Source of the DNA: Lachnospiraceae bacterium
Lineage (GTDB): Bacteria > Bacillota > Clostridia > Lachnospirales > Lachnospiraceae
Length of the DNA: 39,734 nucleotides
NCBI GenBank assembly: GCA_017635395.1
Contig: JAGBLN010000023.1
Coordinates: 1-39,734 of the forward strand
Reading direction: 5' to 3'
Part shown: positions 1 through 39,734 of the stretch, piece after piece
Layout: each line of letters begins with the position of its first letter
Position numbering within the stretch: position 1 is the stretch's first letter
Notes under the pieces: generated by a model
The model's input: the letters and a program-made list of their open reading frames with translations, nothing else
What the model was told of the DNA's origin: nothing
Databases searched by the model: none
Translations under genes and position numbers: made by a program

Positions 1-59
1 ACATACTGAATTGCATCCAGCTTAAACTGTTTGTCGTGTTGTTTGTTTTTACGTGGCAT
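1..59 (-). CDS. IS3-family transposase OrfA, N-terminal fragment
   Basis: Only the first 19 codons are inside the window. They read MPRKNKQHDKQFKLDA and so on, a short basic start typical of the helix-turn-helix OrfA subunit of IS3-family transposases, which binds the terminal repeats and is normally joined to the DDE catalytic subunit OrfB by programmed frameshifting. The ATG is complementary to positions 57-59 and is preceded by a strong AGAGGAGG ribosome binding site (about 68-76). The gene continues off the left edge, so it cannot be said whether the element is intact. The call rests on a short stretch of protein and could be another small basic protein, but the terminal repeat motif just upstream supports it. 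Confidence 0.55.
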   Translation of the reverse strand, partial: MPRKNKQHDKQFKLDAIQY

Positions 60-89
60 AATGAGTTCCTCCTCTTTGGATATAGTACA
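1..89 (-). mobile_element. IS3-family (IS150-like) element, one end only
   Basis: The left edge of the window holds the upstream end of an insertion sequence whose body lies outside. On the minus strand the tip reads TGTACTATATCC (positions 89 to 78), which has the TGTACT-type start known from IS150-group IS3 elements, followed 18 bp later by the start of an OrfA-like transposase gene. The other inverted repeat and the target duplication are not visible, so the exact boundary at 89 is an inference from the terminal motif. Confidence 0.45.
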
Positions 90-116
90 ATTTTTTAGGA
101 GAAATCTCATTTTAAT

Positions 117-320
117 TTGAACTATTTATATACTAACAGCACTATGACCTACAGAAGGAAAAAGGTTGTACTTGAGGCAATAATGGAAGATGGTGAGTAT
201 GCCGTAGGATATGACGGCAGGTGGTATAGGAGCTTCGGTGAGTTCTGTCAGAAAGCAGAGATAGATAAAGTTAAGTTTACAAGTGTGTATGATGAATTCC
301 GTGATGTGGAGGTGGAGTGA
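117..320 (+). CDS. small hypothetical protein, first gene of accessory cassette
   Basis: I do not recognise this 67-residue protein. It has no signal peptide or membrane segment; the middle holds a WYRSFGEF aromatic patch and the C-terminus is acidic (ending VEVE). The open frame begins after a stop at 96-98. A TTG at 117 is the first possible start, with an AGGAG element (97-101) that is rather far upstream; the ATG at 144 has no visible ribosome binding site, so the start is uncertain. Its TGA (318-320) overlaps the ATG of the next gene by one base, which indicates translational coupling and argues that it is a real gene. The nearby insertion sequence end (about 89) may have removed its native promoter. 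Confidence 0.5.
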   Translation: MNYLYTNSTMTYRRKKVVLEAIMEDGEYAVGYDGRWYRSFGEFCQKAEIDKVKFTSVYDEFRDVEVE

Positions 321-1168
321 TGAGAGAGAATGAGTTTGCAAGAGGATTCGAGGATCCGGTAAGCAAGTGTGAGAGCAATCGCTTAATGGAGGTTTTTGAA
401 AGCGACAAGGCCAGATACGAAGAATATGAGGAACTGCTGCTTAGACGCGACCAGCTTTGCCGGGAGGCCGGATCATATGCAACGGCTTATAAAGCGGAAT
501 TCGGCGACATGCTTACGGAAAATTTTAAGCTGAAGGTCGAGTGTATAAAGAAGAAAAAGACCATCAGCTACTGCCGAAGGAGAATGAACAGGGGACTTCC
601 GATAGATGCTGAAAGGATGAATGTCGAAATCGCTGAGGAAATGAAACTGTATTATTTACAGCTTAAGGAATTGATGGCGGAAACCAAGGAGGCAAAGGAA
701 GCCGGAAATGTCGGACAATACAGATATAACCGTGCCAAGAAAATTTATAGAAGGCTGGCAAAGCTGATCCATCCGGATATAAATAAGCTGACAGCTGAAA
801 ATGATGATTTAAAGGCACTTTGGGACAGGATCGTTGATGCTTATCACCACAGCGATATAGATGAATTGAATAATCTTGAAGCCTTAGTATACAAGGCACT
901 GGAAGATCTTGGGGCGGACGATTTTGAACCGGATTTCAGTAATATAGAGGAGCGTATAGAACGCGTGGAACAGCAGATCAACGAGATACTGAACACGGAG
1001 CCTTATATATACGGTGAGCTTCTTAATGATGAGGAAAAAAAGAAGGAATATATTGAACAGCTTAAAGCTGAACATGCGGATTATGAACAGTATCTGGTTC
1101 TGTTAACCAATGCACTTGATGAAATGCTTCGCGAGGGAGGCGTTAAGGTTGTATGGAAAATGAACTGA
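320..1168 (+). CDS. coiled-coil protein with internal J-domain-like HPD module
   Basis: A 282-residue soluble, highly charged protein. Residues about 15-130 are mostly heptad-like helix. The segment IYRRLAKLIHPDIN, with H151-P152-D153, matches helix II plus the HPD loop of J-domains, the motif by which DnaJ-type proteins stimulate the ATPase of Hsp70; a helix III-like stretch follows (about 158-185), then another coil. The usual J-domain start (DYYEVLGV-like) is absent, so this is a divergent or partial J-module. The start at 320 is chosen over the GTG at 317 because ATG directly follows GGAGGTGGAG (about 309-316) and overlaps the preceding stop. The 3' end overlaps the HIRAN gene by 16 bp. 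Likely role (inference): recruiting Hsp70 to a specific client or complex. No hsp70 gene is visible in the window. Confidence 0.65.
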   Translation: MRENEFARGFEDPVSKCESNRLMEVFESDKARYEEYEELLLRRDQLCREAGSYATAYKAEFGDMLTENFKLKVECIKKKKTISYCRRRMNRGLPIDAERMNVEIAEEMKLYYLQLKELMAETKEAKEAGNVGQYRYNRAKKIYRRLAKLIHPDINKLTAENDDLKALWDRIVDAYHHSDIDELNNLEALVYKALEDLGADDFEPDFSNIEERIERVEQQINEILNTEPYIYGELLNDEEKKKEYIEQLKAEHADYEQYLVLLTNALDEMLREGGVKVVWKMN

Positions 1169-1548
1169 CAGTTGGAAAAGAAAATATGATATCCCTGGTG
1201 ACGGACAATCCGCTGGGAGAATTGATAAAACCGCTTGCGCACGAAATACTGCTTTTTGATTCCTATGTGGCGGGTACATCTCATATAAAGGATGAGTCGG
1301 TCTTTGATGAGATCAGGGAAGGGGATGTTCTCGTACTTCAAAGGGAGCCTGAAAACCGTTTTGATGAAAATGCTATTCTCGTACTTGATGAAAAGAAGAG
1401 GAAGCTTGGATATATCCCCGAAAAGGATAATGTCGTTTTTACAAGGCTTATGGATGCCGGCAAGTATCTGACGGCTAAAGTAAATTATTATGAGCCTAAG
1501 GGAGTATTTAAGCAGATAAACATTAGCATATATCTGGTGGATTTTTGA
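1153..1548 (+). CDS. HIRAN domain protein
   Basis: A 131-residue protein that is mostly one HIRAN domain (residues about 30-131). The visible marks are LLFDSYVAGTSHIKD at the start of the domain, the conserved REPENRFDENAILVLD segment, and KLGYIPEKDN. HIRAN domains in HLTF/Rad5 bind free 3' ends of DNA; stand-alone bacterial versions are common in accessory loci but their partners are mostly unknown. The start ATG lies inside the end of the J-like gene (16 bp overlap) and a GGGAGG element sits about 11 bp upstream. Together with the genes on both sides it forms one transcription unit ending at the terminator at 2242-2290. A role in sensing damaged or foreign DNA is inference only. Confidence 0.85.
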   Translation: MENELTVGKENMISLVTDNPLGELIKPLAHEILLFDSYVAGTSHIKDESVFDEIREGDVLVLQREPENRFDENAILVLDEKKRKLGYIPEKDNVVFTRLMDAGKYLTAKVNYYEPKGVFKQINISIYLVDF

Positions 1549-1567
1549 AAATACTAATGGTGGGATA

Positions 1568-2215
1568 ATGAATAAAAGTGAGTTGTATAAAAAAGCAAAA
1601 AAATACAGAAGCGATGGAAGGTCTGCGGAGGCCTACAAATATTTTTTGGAAGCTGCCCTGACGGAAGATGACGGCTATGCGATGTATGAGCTGGGGGATA
1701 TGTATTTGGATGGGGAATATGTTCGTTGTGATCATGCTAAGGCCGGACATTATTTTGGCATGGCTTATGATAAGGGTGCAGATATTCCAAGATTTGTTTT
1801 AATTATAGCGGCAAATTACTGGGAGCTGAAAGCTCTTGAAGATAAAAAAGAATGCCCGGAAGTAAACGTTTCACGTAATGAGGATTTTCAAAATGCGGTC
1901 CGTTTTTACAGAATAGCAGCTGAACGCGGGGAAAGCTTTGCATACGATTGTCTGGGCGCCTTATATTTTAAAATTGATGAATATGAGAATGCTTTTGAAT
2001 ACCTTAAGAAGACAGACGGTAGAAATCCATGTGGTCTGTATTATCTTGGCAGGCTCTATGAGGAAGGGATGGGAGTGGAGCCTGACATAGAGATGGCTAT
2101 ATCCAACTATAAAAAAGCGATTAAGCTGGGACAATTGTCCGAAACGGAATATGATGTGGCAGATGAGTATGCCGGTAATGCAATTCGGCGTCTTGAGGAG
2201 CTTGGCGTGATGTAA
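1568..2215 (+). CDS. Sel1-like repeat protein
   Basis: A 215-residue soluble protein built of Sel1-like (SLR/TPR-related) helical repeats. Typical signatures are AMYELGDMYLDGEYV with KAGHYFGMAYDKG (about 38-70), AERGESFAYDCLGALYF (about 118-135), and YYLGRLYEEGMGV with AISNYKKAIKLG (about 158-190). Such repeats form a superhelical scaffold for protein-protein contacts. It starts 19 bp after the HIRAN gene, with GGTGGG upstream of the ATG, and ends just before a strong terminator, so it is the last gene of the J-like/HIRAN/Sel1 unit. It has no signal peptide, so it should act in the cytoplasm. Its partner is probably one of the two preceding products; that is inference. Confidence 0.85.
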   Translation: MNKSELYKKAKKYRSDGRSAEAYKYFLEAALTEDDGYAMYELGDMYLDGEYVRCDHAKAGHYFGMAYDKGADIPRFVLIIAANYWELKALEDKKECPEVNVSRNEDFQNAVRFYRIAAERGESFAYDCLGALYFKIDEYENAFEYLKKTDGRNPCGLYYLGRLYEEGMGVEPDIEMAISNYKKAIKLGQLSETEYDVADEYAGNAIRRLEELGVM

Positions 2216-2241
2216 AATGTGTGTGTCATAATTTTCTCTCG

Positions 2242-2290
2242 AAAAATCGGAGTATGTTATAATAAAGCATATTCCGATTTTTCTTTTTTA
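2242..2290 (+). terminator. intrinsic terminator of the accessory cassette
   Basis: Arms 2242-2256 (AAAAATCGGAGTATG) and 2268-2282 pair over 15 bp with one G-U pair, around an 11-base loop, followed by a CTTTTTT tract. It closes the Sel1 gene 27 bp downstream of its stop. The 3' part of arm one and the loop also hold the promoter of the next gene. Confidence 0.85.
2255..2263 (+). promoter_or_regulatory. extended -10 promoter of the WYL regulator
   Basis: TGTTATAAT is a perfect extended -10 element (TGN plus TATAAT at 2258-2263). No good -35 is seen at the right spacing, as is common for extended -10 promoters. The element lies in the stem and loop of the upstream terminator, about 40 bp before the WYL gene start. 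Confidence 0.6.
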
Positions 2291-2302
2291 GGGGGTGTTG
2301 TC

Positions 2303-3292
2303 ATGCCGAAGGGAACAAAACAGAAATTAAAGCTGTATTATCTGAGCAGGATCATGCTGGAGAAAACCGATGATGAGCATATGATCACTATGCTTGAAAT
2401 CCAAAAAGAACTTGAACGTTATGGGGTTACCGCTGACAGGAAAAGTTTATATGATGATCTGGATGCACTTGAAACACTGGGGCTGGAAGTGGTAGGCGAG
2501 AAGATAGGCAAGAACTACTATTACCATGTAGGCGCCAAGCAGTTTGAACTGGCTGAACTGAAGCTGCTGGTAGATGCCATACAGTCGTCCAAATTCATAA
2601 CAGAGAAGAAGTCAAATGAGCTGATAAAAAAGCTTACAGGAATGGTAAGCGAATATGAAGCGGCACAGCTTAAGCGTCAGGTAACTGTGCAGGGCAGAGT
2701 CAAGACCATGAACGAGAGCATCTATTATTCTGTGGATGATGTGCATCGTGCCATAGCGGAAAACCGCCAGATCAGCTTCGAGTATATGAAGTGGACTACA
2801 GATAAAGAACTGGTAAAGCGTCACGAAGAGCCATATGTGTTAAGTCCCTGGGCACTGACCTGGGATGATGAGAATTATTATCTGATAGCATATGATGAAG
2901 AGGCAGACTGCATTAAGCACTTCAGAGTCGATAAGATAAAGAACGTACGCGTTTTGGATGAAAAGAGAGTCGGCAGGACAAAGTTTAAGGAGTTTAATCT
3001 GGCCAAATACTCCAAGATGAATTTCGGGATGTTTAGCGGTGAGGTTGTAAATGTAAGGATTTCTTTTGAGAATAGCATGGCAGGAGTTTTTATCGACCGC
3101 TTCGGAAGGGACATAATGATACATCCGTCAAAGAAGAAAGACTGGTCGGAAATAAATGTCGATGTTGGCATGAGCGACCAGTTCCTGGGATGGATATTTG
3201 CCCTGGGACCGAATGTGAAGATTCTTGGTCCCAAGGCAGTAGTGTCGGCATTCAGGAAGGAACTGGATGAGGCAAGGAAGCTGTATAGTTGA
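2303..3292 (+). CDS. HTH/WYL-domain transcriptional regulator
   Basis: A 329-residue regulator. The N-terminus (about 1-75) is a helix-turn-helix of the HTH_11/DeoR-like type, with TADRKSLYDDLDALETLGL as the recognition part. Residues about 130-215 form a WYL domain (LSPWALTWDDENYYLIAYDE, then a basic RVDKI stretch), an SH3-like fold that binds ligands or nucleic acid ends in many bacterial regulators; the rest resembles the WYL C-terminal extension. The start at 2303 is chosen because GGGGG (2291-2295) stands upstream; a longer in-frame start at 2219 would run through the terminator. WYL regulators often control defence and DNA-damage loci, so regulation of the preceding J-like/HIRAN/Sel1 unit is plausible but inferred. 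Confidence 0.9.
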   Translation: MPKGTKQKLKLYYLSRIMLEKTDDEHMITMLEIQKELERYGVTADRKSLYDDLDALETLGLEVVGEKIGKNYYYHVGAKQFELAELKLLVDAIQSSKFITEKKSNELIKKLTGMVSEYEAAQLKRQVTVQGRVKTMNESIYYSVDDVHRAIAENRQISFEYMKWTTDKELVKRHEEPYVLSPWALTWDDENYYLIAYDEEADCIKHFRVDKIKNVRVLDEKRVGRTKFKEFNLAKYSKMNFGMFSGEVVNVRISFENSMAGVFIDRFGRDIMIHPSKKKDWSEINVDVGMSDQFLGWIFALGPNVKILGPKAVVSAFRKELDEARKLYS

Positions 3293-3447
3293 ATGTTTTT
3301 CCGATATATTCACAGTTATTTGTAAATAAGGATAAGCATATCAGCAAGGCTTTGGATGAGCTGATAAGGTTTATAGAAATGGAAAAGTAGAATAAGGCAT
3401 TCAAAATGGCGGATTTAGCGGTTGCAATAGAGATTATTGTAAGATTA

Positions 3448-3456
3448 TGGTATAAT
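3448..3456 (+). promoter_or_regulatory. extended -10 promoter of phosphoglucomutase gene
   Basis: TGGTATAAT (TGN plus TATAAT at 3451-3456), 48 bp before the start codon. No consensus -35 at 17 bp. The 211-bp stretch 3293-3503 otherwise holds no recognised gene. Confidence 0.6.
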
Positions 3457-3503
3457 GTCTGCTGTGGCTGTTTTATGCAGACGAAAAGAGAGGAGTTTAA
3501 CCT

Positions 3504-5234
3504 ATGAGTTATCGTGAAGCATTTGACCTTTGGATCAGCAGTGATTATTTTGATCAGAAGACTAAGGACGAGCTGCTTGCTATCCGTAATGATGAGAAGG
3601 AAGTAGAGGATCGTTTTTATAAGGAGCTTGAGTTTGGTACCGGTGGACTCAGAGGTGTAATCGGTGCGGGATCTAACCGCATGAATATATATACCGTAAG
3701 GAAGGCTACCCAGGGACTTGCAAACTATATAATAAAGAATGCAGGTGATGAAGGAAAGAAGAAGGGTGTGGCAGTTTCCTATGATAACCGTCGTATGAGC
3801 CCTGAATTTGCTGAAGAGACAGCGCTCTGCCTTTGCGCTAACGGCATCAAGGCTTATGTTTTTGATTCACTCCGTCCTACTCCGGAGCTTTCATATGCAC
3901 TCCGCACACTGGGATGTATTGCCGGTGTAATGGTTACGGCATCACACAATCCCCCTGAGTATAACGGATACAAGGCTTACTGGGAGGATGGTGCACAGGT
4001 TACGCCACCCCACGATACAGGCATTATCGGTGAAGTAAATGCTATCACTGACTATAATGATGTGAAGACTATGGACAGGAAAGCTGCTGAGGAAGCCGGA
4101 CTTTACAATGTCATCGGCAAAGAAATCGATGACAGCTATATGGCTGAGCTTAAGAAGCAGATAATCCACCCTGATGTGATCAAGTCTGTTGCTGATGATA
4201 TAAAGATCGTTTATACGCCTTTCTGCGGAACGGGTAATGTGCCCGTAAGGCGTATACTTGACGAGCTGGGATTCAAGAATGTATATATCGTTCCGGAACA
4301 GGAAAAGCCGGATCCTGATTTTGCAAATCTGGATTATCCTAATCCTGAGGATCCCAAGGCTTTTGAGTCAGCCCTTAAGCTTGCAAAGGAAAAGGATGCC
4401 GATATCGTAATGGCTACAGATCCTGATGCGGACAGACTGGGTATTTATGCCAAGGATACAAAGACCGGGGAGTATGTTCCTTTTACCGGAAATATGTCAG
4501 GCATGCTTATAGCTGAATATATACTCAGGGAGCGTACTGCTACAGGTACCATGCCTGAGAATCCCGCTCTGGTAACAACTATCGTTACCACAAATCTTGC
4601 ACATCCCATCACAAAGGCTTACGGCGTGAAGGAGATAGACGTGCTTACCGGATTCAAGTTCATCGGCGAGCAGATCAAGATCTTCGAAGAGACAGGCTGC
4701 AATAATTATGTATTCGGTCTTGAGGAGTCTTACGGCTGTCTTGCAGGAACACATGCAAGGGATAAGGATGCCGTAGTTGCGGTTATGATGCTGGCTGAGG
4801 TTGCTTCCTATTGCAAGAAGCTTGGTATCACTCTTTGGGATATGATGATCGAATTATATGAGAAATACGGTTATTACAAAGAGTCCCAGTATGCAATTAC
4901 CAAGAAGGGCAAGGAAGGACTTGAAGAGATAGCAAATATGATGGAGAAGCTCCGCAATGATCCGCCTAAGGAATTCGGTGATCTTAAGGTTAAGAAATTC
5001 TATGACTACAAGAAGGAAAAGACCATTGATTTCGAGACCGGAGAAGAAGGAAAAACCGGGCTTCCTGTATCAAATGTGCTTTATTTCGAGCTTGAAAATG
5101 ATTCCTGGTGCTGTGCAAGACCTTCAGGAACAGAGCCTAAGATCAAGTTCTACATGGGTATCAAGGGCGATTCCCTTGATGATGCACAGGCTAAGCTCGA
5201 TGCGCTTACTGATGCTGTAAAGTCAAAAATCTGA
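3504..5234 (+). CDS. pgcA: phosphoglucomutase/phosphomannomutase (phospho-sugar mutase)
   Basis: Cytoplasmic alpha-D-phosphohexomutase of 576 residues, the usual length for the PgcA/PGM2 branch in Firmicutes. It interconverts glucose-6-phosphate and glucose-1-phosphate through a phosphoserine. All family loops are visible: active-site TASHNP with Ser147, metal-binding DPDADR (306-311), the GFKFIGEQIK and EESYGCLAGTHARDKD sugar-specificity region, and the phosphate-binding RPSGTEPKIKFYMG near the C-terminus. A GAGAGGAG ribosome binding site precedes the ATG. It is a single-gene unit with its own extended -10 promoter and a terminator at 5317-5341. Glucose-1-phosphate made here would supply UDP-glucose for the downstream envelope glycan genes. 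The exact sugar preference cannot be told from sequence. Confidence 0.93.
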   Translation: MSYREAFDLWISSDYFDQKTKDELLAIRNDEKEVEDRFYKELEFGTGGLRGVIGAGSNRMNIYTVRKATQGLANYIIKNAGDEGKKKGVAVSYDNRRMSPEFAEETALCLCANGIKAYVFDSLRPTPELSYALRTLGCIAGVMVTASHNPPEYNGYKAYWEDGAQVTPPHDTGIIGEVNAITDYNDVKTMDRKAAEEAGLYNVIGKEIDDSYMAELKKQIIHPDVIKSVADDIKIVYTPFCGTGNVPVRRILDELGFKNVYIVPEQEKPDPDFANLDYPNPEDPKAFESALKLAKEKDADIVMATDPDADRLGIYAKDTKTGEYVPFTGNMSGMLIAEYILRERTATGTMPENPALVTTIVTTNLAHPITKAYGVKEIDVLTGFKFIGEQIKIFEETGCNNYVFGLEESYGCLAGTHARDKDAVVAVMMLAEVASYCKKLGITLWDMMIELYEKYGYYKESQYAITKKGKEGLEEIANMMEKLRNDPPKEFGDLKVKKFYDYKKEKTIDFETGEEGKTGLPVSNVLYFELENDSWCCARPSGTEPKIKFYMGIKGDSLDDAQAKLDALTDAVKSKI

Positions 5235-5254
5235 GAATCGATAAATTAAATTAC

Positions 5255-5270
5255 CGGTGCCACGGCACCG
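5255..5270 (+). other. small GC-rich hairpin after pgcA
   Basis: CGGTGC, loop CACG, GCACCG: a perfect 6-bp hairpin 20 bp after the pgcA stop without a T-tract. It may protect the transcript's 3' end or be chance. Confidence 0.35.
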
Positions 5271-5316
5271 CCCGGATGCAGGATAGTTTCAGACCTGTAA
5301 TGATGAGGGACTTTTG

Positions 5317-5355
5317 GGAGCCGGATCTGTGATCCGGCTCCGTTACTGTTGTTAT
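5317..5355 (+). terminator. terminator after pgcA
   Basis: Perfect 10-bp arms GGAGCCGGAT (5317-5326) and ATCCGGCTCC (5332-5341), 5-base loop, followed by a broken T-rich stretch (GTTACTGTTGTTATT). It separates pgcA from the glycosyltransferase genes. Confidence 0.65.
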
Positions 5356-5378
5356 TTATGTAAGTCCGGAGGACTTTT

Positions 5379-6719
5379 ATGGGAAATATCGGACGTACAA
5401 TCTCATACCTTAAAAGAAACGGGGTAAAGCCTACCTTTTATGCCGTATGGGAGCGTCTTGATCAAAAAAGGAAATATAAATACAGCTATGAGCCGCCTTC
5501 AGAAGAAGAACTTGAGAAACAGAGAAACAAAAAATTCAAGAATGATATAAAGTTTTCCGTAGTTGTTCCTGCTTATGAGACACTGGATGTCTATATGCAG
5601 GATGCCATTCTTTCTGTAATGGAGCAGACATATCAGAATGTCGAGCTGGTCATTGCCGATGCCTCGGAAAGTGATGTTGTGGAAAAGGTAGTAAAAGACT
5701 TCAGCGAACAGTATAAAAATATCGTTTATATCAGGCTGGAAAAGAACGGCGGCATATCAGAGAATACGAATGCAGGCATAGAAATTGCGAGCGGTGATTA
5801 TATAGGGCTTCTTGACCATGATGATGTTTTGACGCCCGATGCCCTGTATCATGTGGCGAGGGAGATTGAAAGGTGCGCTCCTGCAAAACCATATCTGATC
5901 TACAGTGATGAGGATAAGACGGATACAGGAATGGAGCGGTATTATGAGCCTAATATAAAGTGCGACCTGGATGAGGAAATGCTCCATACAAATAATTACA
6001 TATGTCATTTCTCCGTATTCCGGGCAGATATTATAAAAGAGCTGGGATTAAGGGCAGAATTTGACGGAGCCCAGGATTTTGATCTGGTACTCAGGACTGT
6101 GAAGAGGGCTAAGGAAGATGATGCTTTCATTGAAACAATAAAGGGCCAGAATGCCCTTATCAGGCACATTCCCCATGTTCTTTATCATTGGCGCTGCCAT
6201 GAGGCTTCCACTGCGGATAACCCGGAATCCAAAATGTATGCATATGAGGCCGGACGGAGGGCAGTGGAGGATGCGACAGGGCTGACGGTTAGCCATACAA
6301 AGCATGTAGGCTTCTATCATGTTGATTACGGCAATGACATTTTTGAAATCCGTAAGGACATAGCTGCTTTAGGCGGGCCTGTTATCAGGAACAATAAAGT
6401 GGTCGGCGGACTGATGCGCGCGGACGGAACCGTGGTTTTCGGCGGTCTCCATTCAGAGTTCGCGGGCGTGTTAAATAGTGCGACTTTGCAGAGATGTGCA
6501 GATGTGCTGGATATCAGGAATATTCAAGTCCGAAAGGAATACCGTGACCTGTTTAAGAAAGCTACAGGCATAGAGTATGAAAAACGTGGCGAAGTAACTC
6601 TTGACGATGAAAAAGCCGTAAAACTCAGCATGGAATTCTGCAATAGATTGAGGCGCCAGGGCGTTATACTACTATACGATCCGGCGTTTGGGAGAAAAAA
6701 GTATGCAGGCACAGATTAG
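5379..6719 (+). CDS. family 2 glycosyltransferase with N- and C-terminal extensions
   Basis: A 446-residue GT-A fold, inverting family 2 glycosyltransferase. The catalytic domain starts near residue 63 (FSVVVPAYETLD), and carries the nucleotide-binding DAS region and the metal-binding GLLDHDDVLTPDAL (the DxD-like site), followed by YSDEDK and AQDFDLVLR acceptor/base motifs. About 60 residues precede the domain and some 150 follow the part shared with simpler family members. No membrane segment is obvious, so it should work at the inner face of the membrane on a lipid-linked sugar. GGAGG (5367-5371) precedes the ATG. Its end overlaps the next glycosyltransferase by 17 bp. The transferred sugar cannot be inferred; neighbours suggest a rhamnan-like or other surface polysaccharide. 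Confidence 0.88.
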   Translation: MGNIGRTISYLKRNGVKPTFYAVWERLDQKRKYKYSYEPPSEEELEKQRNKKFKNDIKFSVVVPAYETLDVYMQDAILSVMEQTYQNVELVIADASESDVVEKVVKDFSEQYKNIVYIRLEKNGGISENTNAGIEIASGDYIGLLDHDDVLTPDALYHVAREIERCAPAKPYLIYSDEDKTDTGMERYYEPNIKCDLDEEMLHTNNYICHFSVFRADIIKELGLRAEFDGAQDFDLVLRTVKRAKEDDAFIETIKGQNALIRHIPHVLYHWRCHEASTADNPESKMYAYEAGRRAVEDATGLTVSHTKHVGFYHVDYGNDIFEIRKDIAALGGPVIRNNKVVGGLMRADGTVVFGGLHSEFAGVLNSATLQRCADVLDIRNIQVRKEYRDLFKKATGIEYEKRGEVTLDDEKAVKLSMEFCNRLRRQGVILLYDPAFGRKKYAGTD

Positions 6720-7683
6720 CGTAATAATCCCTAATTACAACGGCATAAAGTTTCTGGAGGACTGTGTGGATTCTCTTATGGACCAGACCTTTCACTCCTT
6801 CGAGATAATCCTTGTGGACGACTGTTCCGATGACGGAGCCATGCAGACACTGGAGAAGAAATACCCTGATAACGGTTCCTTTCCCCGTACTCATTATCTT
6901 TACCATGACACAAATTTAGGCTTTGCCAGGTCTGTAAATGACGGAATAGAGGCATCATCAACGGAGTATGTGCTTCTTTTAAATAACGATACAAAGGCTG
7001 ACAGGAACTTTGTGGGCCGCATGTACAAGGCTATAAGCAGTCACAACGATGTTTTTTCGATATCGGCTAAGATGCTTTCCATGAGCAATCCTGACATCAT
7101 GGACGATGCCGGCGACTATTACAGCGCTCTTGGATGGGCCTTTTCCCCTGCTAAGGATAAGCCTGCGTCCATGTATGATAAGGCATCATATGTATTTGCG
7201 GCATGCGGAGGCGCGGCTGTATACAGAAAAGAGGCATTGCTTGCACTGGGAAGCTTTGACAACAGGCATTTCGCATACCTTGAAGACATAGATTTGGGCT
7301 ATAGGGCAAGGCTTTATGGCTGGAAAAATGTTTACCTTCCGGGAGCGTCTGTGCTCCATGCGGGATCCGGCACATCCGGCTCAAGGCATAATAAGTTTAA
7401 GGTCACGCTTTCATCCAGGAATAACATTTACCTGATATATAAGAATATGCCGAACTGGCAGATTCTGCTGAACCTTCCGTTTTTTATAGCGGGTTTTGGC
7501 GTAAAAACGGTTTTTTTTACGATAAAGGGCCTGGGATTGACCTATCTGGGAGGACTTCTTGAGGGGTTCAGGATGTGCAGGAAGGCCGGAAAGAACGCCA
7601 GGGTTGATTTTAAGAGGATACCTGCCGGCAGGATATGGGCTCTTGAAGGAGAGCTTCTGTTAAATATCCTAAGGCGCTTTTAA
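6703..7683 (+). CDS. family 2 glycosyltransferase, rhamnosyltransferase-like
   Basis: A 326-residue GT2 enzyme beginning ISVIIPNYNG, with VDDCSDDG, the LNNDTKADRNF metal-binding region, CGGAAVYRK, and the EDIDLGYR catalytic-base motif followed by HAGSGTSG; this set is typical of the WbbL/RfbF-type rhamnosyltransferases. A hydrophobic amphipathic stretch near residues 255-285 may dock it at the membrane. The start at 6703 is chosen over an upstream TTG (6688) because GGGAG (6690-6694) lies 8 bp before the ATG. It overlaps the preceding gene by 17 bp, so the two are co-translated. The rhamnosyl assignment is a family resemblance, not proof of substrate. Confidence 0.88.
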   Translation: MQAQISVIIPNYNGIKFLEDCVDSLMDQTFHSFEIILVDDCSDDGAMQTLEKKYPDNGSFPRTHYLYHDTNLGFARSVNDGIEASSTEYVLLLNNDTKADRNFVGRMYKAISSHNDVFSISAKMLSMSNPDIMDDAGDYYSALGWAFSPAKDKPASMYDKASYVFAACGGAAVYRKEALLALGSFDNRHFAYLEDIDLGYRARLYGWKNVYLPGASVLHAGSGTSGSRHNKFKVTLSSRNNIYLIYKNMPNWQILLNLPFFIAGFGVKTVFFTIKGLGLTYLGGLLEGFRMCRKAGKNARVDFKRIPAGRIWALEGELLLNILRRF

Positions 7684-7722
7684 GGGCGGCGGCCGGTCAA
7701 AGATGGTTTTATTTTTGTGCAT

Positions 7723-7728
7723 TATAAT
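7723..7728 (+). promoter_or_regulatory. possible -10 element before the initiating transferase
   Basis: A perfect TATAAT about 95 bp upstream of the transferase gene, in the 140-bp space after the previous operon. No convincing -35, so this is a weak call; the leader after it has a short GGTG/CACC hairpin. Confidence 0.35.
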
Positions 7729-7823
7729 GTAAAATAAAAGACGGTGTTTTATGCACCAAAAAGTAATCGGTGCCACGCATATTTACCGGCGGCGGTGCGG
7801 ATTGGGGATAAGAAAAAAATAAT

Positions 7824-9230
7824 ATGATCGGAGATAATCAGAAGACATTTAATCAGCTGCATGTAATCTTCGATGGTCTGCTGGTAGCAGCCGCATATAT
7901 ACTGGCCTGGTATTGTAAGTTTAAGTGGTTCAATGATGACCCGGTCGGCGTAGCGGTACTTGACCGGGGGACCTATTTTTCGTTCCTGTTTTATATAATT
8001 CCCGGTTTTCTCATAATATATTATTTTTCCGGAATGTATTATTCCAAACGATATTCGACGGCGTTAAAGGAAATGAACAGCATATTAAGGTCGAATATTG
8101 TTGGTATTGCATTTCTGTTCTCAATGATCTACCTTTTCAAGATCATCAATATATCACGTGAGATGATCCTTTATTTCTTCGGTTTTGTGAATTTCTTCCT
8201 GATGCTGGAGAGGGGGATGGTCAGGAGCCTTCTTAGGAGCATCCGCCAGAACGGATACAACACAAAGTATGTGCTGTTAGTAGGCTACTCCCGTGCGGCA
8301 GAAAAATATATAGACAGGATAAAGGAAAATCCCCAGTGGGGCTATGTTGTGTGCGGTATTCTTGATGACAGGATTCCTGCAGGAACAATGTATAAAGGCG
8401 TAAAAGTTCTTGGGCGTCTTGCCAATCTTGAAGTGGTCCTTCCTGAAAATAAGCTGGACGAGATAGGTGTAACCCTTTCCCTTATGGATTACGATATGCT
8501 GGAAAAAATCGTAAATATCTGTGAAAAGTCCGGCGTACATACAAAGTTTATACCGGATTACAACAGTGTTATTCCTTCAAGTCCCTATGTAGAAGACCTG
8601 GGGGGACTTACGGTCGTAAATATCAGGCATGTGCCACTGTCGAATTTCGGTAATGCAGTGATAAAGCGTATGGCTGATATAGTGGGCTCATTTTGTCTTA
8701 TCATACTTTTTGCTCCGATCATGATAGTACTCGCCATTATCATAAAGCTTACGGATGGCGGCCCTGCGTTATATAAGCAGGAAAGAGTGGGGCTTCATAA
8801 TAAGCCTTTCCAGATGTATAAGTTCAGGTCTATGCGTCAGCAGAAAACCGAGGAAGAACTCAAGGGCTGGACTAAGAAGGGAGATCCCAGAGTCACGGGC
8901 ATCGGCAAGTTAATGAGACGCACAAGCCTTGATGAGCTGCCCCAGCTTTTTAATGTGCTTGTGGGCAATATGTCTTTAGTGGGCCCCCGTCCGGAAAGAC
9001 CGCAGTTCGTGGAGAAATTCAAGGAAGAGATACCCAGGTATATGATAAAGCACCAGGTTCGTCCCGGCATGACAGGCTGGGCACAGATAAATGGATACCG
9101 TGGCGATACATCTATACGGAAGCGTGTAGAATGTGATCTTTATTATATCGAGAACTGGTCAGTGCTATTTGATTTTAAAATTCTTTTCCTTACATTGTTC
9201 AAGGGATTCATAAATAAAAACGCTTATTAA
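7824..9230 (+). CDS. polyprenyl glycosylphosphotransferase (WbaP/EpsL-type initiating enzyme)
   Basis: Integral membrane enzyme of 468 residues that moves a sugar-1-phosphate from a UDP-sugar to undecaprenyl phosphate, the first step in a surface polysaccharide repeat. Four N-terminal membrane helices (about 12-125) are followed by a Rossmann-like CoA_binding_3 region (about 145-265), a fifth hydrophobic segment (about 285-310) and the catalytic Bac_transf domain. Diagnostic motifs are MYKFRSM, RTSLDELPQLFNVL with the catalytic Asp-Glu pair, SLVGPRPERP, and RPGMTGWAQINGYRG. The ATG follows GGGGATAAG at modest spacing. The family usually uses glucose-1-P or galactose-1-P, and pgcA upstream could feed this. 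The next glycosyltransferase begins 8 bp after the stop. Confidence 0.93.
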   Translation: MIGDNQKTFNQLHVIFDGLLVAAAYILAWYCKFKWFNDDPVGVAVLDRGTYFSFLFYIIPGFLIIYYFSGMYYSKRYSTALKEMNSILRSNIVGIAFLFSMIYLFKIINISREMILYFFGFVNFFLMLERGMVRSLLRSIRQNGYNTKYVLLVGYSRAAEKYIDRIKENPQWGYVVCGILDDRIPAGTMYKGVKVLGRLANLEVVLPENKLDEIGVTLSLMDYDMLEKIVNICEKSGVHTKFIPDYNSVIPSSPYVEDLGGLTVVNIRHVPLSNFGNAVIKRMADIVGSFCLIILFAPIMIVLAIIIKLTDGGPALYKQERVGLHNKPFQMYKFRSMRQQKTEEELKGWTKKGDPRVTGIGKLMRRTSLDELPQLFNVLVGNMSLVGPRPERPQFVEKFKEEIPRYMIKHQVRPGMTGWAQINGYRGDTSIRKRVECDLYYIENWSVLFDFKILFLTLFKGFINKNAY

Positions 9231-9238
9231 GAGGCAGC

Positions 9239-10168
9239 ATGGAATATACGGTTGATGTGATCATTCCGGTGTATAAGCCGGATATAAAGTTAAAAAAGAT
9301 AATATCAAGGCTTGCGGTTCAGACATATCCTGTCAATAAGGTCATTATAATAAATACCGAGAAAAGGTATTTTGATGAGTATTTCGGTAAAAGTGATTTT
9401 CTAAAAAAATATCCGTTTGTAACTGTCAGTCACATCCTCAGGGAGGAATTCGATCACGGCGGAACCAGAAGGGATGCCGTATCGAAATCGGATGCGGATA
9501 TTTTTGTCTGCATGACAGACGATGCTATTCCCAGGAACGACAGGCTTATCGAAAATCTTATAGCTCCGCTTATAGAAGGAAAAGCAGAAGCTGCTTACGG
9601 AAGGCAGCTTCCGGGGAAAGGGTGCTCGGTGGCTGAAGCTGCCAACAGGCACTTCAATTATCCTGCAAAGTCATGCATAAAGGGAAAAGAAGATTTAAGG
9701 ACCTTGGGGATAAAGACTTTCTTCTGTTCTGATGTGTGTGCTGCGTACAAGCGGGATATATATGATGAGCTGGGCGGTTTTGAAAGCCACATGATATTTA
9801 ATGAGGATATGGTATTTGCAAGAAGCGTCATCAATGCGGGCTATCATATTGCCTACGCTGCGGATGCGGAAGTCTTTCATTCTCATTCATACAGTATTGC
9901 GCAGTACACAAAGCGCAGTTTTGATCTTGGGGTGTCCCAGGCCATGTATCCGGAAGTTTTTTCTGATATTTCTTCCGAATCTGAAGGGATAAAGCTCATT
10001 AAGAGAAAAATAAGATATTATGTAAAAAAGAGATCAGCACAGCTGATCCCTCTGATGATAATAACCGACGGCTTCAGGTATATAGGCTATAAAGCCGGAA
10101 AGAATTACAGGAAGCTTCCGTCTAAAGCGATTGAATTGCTTACATTAAACAGAGAATTCTGGAAATGA
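9239..10168 (+). CDS. family 2 glycosyltransferase, RfbF-like
   Basis: A 309-residue GT2 enzyme beginning VDVIIPVYKPD. It has the EFDHGGTRRDA motif shared by the RfbF group of dTDP-rhamnosyltransferases, FVCMTDDAIP as the metal-binding site, YGRQLP, and FNEDMVFARSVINAG as the catalytic-base region. The C-terminus is basic and probably membrane-associated. It lies 8 bp after the initiating transferase, with GAGG upstream of the ATG, so it is probably the second enzyme acting on the lipid-linked sugar (inference from order). It ends 8 bp before the convergent MATE gene, leaving no room for a terminator between them. Neither a flippase nor a polymerase is present in the window, so this locus is only part of a pathway. 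Confidence 0.88.
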   Translation: MEYTVDVIIPVYKPDIKLKKIISRLAVQTYPVNKVIIINTEKRYFDEYFGKSDFLKKYPFVTVSHILREEFDHGGTRRDAVSKSDADIFVCMTDDAIPRNDRLIENLIAPLIEGKAEAAYGRQLPGKGCSVAEAANRHFNYPAKSCIKGKEDLRTLGIKTFFCSDVCAAYKRDIYDELGGFESHMIFNEDMVFARSVINAGYHIAYAADAEVFHSHSYSIAQYTKRSFDLGVSQAMYPEVFSDISSESEGIKLIKRKIRYYVKKRSAQLIPLMIITDGFRYIGYKAGKNYRKLPSKAIELLTLNREFWK

Positions 10169-10176
10169 TCATACGG

Positions 10177-11553
10177 TCATTCTTCTTTTATGGGTGCAAC
10201 CACCTGTTTATACACTGTTCTGAAAAAGATTATCGAAAGTGTAAATGATGTCACCTCTGCGATTATAAATGCAAACCATACGCAGTTCAGGTTTCCTGTG
10301 ATCTTGGCTAACAGCCATGCTGCGGGGAGCAGTACTACCAGCTGTCTGCAGACTGATATGATCAGTGAATAAATGCTCTTGGAAAAAGCCTGGAATACAC
10401 TTCCCAGGGAGATGGCAACAGCCGCAAAGGGAAGATGTATGCCGATTATCCGGAGAGCGGGTATGCCAATTTCTTTCATTGCGGCATCTGCCTTGAACAT
10501 ATCTAAAAGCAGTTCCGGGAAAATTTCAAATATGAGGGCACCGAAGATCATTATGCTTACTGCAAGTATTACGCTGAAACGGAGGGCCTCGTCGATACGT
10601 TTTCTTTTCTGTGCTCCGTAATTGTAGGCAAGTACAGGGATGATTCCACCGTTCATACCGAATACCGGCATGAAGAAAAAGCTCTGGAGCTTGAAGTATA
10701 CACCGAAAACTGTTGCGGCTGTTTCCGAAAAAGTGAGCAGCAGTTTGTTCAGTATATAGGTCATTATGGAGCCTATGGACATCATCAGGATGGAAGGCAC
10801 ACCCACCTTGTATATCCTTGCAACCGCTGAGGAATCGGGATGCAGTATCTCTTTCCAGCTGAGTTTGATCTCTTTGTTAACCTTAAGGTTAAGGAATATA
10901 CCTACACAGGCTGCGGTAGTCTGGCCGATAACGGTTGCGATGGCTGCACCTGCGATCCCCATTTTTGGGAGACCAAGTAAACCAAATATAAGTATGGGGT
11001 CGAGTATAAGGTTGATAATGGCACCTGTCAGCTGGGAGACCATTGAAAAGATCGTGCGTCCGGTGGACTGCAGCAGACGTTCAAGCATTATCTGAAAGAA
11101 GAGGCCAAAAGAAGCTCCCATTACTATGGTGATATAAGTGGTTCCGTAGTTTACGATATCCGGATTATCTGTTTGTGTAAGCATAAAAAGACGTGATCCG
11201 AAGAGGCCTATCAGCATGCAGAATATAAAACTGCAGAATGCCAAAAATATGCCGTTATTGGCGGCAGAATTGGCTTTGTCGAATTTTTTTTGGCCAAGGC
11301 TTGTGGAAAGCATGGCATTTACACCTACGGCCGTGCCTGAACCGATGGCGATCATAAGATTCTGCATTGGGAAGGCAAGGGATACGGCAGTAAGAGCCGG
11401 CTGATTGATCTGAGCCACAAATATACTGTCTACTATATTATAAAGAGCCTGCACCAGCATGGATATCATCATTGGTAATGACATGGTGATGATAAGCCGC
11501 TTTACGGGAAGGACTCCCATTTTGTTTTCGGCAGCGCCGTCCGGTCTGTTCAT
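10177..11553 (-). CDS. MATE family efflux transporter
   Basis: A 458-residue polytopic membrane protein with about twelve helices in two homologous halves. Family marks are the opening PVKRLIITMSLPMMISML, QALYNIVDSIFVAQ, the GSGTAVGVNAMLS segment and, in the second half, the QSFFFMPVFGMNGGIIPVLAYNYGA segment typical of DinF/NorM-type exporters. It exports cationic compounds or drugs using a Na+ or H+ gradient; the substrate is not predictable. It is transcribed convergently to the glycosyltransferase cluster from a near-consensus promoter at 11592-11620. MATE belongs to the same MOP superfamily as Wzx flippases, but the motifs here fit MATE rather than Wzx, so export of the neighbouring polysaccharide is not implied. 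Confidence 0.93.
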   Translation of the reverse strand: MNRPDGAAENKMGVLPVKRLIITMSLPMMISMLVQALYNIVDSIFVAQINQPALTAVSLAFPMQNLMIAIGSGTAVGVNAMLSTSLGQKKFDKANSAANNGIFLAFCSFIFCMLIGLFGSRLFMLTQTDNPDIVNYGTTYITIVMGASFGLFFQIMLERLLQSTGRTIFSMVSQLTGAIINLILDPILIFGLLGLPKMGIAGAAIATVIGQTTAACVGIFLNLKVNKEIKLSWKEILHPDSSAVARIYKVGVPSILMMSIGSIMTYILNKLLLTFSETAATVFGVYFKLQSFFFMPVFGMNGGIIPVLAYNYGAQKRKRIDEALRFSVILAVSIMIFGALIFEIFPELLLDMFKADAAMKEIGIPALRIIGIHLPFAAVAISLGSVFQAFSKSIYSLIISVCRQLVVLLPAAWLLAKITGNLNCVWFAFIIAEVTSFTLSIIFFRTVYKQVVAPIKEE

Positions 11554-11591
11554 AATTAAACCCCTTTCATATGAGTGTGAAACATTTGACC

Positions 11592-11620
11592 ATTATAATA
11601 CGGAGAATTTTTTGTTTCAA
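11592..11620 (-). promoter_or_regulatory. sigma-A promoter of the MATE gene
   Basis: On the minus strand TTGAAA (11620-11615), a 17-bp spacer, then TATAAT (11597-11592): nearly perfect consensus, 38 bp before the start codon. Confidence 0.8.
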
Positions 11621-11651
11621 TGATTTTATGCCTAAAGTAACTGATGCGGCT

Positions 11652-11665
11652 TCAAACAAGTTTGA
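11652..11665. promoter_or_regulatory. dyad-symmetric operator-like site between divergent promoters
   Basis: TCAAACAAGTTTGA: two perfect 6-bp half sites around a 2-bp centre. It lies 32 bp upstream of the MATE -35 and about 44 bp upstream of the htrA -10, where a repressor or activator could serve both genes. No known operator matched by eye. Confidence 0.35.
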
Positions 11666-11694
11666 GTGGGACAAATTAATTTATGTATTTTAAA

Positions 11695-11733
11695 ACACAA
11701 AATTAGCATATAATGAACACAATTTAGACACAA
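11695..11733 (+). promoter_or_regulatory. htrA -10 element overlapped by three phased ACACAA repeats
   Basis: A perfect TATAAT lies at 11709-11714, 90 bp before the htrA start, with only a weak -35 (TATTTT). ACACAA occurs at 11695, 11717 and 11728, spaced by 22 and 11 bp, that is by whole helical turns, around and just after the -10. This arrangement suggests binding by one regulator on one face of the DNA. Confidence 0.45.
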
Positions 11734-11803
11734 ATATATTTTAGAATATGCATCAGCATGATGGGCAAGGAATACTTAATATCGGGAAAGGAAGTGTTTC
11801 ATT

Positions 11804-13525
11804 ATGTATGAAGGTCAGAACGGTGGATTTAGTTCAAATTATTCAAATAATAATGATGACAATCCGGCCATGAATCCGAAGGTGGGGACTGTGCAGGCAG
11901 ATAACGCACATGGAGGCAGTATGGGCAGTATGCCGGATGGTAGTCCTCAGGGAAATGCGCAGGAAAGTGTAATGAGTTCATCTCAGGGAAATACACCGCA
12001 GTGGAACATGCAGGGAAGTGCGCCTCAGGGAAATACGCAGCAGTGGAGTGCACAGGGAAGCGTAATGCATGAGAGCGCGCCACAGGAGAGTTTTTCTAAT
12101 GGAGGCACTTTTCAGAGTGGACCCCAGCCTGTGAATAACGGATATGATAATAATGTGACAGGACGGTACGGTACTTTTCAGCAGAACAATCCGGATTACA
12201 GAGCTTCGCAGTATAGCTATAATCAGAGCAGAGGTAATGCGGGCGTAAATAACAATAACAGTAATGGCAGGAGTAAGGAAAAGAAACAAGGAGGTGTGAT
12301 CGGAAAAATCCTGCTGGCTGGAGCATTAGGCATAGTGTTCGGTGTGGTTGGCGGAGTGGCTTTCTGGGGCGTACAGAAAGTTGTATCTATATTTGATAAC
12401 ACCTCTGTCGCATATGTTGCCGAAGTAGAGACGGCTTCGGAACCGGCAGTTGAAGCGCAGAATGTGGCTGTAACGGGAAATGATGTATCAGATAATTTGG
12501 CGACAAATCTTACCACTAATGTAACAAACACCGTGGCATCGGATGTAAGTGATATGGTGGAAGAGACAATGCCTTCGCTTGTGTCTATAACCTCAAACAT
12601 CACTGTTGACTACTATTACTACACGGAGTCTGCTGAAGCAGGCGGATCCGGTATCATAATAGGGAAGAATGATGATGAGCTTTTAGTAGTGACCAATTAT
12701 CATGTTATTGCTGATGCAGACAGTCTTATCGTAAACTTTATAGACAATGAAAAAGCTCCTGCACAGGTAAAAGGCACCGATGAAAATATGGATCTTGCCG
12801 TAATAGCAGTTAAGCTTAGCGACATACCTTCAGATACCATGTCTGCAATAAAGATTGCCACTATGGGGGATTCGGAAAGCCTGAAAGCAGGACAGCCGGT
12901 AGTAGCCATAGGTAATGCCATGGGATACGGACTGTCGGTGACCACAGGTGTTGTAAGCGCAGTAAACCGTGAGATGAATATGGGAGATATCTCAGGTACA
13001 TTTATCCAGACAGATGCAGCCATAAATCCGGGCAATTCCGGTGGAGCCCTTTTGGATATTAACGGCAATGTGATCGGGATCAACTCCAGTAAGCTGGGTG
13101 GAATGGTCGTAGAAGGCATGGGATATGCAATCCCTATCTCGGCAGCCCAGCCTATAATAGAAAATCTCATGACACGTACCACAAGGACTCTTGTAAGCGA
13201 AGACGACAGAGGTTATCTCGGTATAGTGGGTGCAACAGTAACACCTCAGGATGCACAGTACTACGGACTTCCGGAAGGCGCCTATATTTCAAGTGTTACT
13301 CCCGGATCTGCCGCTGATAAGGCCGGTATACAGGCAGGTGACTATATAGTGGGTCTTGAGGGAATAGCCATTGATTCCATGCAGAAGCTTCAGGGTGAAC
13401 TGCAGTACTATTCTGCGGGCGATACTGTGGAAGTGGAGATCATGAGGAATGTGGGCAACAGTTATAAGAGTCTCAAGTTCAAAGTGACGCTGGATGACAA
13501 GAGTATCCTTGAAGATACGGACTGA
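11804..13525 (+). CDS. htrA: HtrA/DegP-type membrane-anchored serine protease
   Basis: A 573-residue S1C-family envelope protease/chaperone. Residues 1-160 are a cytoplasmic Gln/Asn/Gly/Ser/Met-rich tail with imperfect QGN-QW-QGS repeats; one membrane helix follows (about 165-188), then an exported Thr/Asn/Val-rich linker, the trypsin-like domain with catalytic His300 (TNYHVIADA), Asp330 (MDLAVIAV) and Ser412 (NPGNSGGALL), and one PDZ domain (about 468-560, starting GYLGIVGATV). It degrades or refolds damaged exported proteins. A GGAAAGGAAG ribosome binding site precedes the ATG. The long low-complexity cytoplasmic tail is unusual compared with typical Firmicutes HtrA, which begins close to the membrane helix. 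The gene is monocistronic, with a terminator at 13604-13632, and has possible operator sites upstream. Confidence 0.94.
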   Translation: MYEGQNGGFSSNYSNNNDDNPAMNPKVGTVQADNAHGGSMGSMPDGSPQGNAQESVMSSSQGNTPQWNMQGSAPQGNTQQWSAQGSVMHESAPQESFSNGGTFQSGPQPVNNGYDNNVTGRYGTFQQNNPDYRASQYSYNQSRGNAGVNNNNSNGRSKEKKQGGVIGKILLAGALGIVFGVVGGVAFWGVQKVVSIFDNTSVAYVAEVETASEPAVEAQNVAVTGNDVSDNLATNLTTNVTNTVASDVSDMVEETMPSLVSITSNITVDYYYYTESAEAGGSGIIIGKNDDELLVVTNYHVIADADSLIVNFIDNEKAPAQVKGTDENMDLAVIAVKLSDIPSDTMSAIKIATMGDSESLKAGQPVVAIGNAMGYGLSVTTGVVSAVNREMNMGDISGTFIQTDAAINPGNSGGALLDINGNVIGINSSKLGGMVVEGMGYAIPISAAQPIIENLMTRTTRTLVSEDDRGYLGIVGATVTPQDAQYYGLPEGAYISSVTPGSAADKAGIQAGDYIVGLEGIAIDSMQKLQGELQYYSAGDTVEVEIMRNVGNSYKSLKFKVTLDDKSILEDTD

Positions 13526-13603
13526 GCGGGTAGTGCCCGTTGATCAAAGACTTCCGCTTGTGGACTGCATGTGGGAAGTTTAGTTGGTAATCTGTTTATC
13601 AGA

Positions 13604-13632
13604 GGGAGTGTCCGTGCAGGACATTCCCTTTT
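13604..13632 (+). terminator. terminator after htrA
   Basis: Arms GGGAGTGTCC (13604-13613) and GGACATTCCC (13619-13628) with one G-U pair, a 5-base loop and a TTTT tail. The tail abuts the -35 of the clpX promoter. Confidence 0.75.
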
Positions 13633-13658
13633 GCGTAGACTTTGTTTTAGTGTATAAT
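13631..13658 (+). promoter_or_regulatory. promoter of the clpX-like gene
   Basis: TTGCGT (13631-13636), a 16-bp spacer, TATAAT (13653-13658). The roughly 70-base leader contains a small hairpin, CGGACT (13687-13692) with AGTCCG (13698-13703), upstream of the AAAGGA ribosome binding site. Confidence 0.6.
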
Positions 13659-13732
13659 TGAAATGTTTTTCAATACAATACTTCAGCGGACTGTGATAGT
13701 CCGTTTAGTAAAAAGAAAGGATAATCTCATAA

Positions 13733-15262
13733 ATGAGTGATGAAATAAAGTACTGTTCAATGTGCGGCAGATCAGAAGAAGATGCGGGAATGATGATGCG
13801 TATGCCCATGGGTATGAATGTTTGCCAGAGCTGCATGGACAAACTGTCGGACATGATGGACGACCAGATGAAAAATATCCCGCCCAATGCTTCTGCGGAT
13901 CTGTCGAGGTTTATGACTCCGTATGCATTTAATCAGGCAGGCACTTCACAGACGGATGATTCCGGGGAGGATGATGCTTCTTCGGAGGAGAAAGCTCCCT
14001 TAAAGGATCTTTCGGAAGCTCCCGATGAGAAAAAAGAAGATGGTCCGGATGAAAACAAGGATAAGAAGAAGGGCTCGCCCAGGGTAAGCTTCCTTAATTT
14101 TGGAGACCTTCCCTTTGATTTCGGCGGACTCGGTGGCAGGGCAAAGGTAAAGAGGGCCAAGGAAGGCGAGGCAAAGCCTTTAATGGAACTTAAGGACATA
14201 CCTGCGCCGCATGTGATAAAGGGCATGCTTGACGAGTATGTTGTCGGTCAGGAAAAGGCTAAGAAGGTTATGAGCGTTGCAGTTTATAATCACTACAAGC
14301 GCGTGGCTACAAACACTCAGGATGAGATAGAAATCGAAAAATCAAATATGCTGATGCTTGGACCTACCGGTTCCGGAAAGACTTATCTGGTAAGGACTCT
14401 TGCAAAGATCCTGAATGTGCCACTTGCAATAACTGATGCCACGTCCCTTACGGAAGCAGGTTATATCGGCGATGATATAGAGAGCGTTGTAAGTAAGCTC
14501 CTTGCGGCAGCAGATAACGATGCGGACAGGGCAGAGCAGGGAATAATCTATATCGATGAGATAGACAAGATTGCGAAGAAGTCAAATTCACACTCAAGGG
14601 ATGTAAGCGGTGAATCCGTTCAGCAGGGAATGTTAAAGCTTCTTGAAGGTGCGGATATAGAAGTGCCTGTGGGAGCATCTTCCAAGAATGCTATGGTGCC
14701 TACTACCACCATCAACACTAGGAATATTCTGTTCATATGCGGCGGCGCTTTTCCGGGACTTGAAGAGATCATCGAGGAGAGGCTTAAGAAAACCACGTCC
14801 ATGGGCTTTACCGGTGAGATAAAGAACAAGAAAGAAAAGGATAGAAAGATCCTGCAGAAGGCTGAAACTGAGGATATCAGAAAGTTTGGTATGATTCCGG
14901 AGTTTGTAGGCCGTCTGCCTATGGTATTTGCTCTTGAAGGGCTTGATGAGGATATGCTGGTGCGTATACTTAATGAGCCCAAGAATGCCATAATCAAGCA
15001 GTACCAGAAGCTCCTTGAACTGGATGGGGTTAAGCTTGAATTTACGGAAGATGCGCTTCACCTGATCGCTGAAAAGGCCATGAAGAAGGAAACCGGCGCA
15101 AGGGCGCTTCGTTCCATACTGGATGATTATATGACGGATATAATGTACGAGATCCCGAAGGATGATAATATAGGAAAGGTTACGATAACCAAGGAATATC
15201 TGGAGGGAACAGGAGCCCCAATTATTGAGAACCGTTCTGAAAGCATACCGGTAAATCCGTAA
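13733..15262 (+). CDS. clpX: ClpX-type AAA+ unfoldase, atypical
   Basis: A 509-residue ClpX homologue, some 90 residues longer than usual. The zinc-binding domain is present (Cys8, Cys11, Cys31, Cys34), with six methionines packed between residues 20 and 28. A long acidic/lysine-rich linker (about 70-150) is inserted before the AAA+ core. The core has DEYVVGQ, Walker A GPTGSGKT (210-217), pore loop GYIG (243-246), Walker B IIYIDEIDK, a ClpP-docking-type MGF loop (357-359), arginine finger PEFVGRLP and sensor-2 GARALR. The RKH pore-entry loop used by E. coli ClpX to hold ssrA tags is not seen (ASSKNAMVP in its place). No clpP or tig lies next to it, so this may be a second, specialised ClpX; that is inference. 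It is monocistronic. Confidence 0.9.
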   Translation: MSDEIKYCSMCGRSEEDAGMMMRMPMGMNVCQSCMDKLSDMMDDQMKNIPPNASADLSRFMTPYAFNQAGTSQTDDSGEDDASSEEKAPLKDLSEAPDEKKEDGPDENKDKKKGSPRVSFLNFGDLPFDFGGLGGRAKVKRAKEGEAKPLMELKDIPAPHVIKGMLDEYVVGQEKAKKVMSVAVYNHYKRVATNTQDEIEIEKSNMLMLGPTGSGKTYLVRTLAKILNVPLAITDATSLTEAGYIGDDIESVVSKLLAAADNDADRAEQGIIYIDEIDKIAKKSNSHSRDVSGESVQQGMLKLLEGADIEVPVGASSKNAMVPTTTINTRNILFICGGAFPGLEEIIEERLKKTTSMGFTGEIKNKKEKDRKILQKAETEDIRKFGMIPEFVGRLPMVFALEGLDEDMLVRILNEPKNAIIKQYQKLLELDGVKLEFTEDALHLIAEKAMKKETGARALRSILDDYMTDIMYEIPKDDNIGKVTITKEYLEGTGAPIIENRSESIPVNP

Positions 15263-15286
15263 TATGCCTTTATAGATCTGTGACGA

Positions 15287-15324
15287 AAAACTGTTCAGAA
15301 CCGATAGGGGCTGAACAGTTTTTT
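15287..15324 (+). terminator. terminator after clpX
   Basis: Perfect 12-bp arms AAAACTGTTCAG (15287-15298) and CTGAACAGTTTT (15311-15322), 12-base loop, T-rich tail. The A-rich start also allows function in the reverse direction. Confidence 0.85.
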
Positions 15325-15379
15325 AATAATTTCTAAAGCCAAATTTACTGTGCAGGCGTTCTTTAATTGACACACTCAA

Positions 15380-15408
15380 TAGACAAATCCGGATAATGGT
15401 GCTATACT
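15380..15408 (+). promoter_or_regulatory. promoter of the anchored surface protein gene
   Basis: TAGACA (15380-15385), 17-bp spacer, extended -10 TGCTATACT (TATACT at 15403-15408). A separate perfect TTGACA at 15367 pairs poorly with GATAAT (19-bp spacing), so two overlapping promoters are possible. Confidence 0.55.
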
Positions 15409-15442
15409 CTTTTTCAACAACACACGACACTTATGTTTATCT

Positions 15443-15467
15443 GAGGTTCTGACCGTTCGGTCACCTC
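15443..15467 (+). promoter_or_regulatory. leader hairpin
   Basis: GAGG (15443-15446) pairs with CCTC (15464-15467) and TGACC (15450-15454) with GGTCA (15459-15463), giving a bulged hairpin in the leader between the promoter and the start at 15517. No T-tract follows, so it is not an ordinary terminator. Confidence 0.4.
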
Positions 15468-15516
15468 CCGGACATTAAGATCATAAATCAGTGATCGGAA
15501 AGTTTGGAGGATTATC

Positions 15517-17391
15517 ATGAAAGTTTTTAAGAGGTATTGGCGTGGTATTGTTTTTGCTGCGGTATTTTTTGTCATGCTTTTTTTTAGGACAGGGAATACG
15601 GCTGCTGCTGACCTTGAGCAGTCGCCGGATGTGGTGAGCATGGAAATAGTCCATGAGCATGATGATGAAACATGTACAAAGGAGGTCTGGATTCCCTGTG
15701 GCGGAAGCTGGAGGGATGACCACCATGGTTCCCACAGAATCCACTATTGCACAAATCAGAAATCCGAGGAGATAGTAAATGGACATAGCCTGTCTGAAAT
15801 ACATTATGGGGACTGGTACTGGGGCTACTCAACGGAGGAACATCATGCCGGCGAATATGTCACTGAACCGGACTGTGACCTGTCAACAATAGGATTTTTT
15901 GAAATAAAAAGGACAGAGGATGAAGATGGCATACACCTGACAGCAGGTACCAGAGTAACGGATGCGGATCTCGGTGACTACACCATAAGCTGGGACGACG
16001 GAACAGCGGGCGGTGTAAATTCATCCGTAATGATAGACGTGGATACGAGGCGGACTTATACTGCTACGATCAGATGGCATGATGTGAAGAGGAATGCAGA
16101 TTTTACTGATTCCTTAAGTTATACTGACATTTCTTATCCGTGCAGGTGTGAGTTTGTTTCTGATGATGCTGTGGTCGAAGAAATAAAAATCCGCTGCGGA
16201 GAAAGTCCGGATGCTGTGGATGTCCCGGTGAAAAAGGGCCATATATTTGATGGATATTATAAGGATGATGTACAGTGGATAGATCAGGAGGGCAATCCTA
16301 CAGAAAATTTTATTATCAGCCAGTCAGATTATGATTTGTCTCTGGCTGCTAAGTGGCTGGCAAAAACTTACGAGCTGAAGATAGGAAATGAGATTTTAAC
16401 TTTTGTATATGGCGAGCCTTACGGTGATATTGATGCTGCCGCCCTTGGGCTGCAAAAAGAGGGTTATGAGTTTAGCGGCGTGAGGATTGAAGGAGAAGTT
16501 ATTTTTGACGAAGACGGGAAAGCGGCAGGAGACGGAGTCTGGAAATGGGACGTTTCAGAAGAAGTTACGGCTGAGATACTCTGGGATGAAATACCAGAGG
16601 AAACAGATGAGTATGAGAATGATGATGATCATCACCGGCATCATGAACATGTAGAAGATAAAGAAAAAGAAGACGCGTATGAGGAGCCTGCGGAAACAGT
16701 CATTCTGGCGGTTTCGGATGACCGGTGTGAAGCAGCAGATCCATACGTTGATGTTGTGGCAGACGAATCGCTGCTTGAAGATAATGATGACGAAGACTGT
16801 CCTGTTGTGGCTGATGCCAGTTCCGAAAACAGCAGCGGGGATGGCCCGGAGGAAAATGTGGAAAATGTGCCGATTGAATCAGTCGGCGTAAATCTGCCTT
16901 TTATAGAGCTGTTCCAGGCAGAAAACAATGACGAGCCTCTTACGGAAGAATATTCTGCCGCTGACGAAGAAGACAAGCGGCCGGACAGTGGGGAAAGTTT
17001 TAAAGAAAAGGCATCTCCGTCGGTATGGATAAAAAGGGTAATGGTGGTGACTGCTGTTGCCTGTGGCGTGGTCGGCGGCGGTACAGCGGCAGTGTACGCA
17101 GTGTATGCTGGCTTCGTGTACCTCTTTGGAATGGCGTCGGTGATGAATGTGCTTCCGGATGGCCGTAAGAAAAATCTCGGCAAACTGACAGTTTCGGACA
17201 GATCCGGCGGAGACATGGAGATAAATATCCCGCAGAACTTTGTGGATAACTGTAGTACCGGAAATATAGAGATAGTCATGCCGGAGATGTTTGTAAAAAA
17301 GAGGGACAGGAAGCAGCTGGTAGTGATTGTAAATGAAAAGAAATACCTGAAGAATATAAAAAAGAATGTAGAGTTAAAGCTGTTCTCATAA
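15517..17391 (+). CDS. exported, membrane-anchored His/Cys-rich protein with InlB-like repeat
   Basis: I recognise only the architecture of this 624-residue protein. It has a signal peptide (1-31, basic start then a hydrophobic core ending NTAAA). The ectodomain begins with a His/Cys-rich part (EHDDETC, CGGSWRDDHHGSHRIHYC), continues with an InlB/Listeria-Bacteroides (Flg_new) type repeat around residues 220-285 (KGHIFDGYYK, LAAKW), and then a very acidic stretch of some 130 residues with a DDDHHRHHEH patch. A membrane helix (about 507-535) leads to a basic cytoplasmic tail of about 85 residues rich in beta-branched residues. GGAGG precedes the ATG. The His and Cys clusters could bind metal and the repeat could bind a partner; both are inference. 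It is transcribed alone between clpX and rpmE. Confidence 0.8.
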   Translation: MKVFKRYWRGIVFAAVFFVMLFFRTGNTAAADLEQSPDVVSMEIVHEHDDETCTKEVWIPCGGSWRDDHHGSHRIHYCTNQKSEEIVNGHSLSEIHYGDWYWGYSTEEHHAGEYVTEPDCDLSTIGFFEIKRTEDEDGIHLTAGTRVTDADLGDYTISWDDGTAGGVNSSVMIDVDTRRTYTATIRWHDVKRNADFTDSLSYTDISYPCRCEFVSDDAVVEEIKIRCGESPDAVDVPVKKGHIFDGYYKDDVQWIDQEGNPTENFIISQSDYDLSLAAKWLAKTYELKIGNEILTFVYGEPYGDIDAAALGLQKEGYEFSGVRIEGEVIFDEDGKAAGDGVWKWDVSEEVTAEILWDEIPEETDEYENDDDHHRHHEHVEDKEKEDAYEEPAETVILAVSDDRCEAADPYVDVVADESLLEDNDDEDCPVVADASSENSSGDGPEENVENVPIESVGVNLPFIELFQAENNDEPLTEEYSAADEEDKRPDSGESFKEKASPSVWIKRVMVVTAVACGVVGGGTAAVYAVYAGFVYLFGMASVMNVLPDGRKKNLGKLTVSDRSGGDMEINIPQNFVDNCSTGNIEIVMPEMFVKKRDRKQLVVIVNEKKYLKNIKKNVELKLFS

Positions 17392-17463
17392 AAACTGCTG
17401 ATAAGTGGACAAAAAAGCCTGAACTGTTCTGGGTTTACATAATTTGTGGCTGAAAAAATATGC

Positions 17464-17492
17464 TTGCAATATCATTTTCTCTATGTTATTAT
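17464..17492 (+). promoter_or_regulatory. rpmE promoter
   Basis: TTGCAA (17464-17469), exactly 17 bp, then TATTAT (17487-17492) with an upstream TGT (extended -10). A strong housekeeping promoter, as expected for a ribosomal protein gene. Confidence 0.75.
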
Positions 17493-17501
17493 GAACAAGC
17501 T

Positions 17502-17524
17502 GTCCGATAAGAGACGTATCGGAC
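17502..17524 (+). promoter_or_regulatory. rpmE leader stem-loop
   Basis: Perfect 8-bp arms GTCCGATA (17502-17509) and TATCGGAC (17517-17524) with a 7-base loop, beginning right at the expected transcription start. It could be an autoregulatory L31 leader or a 5' stabiliser; no match to a known leader family could be tested. Confidence 0.5.
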
Positions 17525-17563
17525 GGATGAGGTTTTGTAAGAAAGAACAAGAGGTATTGAACT

Positions 17564-17770
17564 ATGAGAGAAGGAATACATCCTGAGTATTATCAGGCAA
17601 CAGTAACATGTAACTGCGGAAATACTTTCACAACAGGTTCCACCAAGGAAGATATCCACGTGGAAATCTGCTCAAAGTGTCATCCGTTTTATACAGGTCA
17701 GCAGAAGGCTACTACTGCACGCGGACGTGTTGATAAGTTCAACAAAAAGTACGGTATCAAGGAAGCCTAG
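17564..17770 (+). CDS. rpmE: 50S ribosomal protein L31 (zinc type)
   Basis: A 68-residue protein, standard for the C+ form of L31, which binds zinc and forms a bridge between ribosomal subunits. The start [10 protein letters not shown] is diagnostic. The four zinc ligands Cys16, Cys18, Cys36 and Cys39 are all present (TCNCGN and [10 protein letters not shown]), so this is the zinc-containing paralogue rather than the Zur-regulated C- form. AGAGG precedes the ATG. It has its own strong promoter, a leader hairpin and a terminator just before the DUF1385 gene. The order rpmE, DUF1385, prmC, prfA is widely kept in Clostridia. Confidence 0.98.
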
Positions 17771-17790
17771 TTTTTGCGTACTGATTTTTG

Positions 17791-17828
17791 AGGTTGAGAC
17801 AATCGGGAGATTGCCTCAACCTTGTTTT
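17791..17828 (+). terminator. terminator after rpmE
   Basis: Arms AGGTTGAGACAATC (17791-17804) and GATTGCCTCAACCT (17809-17822) pair over 13 of 14 positions, with a GGGA loop and a TTGTTTT tail. Confidence 0.85.
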
Positions 17829-17894
17829 ATTGCGTAGCGAAAACTGTATTGTCCCCTTATGGTTATTGTCCGTTTACGGGGAATGGGGTTGAGT

Positions 17895-19157
17895 ATGGCT
17901 AAAAAGAAAAGAAAAACTGTATATTCAGGCATTGGCGGTGAAGCAGTCCTTGAGGGCGTTATGATGAGAAACCGCAGGTATTATGCCATTGCGGTAAGAA
18001 AGCCTGACGGAACAATCGACGTTAAGCGCAGAAAGCTTAAGTATGATCCGCATGATACCATAAGGCGAATTCCATTTATAAGGGGTATCATATCTTTTGT
18101 GGATTCCCTTATGCTGGGGATGGATGTGCTTTCATATTCTTCATCCTTTTATGAGGAAGAGGAAGAAACAAAGCTGGATAGAGCGCTGAAGAAAGTATTC
18201 GGAAAGAACACCGAAAATATCGTGATGGGATTTACGGTGTTCTGTTCCATTATCTTTGCGGTGCTTCTTTTTATGCTTCTTCCTTATGGTGCTTCAGAAC
18301 TCTTAGGCAGATATGTGGAAAATCAGTCACTGATCTTGCTGACGGAAGGAGTACTCAGGCTTGTTGTTTTTCTGTTATATGTTGGTCTCATTGCCCTATC
18401 TAAAGATATCAGGCGTCTTTATCAGTATCATGGCGCGGAGCATAAGTGCATAAACTGCATTGAATCAGGTCGGCCGCTCACTGTAAAAAATGTCCGCAAA
18501 ACGACACGTTTTCATAAGCGATGCGGTACCAGCTTCATGCTGCTTATCGTAATGATAGGAATAATCCTATGCTTTTTTATACGGACTGATTCCATAACCC
18601 TGCGTATTATTTACAGGCTGCTGATGATTCCTTTAGTGGCTGGGATATCTTATGAGTTGTTGCGGCTTGCAGGATCCAAGGATAGTATTTTTTTAGACAT
18701 AATATCTGCACCGGGATTGTGGCTTCAGCGACTTACCACGCGGGAACCTGATGATGAAATGATAGAGGTTGCCATTGCTTCAGTAGAGGCTGTATTTAAC
18801 TGGCAGAAGTTTGAAAAGCGTCATTTCAAGAGAAAGACCAAGGAAGCTCCGGCTGAGGTGGCAGCAGAGCAACAGTCAGCATCAGAAAATACAAGTGAGC
18901 TTGAAGGTGTATCAGCAGTAGCGGCTGAACGGACTGTTACATACGGTGAGGATATAACCGCTGATACTGATGCAATGCTTGTTGCGGCACAGGCCGAAGA
19001 AGAACGCATAGTTCCTGATGCTGATATTTTTGAAAATATTGACTATGATGAAGATGACTATGATGACCAGATAACTATTGTCGATTACAAGGAAGTTTCG
19101 GATGACACATATGTGATGGGGCCTTTAGCGTTCCCTGAAGATGAAGACAATAACTAG
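17895..19157 (+). CDS. DUF1385 membrane protein (YqhQ-like)
   Basis: A 420-residue protein of the DUF1385 family, conserved in Firmicutes next to prfA and prmC but of unknown function. Family marks are GIGGEAVLEGVMMR at the start, RRIPFIRGIISFVDSL, and the YQYHGAEHKCINCIE and FHKRCGTSFML segments with conserved His and Cys residues that look metal-binding. About four membrane helices lie between residues 105 and 265. The last 110 residues are acidic, Ala/Glu-rich and poorly conserved in appearance. The start at 17895 (MAKKKRK) is chosen over an ATG at 17859 because the family begins near this basic stretch and GGGG stands upstream. The 3' end meets the prmC gene, implying one transcript with prmC and prfA. 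Confidence 0.9.
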   Translation: MAKKKRKTVYSGIGGEAVLEGVMMRNRRYYAIAVRKPDGTIDVKRRKLKYDPHDTIRRIPFIRGIISFVDSLMLGMDVLSYSSSFYEEEEETKLDRALKKVFGKNTENIVMGFTVFCSIIFAVLLFMLLPYGASELLGRYVENQSLILLTEGVLRLVVFLLYVGLIALSKDIRRLYQYHGAEHKCINCIESGRPLTVKNVRKTTRFHKRCGTSFMLLIVMIGIILCFFIRTDSITLRIIYRLLMIPLVAGISYELLRLAGSKDSIFLDIISAPGLWLQRLTTREPDDEMIEVAIASVEAVFNWQKFEKRHFKRKTKEAPAEVAAEQQSASENTSELEGVSAVAAERTVTYGEDITADTDAMLVAAQAEEERIVPDADIFENIDYDEDDYDDQITIVDYKEVSDDTYVMGPLAFPEDEDNN

Positions 19158-19161
19158 GTCC

Positions 19162-19989
19162 ATGAATTATCTTTCGGCGTTCAAAAAGGGAAAAGATGAG
19201 CTGGCGGCATCGGGAATAGCAGATGCGGATACAGATGCAGAGATGCTGCTCATGCACGTATGCCGCACGGAACGCGGCGGCAGGTTTTCACATCCGGAGA
19301 ATGAGCTTACGGATGATGAAGAGAGCCTGTATCTTGATATGATATCTAAACGGGCATCCCATATTCCGCTTCAGCATCTCACGGGCACACAGTGTTTTAT
19401 GGGAATGGATTTCGGAGTAAGCGGAAAAGTTCTTGTCCCCCGTCCGGATACGGAGATACTGGTAGAAGAAGTGATGAAGGATGGGGCAGTGGGGGCATCC
19501 ATATTGGATCTTTGCACCGGTTCAGGCTGCATTATCCTGAGTTTATTAAAATACGTAAATGAAAGCAGCGGCATAGGTACTGATATATCTGAGGAAGCCT
19601 TGGATGTTGCTAGGGAAAATGCAGAAAAAAATGGAATCTGTGCCGGTTTTATAAGGTCAGATCTTTTTGAAAATGTTGACGGAAAATATGATGTGATTAC
19701 ATCCAACCCGCCATATATAAGAAGCGGTGACATAGCCGGGCTGATGCCGGAGGTAAGGGATCATGATCCTAAGCTTGCCTTGGATGGCGGTGAAGACGGA
19801 CTGGTTTTTTATAGAAGGATAATAAGCGAAGCGCCAGATTACCTTAATCCTGCCGGCAGGATATACCTGGAGATAGGTTTTGACCAGGGCGAGCAGGTAA
19901 AGGAAATGTGCCTGGCACAGGGCTTTAAGGATGCTGAGATCATAAATGATTATTCAGGCCTGCCGAGGGTTGTGAAGGCTCACATATAG
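19162..19989 (+). CDS. prmC: release factor glutamine methyltransferase
   Basis: PrmC methylates the glutamine of the GGQ motif in release factors RF1 and RF2 using S-adenosylmethionine. The 275-residue product has the expected helical N-domain and a class I methyltransferase domain: SAM-binding ILDLCTGSGC (about 115-124) and the catalytic SNPPYI motif that contacts the target glutamine. The start is uncertain. An ATG at 19141 would add seven residues and overlap DUF1385 by 17 bp; the ATG at 19162 gives an N-terminus that lines up better with the family (MNYLSAFKKG). Neither has a strong ribosome binding site, which points to translational coupling with the upstream gene. Its substrate RF1 is encoded by the next gene, 23 bp downstream. 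Confidence 0.92.
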   Translation: MNYLSAFKKGKDELAASGIADADTDAEMLLMHVCRTERGGRFSHPENELTDDEESLYLDMISKRASHIPLQHLTGTQCFMGMDFGVSGKVLVPRPDTEILVEEVMKDGAVGASILDLCTGSGCIILSLLKYVNESSGIGTDISEEALDVARENAEKNGICAGFIRSDLFENVDGKYDVITSNPPYIRSGDIAGLMPEVRDHDPKLALDGGEDGLVFYRRIISEAPDYLNPAGRIYLEIGFDQGEQVKEMCLAQGFKDAEIINDYSGLPRVVKAHI

Positions 19990-20012
19990 TATTTTATTAT
20001 TGAGGAAAAGAA

Positions 20013-21092
20013 ATGTTTGATAAGTTAGAGGACCTGCTGCGCAGATTTGAAGAAATCTTAAATGAATTATCTGAACCCGGTGTTACGGATGACCCGAAAA
20101 GGTTCAAAAAGCTTATGAAGGAGCAAAGCGACCTGACTCCCTTAGTGGAGGCCTATAAGGAATACAAGAAGGCCATAGCTGATAGGGATGATGCATTGGT
20201 CCTTCTTGATGAGGAAAAGGATCCTGACATGCGCGAGATGCTTAAGGAAGAACATGCTGAGGCTAAAAAGCGCATAGAGGTACTGGAGCAGGAATTAAAG
20301 ATACTGCTGCTACCTAAGGATCCGAATGATGATAAGAATGTCATTGTTGAGATCCGCGCCGGTGCAGGTGGAGATGAGGCAGCGCTTTTTGCGGCTGAAA
20401 TATACAGAATGTATGTCCACTATGCTGAGGGGCGCCGCTGGAGAGTGGAGCTTGTAAATGTGGACGAGATCGGCATAGGCGGTATGAAGGAAGTGCAGTT
20501 TACCATTACCGGCCAGGGCGCATATTCAGTAATGAAATACGAGAGCGGCGTGCACCGCGTACAGCGTGTGCCCGAGACGGAAAGCGGCGGACGAATTCAT
20601 ACCTCTACCATAAGCGTAGCTGTAATGCCTGAAGTGGATGAGGATATTGATATAAAAATCGAAGAAAAGGATATCCGCATAGATGTCATGAGGGCATCCG
20701 GAAACGGCGGACAGTGCGTAAATACAACTGACTCTGCCGTGCGCCTGACTCACTATCCTACAGGTATTGTTATCTACAGCCAGACGGAGAAGTCTCAGAT
20801 ACAGAACAAGGAAAAAGCTTTTAACCTGCTCCGTGCAAAACTCTATGACCTGGAACAGCAGCAGAGACATGATGCTGAGGCAGAGCTGAGGCGCAGCCAG
20901 ATCGGAACAGGGGACCGTTCAGAGAAAATCCGTACTTATAACTTTCCCCAGGGAAGGGTTACGGATCATAGAATCGGCCTGACTCTTTACAAGCTGGATA
21001 AAGTGATTAACGGTGACATCCAGGAAATTATAGATGCGTGCATTGCGGCTGACCAGGCGGCAAAGCTGAGCAAAATGAACGAAGCTGAATGA
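20013..21092 (+). CDS. prfA: peptide chain release factor 1
   Basis: RF1 reads UAA and UAG stop codons and triggers peptide release. The 359-residue length is standard. The stop-codon-reading tripeptide PxT is present as PET in [11 protein letters not shown], and the catalytic GGQ lies in [19 protein letters not shown], the glutamine being the PrmC target. The middle also shows the conserved [15 protein letters not shown] segment. AGGAAAAG precedes the ATG. It sits directly after prmC, in the same order as in most Firmicutes, and probably shares its transcript. Confidence 0.98.
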
Positions 21093-21136
21093 TTTTCTAT
21101 TGAGCATGAAGCTGGGTGATCGGAGGGGGCATATAA

Positions 21137-22165
21137 ATGCCGGTATTAAGCGTCATAGTTCCCGTATACAATATGGAAAAAGACGGTGCGCTTCAGTACT
21201 GTCTGGATTCCCTTGTTTCCCAGACACTTGATGACATGGAGATCATTGCCGTGGATGATAAATCCACAGATGGTTCACTTGAGATACTGAAGGATTATGA
21301 AAAAAAATATCCGGAAAAAGTACATGCTATTTTCTCTCCGGAAAACCGCAGGCAGGGGGGAGCCAGGAACTTAGGGCTTGCTCTGGCAAAGGGGAAATAC
21401 ATAGGCTTCCTTGACGCGGATGACTGGGTTGTGCCGGATACTTTTGAGTCAATGGTCGCTTTGGCGGAAAAGACCGGCGCGGATGCGGTGGGAATAGACC
21501 TGTGCAGGGTATCCGAACAGACTATGGTTCCTACAGCCAGGGAAATCTGCAACGATGAGTCTGTTGCCGGGATCTTTGATAAAGAAAAAAGAAGGCAGTT
21601 CATAATGAAGACCGGCCCGGTAGTGACCAAGATATATGCCAGGGAGATCTTTTTTGGAAAGCCTTTTGCGTTTCCGGAAAAGATTGCCTATGAAGATAAC
21701 GCAGTTGCCTTGGAACTGGCAATGCGGATAAAACATTATGAACATATACCCGAAGCAAAATATTTCTATTACCAGCGTCCGGGATCTACGACACATCATA
21801 TCAATCTCAAAGGCTGTGAAGACCGCATGCAGGCCATGCGCATTATGCTGGAATATGCTGAGAAGAGCGGGGCGCTTGCTGAGTACCATGACGAAGTGGA
21901 ATACCTTTTTGCGAGAATGTTTTATATTACAACGCTGCTGTCATATATGCAGAGCGATATAAAACGGGACAAGGCTTTTATACGCGGTCTGGGACATGAA
22001 ATGCTTGACTGTTTTCCGAATTTTAGGTCAAATCCCTATTATATAGAGAAAACAGATGCTGAAGAAAAAAAGTGGGTTGATATGCAGCTTAAGTCTACAG
22101 GATATTTTGTTTTTTACTATGATCTGAAAAAAATGTACCGCAGACTCCGTTACGGGAAAAAATGA
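21137..22165 (+). CDS. family 2 glycosyltransferase
   Basis: A 342-residue GT-A fold enzyme starting LSVIVPVYNM. It shows AVDDKSTDGS (nucleotide-binding), QGGARNLGLALAKG, FLDADDWV (metal-binding DxD) and IAYEDNAV as the catalytic-base region, close to the EpsJ/CapS-like glycosyltransferases of surface polysaccharides. The C-terminal third is helical and basic and may sit on the membrane. GGAGGGGG precedes the ATG by about 8 bp. It lies 44 bp after prfA and 19 bp before a polytopic membrane protein, with which it probably forms an operon; the pair may put a sugar onto a membrane-bound acceptor. The sugar donor is not predictable. Confidence 0.9.
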   Translation: MPVLSVIVPVYNMEKDGALQYCLDSLVSQTLDDMEIIAVDDKSTDGSLEILKDYEKKYPEKVHAIFSPENRRQGGARNLGLALAKGKYIGFLDADDWVVPDTFESMVALAEKTGADAVGIDLCRVSEQTMVPTAREICNDESVAGIFDKEKRRQFIMKTGPVVTKIYAREIFFGKPFAFPEKIAYEDNAVALELAMRIKHYEHIPEAKYFYYQRPGSTTHHINLKGCEDRMQAMRIMLEYAEKSGALAEYHDEVEYLFARMFYITTLLSYMQSDIKRDKAFIRGLGHEMLDCFPNFRSNPYYIEKTDAEEKKWVDMQLKSTGYFVFYYDLKKMYRRLRYGKK

Positions 22166-22184
22166 TAATGCAGGAGAACAATTC

Positions 22185-23606
22185 ATGAAAAATAAAAAAT
22201 ACATCAAATGGATCGTTTTATCGGTTTTTCTTATCCTGACCTTGTTTAATTTTTATTACAGCGATGTTAACTCGAATATCAGACAGGGAATGAATGTGTG
22301 GGAAGCCTTATTTTCCGGAAGGTTTTTCGAGTACTATTCACTGAATGCGGAATCCAGGGATGCCGGACAGATGATACATCTGGCAAACTATGGAATGCTT
22401 CTTAATGTGTTTTATGGAATCTGGCAATTGCCCTTATTCATAATAGAAAAAATCATCGGCGGAAATATACTGGATTATTTCTGGGCCAGGGTATGGGGAA
22501 AAAGCATACACCTGATAGCTTTATATACCGCAGGCATTATTTTAAAGAAAATTGCAAAGGAGATTAATATCCCCGGTGAAAAGGCGGAGATACTGCCCTT
22601 CCTGTTTGTTTCTGCTACTCCGGCAATCCTTTCAGCGTTAAATGCTTCGCAGATGGACGGCATTGGCCTGAATTTCATGCTTCTTGCACTTTATTTCCTG
22701 ATAAAGGACGATTATAAGAAATTTTTGATTTTTCTAGTTATTGCAGTTCAGTTCAAGGATTTCGCATCCATATTCTTCCTTCCGGTTATCTTATATAAAG
22801 AAAAAAATATATTTAAGATAATGGGTTCTGTTGCACTGCCCTTTGCAGTCAGTATTCTGATAAAGCTTCCGTTTTCGATCTGCGATCCGGCAGGTGTGGG
22901 TCTTCAGAAATCGCGCATGTGGAATTTCTTTGACCAGTTGACAAGAAGCAGGGTCAATCTGGTGGGCGGCATAGAGATACCGTTAGTTTTTCTTGTTATG
23001 GGACTGATATGCATGTTTGCGTATTATAAAAGATCCGACAATGCAGATAAAGAAAAAAAAACAGAGTGGTATCTGTATTTCCTGGTGGCAGCAATAGGGG
23101 CTGTGGTGACCTGTGTATATGCATATTCGTATTGGATAATTTATATTGTTCCGTTCTACCTTCTGCTGATATTCAAGAAGGAGAAGAACCTTTTTGCTGC
23201 TGTTGTCCTGGAGTCCTTTGCGCAGATGTCTGTCATGGTGGCGTTCCTTGTGGAGGCTTGGGGCGTGTTTGACAGTATGGAGGGCATGCTTGTAGACAAG
23301 TTATTAGCAGGCAGGCCGCTTATTTTAGCTGACATGTTTTCGGAATACCTGAAGAACCCTCAGTATTATGGCTTTTGGACTCTGGCATTTGCGGCATTTA
23401 TCGTATGGCTGGTACTTGTGATGGTATCTTATTATCCTGACAGGAAGAATGCATCAGAAGCTGTGGCTGAAGGCAAGGCAGATTTCTGGTATACGGGAAC
23501 GGATAAAAGCCTTAGGATTCTCTATTGCCTGCGTGCTATAGGTGGGATTGTTATCTGCAATATAATGCCGATAATCAACCTGATATATTGTATTAAACGC
23601 AGCTGA
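22185..23606 (+). CDS. polytopic membrane protein, GT-C glycosyltransferase-like
   Basis: A 473-residue membrane protein with about ten helices, beginning with one at 9-26. The loop after the first helix carries Asp/Glu-rich residues (NAESRDAGQM), a place where GT-C enzymes such as mannosyltransferases bind the lipid-phosphate sugar donor, and QMDGIGLNFMLLALY resembles the second conserved region of DUF2029/GT87-type proteins. This is a fold-level impression rather than a firm family match. AGGAG precedes the ATG and the upstream gene is a glycosyltransferase, so a joint role in glycosylating an outer-surface polymer is plausible. The final 20 residues (ICNIMPIINLIYCIKR) are hydrophobic and end in a short basic tail. 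Confidence 0.7.
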   Translation: MKNKKYIKWIVLSVFLILTLFNFYYSDVNSNIRQGMNVWEALFSGRFFEYYSLNAESRDAGQMIHLANYGMLLNVFYGIWQLPLFIIEKIIGGNILDYFWARVWGKSIHLIALYTAGIILKKIAKEINIPGEKAEILPFLFVSATPAILSALNASQMDGIGLNFMLLALYFLIKDDYKKFLIFLVIAVQFKDFASIFFLPVILYKEKNIFKIMGSVALPFAVSILIKLPFSICDPAGVGLQKSRMWNFFDQLTRSRVNLVGGIEIPLVFLVMGLICMFAYYKRSDNADKEKKTEWYLYFLVAAIGAVVTCVYAYSYWIIYIVPFYLLLIFKKEKNLFAAVVLESFAQMSVMVAFLVEAWGVFDSMEGMLVDKLLAGRPLILADMFSEYLKNPQYYGFWTLAFAAFIVWLVLVMVSYYPDRKNASEAVAEGKADFWYTGTDKSLRILYCLRAIGGIVICNIMPIINLIYCIKRS

Positions 23607-23639
23607 TAACTGGGTTTGCTATTTATAGAATAACATTAG

Positions 23640-23668
23640 TTGACTTTTGAATAATAAAATAAGACAAT
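23640..23668 (+). promoter_or_regulatory. probable promoter of the zinc-ribbon protein gene
   Basis: TTGACT (23640-23645), 17-bp spacer, GACAAT (23663-23668). Good -35, mediocre -10, about 80 bp before the chosen start. Confidence 0.45.
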
Positions 23669-23746
23669 AAAAGTTAGCGACGCAGCTGAAAGAAAATGCC
23701 GTACTACGGACAGTTGTGCCTGAACAGATATGAGGAGGAGTGCATT

Positions 23747-26260
23747 ATGATCTGTAAAAATTGTGGCGCCGAGATGCCTGATGATGCGCAGTTTTGCAAA
23801 AAATGCGGAAGTAAGGTTGGCTCGGACAATGTATCAGCAACTGTAGGCGATACAGAAAAAACAGCTGTATCCGAGCCGGATAGTGTTGGAAGAACTGAAG
23901 AACCTGTGCAGGAAGAGACTGGAAATACTGAGGCTCCTGCTATGGATCCTATTGGCAGTACAGAAGAGCCTGTTGCTGAAGAAAGCATGAAGGCTGTGGA
24001 ACCGGCTTCGGAGAATGTTATGAAGACTGAAGAGCCTGTAGCTGATACCGGAAAGACAGAGACTCCGGATGCACCGGCTGCAGAACAGACAGCAAACGTA
24101 CAGACGACAGCCGTTAATGTTCAGCCTGCAAATACTAATGTTGCTCCGAAGGGTGGAATATCACAGGATCAGGGAAAGAAAAAGTCCAAGCTTCCCTTAA
24201 TAATAGGTCTTGTGGCCGGAGGGCTTGTAGCAGTAGTTGCTGTGGTTTTGATAGTGGTAGTTGCTGTAGTTGTATTTTCCGGTGGAATAGGAAAAGGAAA
24301 GGGCAAGACATCAAAGGTTGCGGCATATGTGAGTGATGACACTCTCTATGTTATAAAGGACACAACAAAGAAAAATCCTGATGCACTTGAAGTATGCGAG
24401 CTTGATCTCGGCAGTGATGTAAGCGGCGAATATGGTCTGCCCGTAGGCCTTGTTACATGGTCTGATGATGAGAAGTACCTCTATTTCTTCAGTGAGCTTG
24501 ATAATAGCTATGAAGGTACTCTCTGCCGCGTGCAGGTAAGCAAGCTTGGAAAAGATGAGAACAAGAATGAAAAGCTTGTGGAAGAGATTGATGACGGCAT
24601 TGTCACATGGAATGTGACATATCTTACAAATAACGATGTTATGTACATTACCCAGAAGGGAAGGCTGTATTACTACAACGGAAAGAAATCCGAAGAGATA
24701 GCAAAGGATGTTTCTGGCGTTACGCTTGCTGAGGGCGGCAAGGCGGCTGTATATACATCGGATGAGGACACAGAGGGAAATTTCAAGATAAATTACCTTG
24801 ATCTTTCAACACTGAAGACAAATGAAGTCGATGATGGTGTAAACTCCGTTAGCGGTGTCATGGAAGATGTGGTTTATTACAGAAAGGCAGTAAACGATAC
24901 AGATATGGGCCTGTATGTATGTGACTACAATGGCGGTTCCCCGGAAGAGATAACAGATCACCTGGATTCTGAAGCCATCTATTCTACCGAAGGTTTCTAT
25001 TATACGGAGACCTTGGGCAACAGTGTTTCTTTGTATGACTTTATAGACGATCCATATGCATCTGATGATGCATCCTTTGAGGAACCTGTATATCCGACCC
25101 AGGAAGATGCTTTCAGGGAGGTGGACTGTTCAAGGGCGTTCAGCGCATACTATGAAGAAATGGCTACCAGCGGCAGATATGAAGGAAGGGTTGATTTTAT
25201 ACTGAACTACTGCTCCCGCACGCTGATAGGTGATAATTATTATTACGCTCTTTATAATGAAGATGACAAGAATACATATTATTATGATGCATCGGATGAT
25301 ATTTTCTATCTGTATGATTCGGAGACTTATGAGGAACTCAAGGATGCCTATGATGATGCACTGGAAGAATGGTATGCGGTTTCTGAAAGAAAGAATTTAA
25401 GGGATGCCTTAAAGGATTACGAAGTAGATCTTTCCTATGTATCGCTTAATTATTATAAGGACGGCAAATCAGAAGTGCTTGTTCCTGAATGCCAGGCAGT
25501 TGTGTTCCCTTGGCATGAGGGAAGCGAGGTGATTGCTTTTTATCAGGAAGCTGATATGTCATCTGTAGAAAAGATAAGCATAGATGATATTGAGTATGCA
25601 TTTGAAGCTGCTGATGAACTGGGATTTAGCTATGGTTCATACTCAGGATATAGTGAGCTTTACTATGCTATAGGCGAGGATGCCGGTCAGGACCTCGGCG
25701 TGGAAGGACGCCTGTATGACTGGGCAGTATCCTTCAAGGATGGCAAGGCTGCTGTACAGTTGAAGGTTAAGAACAGCCGCGGCGAGGAACAGAATGAAGC
25801 ATATCTCTTCAATATCGACGGTACAAAGCTTGTGCAGGATGCGGGTTTTGATGATGAAGCAGAGGGCATAGCGGCAATGACAGCTGATAAGGTATACTAC
25901 CTTAAGAACAGGAATGAGTCAGATGAAACTGCTGACATCTTCGTATATGACGGTAAGGAATGCGAAAAGTACATGAAAGATGTATCTATTTACGCATACG
26001 GAGTTGTATTTGATGATGGCGCAACCCTTGCTTTTGATAGTGACGATAATGCAACCATATACAACAAGAAGGGCGAGAAGGAACTGAAGCTTGGTGAGAT
26101 TGGAGATTCAATCAACTATATTTCCATCAAAAACATAACCTACCTGTCAGACGGAAAGCTTTATCACTACAACGGAAAGGATTCCGATAAGATAGCAAGT
26201 AAAGTAGACCGGGTATGGTTCAATGGCGTTATGAACGGTCTGTATCTGAGCATGTGGTGA
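23747..26260 (+). CDS. zinc-ribbon, single-helix membrane protein with large repetitive ectodomain
   Basis: An 837-residue protein. It opens with a cytoplasmic zinc ribbon (Cys3, Cys6, Cys17, Cys20; MICKNCG and FCKKCGSKVG), then an acidic Thr/Pro/Glu linker with several EEPV-type repeats, one membrane helix (about 150-176) and an exported domain of about 650 residues. The ectodomain has beta-strand-rich repeats; GRLYYYNGKKSEEIAKDV near residue 304 recurs as GKLYHYNGKDSDKIASKV near the C-terminus, suggesting a propeller closed by similar blades. Similar zinc-ribbon/anchor proteins are common in Lachnospiraceae but have no assigned function. The start at 23747 is chosen because GAGGAG lies just upstream and the ribbon begins there; a longer frame starts at 23696. 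Confidence 0.8.
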   Translation: MICKNCGAEMPDDAQFCKKCGSKVGSDNVSATVGDTEKTAVSEPDSVGRTEEPVQEETGNTEAPAMDPIGSTEEPVAEESMKAVEPASENVMKTEEPVADTGKTETPDAPAAEQTANVQTTAVNVQPANTNVAPKGGISQDQGKKKSKLPLIIGLVAGGLVAVVAVVLIVVVAVVVFSGGIGKGKGKTSKVAAYVSDDTLYVIKDTTKKNPDALEVCELDLGSDVSGEYGLPVGLVTWSDDEKYLYFFSELDNSYEGTLCRVQVSKLGKDENKNEKLVEEIDDGIVTWNVTYLTNNDVMYITQKGRLYYYNGKKSEEIAKDVSGVTLAEGGKAAVYTSDEDTEGNFKINYLDLSTLKTNEVDDGVNSVSGVMEDVVYYRKAVNDTDMGLYVCDYNGGSPEEITDHLDSEAIYSTEGFYYTETLGNSVSLYDFIDDPYASDDASFEEPVYPTQEDAFREVDCSRAFSAYYEEMATSGRYEGRVDFILNYCSRTLIGDNYYYALYNEDDKNTYYYDASDDIFYLYDSETYEELKDAYDDALEEWYAVSERKNLRDALKDYEVDLSYVSLNYYKDGKSEVLVPECQAVVFPWHEGSEVIAFYQEADMSSVEKISIDDIEYAFEAADELGFSYGSYSGYSELYYAIGEDAGQDLGVEGRLYDWAVSFKDGKAAVQLKVKNSRGEEQNEAYLFNIDGTKLVQDAGFDDEAEGIAAMTADKVYYLKNRNESDETADIFVYDGKECEKYMKDVSIYAYGVVFDDGATLAFDSDDNATIYNKKGEKELKLGEIGDSINYISIKNITYLSDGKLYHYNGKDSDKIASKVDRVWFNGVMNGLYLSMW

Positions 26261-26301
26261 TCTGCATAAAAGGATCAGGAATCTGAAATTATGTGTTGAT
26301 T

Positions 26302-26330
26302 ATCGAGTAGGGTAATTCCCTACTCGATTT
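26302..26330 (+). terminator. terminator after the zinc-ribbon protein gene
   Basis: Perfect 11-bp arms ATCGAGTAGGG (26302-26312) and CCCTACTCGAT (26318-26328), loop TAATT, followed by a short T-rich stretch (TTTATT). Confidence 0.75.
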
Positions 26331-26358
26331 ATTAGGAATAGCGGAAAGGAGATGTCCT

Positions 26359-27417
26359 ATGAATCAGTTTCGTTTACCTTACCATCTTACTGTGGCAGAG
26401 GATGTATTTAAAAATATACCGGAGGCAATGGCTGATGTGATGCCTAAGCTTAGCGGAAAGAAGACCATCATAGTCACTGAGGGAAATCTTAAGGAACTTT
26501 TTGGAGGCATCATTGAAGAAATCTGCAAGGACTTTTCGGACAGCGAGATATTTCTCATAAAAGACGGAAGCTATGATGGGGCTGTGGCTCTTGCCAAATA
26601 TATTACGATGAACGGATTTGGCACGGTAATAGGATTTGGCGGCGGTACTGTGCTGGATATGGCAAAGTTTGCGGCTTATGTATCAAAGACCACGCTTATC
26701 TCATTAGTGACTACACTTTCAAATGATTCTCTTGCTTCACCTGTAGCCGTTCTTGGAACAGAAGGGAAGGCCAGAAAAACTTTCAAGTGCGGCATTCCTG
26801 ATGCCATTCTTGTGGATGTGAATGTGATAAAGAGTGCGCCGGAAAGGCAGATACTTGCCGGTATCGGTGACACTGTTTCGAAATATACGGCACTTTATGA
26901 CTGGAAGCTTGCGGGAGAAAAAGCCGGCGAGGAAATAAATGATTTTGCGTACATGATTTCGGAAATGGCATTCGATGCTATCCGTATCAGCCGCAAGGAG
27001 GAACTTAAGAGCACGGAATTCATTACCCGTCTTACCCAGGCTCTGGTAATGGGAGGGCTGGCAATGGAAATCGCAGGAACGTCAAGGCCAAGCTCCGGTT
27101 CCGAGCATCTGTTTTGTCACGGACTGGAAGAAAATTACAGTGAGCAGGTAAATGTTGCCCATGGTATCGCAGTGGCTATGGGAAGCTACGGCGCTGCAGT
27201 ATTCCAGGGGCGTGATACGGCGCTGCTTACACGGATGATCAGGGACTATGGAATACCGGTAAAGCCTTCTTCACAGAAAGTGACGGAAGAAATATTCATC
27301 GGTGCATGGCAGAAGGCTGCGGCTTCAAGGCCGGATCGTTACAGTATACTCAATGAGACGGACCTGAGTTCGGAAAGGCTTGCGAAGCTTTACGAGGATA
27401 TGGAAAATCTTTTCTGA
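26359..27417 (+). CDS. glycerol-1-phosphate dehydrogenase-like metal-dependent dehydrogenase
   Basis: A 352-residue cytoplasmic enzyme of the dehydroquinate synthase-like/iron ADH superfamily, closest by motif to sn-glycerol-1-phosphate dehydrogenases (archaeal EgsA, Bacillus AraM). It has the NAD(P)-binding GFGGGTVLDMAKFAA, the TTLSNDSLASP segment, and the three metal ligands expected for the family: Asp171 (GIGDTVSK), His250 (GSEHLFCH) and His268 (VAHGIAVAMG). Such enzymes reduce dihydroxyacetone phosphate to glycerol-1-phosphate, the enantiomer used in archaeal-type lipids and some bacterial glycerolipids. GAAAGGAG precedes the ATG. It lies 17 bp before a membrane glucosyltransferase, so it may provide a glycerol-phosphate unit for surface glycan decoration; that link is inference. 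Confidence 0.82.
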   Translation: MNQFRLPYHLTVAEDVFKNIPEAMADVMPKLSGKKTIIVTEGNLKELFGGIIEEICKDFSDSEIFLIKDGSYDGAVALAKYITMNGFGTVIGFGGGTVLDMAKFAAYVSKTTLISLVTTLSNDSLASPVAVLGTEGKARKTFKCGIPDAILVDVNVIKSAPERQILAGIGDTVSKYTALYDWKLAGEKAGEEINDFAYMISEMAFDAIRISRKEELKSTEFITRLTQALVMGGLAMEIAGTSRPSSGSEHLFCHGLEENYSEQVNVAHGIAVAMGSYGAAVFQGRDTALLTRMIRDYGIPVKPSSQKVTEEIFIGAWQKAAASRPDRYSILNETDLSSERLAKLYEDMENLF

Positions 27418-27434
27418 TAGGATAATGGGGATTT

Positions 27435-28982
27435 ATGGAAGGAACAGCAAAGTACAGATTCCGTAAGGAAAGCATAAGGTGTGCGGTAATGACAATCGTC
27501 TGCTACCTGCTGGTGCACGGCTATCGTTTTATGAATAAGGCCTTTGCGGGGGATGCTCTTTTGATGGTATATCAGAATGATGCGGCCTGGCAGATAGCTT
27601 TGGGACGTTTTGTTCAGCCGGTCCTTATAATGATGCGGGGCAGTCTGGAAAGCCCGCTGCTTATCGGCCTGCTTACTGCCTTTTGGCTGGGCGCAGGAGC
27701 ATACCTGCTGGCTGATATCTTTAAGATTGAAAAGAATGTCACGATGATTTTTCTGGCGCTGATATTGTCGGCAAATGATGCAATCACTGCGTCGAATGCA
27801 AGTTTTCTCCCCTGGACTGATTTTTATGGGCTTGCTTTCTTCACTGCAGTACTTGGAGTCTGGATGCTTCAGGACGCGAAGTGGTGGCGTATTGTACTGG
27901 CTGTTTTATCCTTTATGTTTTCCATGGGGGTATACCAGGCATATATCTGCGTGGCTATAGGTGTTTCATGCATTGTATTTATATTCTTCCTTTCAAAGGG
28001 GATGGATGTAAAAAAGATTCTTAAGAATGTTACTGTTTATGCGGGAAGCTTTCTTGCTGCTGCAGGGATTTATTACGGAATATGGAAGATATTCCAGAAG
28101 GTTTTCAATATATGGACTGCTGATACCTATAATGGTCTTTCAGGCGTAGGGGACTATAGTGATACATCGGTAGGCTCGCTTATCTTACTGACCTATAAAA
28201 ATGTGGCGGATTATTTTATTAATCCCCCGGTTTTCACAACAATGGTATTCAGGCAGCAGAACCTGAGCAGGTTGTGGCTTGTATGTCTCAGGGGATGCAA
28301 CCTTCTGATATTTATATTGTTTATTGCAGGTTTCATAATGCTTATATCAAAGTATAAGCCTAAGGCATTAAATAATATCTGCATGCTGTTCATAGCGGCT
28401 GCATTTCCGTTCTGCATAAATGTTGTATGTTTTATTTCAAAGGGCATGGAGCACCAGCTTATGACCTATGCATTTGGGCTTTGCTACCTGCTGGTGCTTC
28501 TGGTATACGAAGATATTTCAGAAGGAATCAGATGGCGTAAAGTACTTAAGATATGCCTGTTAACCCTTGTGGGAATAGTGCTGTGGAGCAAAGTGGTCTT
28601 TGCATCTCAGGTATACTTAAAAAGGGATCTTCAAGATGCACAGGCCCAGTCCATGCTGACCCGTATTGTGTATGAGATAGAAAAAACAGATGGCTACGAA
28701 GCCGGAGTGACGCCTGTGGCTTTTTGTGGAACATTCGAGAATACATCCTATACGCAGCCTGTAGATGCTATGAAGGATATAGTGATGTGGGGAATGTATG
28801 GAAAGACATCCATGACCTACGGCGGAACGGAGTATGCTTACCTGCAGCTGATCCTCAATGTAAACATGAACCTTACGAGGATCGATGACCAGGATGAAAG
28901 AGTAAAGGCAATGCCTTGTTACCCTTCCGAAGGTTCTGTTGCACCTGTGGATGGCGTGATAGTGGTGAAGCTGTCGGAATAA
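27435..28982 (+). CDS. GtrII-like membrane glucosyltransferase
   Basis: A 515-residue polytopic membrane protein with about ten to eleven helices, resembling the Glucos_trans_II family (GtrII of serotype-converting phages). Such proteins use a polyprenyl-phosphate glucose donor at the outer face of the membrane to add glucosyl branches to surface polysaccharides. Visible marks are the first loop with DALLMVYQNDAAWQIALGR (conserved acidic residues and the arginine), SNDAITASNASFLPW-type loop and the short extracytoplasmic C-terminal domain ending MPCYPSEGSV and VIVVKLSE. Only a weak GGGG element precedes the ATG and the spacing to the dehydrogenase is 17 bp, so the two genes are probably co-transcribed. 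No GtrA/GtrB (flippase and donor synthase) is seen in the window. Confidence 0.78.
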   Translation: MEGTAKYRFRKESIRCAVMTIVCYLLVHGYRFMNKAFAGDALLMVYQNDAAWQIALGRFVQPVLIMMRGSLESPLLIGLLTAFWLGAGAYLLADIFKIEKNVTMIFLALILSANDAITASNASFLPWTDFYGLAFFTAVLGVWMLQDAKWWRIVLAVLSFMFSMGVYQAYICVAIGVSCIVFIFFLSKGMDVKKILKNVTVYAGSFLAAAGIYYGIWKIFQKVFNIWTADTYNGLSGVGDYSDTSVGSLILLTYKNVADYFINPPVFTTMVFRQQNLSRLWLVCLRGCNLLIFILFIAGFIMLISKYKPKALNNICMLFIAAAFPFCINVVCFISKGMEHQLMTYAFGLCYLLVLLVYEDISEGIRWRKVLKICLLTLVGIVLWSKVVFASQVYLKRDLQDAQAQSMLTRIVYEIEKTDGYEAGVTPVAFCGTFENTSYTQPVDAMKDIVMWGMYGKTSMTYGGTEYAYLQLILNVNMNLTRIDDQDERVKAMPCYPSEGSVAPVDGVIVVKLSE

Positions 28983-28994
28983 ATAATGAATAAA

Positions 28995-29039
28995 ACTGAT
29001 TCTTGAAAATGGATTTTTATTCCACTATAATGAATCAGT
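28995..29039 (+). promoter_or_regulatory. tRNA-Ser promoter bracketed by an 8-bp inverted repeat
   Basis: TTGAAA (29003-29008), 17-bp spacer and TATAAT (29026-29031) form a near-perfect promoter. ACTGATTC (28995-29002) directly precedes the -35 and its exact reverse complement GAATCAGT (29032-29039) directly follows the -10, so a perfect inverted repeat frames the core promoter. Confidence 0.75.
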
Positions 29040-29061
29040 ACGTGATTTGGGCACATATATT

Positions 29062-29149
29062 GGAGACGTATCGAAGCGGTCATAACGGGGCGCACTCGAA
29101 ATGCGTTTGGCGGGCAACTGCCACGAGGGTTCGAATCCCTCCGTCTCCG
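29062..29149 (+). tRNA. tRNA-Ser (anticodon CGA)
   Basis: An 88-base class II tRNA. The acceptor arms are GGAGACG (29062-29068) and CGTCTCC (29142-29148) with discriminator G at 29149; the anticodon loop CTCGAAA gives anticodon CGA (29097-29099); a long variable arm (GGCGGGCAACTGCC region) and the T-arm GAGGG-TTCGAAT-CCCTC are clear. CCA is not encoded. It decodes UCG. Confidence 0.97.
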
Positions 29150-29166
29150 CTAATAAATTTGTTGAG

Positions 29167-29205
29167 AATTCCCCTGCCGACAGGAGAGCTGTCGGCGGGG
29201 GAATT
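29167..29205 (+). terminator. long hairpin after tRNA-Ser
   Basis: Arms 29167-29182 and 29190-29205 pair over 16 bp (one G-U) around a 7-base loop. The stem is strong but no T-tract follows, so it may be a weak terminator or a barrier separating the tRNA from the channel gene, whose start is 39 bp downstream. Confidence 0.55.
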
Positions 29206-29243
29206 TAGGGTCAAAGTAAAAAGAGGGTAAGGAGAAACGAAAC

Positions 29244-30077
29244 ATGATAAAGGGATTGAGAAAGGTAGTAGACCATAAGGCTTTTCAGGGATTTATACTG
29301 TTTGTCATAGTATTTAATTCCATAGTAATGGGTGTGGAGACTATATCCGGCCTGTCTGATAGAGTCCTGCTGGTACTGGGGCTGATCAACAACATCTGTC
29401 TCTGGATATTTATAATAGAGATGCTGCTTAAATTCCTGGCCTACGGCATGGATTATTTCAAGGATCCCTGGAACTGGTTTGATATGATCATCATCGGAAC
29501 ATCCCTGGTATCTGCACTTCCGTTTATGGCAGCCCTTCGTGCATTCAGGGTTCTCAGGGTATTAAGGTCGCTTAAGGCCCTGCGCAGTATGAGGCTTGTA
29601 AGCTCCATACACCATCTTCAGATAATACTTGTTGCAATAGTAAGGTCCGTTCCAAGTATACTGTGGACTGGACTCCTTATGATACTGATCTATTATATCT
29701 TTGCTCTTATTGGAGTTAATCTGTTTGGGGAAGCTTTTCCGGACTGGTTTGGTACCATCGGAAAGGCTATGTATACACTGTTCCAGGTAATGACTCTGGA
29801 AAGCTGGTCCATGGGTATAAGCAGGCCGGTTATGGAAGTGTACTCGGCAGCATGGCTGTATTTTGTACCTTTTGTACTGATATCTTCCTTTATCGTCATG
29901 AATGTAGTTGTAGGTATAGTGGTAAATTCCATCAGCGAGGTTACTGCTGAAGACACAAAAAAGGAAGAAGAGGAAAATGCAGAGACAGATGAGGACAGAA
30001 TAAAGGCACTGACTGCGGAAGTAAAGGAAATGCGTGAGATGCTGGCCCGTATGGAGCAGATGCTTGATAAAAAATAA
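29244..30077 (+). CDS. voltage-gated sodium channel, NaChBac/NavAb type
   Basis: A 277-residue subunit of a homotetrameric bacterial voltage-gated cation channel; length matches the family. S1-S4 form a voltage sensor, with S4 carrying basic residues every third position (R99, R102, R105, R108, K111, R114, R117), more than the four gating arginines of NavAb. S5-S6 surround the selectivity filter TLESWSM (184-190, Glu186 as the field-strength site), identical to the NavAb filter and pointing to Na+ over Ca2+. EAFPDWFGTIGKAMYTLFQV before it and RPVMEVY after it also match NavAb. The C-terminus (about 235-277) is an acidic neck and a heptad coiled coil (MREMLARMEQML), as in the known tetramerisation domain. 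AGGAG precedes the ATG at about 10 bp. Confidence 0.95.
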   Translation: MIKGLRKVVDHKAFQGFILFVIVFNSIVMGVETISGLSDRVLLVLGLINNICLWIFIIEMLLKFLAYGMDYFKDPWNWFDMIIIGTSLVSALPFMAALRAFRVLRVLRSLKALRSMRLVSSIHHLQIILVAIVRSVPSILWTGLLMILIYYIFALIGVNLFGEAFPDWFGTIGKAMYTLFQVMTLESWSMGISRPVMEVYSAAWLYFVPFVLISSFIVMNVVVGIVVNSISEVTAEDTKKEEEENAETDEDRIKALTAEVKEMREMLARMEQMLDKK

Positions 30078-30079
30078 CT

Positions 30080-30190
30080 GAGAACGGTGCCGCAGCAAGG
30101 GCGATACGTCATCTTCAGGAAGGCGACAAGATCGTGCCTTTGTATACTGCATACGAGATTGAAGGCGAAGGCGATGAAGAGCTGCTGTAC
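30080..30190 (+). pseudogene. decayed coding fragment, unknown protein
   Basis: Directly after the channel gene, the + strand frame from 30080 reads as protein-like sequence (GAAARAIRHLQEGDKI, then VPLYTAYEIEGEGDEELLYG) before running into the terminator at 30191 without a stop codon of its own. There is no start codon in phase after the stop at 30068. The composition and the LQEGDKIVPLYTAY phrase look like the C-terminal part of an exported beta-rich or peptidase-type domain. I take it as the remnant of a deleted gene; it could still be chance open sequence. Confidence 0.4.
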
Positions 30191-30220
30191 GGATCCGCCC
30201 TTTTGGGGCGGATCCTTTTT
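30191..30220 (+). terminator. terminator upstream of the ClpX-like pair
   Basis: Perfect 10-bp arms GGATCCGCCC (30191-30200) and GGGCGGATCC (30206-30215), loop TTTTG, tail TTTTT. It isolates the following operon from upstream transcription. Confidence 0.9.
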
Positions 30221-30222
30221 CC

Positions 30223-30251
30223 TTGCACCCGTTTTTCTAAAATAGTAAAAT
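30223..30251 (+). promoter_or_regulatory. promoter of the ClpX-like operon, probably giving a leaderless mRNA
   Basis: TTGCAC (30223-30228), exactly 17 bp, TAAAAT (30246-30251). A start site 7-8 bases downstream falls on or next to the ATG at 30259. No ribosome binding site is visible between the -10 and that ATG. Confidence 0.6.
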
Positions 30252-30258
30252 ATAGCTT

Positions 30259-31812
30259 ATGATAGACATATTTAAGCAGCTAAATTATGAAAACGGAATT
30301 GATCCCGGGACTAAGACAGATGATTCGGGGATGACGGTACTGACGTCGTATATAGTGAGAAGGGTTGTTTCATCCACTGATTTTTCATTGTCTGAAAGGA
30401 TCGGCGATTCTAAGAGCATTGCAGACATAATATATAAGGAAAATGAGGACAGCATCAATTATCTTGAGATGCTTTATTTTAGGGTAATAGAGGATAAATC
30501 CATTGAACCTAATAAGCGCAACCTTTTGGAACTTCTGGAAAAACTTGAAAGCGACCTGGAATACAATAGTGAAATATTTGGAAAAAGGGCCAGCTTTGTA
30601 ATGGATTTTATTGAGGCAGATACCTTTAGGCATGCGCTGAATAAAAGCTCGAATGAGTTTGAGTGCAGGGTGTTGGGACGCATCAGGGAGCTGCGCCTGC
30701 TGTATTTTAATGTATCTGAAAGCAGCAAGAAGGGCAAGCAGACACCGGTGGAGATCAAAGCCTATCTGGACCGTTTTATCATAGGACAGCAAGATGCAAA
30801 GATGTCGGTGTCCGTAGCAGCCTATGGCCATGGCAAGAGAGTAAGGCATCCGGACGTTAATTTTACGCCTGATGTAGTGCTGCTGATAGGGCTTACCGGA
30901 TGCGGTAAGACTGAGATCATGCGCCGGATAAAGGAAATCACGGGATATCCTATGGTATTTACGGATGTTTCTAATTTAGGAGCCAGCCAGTTCCGGGGCC
31001 GTCATAAGGAAGATATTCTTCTGGATCTGTACGAGGATGCAGGAAAGGACATGAAGCGCGCTGAACGAGGCATAGTCTTCATGGATGAGTTTGACAAGCT
31101 TCTTCTGCCGGCGTTCTCAGACAGAGGCGTGGATATGCATGATGACGTCCAGTCCCAGCTGCTTACGATGCTTGAAGGCAGCGAAGTAGAAATCAAAAGC
31201 GGTAACAAAAACCTAAGGATGAATACTTCAAGGATACTTTTTGTGCTGGCCGGAGCATTTCAGGGGCTTGAGGAATACATCAAGAACGATAAGCGCAAAA
31301 AGGATAAGATAGGCGGAAGCATGGGTTTCAATGCATCTCTGGATAAGGATGTGGATACGGAATTCATACGGGAGAATATCAGCCACGAGATACTTATGGC
31401 GTACGGCATGAAGCGTGAGCTGGCAGGACGTATATCTGCAATAGCAGTTCTTGAAAAGCTTACAGAAGAGGATATGTTCAGGATACTGCGTGATCCGGAG
31501 GAAAGCCTCCCGGAACTATATGCAAGGGAAATAGAGCTGTCCTGCGGAGCCAAGCTTGAGTTTACTGAAGAGGCATTAAGGCTGATAGCCAAGAAGGCCG
31601 CTGAGCTTCCTGTTGGCGCCAGGGCCCTCAGGGTGATACTTGGGGAAATAATGCTGCCCATAAGGTATGATGCTCCTGGGCTTAAGAACGTGAAGATCAT
31701 AAGGATAACTGAAGATACCGTGGCAAACGGCACCGCACCGGAATATATATCTGGAAGCGGGGACGGGAACAAGCCCTTAAGCGAGCTTGTGCGTCAGTAT
31801 GGTGAGAGATGA
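30259..31812 (+). CDS. divergent ClpX-like AAA+ ATPase, first of a tandem pair
   Basis: A 517-residue AAA+ protein. The C-terminal 350 residues match the ClpX unfoldase core: YLDRFIIGQ (from about 170), Walker A GLTGCGKT (211-218), Walker B IVFMDEFDK (Asp276, Glu277), RILFVLAGAFQGLEEY, a ClpP-docking-type loop SMGFN (M355-F357), arginine finger ELAGRISA and sensor-2 GARALR. The N-terminal 164 residues replace the zinc-binding domain of ClpX with a helical domain I do not recognise. The pore loop is QFRG (F245, R246) instead of GYVG, and no RKH loop is seen. It shares a 4-bp ATGA overlap with the next ClpX-like gene. Likely an ATP-driven unfoldase with special clients, possibly with ClpP; this is inferred. 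No ribosome binding site precedes the ATG. Confidence 0.88.
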   Translation: MIDIFKQLNYENGIDPGTKTDDSGMTVLTSYIVRRVVSSTDFSLSERIGDSKSIADIIYKENEDSINYLEMLYFRVIEDKSIEPNKRNLLELLEKLESDLEYNSEIFGKRASFVMDFIEADTFRHALNKSSNEFECRVLGRIRELRLLYFNVSESSKKGKQTPVEIKAYLDRFIIGQQDAKMSVSVAAYGHGKRVRHPDVNFTPDVVLLIGLTGCGKTEIMRRIKEITGYPMVFTDVSNLGASQFRGRHKEDILLDLYEDAGKDMKRAERGIVFMDEFDKLLLPAFSDRGVDMHDDVQSQLLTMLEGSEVEIKSGNKNLRMNTSRILFVLAGAFQGLEEYIKNDKRKKDKIGGSMGFNASLDKDVDTEFIRENISHEILMAYGMKRELAGRISAIAVLEKLTEEDMFRILRDPEESLPELYAREIELSCGAKLEFTEEALRLIAKKAAELPVGARALRVILGEIMLPIRYDAPGLKNVKIIRITEDTVANGTAPEYISGSGDGNKPLSELVRQYGER

Positions 31813-33365
31813 ACAAAGTTTTCTCAAAAACAGATCCGAAGGAAATTTCGGATTATATTGCCTCTGAAGTCAGGGGATACCTGGAATGCATGGGGGATAC
31901 GGATGGGGTATTAATTGATAACCCTGCGCTTATAGTGGATTACCTTACCCTTGTAGTCTATTATCTTGTAAAAATCAGGCCGCGTAGCGACCATACCATC
32001 GACAGTATGTGCAAGCTTATGGGGGCCAGCTACTTTGAGGAAGGCAGGCGTACGCCGTTCTGGGCAATAATCTCAGAAATATCAGCAACCTATAAGAATG
32101 ACCCTGTATTTGCCGACGGCGCGAATCTCGAAGAAGAGATAACCAATGAAGACATTGATCAGTGCTTTGAATTTATAGAGTACGAGATCATATTTGTTGA
32201 TGATGACAAGCAGCAGGATTCCCATCTGGGGATGATTTCTGTCTGCAAGGTCAAGTACAACCGCAGCGCCAGGCCACCCAAGCTGTCCAAGGAAAGGCTT
32301 AATATCGGCAAAGGCAGGGACAATGTCTACCGGCAACAGTTCAAACGGTTTCTGGAGATCATGACGCCTGAAAGCATAAAAATGTATCTGGACCGGTATG
32401 TAGTAGGGCAGGATGAGACGAAGAAAATCTTAAGCACTGCCGTATATAATCACTACCTGCGCCTGGCATATCCTGAAGCAAAGATCATAAAGACAAACAT
32501 ACTTATGGTAGGGCCTACGGGAAGCGGCAAGACTGAAATGATACGCCGCATATCCAATCTGGTAAGCGTGCCTGTTGTGGTAACTGATTTCAGCGGAATT
32601 GTAGCTACCCCATGGAAGGGTCGCAATAAGGAAGAAGCTCTCACCACTCTCTATGAAAGAGCAGGAAGGAATCTTGAAATGGCTCAGAGCGGCATTGTAT
32701 TTTGCGATGAGTTTGATAAGATTGTGCCGGCAAAAAGGTATTCAAGAGGCGGCGATATAAATGATGAGCTACAGGGCCAGCTTTTGGGCATGCTTGAGGG
32801 GACTGAGCTTGATGTACCGGCTGGCGGGTCCTCTATCATAAGGATGGATACTTCCAACATACTTTTCGTGTGCGCAGGAGCATTTGAGGGCCTGGACAAG
32901 ATCGTTGAAAAAGATATAGGAAAGTCTGGCATAGGCTTTGGCAGTGAAGTAAAGAAACCCGAGGGATTTCAGCTGACCCGTGATAATCTTGACCAGAAGC
33001 ATCTCATAAAATACGGCATGAAGCCGGAGCTTGCGGGCAGGCTACATACGGTAGGCGTTTTGAACAAGCTTACCAGGGAACAGTTAAAGTGCATACTTAC
33101 GGAAGCTGATGATAATGTGATAAAGCGGTACGAAAATGAGTTCAGGGAAGAAGAGGACGTAAAGCTGACATTTACCGATGAGGCCCTGGATGTGATAATT
33201 GAAAAGGTACTGAATATGGATATCGGTGCCAGGGGGCTCAACTCCGTAATACACGACATCCTGAAAGTTCCGCTTTTTGAAGTGCCGTCAGACAGGAATA
33301 TACGAGAGGTGACGGTAACCGGTGCCGCTGCCAGGGGTGAAGGCAAGCCGGAATATTCATACTGA
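31809..33365 (+). CDS. divergent ClpX-like AAA+ ATPase, second of a tandem pair
   Basis: A 518-residue AAA+ protein related to the preceding one but clearly distinct. The ClpX-type core starts at about residue 188 (SIKMYLDRYVVGQ) with Walker A GPTGSGKT (235-242), Walker B IVFCDEFDK (Asp300, Glu301), SNILFVCAGAFEGLDK, an IGF loop exactly like the ClpP-docking tripeptide of ClpX (GIGFG, I375-F377), arginine finger ELAGRLHT and sensor-2 GARGLN. The pore loop is PWKG (W269, K270), again aromatic-basic. The 187-residue N-domain is helical, zinc-free, and shares spacing and a few positions with that of its neighbour (for example a Tyr/Asn-rich stretch near residues 85-105). The ATG overlaps the upstream stop by 4 bp, so the two products should be made in matched amounts and may form a mixed hexamer (inference). 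Confidence 0.88.
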   Translation: MNKVFSKTDPKEISDYIASEVRGYLECMGDTDGVLIDNPALIVDYLTLVVYYLVKIRPRSDHTIDSMCKLMGASYFEEGRRTPFWAIISEISATYKNDPVFADGANLEEEITNEDIDQCFEFIEYEIIFVDDDKQQDSHLGMISVCKVKYNRSARPPKLSKERLNIGKGRDNVYRQQFKRFLEIMTPESIKMYLDRYVVGQDETKKILSTAVYNHYLRLAYPEAKIIKTNILMVGPTGSGKTEMIRRISNLVSVPVVVTDFSGIVATPWKGRNKEEALTTLYERAGRNLEMAQSGIVFCDEFDKIVPAKRYSRGGDINDELQGQLLGMLEGTELDVPAGGSSIIRMDTSNILFVCAGAFEGLDKIVEKDIGKSGIGFGSEVKKPEGFQLTRDNLDQKHLIKYGMKPELAGRLHTVGVLNKLTREQLKCILTEADDNVIKRYENEFREEEDVKLTFTDEALDVIIEKVLNMDIGARGLNSVIHDILKVPLFEVPSDRNIREVTVTGAAARGEGKPEYSY

Positions 33366-33389
33366 AAATAGCGGGAAGAGGAACGCTGC

Positions 33390-35141
33390 ATGAATAAGAA
33401 AATAGGAAAATTACAGATTGCAATACTTCTTTCGACAGTGCTGCCCATGCTTGCAATGGGCTGTATCATAGTGGCTTTTGCAATTAGGCACTATGAGGGC
33501 GTATTCGTGGATGAAGTTGACCGGTCATTAAAGGCGACGGCTAATTCCGTGCTGGTGACCTATGACGAGCTGTATCCCGGTGACTATGTGCTGCAGGGGG
33601 AAGGGTCTGCGTATGTCTCTCTTTATAAAGGCGAAAAAGAGCTGACAGGAGAATTCGAAATAATCGACAGGATGAAAGAGGAAACCGGCATGGAAGTAAC
33701 CCTCTTCTATAAGGATGCCCGCATCCTGACTACTCTGCGCGATAAGGACGGTAACCGGTGTGTGGCTACCGGCGTAAACGGTGCTGTGTATTCAGCTATG
33801 GAAAGAGAAGACGATGCGCTGCGTTTCAGGGCTGACATAAACGGTACTGACTATTATGTGTGCTATATCCCGCTTTATAACAGTGACGGAACCTTTATAG
33901 GTATGATAGGTACCGGAAGGAAGGCAACGGAGGTGTTGGCTGAGATCAACGGTTCAATTATCCCCATGCTTATCGTTACCATACTTTCAATGCTTGTGGC
34001 ATCTATAATCAGCATACGCTATACTACCGGCATTGTTTCAGCTGTAGGGGACATTAAGTCCTTCCTGCAGACCGTAATAGGCGGTAAGGTAGATGCAGTC
34101 ATGAATGAGCGGACTCAGAAGCGTAACGATGAGATCGGTGAGACAGGCGCTGCTGTGGTCAAGATGCGTGACGTGCTCCGTGTCATGGTGGAGAAGGATC
34201 CCCTCACTCTGCTTTATAACAGGCGTTACGGTACAGGACGAATGAAGAATGTTCAGGCATCATTCCTGCGTACAGGCCAGCCTTTTGCAATGGCCATCGG
34301 CGACATCGATTTTTTCAAGAAAGTTAATGATACTTACGGTCATGATGCCGGTGACGAAATACTTAAGTTCGTTGCGGAAGAACTGCGTAAGATGATGCTG
34401 GGCTGCGGATTTGCTGTCAGATGGGGCGGCGAGGAATTCCTGCTGGTATTTGAAACTGCGGATGTGAATACTGCACGCGGTAAGATTGAGACCCTGCTTG
34501 AAAAACTCAGAAAAAGTACTATCTCATATGGCGATTACAATATAAATGTGACCATGACTATGGGCCTTGTTGCAGGCAATGCGGACCTGGATGTAAATGA
34601 TCTCATAAAGAGAGCAGACGCAGGGCTGTATTACGGTAAGGAACACGGCAGGAACCAGCTGGTACTCTGCGATGAACTGACGGATGAAGACCTTGCGGCT
34701 GCAGCGAAAAAGGATGCCGGTACGGCAGCGGCAAAGAAGGAAAAAGAAGATGCCGAGGCAGCAAAAACTGACAAGGGAGACACAGCAGAGGCTGGTGATA
34801 AAAATGTTTCCGCTGAGGAAGAAGAATATGATATCATGAAAGAGTTCGGCCTCAATCCGGATGGTACGCCTATGAAAAAGCCTGACGTATATTCTGCCGG
34901 AAATGACGATACCAACGAGCTGCTTATGGAAGAACTGGCAAGATCCAAAGCCCGTAAGACAGTTGTTGATGTAAAGGCTAAGAAGCCCTTCATGAAGGTG
35001 GAAGAAAAAACAGAGGCAGAATCCATAATGGCATCATTCAGCGCGCAGGTGGTTAAAAATGCTGAAGAAGGCATTATAGCAGCTGAAGATCCTGAAACAG
35101 AGGCTGGCGAGCAAAAAAAAGACAAAAAAAAGAAAAAATAG
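33390..35141 (+). CDS. membrane GGDEF protein with extracellular sensor and charged tail
   Basis: A 583-residue probable diguanylate cyclase. Order: membrane helix (about 9-31), Cache-like extracellular sensor (about 32-185), second helix (about 190-210), HAMP-like linker (about 212-265), and GGDEF domain (about 272-425) with IGDIDFFKKVNDTYGH and the active site GGEEF (346-350). No RxxD inhibitory site stands upstream of GGEEF, so classic product inhibition is not expected. After the domain comes a tail of some 150 residues rich in Ala, Lys, Glu and Asp, ending in a lysine run; this is unusual. It lies 24 bp after the second ClpX-like gene with AGAGGAA before the ATG, so it is the third gene of that operon. 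The tail could be a recognition or binding region for the unfoldases (inference). Confidence 0.9.
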   Translation: MNKKIGKLQIAILLSTVLPMLAMGCIIVAFAIRHYEGVFVDEVDRSLKATANSVLVTYDELYPGDYVLQGEGSAYVSLYKGEKELTGEFEIIDRMKEETGMEVTLFYKDARILTTLRDKDGNRCVATGVNGAVYSAMEREDDALRFRADINGTDYYVCYIPLYNSDGTFIGMIGTGRKATEVLAEINGSIIPMLIVTILSMLVASIISIRYTTGIVSAVGDIKSFLQTVIGGKVDAVMNERTQKRNDEIGETGAAVVKMRDVLRVMVEKDPLTLLYNRRYGTGRMKNVQASFLRTGQPFAMAIGDIDFFKKVNDTYGHDAGDEILKFVAEELRKMMLGCGFAVRWGGEEFLLVFETADVNTARGKIETLLEKLRKSTISYGDYNINVTMTMGLVAGNADLDVNDLIKRADAGLYYGKEHGRNQLVLCDELTDEDLAAAAKKDAGTAAAKKEKEDAEAAKTDKGDTAEAGDKNVSAEEEEYDIMKEFGLNPDGTPMKKPDVYSAGNDDTNELLMEELARSKARKTVVDVKAKKPFMKVEEKTEAESIMASFSAQVVKNAEEGIIAAEDPETEAGEQKKDKKKKK

Positions 35142-35158
35142 TGTAAAATTGTATACAT

Positions 35159-35238
35159 GCGGGTGTGGTGGAATTGGCAGACACGCAAGATTTAGGTTCT
35201 TGTGCGAAAGCGTGCAGGTTCAAGTCCTGTCACCCGCA
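35159..35238 (+). tRNA. tRNA-Leu (anticodon TAG)
   Basis: Acceptor arms GCGGGTG (35159-35165) and CACCCGC (35231-35237), discriminator A (35238). The anticodon loop TTTAGGT gives TAG (35193-35195). The variable arm is short for a leucine tRNA (TGCGAAAGCG region) and the T-arm has TTCAAGT. CCA is not encoded. It starts 17 bp after the GGDEF stop and may be read through from that operon, or use a TAAAAT at 35144-35149. Confidence 0.93.
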
Positions 35239-35239
35239 C

Positions 35240-35515
35240 TTTTTATTTCTTTCTTGAAAAAACTTGAAAACACATAAACCCCAGGCAGGGCAAGGCTTTC
35301 ATGGTGTTTTGTGGCGTAATTGTAAGTTACGCAAAGTAACTCAAAATCACGAAAAATAACCCCTTTTTTCATAAAAATATGACATGGAATATGACACAAG
35401 GTTTTTGGAAGGCTGTTTAATTATTGGGGGTTTTGCCTGCAAAGTGAAATAAATTTTCATAGTTGTGAATTATAAATCTGTCCGGAACCTCTCTGGCTAC
35501 CCAAAACGCTTAGGA
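35240..35515. other. gene-free stretch after tRNA-Leu, possible integration scar
   Basis: No gene is supported here on either strand. Within it lie two overlapping, mutually exclusive hairpins: GCGTAA (35314-35319) with TTACGC (35327-35332), and AGTTAC (35325-35330) with GTAACT (35336-35341). AATATGACA occurs twice (35376 and 35388), one helical turn apart. The position at the 3' end of a tRNA gene and the paired short repeats resemble a tyrosine-recombinase attachment region, but no integrase and no second copy of the tRNA end are seen. Confidence 0.35.
35376..35396 (+). repeat. two direct repeats AATATGACA, 12-bp period
   Basis: Exact 9-bp copies at 35376-35384 and 35388-35396, separated by 3 bp. 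Similar paired repeats serve as arm sites for tyrosine integrases; here the role is unknown. Confidence 0.6.
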
Positions 35516-35544
35516 TAGACAATAATAGGCTTATGTTATAGAAT
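35516..35544 (+). promoter_or_regulatory. glmS promoter
   Basis: TAGACA (35516-35521), 17-bp spacer, TAGAAT (35539-35544). Transcription would start near 35551, giving a leader of about 130 bases before glmS. Confidence 0.55.
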
Positions 35545-35551
35545 ATTATGT

Positions 35552-35677
35552 GTTATGTTGACCATTGGGAGTAGGCTCTGGTCGGATAAGGATGAGTGCA
35601 TAACCGGACAAAATTACCTGTGATGGAGGGAGAGCGTTAAAAACGCGGGCTCCGCACGAAGTGTCCGGCAAGGAGGA
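35552..35677 (+). promoter_or_regulatory. structured glmS leader, not a recognised glmS ribozyme
   Basis: Several complementary pairs fill the leader: GTTATG (35552-35557) with CATAAC (35599-35604), enclosing GACC with GGTC; and CCGGAC (35604-35609) with GTCCGG (35663-35668), enclosing a GCGTT-AAA-AACGC hairpin flanked by GGAG and CTCC. The second long-range stem ends just before the AGGAGG ribosome binding site (35671-35676). The conserved core of the glmS ribozyme was not found by eye. It may be an RNA regulator of GlmS translation. Confidence 0.45.
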
Positions 35678-35682
35678 ATAAT

Positions 35683-37554
35683 ATGTGTGGAATAGTAGGA
35701 TATGTAGGTAAGAGCCAGGCGGCACCCATACTCCTGGAGGGGCTGGAGAAGCTTGAGTACAGGGGATATGATTCTGCCGGTATCGCTGTCCGCGATGGCG
35801 ATGCTGATACTGTGATAGTCAAGGCTATGGGACGTCTGAAGAAGCTTGCCAATAAGACTGACCACGGCAATGCCGTAAAGGGGACCTGTGGAATAGGCCA
35901 CACAAGGTGGGCTACCCATGGTGAGCCTTCAGAACTGAATGCACACCCCCACTGCAGTGACGATATGAATGTTGTGGGCGTACACAATGGCATAATAGAG
36001 AACTTTCAGGAACTCCGACAGAAACTGGCACATCACGATTATCATTTTTATTCTGATACGGATACAGAAGTAGCTATAAAGCTTATTGATTATTATTATA
36101 AAAAGTATGCAGGAACCCCTGTAGATGCTATTAACCATGCCCTTGTGCGTATCCGCGGCTCATATGCCCTTGCGGTTATGTTTAAGGAATATCCCGGGGA
36201 GATATATGTAGCAAGAAAAGACAACCCCATGATACTGGGCATAAGTGATGCAGGCGTATTCCTTGGTTCTGATGTTCCGGCTATCCTTAAATACACCCGT
36301 AAGGTTTATTACATCGGCAATATGGAACTTGGCCGCCTGACTTCTGAAGGCATTACCTTCTACAACCTGGACGGTGATGAAATCAAGAAGGAAGAGACTG
36401 AGATCGAGTGGGATGCTGAAAGCGCTGATAAGTGCGGCTATGCACATTTCATGATGAAGGAAATACATGAGCAGCCCAAAGCAATCACTGAGACGATGAA
36501 ACAGTATTATGACGGCTCAAAGGTTGACTTTTCCTCACTGGAGAAGAACGGCGCAATAGAAGAGGCCGGCGGAGAGAAGATCAATGCTGTCCTTAAGGGG
36601 CTGGAGCGCATATATATCGTTGCCTGCGGATCCGCATACCATGCCGGAGTAGTTGGCAAAAATGTCATAGAGGGAATGACGGATGTTCCCGTGGAAGTTG
36701 ATCTGGCATCTGAGTTCAGGTACTGCGATCCGAAGCTTATGAGGAATTCTATCGTAGTGGTTATCTCACAGTCCGGCGAGACTGCTGATTCCCTGGCCGC
36801 AATGCGTCTGGCACACGACAGAGGGATCCCTACGCTGGCCATAGTAAATGTGTTCGGTTCCACCATAGCAAGAGAGGCTGATTATGTAATGTATACCTGT
36901 GCAGGCCCGGAGATTGCTGTTGCAACCACCAAGGCCTACAGCGCACAGCTTATTACTCTTTATCTGCTTGGCATTAAGATAGGTGAGCTTACAGGAACTC
37001 TTGATGAAGAAAAAATAAAAGAGTACATGACCGCTCTTGAGCAGATTCCGGGCAGCATAGACAAGATTCTTGATGACAAGGAGCGTATACAGTGGTTTGC
37101 GGCAAAATACGCCAGTGCCCAGGATGTATTCTTTATCGGAAGAGGAATAGATTATGCCATAGGTCTTGAGGGCAGCCTTAAGATGAAGGAAATCAGCTAC
37201 ATACATTCCGAAGCTTATGCGGCAGGCGAGCTTAAGCATGGAACGATCTCTCTTATTGAAAAAGATACTCTGGTAATAGGAATAATGACCCAGCCTGACC
37301 TCTTTGAAAAGACCCGGTCAAATATGGTTGAGGTTAAGAGCCGCGGTGCATATCTCTTCGGCCTGACAACATATGGTAACTACAGTGTAGAGGATACGGT
37401 GGACTTTGCGGTATATGTGCCGAGGACCCTTGAGTGCTTTGCAGCCAGCCTTGCAATCATTCCGCTTCAGCTTTTAGGTTACTATCTGGCAGTTGCCAAG
37501 GGCGAGGATGTAGACAAGCCCAGGAACCTTGCAAAGAGCGTAACGGTTGAGTAA
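35683..37554 (+). CDS. glmS: glutamine-fructose-6-phosphate aminotransferase (isomerising)
   Basis: GlmS makes glucosamine-6-phosphate from fructose-6-phosphate and glutamine, the entry step to peptidoglycan and amino-sugar glycans. At 623 residues it is slightly longer than the usual 600-610. The N-terminal glutaminase domain starts MCGIVGYVG, so Cys2 is the nucleophile after Met removal; LEYRGYDSAGIA, GIGHTRWATHG and HNGIIEN follow. The C-terminal half has two SIS sugar-isomerase domains (about 300-440 and 470-605), with ACGSAYHAG, SQSGETADSLAA and the C-terminal DKPRNLAKSVTVE loop. AGGAGG lies 6 bp before the ATG. It is monocistronic, closed by a strong terminator, and its 3' end is overlapped on the other strand by the frame of a small membrane protein. 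Confidence 0.97.
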   Translation: MCGIVGYVGKSQAAPILLEGLEKLEYRGYDSAGIAVRDGDADTVIVKAMGRLKKLANKTDHGNAVKGTCGIGHTRWATHGEPSELNAHPHCSDDMNVVGVHNGIIENFQELRQKLAHHDYHFYSDTDTEVAIKLIDYYYKKYAGTPVDAINHALVRIRGSYALAVMFKEYPGEIYVARKDNPMILGISDAGVFLGSDVPAILKYTRKVYYIGNMELGRLTSEGITFYNLDGDEIKKEETEIEWDAESADKCGYAHFMMKEIHEQPKAITETMKQYYDGSKVDFSSLEKNGAIEEAGGEKINAVLKGLERIYIVACGSAYHAGVVGKNVIEGMTDVPVEVDLASEFRYCDPKLMRNSIVVVISQSGETADSLAAMRLAHDRGIPTLAIVNVFGSTIAREADYVMYTCAGPEIAVATTKAYSAQLITLYLLGIKIGELTGTLDEEKIKEYMTALEQIPGSIDKILDDKERIQWFAAKYASAQDVFFIGRGIDYAIGLEGSLKMKEISYIHSEAYAAGELKHGTISLIEKDTLVIGIMTQPDLFEKTRSNMVEVKSRGAYLFGLTTYGNYSVEDTVDFAVYVPRTLECFAASLAIIPLQLLGYYLAVAKGEDVDKPRNLAKSVTVE

Positions 37555-37843
37555 GAACGAATTTATGCAGGGTATTTGATGAGATATTAATTGAGCGGAG
37601 TGTCGTTGGAAGGACACTCCGTTTTTTTGCCCCGAATGACAGCGTCAGCGCATCAGTAGGGCATTCAGCTACGCATTTTCCGCATCTTATGCATTCCGCT
37701 GAACGCAGGTTGTGAAGGAGACATATCATCACTGCCTTATGGAACACAACTTCCATCTCGCCACGGTAAATGCCAAAGACGATGAAAGCTGCTGCCAGGA
37801 GCAGTGATAATATGAATATGATAAGATGCTTTTTCTCTGACAT
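37457..37843 (-). CDS. CD1871A-like CXXC membrane protein fused to a ferredoxin-type 4Fe-4S motif; likely rearranged
   Basis: The first 42 of 128 residues (one membrane helix, then IYRGEMEVVFHKAVMICL) match the small CD1871A-type CXXC protein that usually ends in CLECIG. After Cys41 the sequence changes to LLHNLRSAECIRCGKCVAECP, with Cys51, Cys54, Cys57 and Cys61-Pro, a perfect 4Fe-4S ferredoxin half-site as found near the end of NapH-like 4Fe-4S membrane proteins. The remaining 55 residues run through the glmS terminator and antisense to glmS and look non-genuine. I infer a deletion that joined two neighbouring redox genes and removed the natural stop. It begins 3 bp after the serpin-thioredoxin stop, with no ribosome binding site, so it would be translationally coupled. 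It may still be expressed as a membrane FeS protein. Confidence 0.55.
   Translation of the reverse strand: MSEKKHLIIFILSLLLAAAFIVFGIYRGEMEVVFHKAVMICLLHNLRSAECIRCGKCVAECPTDALTLSFGAKKRSVLPTTLRSINISSNTLHKFVLTQPLRSLQGSWACLHPRPWQLPDSNLKAEAE
37596..37628 (+). terminator. glmS terminator
   Basis: Perfect 9-bp arms CGGAGTGTC (37596-37604) and GACACTCCG (37613-37621), 8-base loop, seven T. Convergent genes meet here. Confidence 0.9.
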
Positions 37844-37846
37844 TGA

Positions 37847-39694
37847 TTATTTCAGCAGTTTCTCGACTTCACGCTTATATGCATCCATGTCGGCACCATA
37901 AACGGTGCTGCCTACTATATTGCCTTCCCTGTCTATGAAATATGTGGTGGGAACAGCGGAAACCTCGTTCATCAGTTTTGCAAGTCCGTCCTTGGGGATC
38001 AGATTTGTGTAAGTGACTCCGGTATCCTTTACTATGCTCTGGGCCTCGCTGATATAGTAGGAGTCGTTTTCATCCTGTATGTCACAGACGATGCCGATGA
38101 TGTTTACATTGGAAGGCATGGATTCATACCATTCCTGGAGCTCCGGCATCTCCACTATGCAGTAGTAGCAGAAGGTTCCCCACACATTTACTACAGTAAT
38201 ATCATACTGAGAGAAGATGTCATCGCTTACTGTGTTTCCGTAGATGTCTTTTGTCTCGAAAGTAAATCTGGGATCGGCAGGCTCGAAGTCAGCTACGGGC
38301 TCAGGTGTTTCGTCATCTTCATCTGTGTCATCATCAGGCAGTACATCGTCCGTTCCGTCTGTGTTCTGATCAGCCATTCCATCAACACTGTTTACGGTGC
38401 CGATAAAAACCGGAACCCCGGTTTCCAGATCTATTATGGCATAGGCAAAGGGGCGGTCAAGGTAGACTTCTTTGTATTCCACAGGATCAGCAACGGCCAT
38501 TGCCCTGTCCATTTCAACTACCGTGGCGGCAGCGGCTTTTGTGCCATACTGATCAAGCTCGATATGGGTCTTGTGTATGACCTTTGATATATAAAGGTTC
38601 TCGTCTTTTAACTCCGCGATGTTTGAAAAGTCCGCATCATCCGGAGAAAAAGCATCATCAGCCCCCATTTCCTTCAGGGTATCGTTCATTAGATACTCAT
38701 AGTCATAGCTGAACTTGGGGATTATGGTGCGTACATCCCATTTATCTGTTTTGCTGTCATAGAACTTACGGTAGTCATCAGCGGTAAATTCTGCCATAAA
38801 GTCGTTAGCACTTATCTTTTCCTTGGGGAGTATCGCAAGGAAGGCGTATTCGTTGCCATAGTAAGGTTTCATGAATCCAACGGCCTTGTCTGATTCAAAG
38901 TAAGTATCACCGGTTTCTGCAAGATAGACTGCATCTTCACTTTCACCATTGGCATTAGTGAAATCATTTTCATGAACCTGATAATCTTCATAGGGTTCAG
39001 CCCATTCACCCTCAAATGCCAGGGCGTTTACAAGTACCGCAGCAGCCAGAGGATCCAGGTCCTGTATGACTGTAGGTATCATATGGTTCGTGTTATCATC
39101 GATCCAGCCGTTTATTTCATCGATGGTATCAGGACCAAAAGCCGATTCATTTATCTCTGCTTGATAGCTGTCATTAACATAGTCTGTGAAATCTTTGTTA
39201 ATCTTTCCGGTAAGAATGGTGGAGTTGAGCCATATGGAATTGGCTGAATGGAGTTCTACTCCCTTTGCGTTGTTGAGTCTGTCGTGATAGTCAATGGCAA
39301 AATGCTGGACTTCCATCGGCTCTACGGGATCCAGGCCCTTAAGCAGTCCGCTTATCTCTTCCAGGGTGGTGCCCCTTCCGCCGGCAGCAGTCATTTCAAG
39401 TGCAATGAATGCTGAGGTGGGGGAGATCATGATATTTTCGTTTTCCCCGCCTTTAGCGACGGTATTTCCGTACAGGTCAAAGGAATAGTTAAGGTAGGCA
39501 TTTTTTATTGCATCCTCATCATAGGGAGTGTTCCTGACATTATCGAATTCTATGGCGGCTCCGGTGCCTTTTTCAGACAAAAAAGATCCGCCTTTTGACG
39601 GATCCGTATCTTCAGCATTTATGTCAGAGCAGCCGATGGCACAGAGCCCCAGTGTAGCAGACAGAAGAAGTGCCATGATCTTTCTGTTTTTCAT
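37847..39694 (-). CDS. serpin-thioredoxin fusion lipoprotein
   Basis: A 615-residue exported protein with two known domains not usually joined. The signal peptide ends in AIGC, so Cys22 is probably lipid-modified. Residues about 60-425 are a serpin (protease inhibitor): NIMISPTSAFIALEMTAAGG, the breach-type segments, the hinge GTKAAAATVVEM (from Gly384) leading into the reactive loop, and RPFAYAI at its end. The loop between hinge and RPF is about six residues longer than in alpha-1-antitrypsin. An acidic linker (about 430-465) follows, then a TlpA/ResA-type thioredoxin domain with WGTFCYYC (Cys509, Cys512) and the cis-proline segment AVPTTYFID. GGGAGGAAA precedes the ATG. It may inhibit proteases at the cell surface while exchanging electrons with the membrane partner encoded next; this link is inference. 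Confidence 0.92.
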   Translation of the reverse strand: MKNRKIMALLLSATLGLCAIGCSDINAEDTDPSKGGSFLSEKGTGAAIEFDNVRNTPYDEDAIKNAYLNYSFDLYGNTVAKGGENENIMISPTSAFIALEMTAAGGRGTTLEEISGLLKGLDPVEPMEVQHFAIDYHDRLNNAKGVELHSANSIWLNSTILTGKINKDFTDYVNDSYQAEINESAFGPDTIDEINGWIDDNTNHMIPTVIQDLDPLAAAVLVNALAFEGEWAEPYEDYQVHENDFTNANGESEDAVYLAETGDTYFESDKAVGFMKPYYGNEYAFLAILPKEKISANDFMAEFTADDYRKFYDSKTDKWDVRTIIPKFSYDYEYLMNDTLKEMGADDAFSPDDADFSNIAELKDENLYISKVIHKTHIELDQYGTKAAAATVVEMDRAMAVADPVEYKEVYLDRPFAYAIIDLETGVPVFIGTVNSVDGMADQNTDGTDDVLPDDDTDEDDETPEPVADFEPADPRFTFETKDIYGNTVSDDIFSQYDITVVNVWGTFCYYCIVEMPELQEWYESMPSNVNIIGIVCDIQDENDSYYISEAQSIVKDTGVTYTNLIPKDGLAKLMNEVSAVPTTYFIDREGNIVGSTVYGADMDAYKREVEKLLK

Positions 39695-39716
39695 AATAGT
39701 TTCCTCCCTCGTGTTA

Positions 39717-39722
39717 ACTATA
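39717..39722 (-). promoter_or_regulatory. -10 element of the serpin-thioredoxin gene
   Basis: TATAGT on the minus strand (39722-39717), 23 bp before the start codon. Any -35 would lie beyond the window edge. Confidence 0.4.
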
Positions 39723-39734
39723 ATGAACTTTTAA

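Follow-up and report, generated by a model that had tools for sequence, protein, structure and literature searches.

Two divergent ClpX-derived ATPases, A and B, are encoded in fixed order with a predicted diguanylate cyclase, G, in one genus of Lachnospiraceae. Sequence comparison establishes this gene order, the catalytic motifs of the ATPases, the changes in their pore and RKH loops, their common origin, their co-inheritance and, among the genera sampled, their restriction to a single genus. The explanation that we favor, with a probability of about 0.5, is that A and B are divergent subunits of one genus-specific ClpX-type unfoldase, which would form a mixed ring, be coexpressed with the cyclase and maybe feed the housekeeping ClpP.

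Organization and Conservation of the Locus

The window analyzed is a stretch of 39,734 nucleotides, and all features described lie on its plus strand. Gene A (30259..31812; 517 aa) and gene B (31809..33365; 518 aa) were assigned as ClpX-derived AAA+ ATPases from their open reading frames, domain searches, an alignment and a tree. Their stop and start codons overlap in the sequence ATGA (31809..31812). Gene G (33390..35141; 583 aa) follows after 24 bp and encodes a membrane protein with sCache_3_3 and GGDEF (GGEEF) domains and a charged C-terminal tail; the coordinates, the 4-bp overlap and the gap are exactly as the initial annotation had placed them. An intrinsic-terminator-like hairpin with a T-run (30191..30225; 11-pair stem, 8 GC) is located directly 5′ of gene A. 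About 15 kb from A-B-G lie X (13733..15262), a second ClpX with a zinc finger identified by domain searches and the tree, and, upstream of X, an HtrA-type trypsin-PDZ protease (11804..13525), which belongs to the neighborhood and is not claimed for the A-B unit.

The initial annotation took the three genes for an operon and proposed that the order be checked beyond this genome. Of the 35 genomes of the genus, many members of which come from the rumen, 31 have G downstream of A and B; the arrangement was found in none of the other genera sampled, and the operon stands as a conserved unit. A adjoins B in each of the 31 genomes of the genus with a detected A, the two were never found apart, and the B frame is broken in only one genome (G022). 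Since the arrangement is kept in 31 of 35 genomes although A shares 52–62% identity with the window copy over the matched stretch (27 of 30 other genomes), it is not a product of chance. A and B are both missing from G013 (94% complete) and G014 (99% complete), and no remnants of either were detected by tblastn in the stretches examined. A second pair, A′B′, occurs at another site in G009 and G010 with no G orthologue behind it; one of these pairs adjoins a phage-integrase-family gene.

Spacing between A and B ranged from −77 to 0 bp in all 18 named loci, and that between B and G from −4 to +70 bp in 17 of them, with a 4-bp B-G overlap in three. In the locus L045 a 504-aa ORF lies between B and G; it does not resemble ClpX and matched no Pfam family. 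A MATE gene follows G in 10 of the 18 named loci, the ORFs overlapping as listed, and in 12 of the 18 X precedes A by at most 8 kb. In the window's clade (the window and L034–L036) A-B-G is retained with different flanks. X also occurs in other Lachnospiraceae genera.

ATPase Core and Pore Loops

The claim that A and B are divergent ClpX-type unfoldases is borne out by profile matches and phylogeny. NCBIfam ClpX models NF003745 and TIGR00382 gave 240.2 and 214.0 bits for A and 290.7 and 264.2 bits for B (E-values 4e-71 and 2e-86, respectively), all below the curated cut-offs of 359 bits for the first model and 370.75 bits for the second; X scored 554.3 and 494.7 bits. The HslU profile gave 131.7 and 135.4 bits against a curated cut-off of 362.45, and by score neither protein is an HslU. 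In the tree, A, B, A′ and B′ form a single clade (support 100/100) separate from X and the housekeeping ClpX, which indicates a common ClpX-like ancestor of A and B.

Both proteins carry the Walker A and B motifs, sensor-1 region, arginine finger and sensor-2 of the ClpX equivalog. Walker A, Walker B, arginine finger and sensor-2 are intact in all 33 aligned A rows and all 30 B rows, each count including two divergent rows from the A′B′ pairs; competent ATPase motifs had been noted before for the window copies. A docking loop of the form x-G-F/Y is present in 33/33 A rows (GGSMGFN in the window, 31312..31332) and a hydrophobic-G-F loop in 27/30 B rows (SGIGFGSE, 32925..32948), in agreement with the M/IGF ClpP-docking-type loop read earlier in both ATPases. 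The three altered B loops read QGF and GSF in the B′ copies and DSF in B of G016. A and B thus resemble the ClpX of NF003745 and TIGR00382 in the AAA+ core, the catalytic motifs, the IGF docking loop and the C-terminal small domain.

They differ from it in having no zinc domain, no RKH loop, a changed pore-1 loop and novel helical N-domains, and in occurring as two paired paralogues. Pfam detected no zf-C4_ClpX domain (PF06689) in A or B, as claimed before, and detected it in X in the same window. The RKH loop region is shortened in the alignment. The string RKH is found in 0/33 A rows, 0/27 X rows and all 3 housekeeping ClpX sequences; its one occurrence among 30 B rows precedes the AAA domain and is not in the loop. 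Myxococcus xanthus ClpX3 is described, in the available text of PMC11423568, as an additional ClpX that likewise lacks the zinc N-domain and the RKH motif; it is an isolated gene, and its likeness to A and B is one of features.

The GY[VI]G pore-1 loop with which ClpX grips substrate is replaced by [YF]RGR in A and W[KR]GR in B. In the alignment, [YF]RGRH is found in 31 of 33 A rows (ASQFRGRHKED in the window, residues 242–252, 30982..31014) and W[KR]GRN in 29 of 30 B rows (ATPWKGRNKEE, 32604..32636); all 27 X rows have GYIGDD. In its aromatic-basic chemistry the changed loop, by sequence, matches ring 1 of Hsp100 proteins. The available portions of PMC6546751 and PMC9663308 describe the KYR pore-1 loop of NBD1 in Hsp100 class I proteins (ClpA, ClpB, Hsp104), an aromatic followed by a basic residue as in A and B, as a known translocating type. 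A loop of this ClpB/ClpA type, KYRGEFEER, is encoded in the same genome. In contrast to Hsp100 NBD1, A and B would form a single AAA+ ring of ClpX descent, and in the loop alignment their R at +3 and K at +5 stand opposite E254 and E256 of ClpB, glutamates that, in the portion of PMC6546751 available, take part in cross-loop contacts. A class search also matched L089, an AAA protein. The pore-1 change, the RKH loss, the two further ClpX genes of this genome (X and, next to ClpP, a housekeeping copy) and the sCache_3_3 sensor of G had all been absent from the initial annotation.

N-Terminal Domains

Long N-domains that were helical and unrecognized had been described for both ATPases (about 164 and 187 residues). 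The N-domains of A (residues 1–163, 30259..30747) and B (residues 1–187, 31809..32369) are helical in AlphaFold2 models, with mean pLDDT of 77 and 83, and have no significant match to Pfam or to PDB folds; the search for a known adaptor-binding domain found none. Comparison with Pfam, PHROGs, PDB sequences and PDB structures (Foldseek) gave weak, scattered matches only, none of them at a curated cut-off where a cut-off was shown: for A, a Spo0E-like family (1/19 members, E 0.003) and ribosomal S7e (6/19, best E 0.007); for B, DUF4240 (6/19, best E 0.002), which may deserve another look, and the unannotated PHROG phrog_36809 (1/30, E 3e-4). The best match of the B N-domain in the Foldseek viral library had an E-value of 0.56. 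Homology between the two N-domains was considered and rejected (hhalign E 0.01, probability only 4%).

Residues 42–97 of B bear a weak resemblance to the all-alpha domain of VirD4-type coupling proteins (hhalign probability 84%, 56 columns), which we regard as a weak lead. The score of 37.7, reached after removal of sequences picked for matching B, compares with a best of 32.9 among 100 block-shuffled controls; a first test that included those sequences had given a stronger match, and the coupling proteins were chosen after matches were seen. The resemblance is absent from the B′ copies (E 29 and 33), and no coupling-protein family appeared in the Pfam scans of the N-domains or among the 50 Foldseek matches listed.

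Gene G and c-di-GMP

The GGDEF domain of G (PF00990) scored 116 bits against a cut-off of 23.8, and its GGEEF active site, of the form GG[DE]EF, is invariant in all 18 aligned orthologues; G is thus a predicted diguanylate cyclase. Its sensor domain is sCache_3_3 (Pfam). By eye, no RxxD inhibition site precedes GGEEF. Among the 28 orthologues whose C-terminal tails were read, the net charge of the tail ranges from −9 to −40. The tail was considered as an A/B-specific degron; this is unsupported, since a similar acidic tail with a helix-like end is present in G014, where A and B are missing.

The coupling to c-di-GMP signaling is weaker than first proposed: the operon is conserved, but G013 and G014 keep G without A and B, and the A′B′ pairs have no G, so the ATPases and the cyclase are separable. 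The tie of A and B to c-di-GMP so far consists of the shared, conserved gene neighborhood. The joining of c-di-GMP signaling to ClpXP is also older than had been supposed. In Caulobacter it is known from the proteolysis of PdeA, and both the PdeA and the PopA systems use ClpXP with delivery proteins and are not known to employ ClpX paralogues of their own encoded with a cyclase. According to the available text of PMC3764195, the Caulobacter c-di-GMP-binding GGDEF protein PopA helps to deliver CtrA to ClpXP, and in this joining of signaling to proteolysis it resembles the system proposed here. What would be new is the presence of dedicated ClpX paralogues within one cyclase operon.

Proposed Function and Alternative Explanations

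ClpX normally forms a homohexamer that has a single zinc domain and a single pore chemistry. A single transcript and coupled translation probably give rise to both A and B, whose most likely assembly is a mixed hexameric ring. This ring is predicted to hydrolyze ATP and to pull polypeptides with a collar of aromatic and basic pore residues ([YF]RGR / W[KR]GR) in place of the Tyr-Val grip, the two novel N-domains taking over the recruitment of clients from the zinc domain and RKH loops, and it may dock through its IGF loops on the housekeeping ClpP. Since A and B would be co-expressed with a Cache-sensing membrane cyclase, their likeliest role would be the regulated degradation or remodeling of a few clients as part of a response at the envelope or surface that also raises c-di-GMP. 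Such a natural pair, its N-domains replaced and its pore collar converted, would illustrate the re-specialization of an essential protease motor and would allow Tyr-Val and Tyr-Arg grips to be compared in nature within one ClpX framework; a tie to the adjacent cyclase would make it a protease devoted to c-di-GMP signaling. It would also serve as a small bacterial model of heteromeric AAA+ rings, of which m-AAA and Pex1/Pex6 are examples. The proteasomal Rpt subunits form another (available text of PMC4514846). In these rings paralogous subunits are combined, as is proposed for A and B; unlike the Rpt-type rings, the A/B ring would be bacterial, ClpX-type and built of two subunits.

The heterohexamer, likely on the grounds of co-inheritance, coupled ORFs and covariation, was suggested in the initial annotation from the coupled genes, and the co-retention of A and B favors it. 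Two separate homohexamers with different clients are rather unlikely: each protein has a full catalytic set and the N-domains differ (with the 4% profile probability given above), but A and B occur only as a pair, are missing together, are paired again at second sites, appear translationally coupled and covary. In a mirror-tree analysis of 19 loci, A-B rate covariation given X and G had a partial r of 0.70 (permutation p 0.0005). For G, covariation is highest with X (0.47), against 0.22 with A and 0.16 with B, and the A-B tie is stronger than that of either with G. The test is not specific: the N-part of X covaries with the B N-domain (0.47; A-N versus B-N only 0.24), so the mirror-tree does not serve as proof of an A-B complex. 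Rings of A or B may also mix with X.

Whether the favored mixed ring works with ClpP bears on a further alternative. Near-complete genomes with A and B (G004, G027, G028) have a single ClpP, adjoining the housekeeping ClpX, and no ClpP gene is present at the A-B-G locus. Judged by sequence, A and B possibly partner this ClpP; the IGF loops, inherited from ClpX and altered in B of G016 and both B′ copies, do not prove it. A remodeling or disaggregating chaperone acting without ClpP, its basic pore loops a disaggregase-like adaptation, would agree with the lack of clpP in the locus and the resemblance to the NBD1 loop of ClpB/ClpA. We consider it unlikely, as the docking loop is conserved across wide divergence and ClpA, in the available text of PMC9663308, has the KYR loop yet partners ClpP.

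Less probably, the heteromeric unfoldase of A and B would have nothing to do with c-di-GMP, and G would be a conserved neighbor, like MATE, X and HtrA, within a stable cluster of genes. Retention of G without A and B, the A′B′ pairs without G, the MATE gene that often follows G and the weak A-G and B-G covariation agree with this; the block kept in 31/31 genomes, which in the clade of the window is separated from MATE and X, and the B-G overlaps argue against it. At the other extreme, a mixed ring with an Hsp100-like basic pore, dedicated to G, might engage the acidic tail of G and destroy or reset G via ClpP, placing surface signal, c-di-GMP synthesis and proteolytic shut-off in one genetic unit, with a B N-domain derived from a conjugation coupling protein and serving to recognize clients; we regard this combination as quite improbable.

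A mobile or defense module is very improbable. DolB of Dodola is a ClpX-like ATPase, and PADLOC matched it to A (E 3e-10) and B (E 4e-8) and PDC-M37B to B (E 4e-9), with no match for G; the integrase-family gene beside one A′B′ pair fits such a module too. The DolB matches span only residues 151–281 of A and 156–307 of B, and the NCBIfam ClpX models match far better. The A-B-G neighborhood is common to many genomes of the genus, and a scan of viral contigs with the B N-domain gave 23 pattern matches and no relative. The listed phage and plasmid matches mainly cover the AAA part, at 32–40% identity.

Organization of the locus

The genes for two neighbouring ClpX-like AAA+ proteins, A (30259-31812, + strand; 517 aa) and B (31809-33365, +; 518 aa), overlap by 4 bp at an ATGA and are followed after a 24-bp gap by G (33390-35141, +; 583 aa), which encodes a membrane protein with sCache_3_3 and GGDEF domains (Pfam); this layout and its coordinates agree with the initial annotation. 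A terminator-like hairpin (30191-30215) lies 5' of A, and a tRNA-Leu gene starts at 35159, 17 bases past the G stop codon. The zinc domain is indeed absent from A and B: Pfam matches to both were AAA_2 and ClpB_D2-small, with no zinc finger. ClpX models ranked best for both proteins in NCBIfam, yet under the curated cut-offs (240 bits for A and 291 for B vs. 359). The third ClpX gene of the window, X (13733-15262, +), contains zf-C4_ClpX (Pfam) and scored 554 bits (cut-off 359). Besides A, B and X, the source genome, GCA_017635395.1 (72.6% complete), has a housekeeping ClpX gene adjoining its ClpP, which makes four ClpX-like genes in all.

Motor motifs, N-domains and origin

Catalytic motifs, previously described as kept, showed no loss in any of the 33 A and 30 B rows. 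The docking loop, also thought to be retained, reads x-G-F/Y in all 33 A rows and hydrophobic-G-F in 27 of 30 B rows, the exceptions being G016 and both copies of B' (from the diverged pairs A'B' of genomes G009 and G010). In ClpX, the side chains of I268 and F270 of this loop sit packed in clefts of ClpP, pore-1 packs on the substrate with Tyr153 and Val154, and RKH loops touch the substrate above the pore (PMC7112951). Pore-1 is [YF]RGRH in A (31/33 rows), W[KR]GRN in B (29/30) and GYIGDD in X (27/27). The RKH motif is missing from its loop in A and B; it is also lost in X, thus RKH loss alone is not special to A and B. Two Hsp100-type frames of the source genome carry KYRGEFEER and RYRGEFEER. 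Where pore-1 of ClpB has E254 and E256, A and B have basic residues, R (+3) and K (+5), and their collar would therefore be even more basic, which may alter client choice.

Models of the N-domains, built from 33 (A) and 30 (B) sequences, were helical, as had been proposed, with pLDDT of 77 (A) and 83 (B). Foldseek comparison with the PDB gave no match better than E 2.4 (A) and 2.3 (B), and sequence searches yielded weak, scattered matches only, in keeping with the view that these domains are of no recognised kind. A lead came from residues 42-97 of B, which are similar to the all-alpha domain found in VirD4-type coupling proteins. In hhalign, the B N-domain matched coupling proteins picked independently of B with a probability of 84% and a score of 37.7, vs. 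a best score of 32.9 among 100 block-shuffled controls; in a set of 505 ORFs, the B proteins ranked right behind the sole true coupling protein (E 0.001 to above 0.1). This resemblance was found neither in the A N-domain nor in the B' copies.

A maximum-likelihood tree was built from 57 AAA+ domains selected out of 93 rows; A, A', B and B' formed one clade (100/100) with a long stem (1.68), from which it follows that A and B descend from one ClpX-like ancestor that split. X formed a separate clade (100/96) that included other genera. A' grouped with A (100/100) and B' fell outside B+A (89/77), the branches of both being long and their exact placement unsure.

Conservation and distribution

Restriction of the three-gene order to one genome, named beforehand as a refuting outcome, was not seen: among 35 genomes of the genus (the source genome and 34 others), A with an adjoining B was found in 31, and a G orthologue lies 3' of A-B in 31/31 (read from the window for the source genome). 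A and B were absent from G013 (94% complete), G014 (99%), G023 (77%) and G033 (67%), of which G013 and G014 are informative. Both of these retain X and G, and tblastn detected no A/B remnants within the stretches fetched. In G013, an AT-rich 2.5 kb without an ORF of at least 120 aa (locus L061, 10138-12681) lies between X and the cyclase, at the A/B site of relatives; repeated TTATGTAAAC-like words were seen there by eye. In G005 (L045), B and G are separated by about 1.8 kb that contain an ORF of 504 aa. In G022 (L065), A and G are open and the N-terminal part of B is frame-broken, leaving a 282-aa frame, through either assembly error or decay.

Genomes G009 and G010 hold a complete A-B-G and, at another place, one diverged A'B' pair each (L057, 740-3783, and L058, 6103-9201) with no G orthologue behind. 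A 757-aa protein without a Pfam match is encoded behind one of these pairs; the other adjoins an integrase-family gene, with a different GGDEF gene (364-aa) about 2.5 kb off.

A and B appear confined to one genus among our samples, which overlap. The B N-domain profile matched 3/397 family genomes (334 genera), namely G000, G002 and, as a weak coupling-protein match, G103. The A profile matched 2/392 genomes of the order sample, both from the genus, and, with more rows, 1/299 of the phylum sample; a wider B profile matched 6/291 of the class sample, the source genome and five weak matches, four reading as coupling proteins. Full-length A was compared with the 397 family genomes, three candidates being scored per genome, and most of them gave two or three matches. 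The A and B proteins of G000 and G002 scored at least 253 bits, and none outside the genus exceeded 206 bits among the matches listed. The ten best loci of other genera read as X-type in eight cases and as housekeeping-type in two; X is therefore wider than the genus.

Partners and function

For the 19 loci in which A, B, X and G are all complete, covariation was calculated from pairwise distances. The partial r of A-B given X and G was 0.70 (p 0.0005, the smallest attainable with 2000 permutations); other values were 0.22 for A-G (p 0.025), 0.16 for B-G (p 0.067), 0.13 for A-X (p 0.09) and 0.47 for G-X (p 0.0005). The test favours A with B, but it is non-specific, and the domain picture is mixed: A-AAA/B-AAA 0.59, B-N/A-AAA 0.75, A-N/B-N 0.24, A-N/B-AAA 0.15; A-N/G-tail 0.35, B-N/G-tail 0.13; B-N/G-GGDEF 0.57 (fewer controls), A-N/G-GGDEF 0.12; X-N/B-N 0.47, X-N/A-N 0.06, X-N/G-tail 0.09. 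The reading of A and B as a ClpX motor that is paired, re-specialised and presumably active is well supported, and the two probably form one mixed ring.

One strong ClpP copy was found in each of 17 genomes searched, adjoining the housekeeping ClpX in 16; the housekeeping ClpX of G013 was not among the matches listed. No second ClpP was detected in the A/B genomes G004, G027 and G028 (99-100% complete). A dedicated ClpP is therefore not general, and ClpP use by A and B would mean sharing; that the motor uses the housekeeping ClpP seems somewhat likely. A functional tie to the cyclase G is proposed tentatively. G was also seen in genomes that lack A/B, and the A'B' pairs have no G behind them, so neither half needs the other everywhere. 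The C-terminal tails of G past the GGDEF domain are acidic in 28/28 orthologues read; by eye, many finish in helix-like stretches that resemble each other (LDSENLMQLLSDNA-like), and these occur in a genome without A/B too.

A connection between c-di-GMP and ClpXP through PopA is already described (PMC3764195); joining the two in one unit, as the initial annotation put it, would be new in having its own ClpX paralogues in the operon. Several ClpX genes occur in Myxococcus; one of their products, ClpX3, has neither the N-domain nor the RKH motif (PMC11423568). Within the open-access literature, the scope of our search, no paper was found on ClpX paralogues in Lachnospiraceae or on a ClpX homolog in an operon with a diguanylate cyclase. 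Among the matches listed, titles for NK4A179 were on other topics, and titles and abstract beginnings for clpX1/clpX2, heterohexamers or zinc-less ClpX contained no such pair.

Flanking genes

Eighteen named public loci (titles Lachnospiraceae in 17 and Bacillota in one; rumen or omasum in nine) all carry A-B-G on one strand, with A-B spacing of -77 to 0 bp (18/18; the longer overlaps vary with the choice of start) and B-G spacing of -4 to +70 bp (17/18). Within flanks of up to 8 kb, X lies upstream in 12/18, HtrA precedes X in 6/18 and MATE lies 3' of G in 10/18. The window's clade (window, L034-L036) differs in the flanks of A-B-G on both sides; the window itself has HtrA, X and MATE at a distance of about 15 kb or more.

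An HtrA-type protease is encoded directly 5' of X (the two together at window 11804-15262), and an HtrA match stands beside an X-type gene in three of the ten short loci of other Lachnospiraceae genera (L080, L083, L085), which suggests an HtrA-ClpX2 unit of wider occurrence. Eight of the 18 named loci have a large surface protein immediately 5' of A. In the window, a large surface-type protein is encoded at 15517-17391, with relatives in L048-L051 and L060, some with weak Listeria-Bacteroides repeats. Directly 5' of A is a single-domain, voltage-gated-type channel (29244-30077; Ion_trans, E 1e-49) whose TLESWS motif is of the kind found in bacterial sodium channels. A 615-aa protein (37847-39694, - strand) with a lipoprotein-like start, judged by eye, combines a serpin (PF00079, E 3e-77) and a redoxin/thioredoxin-like domain (PF00578) in one chain; a similar ORF is also present downstream in L034 and L035.
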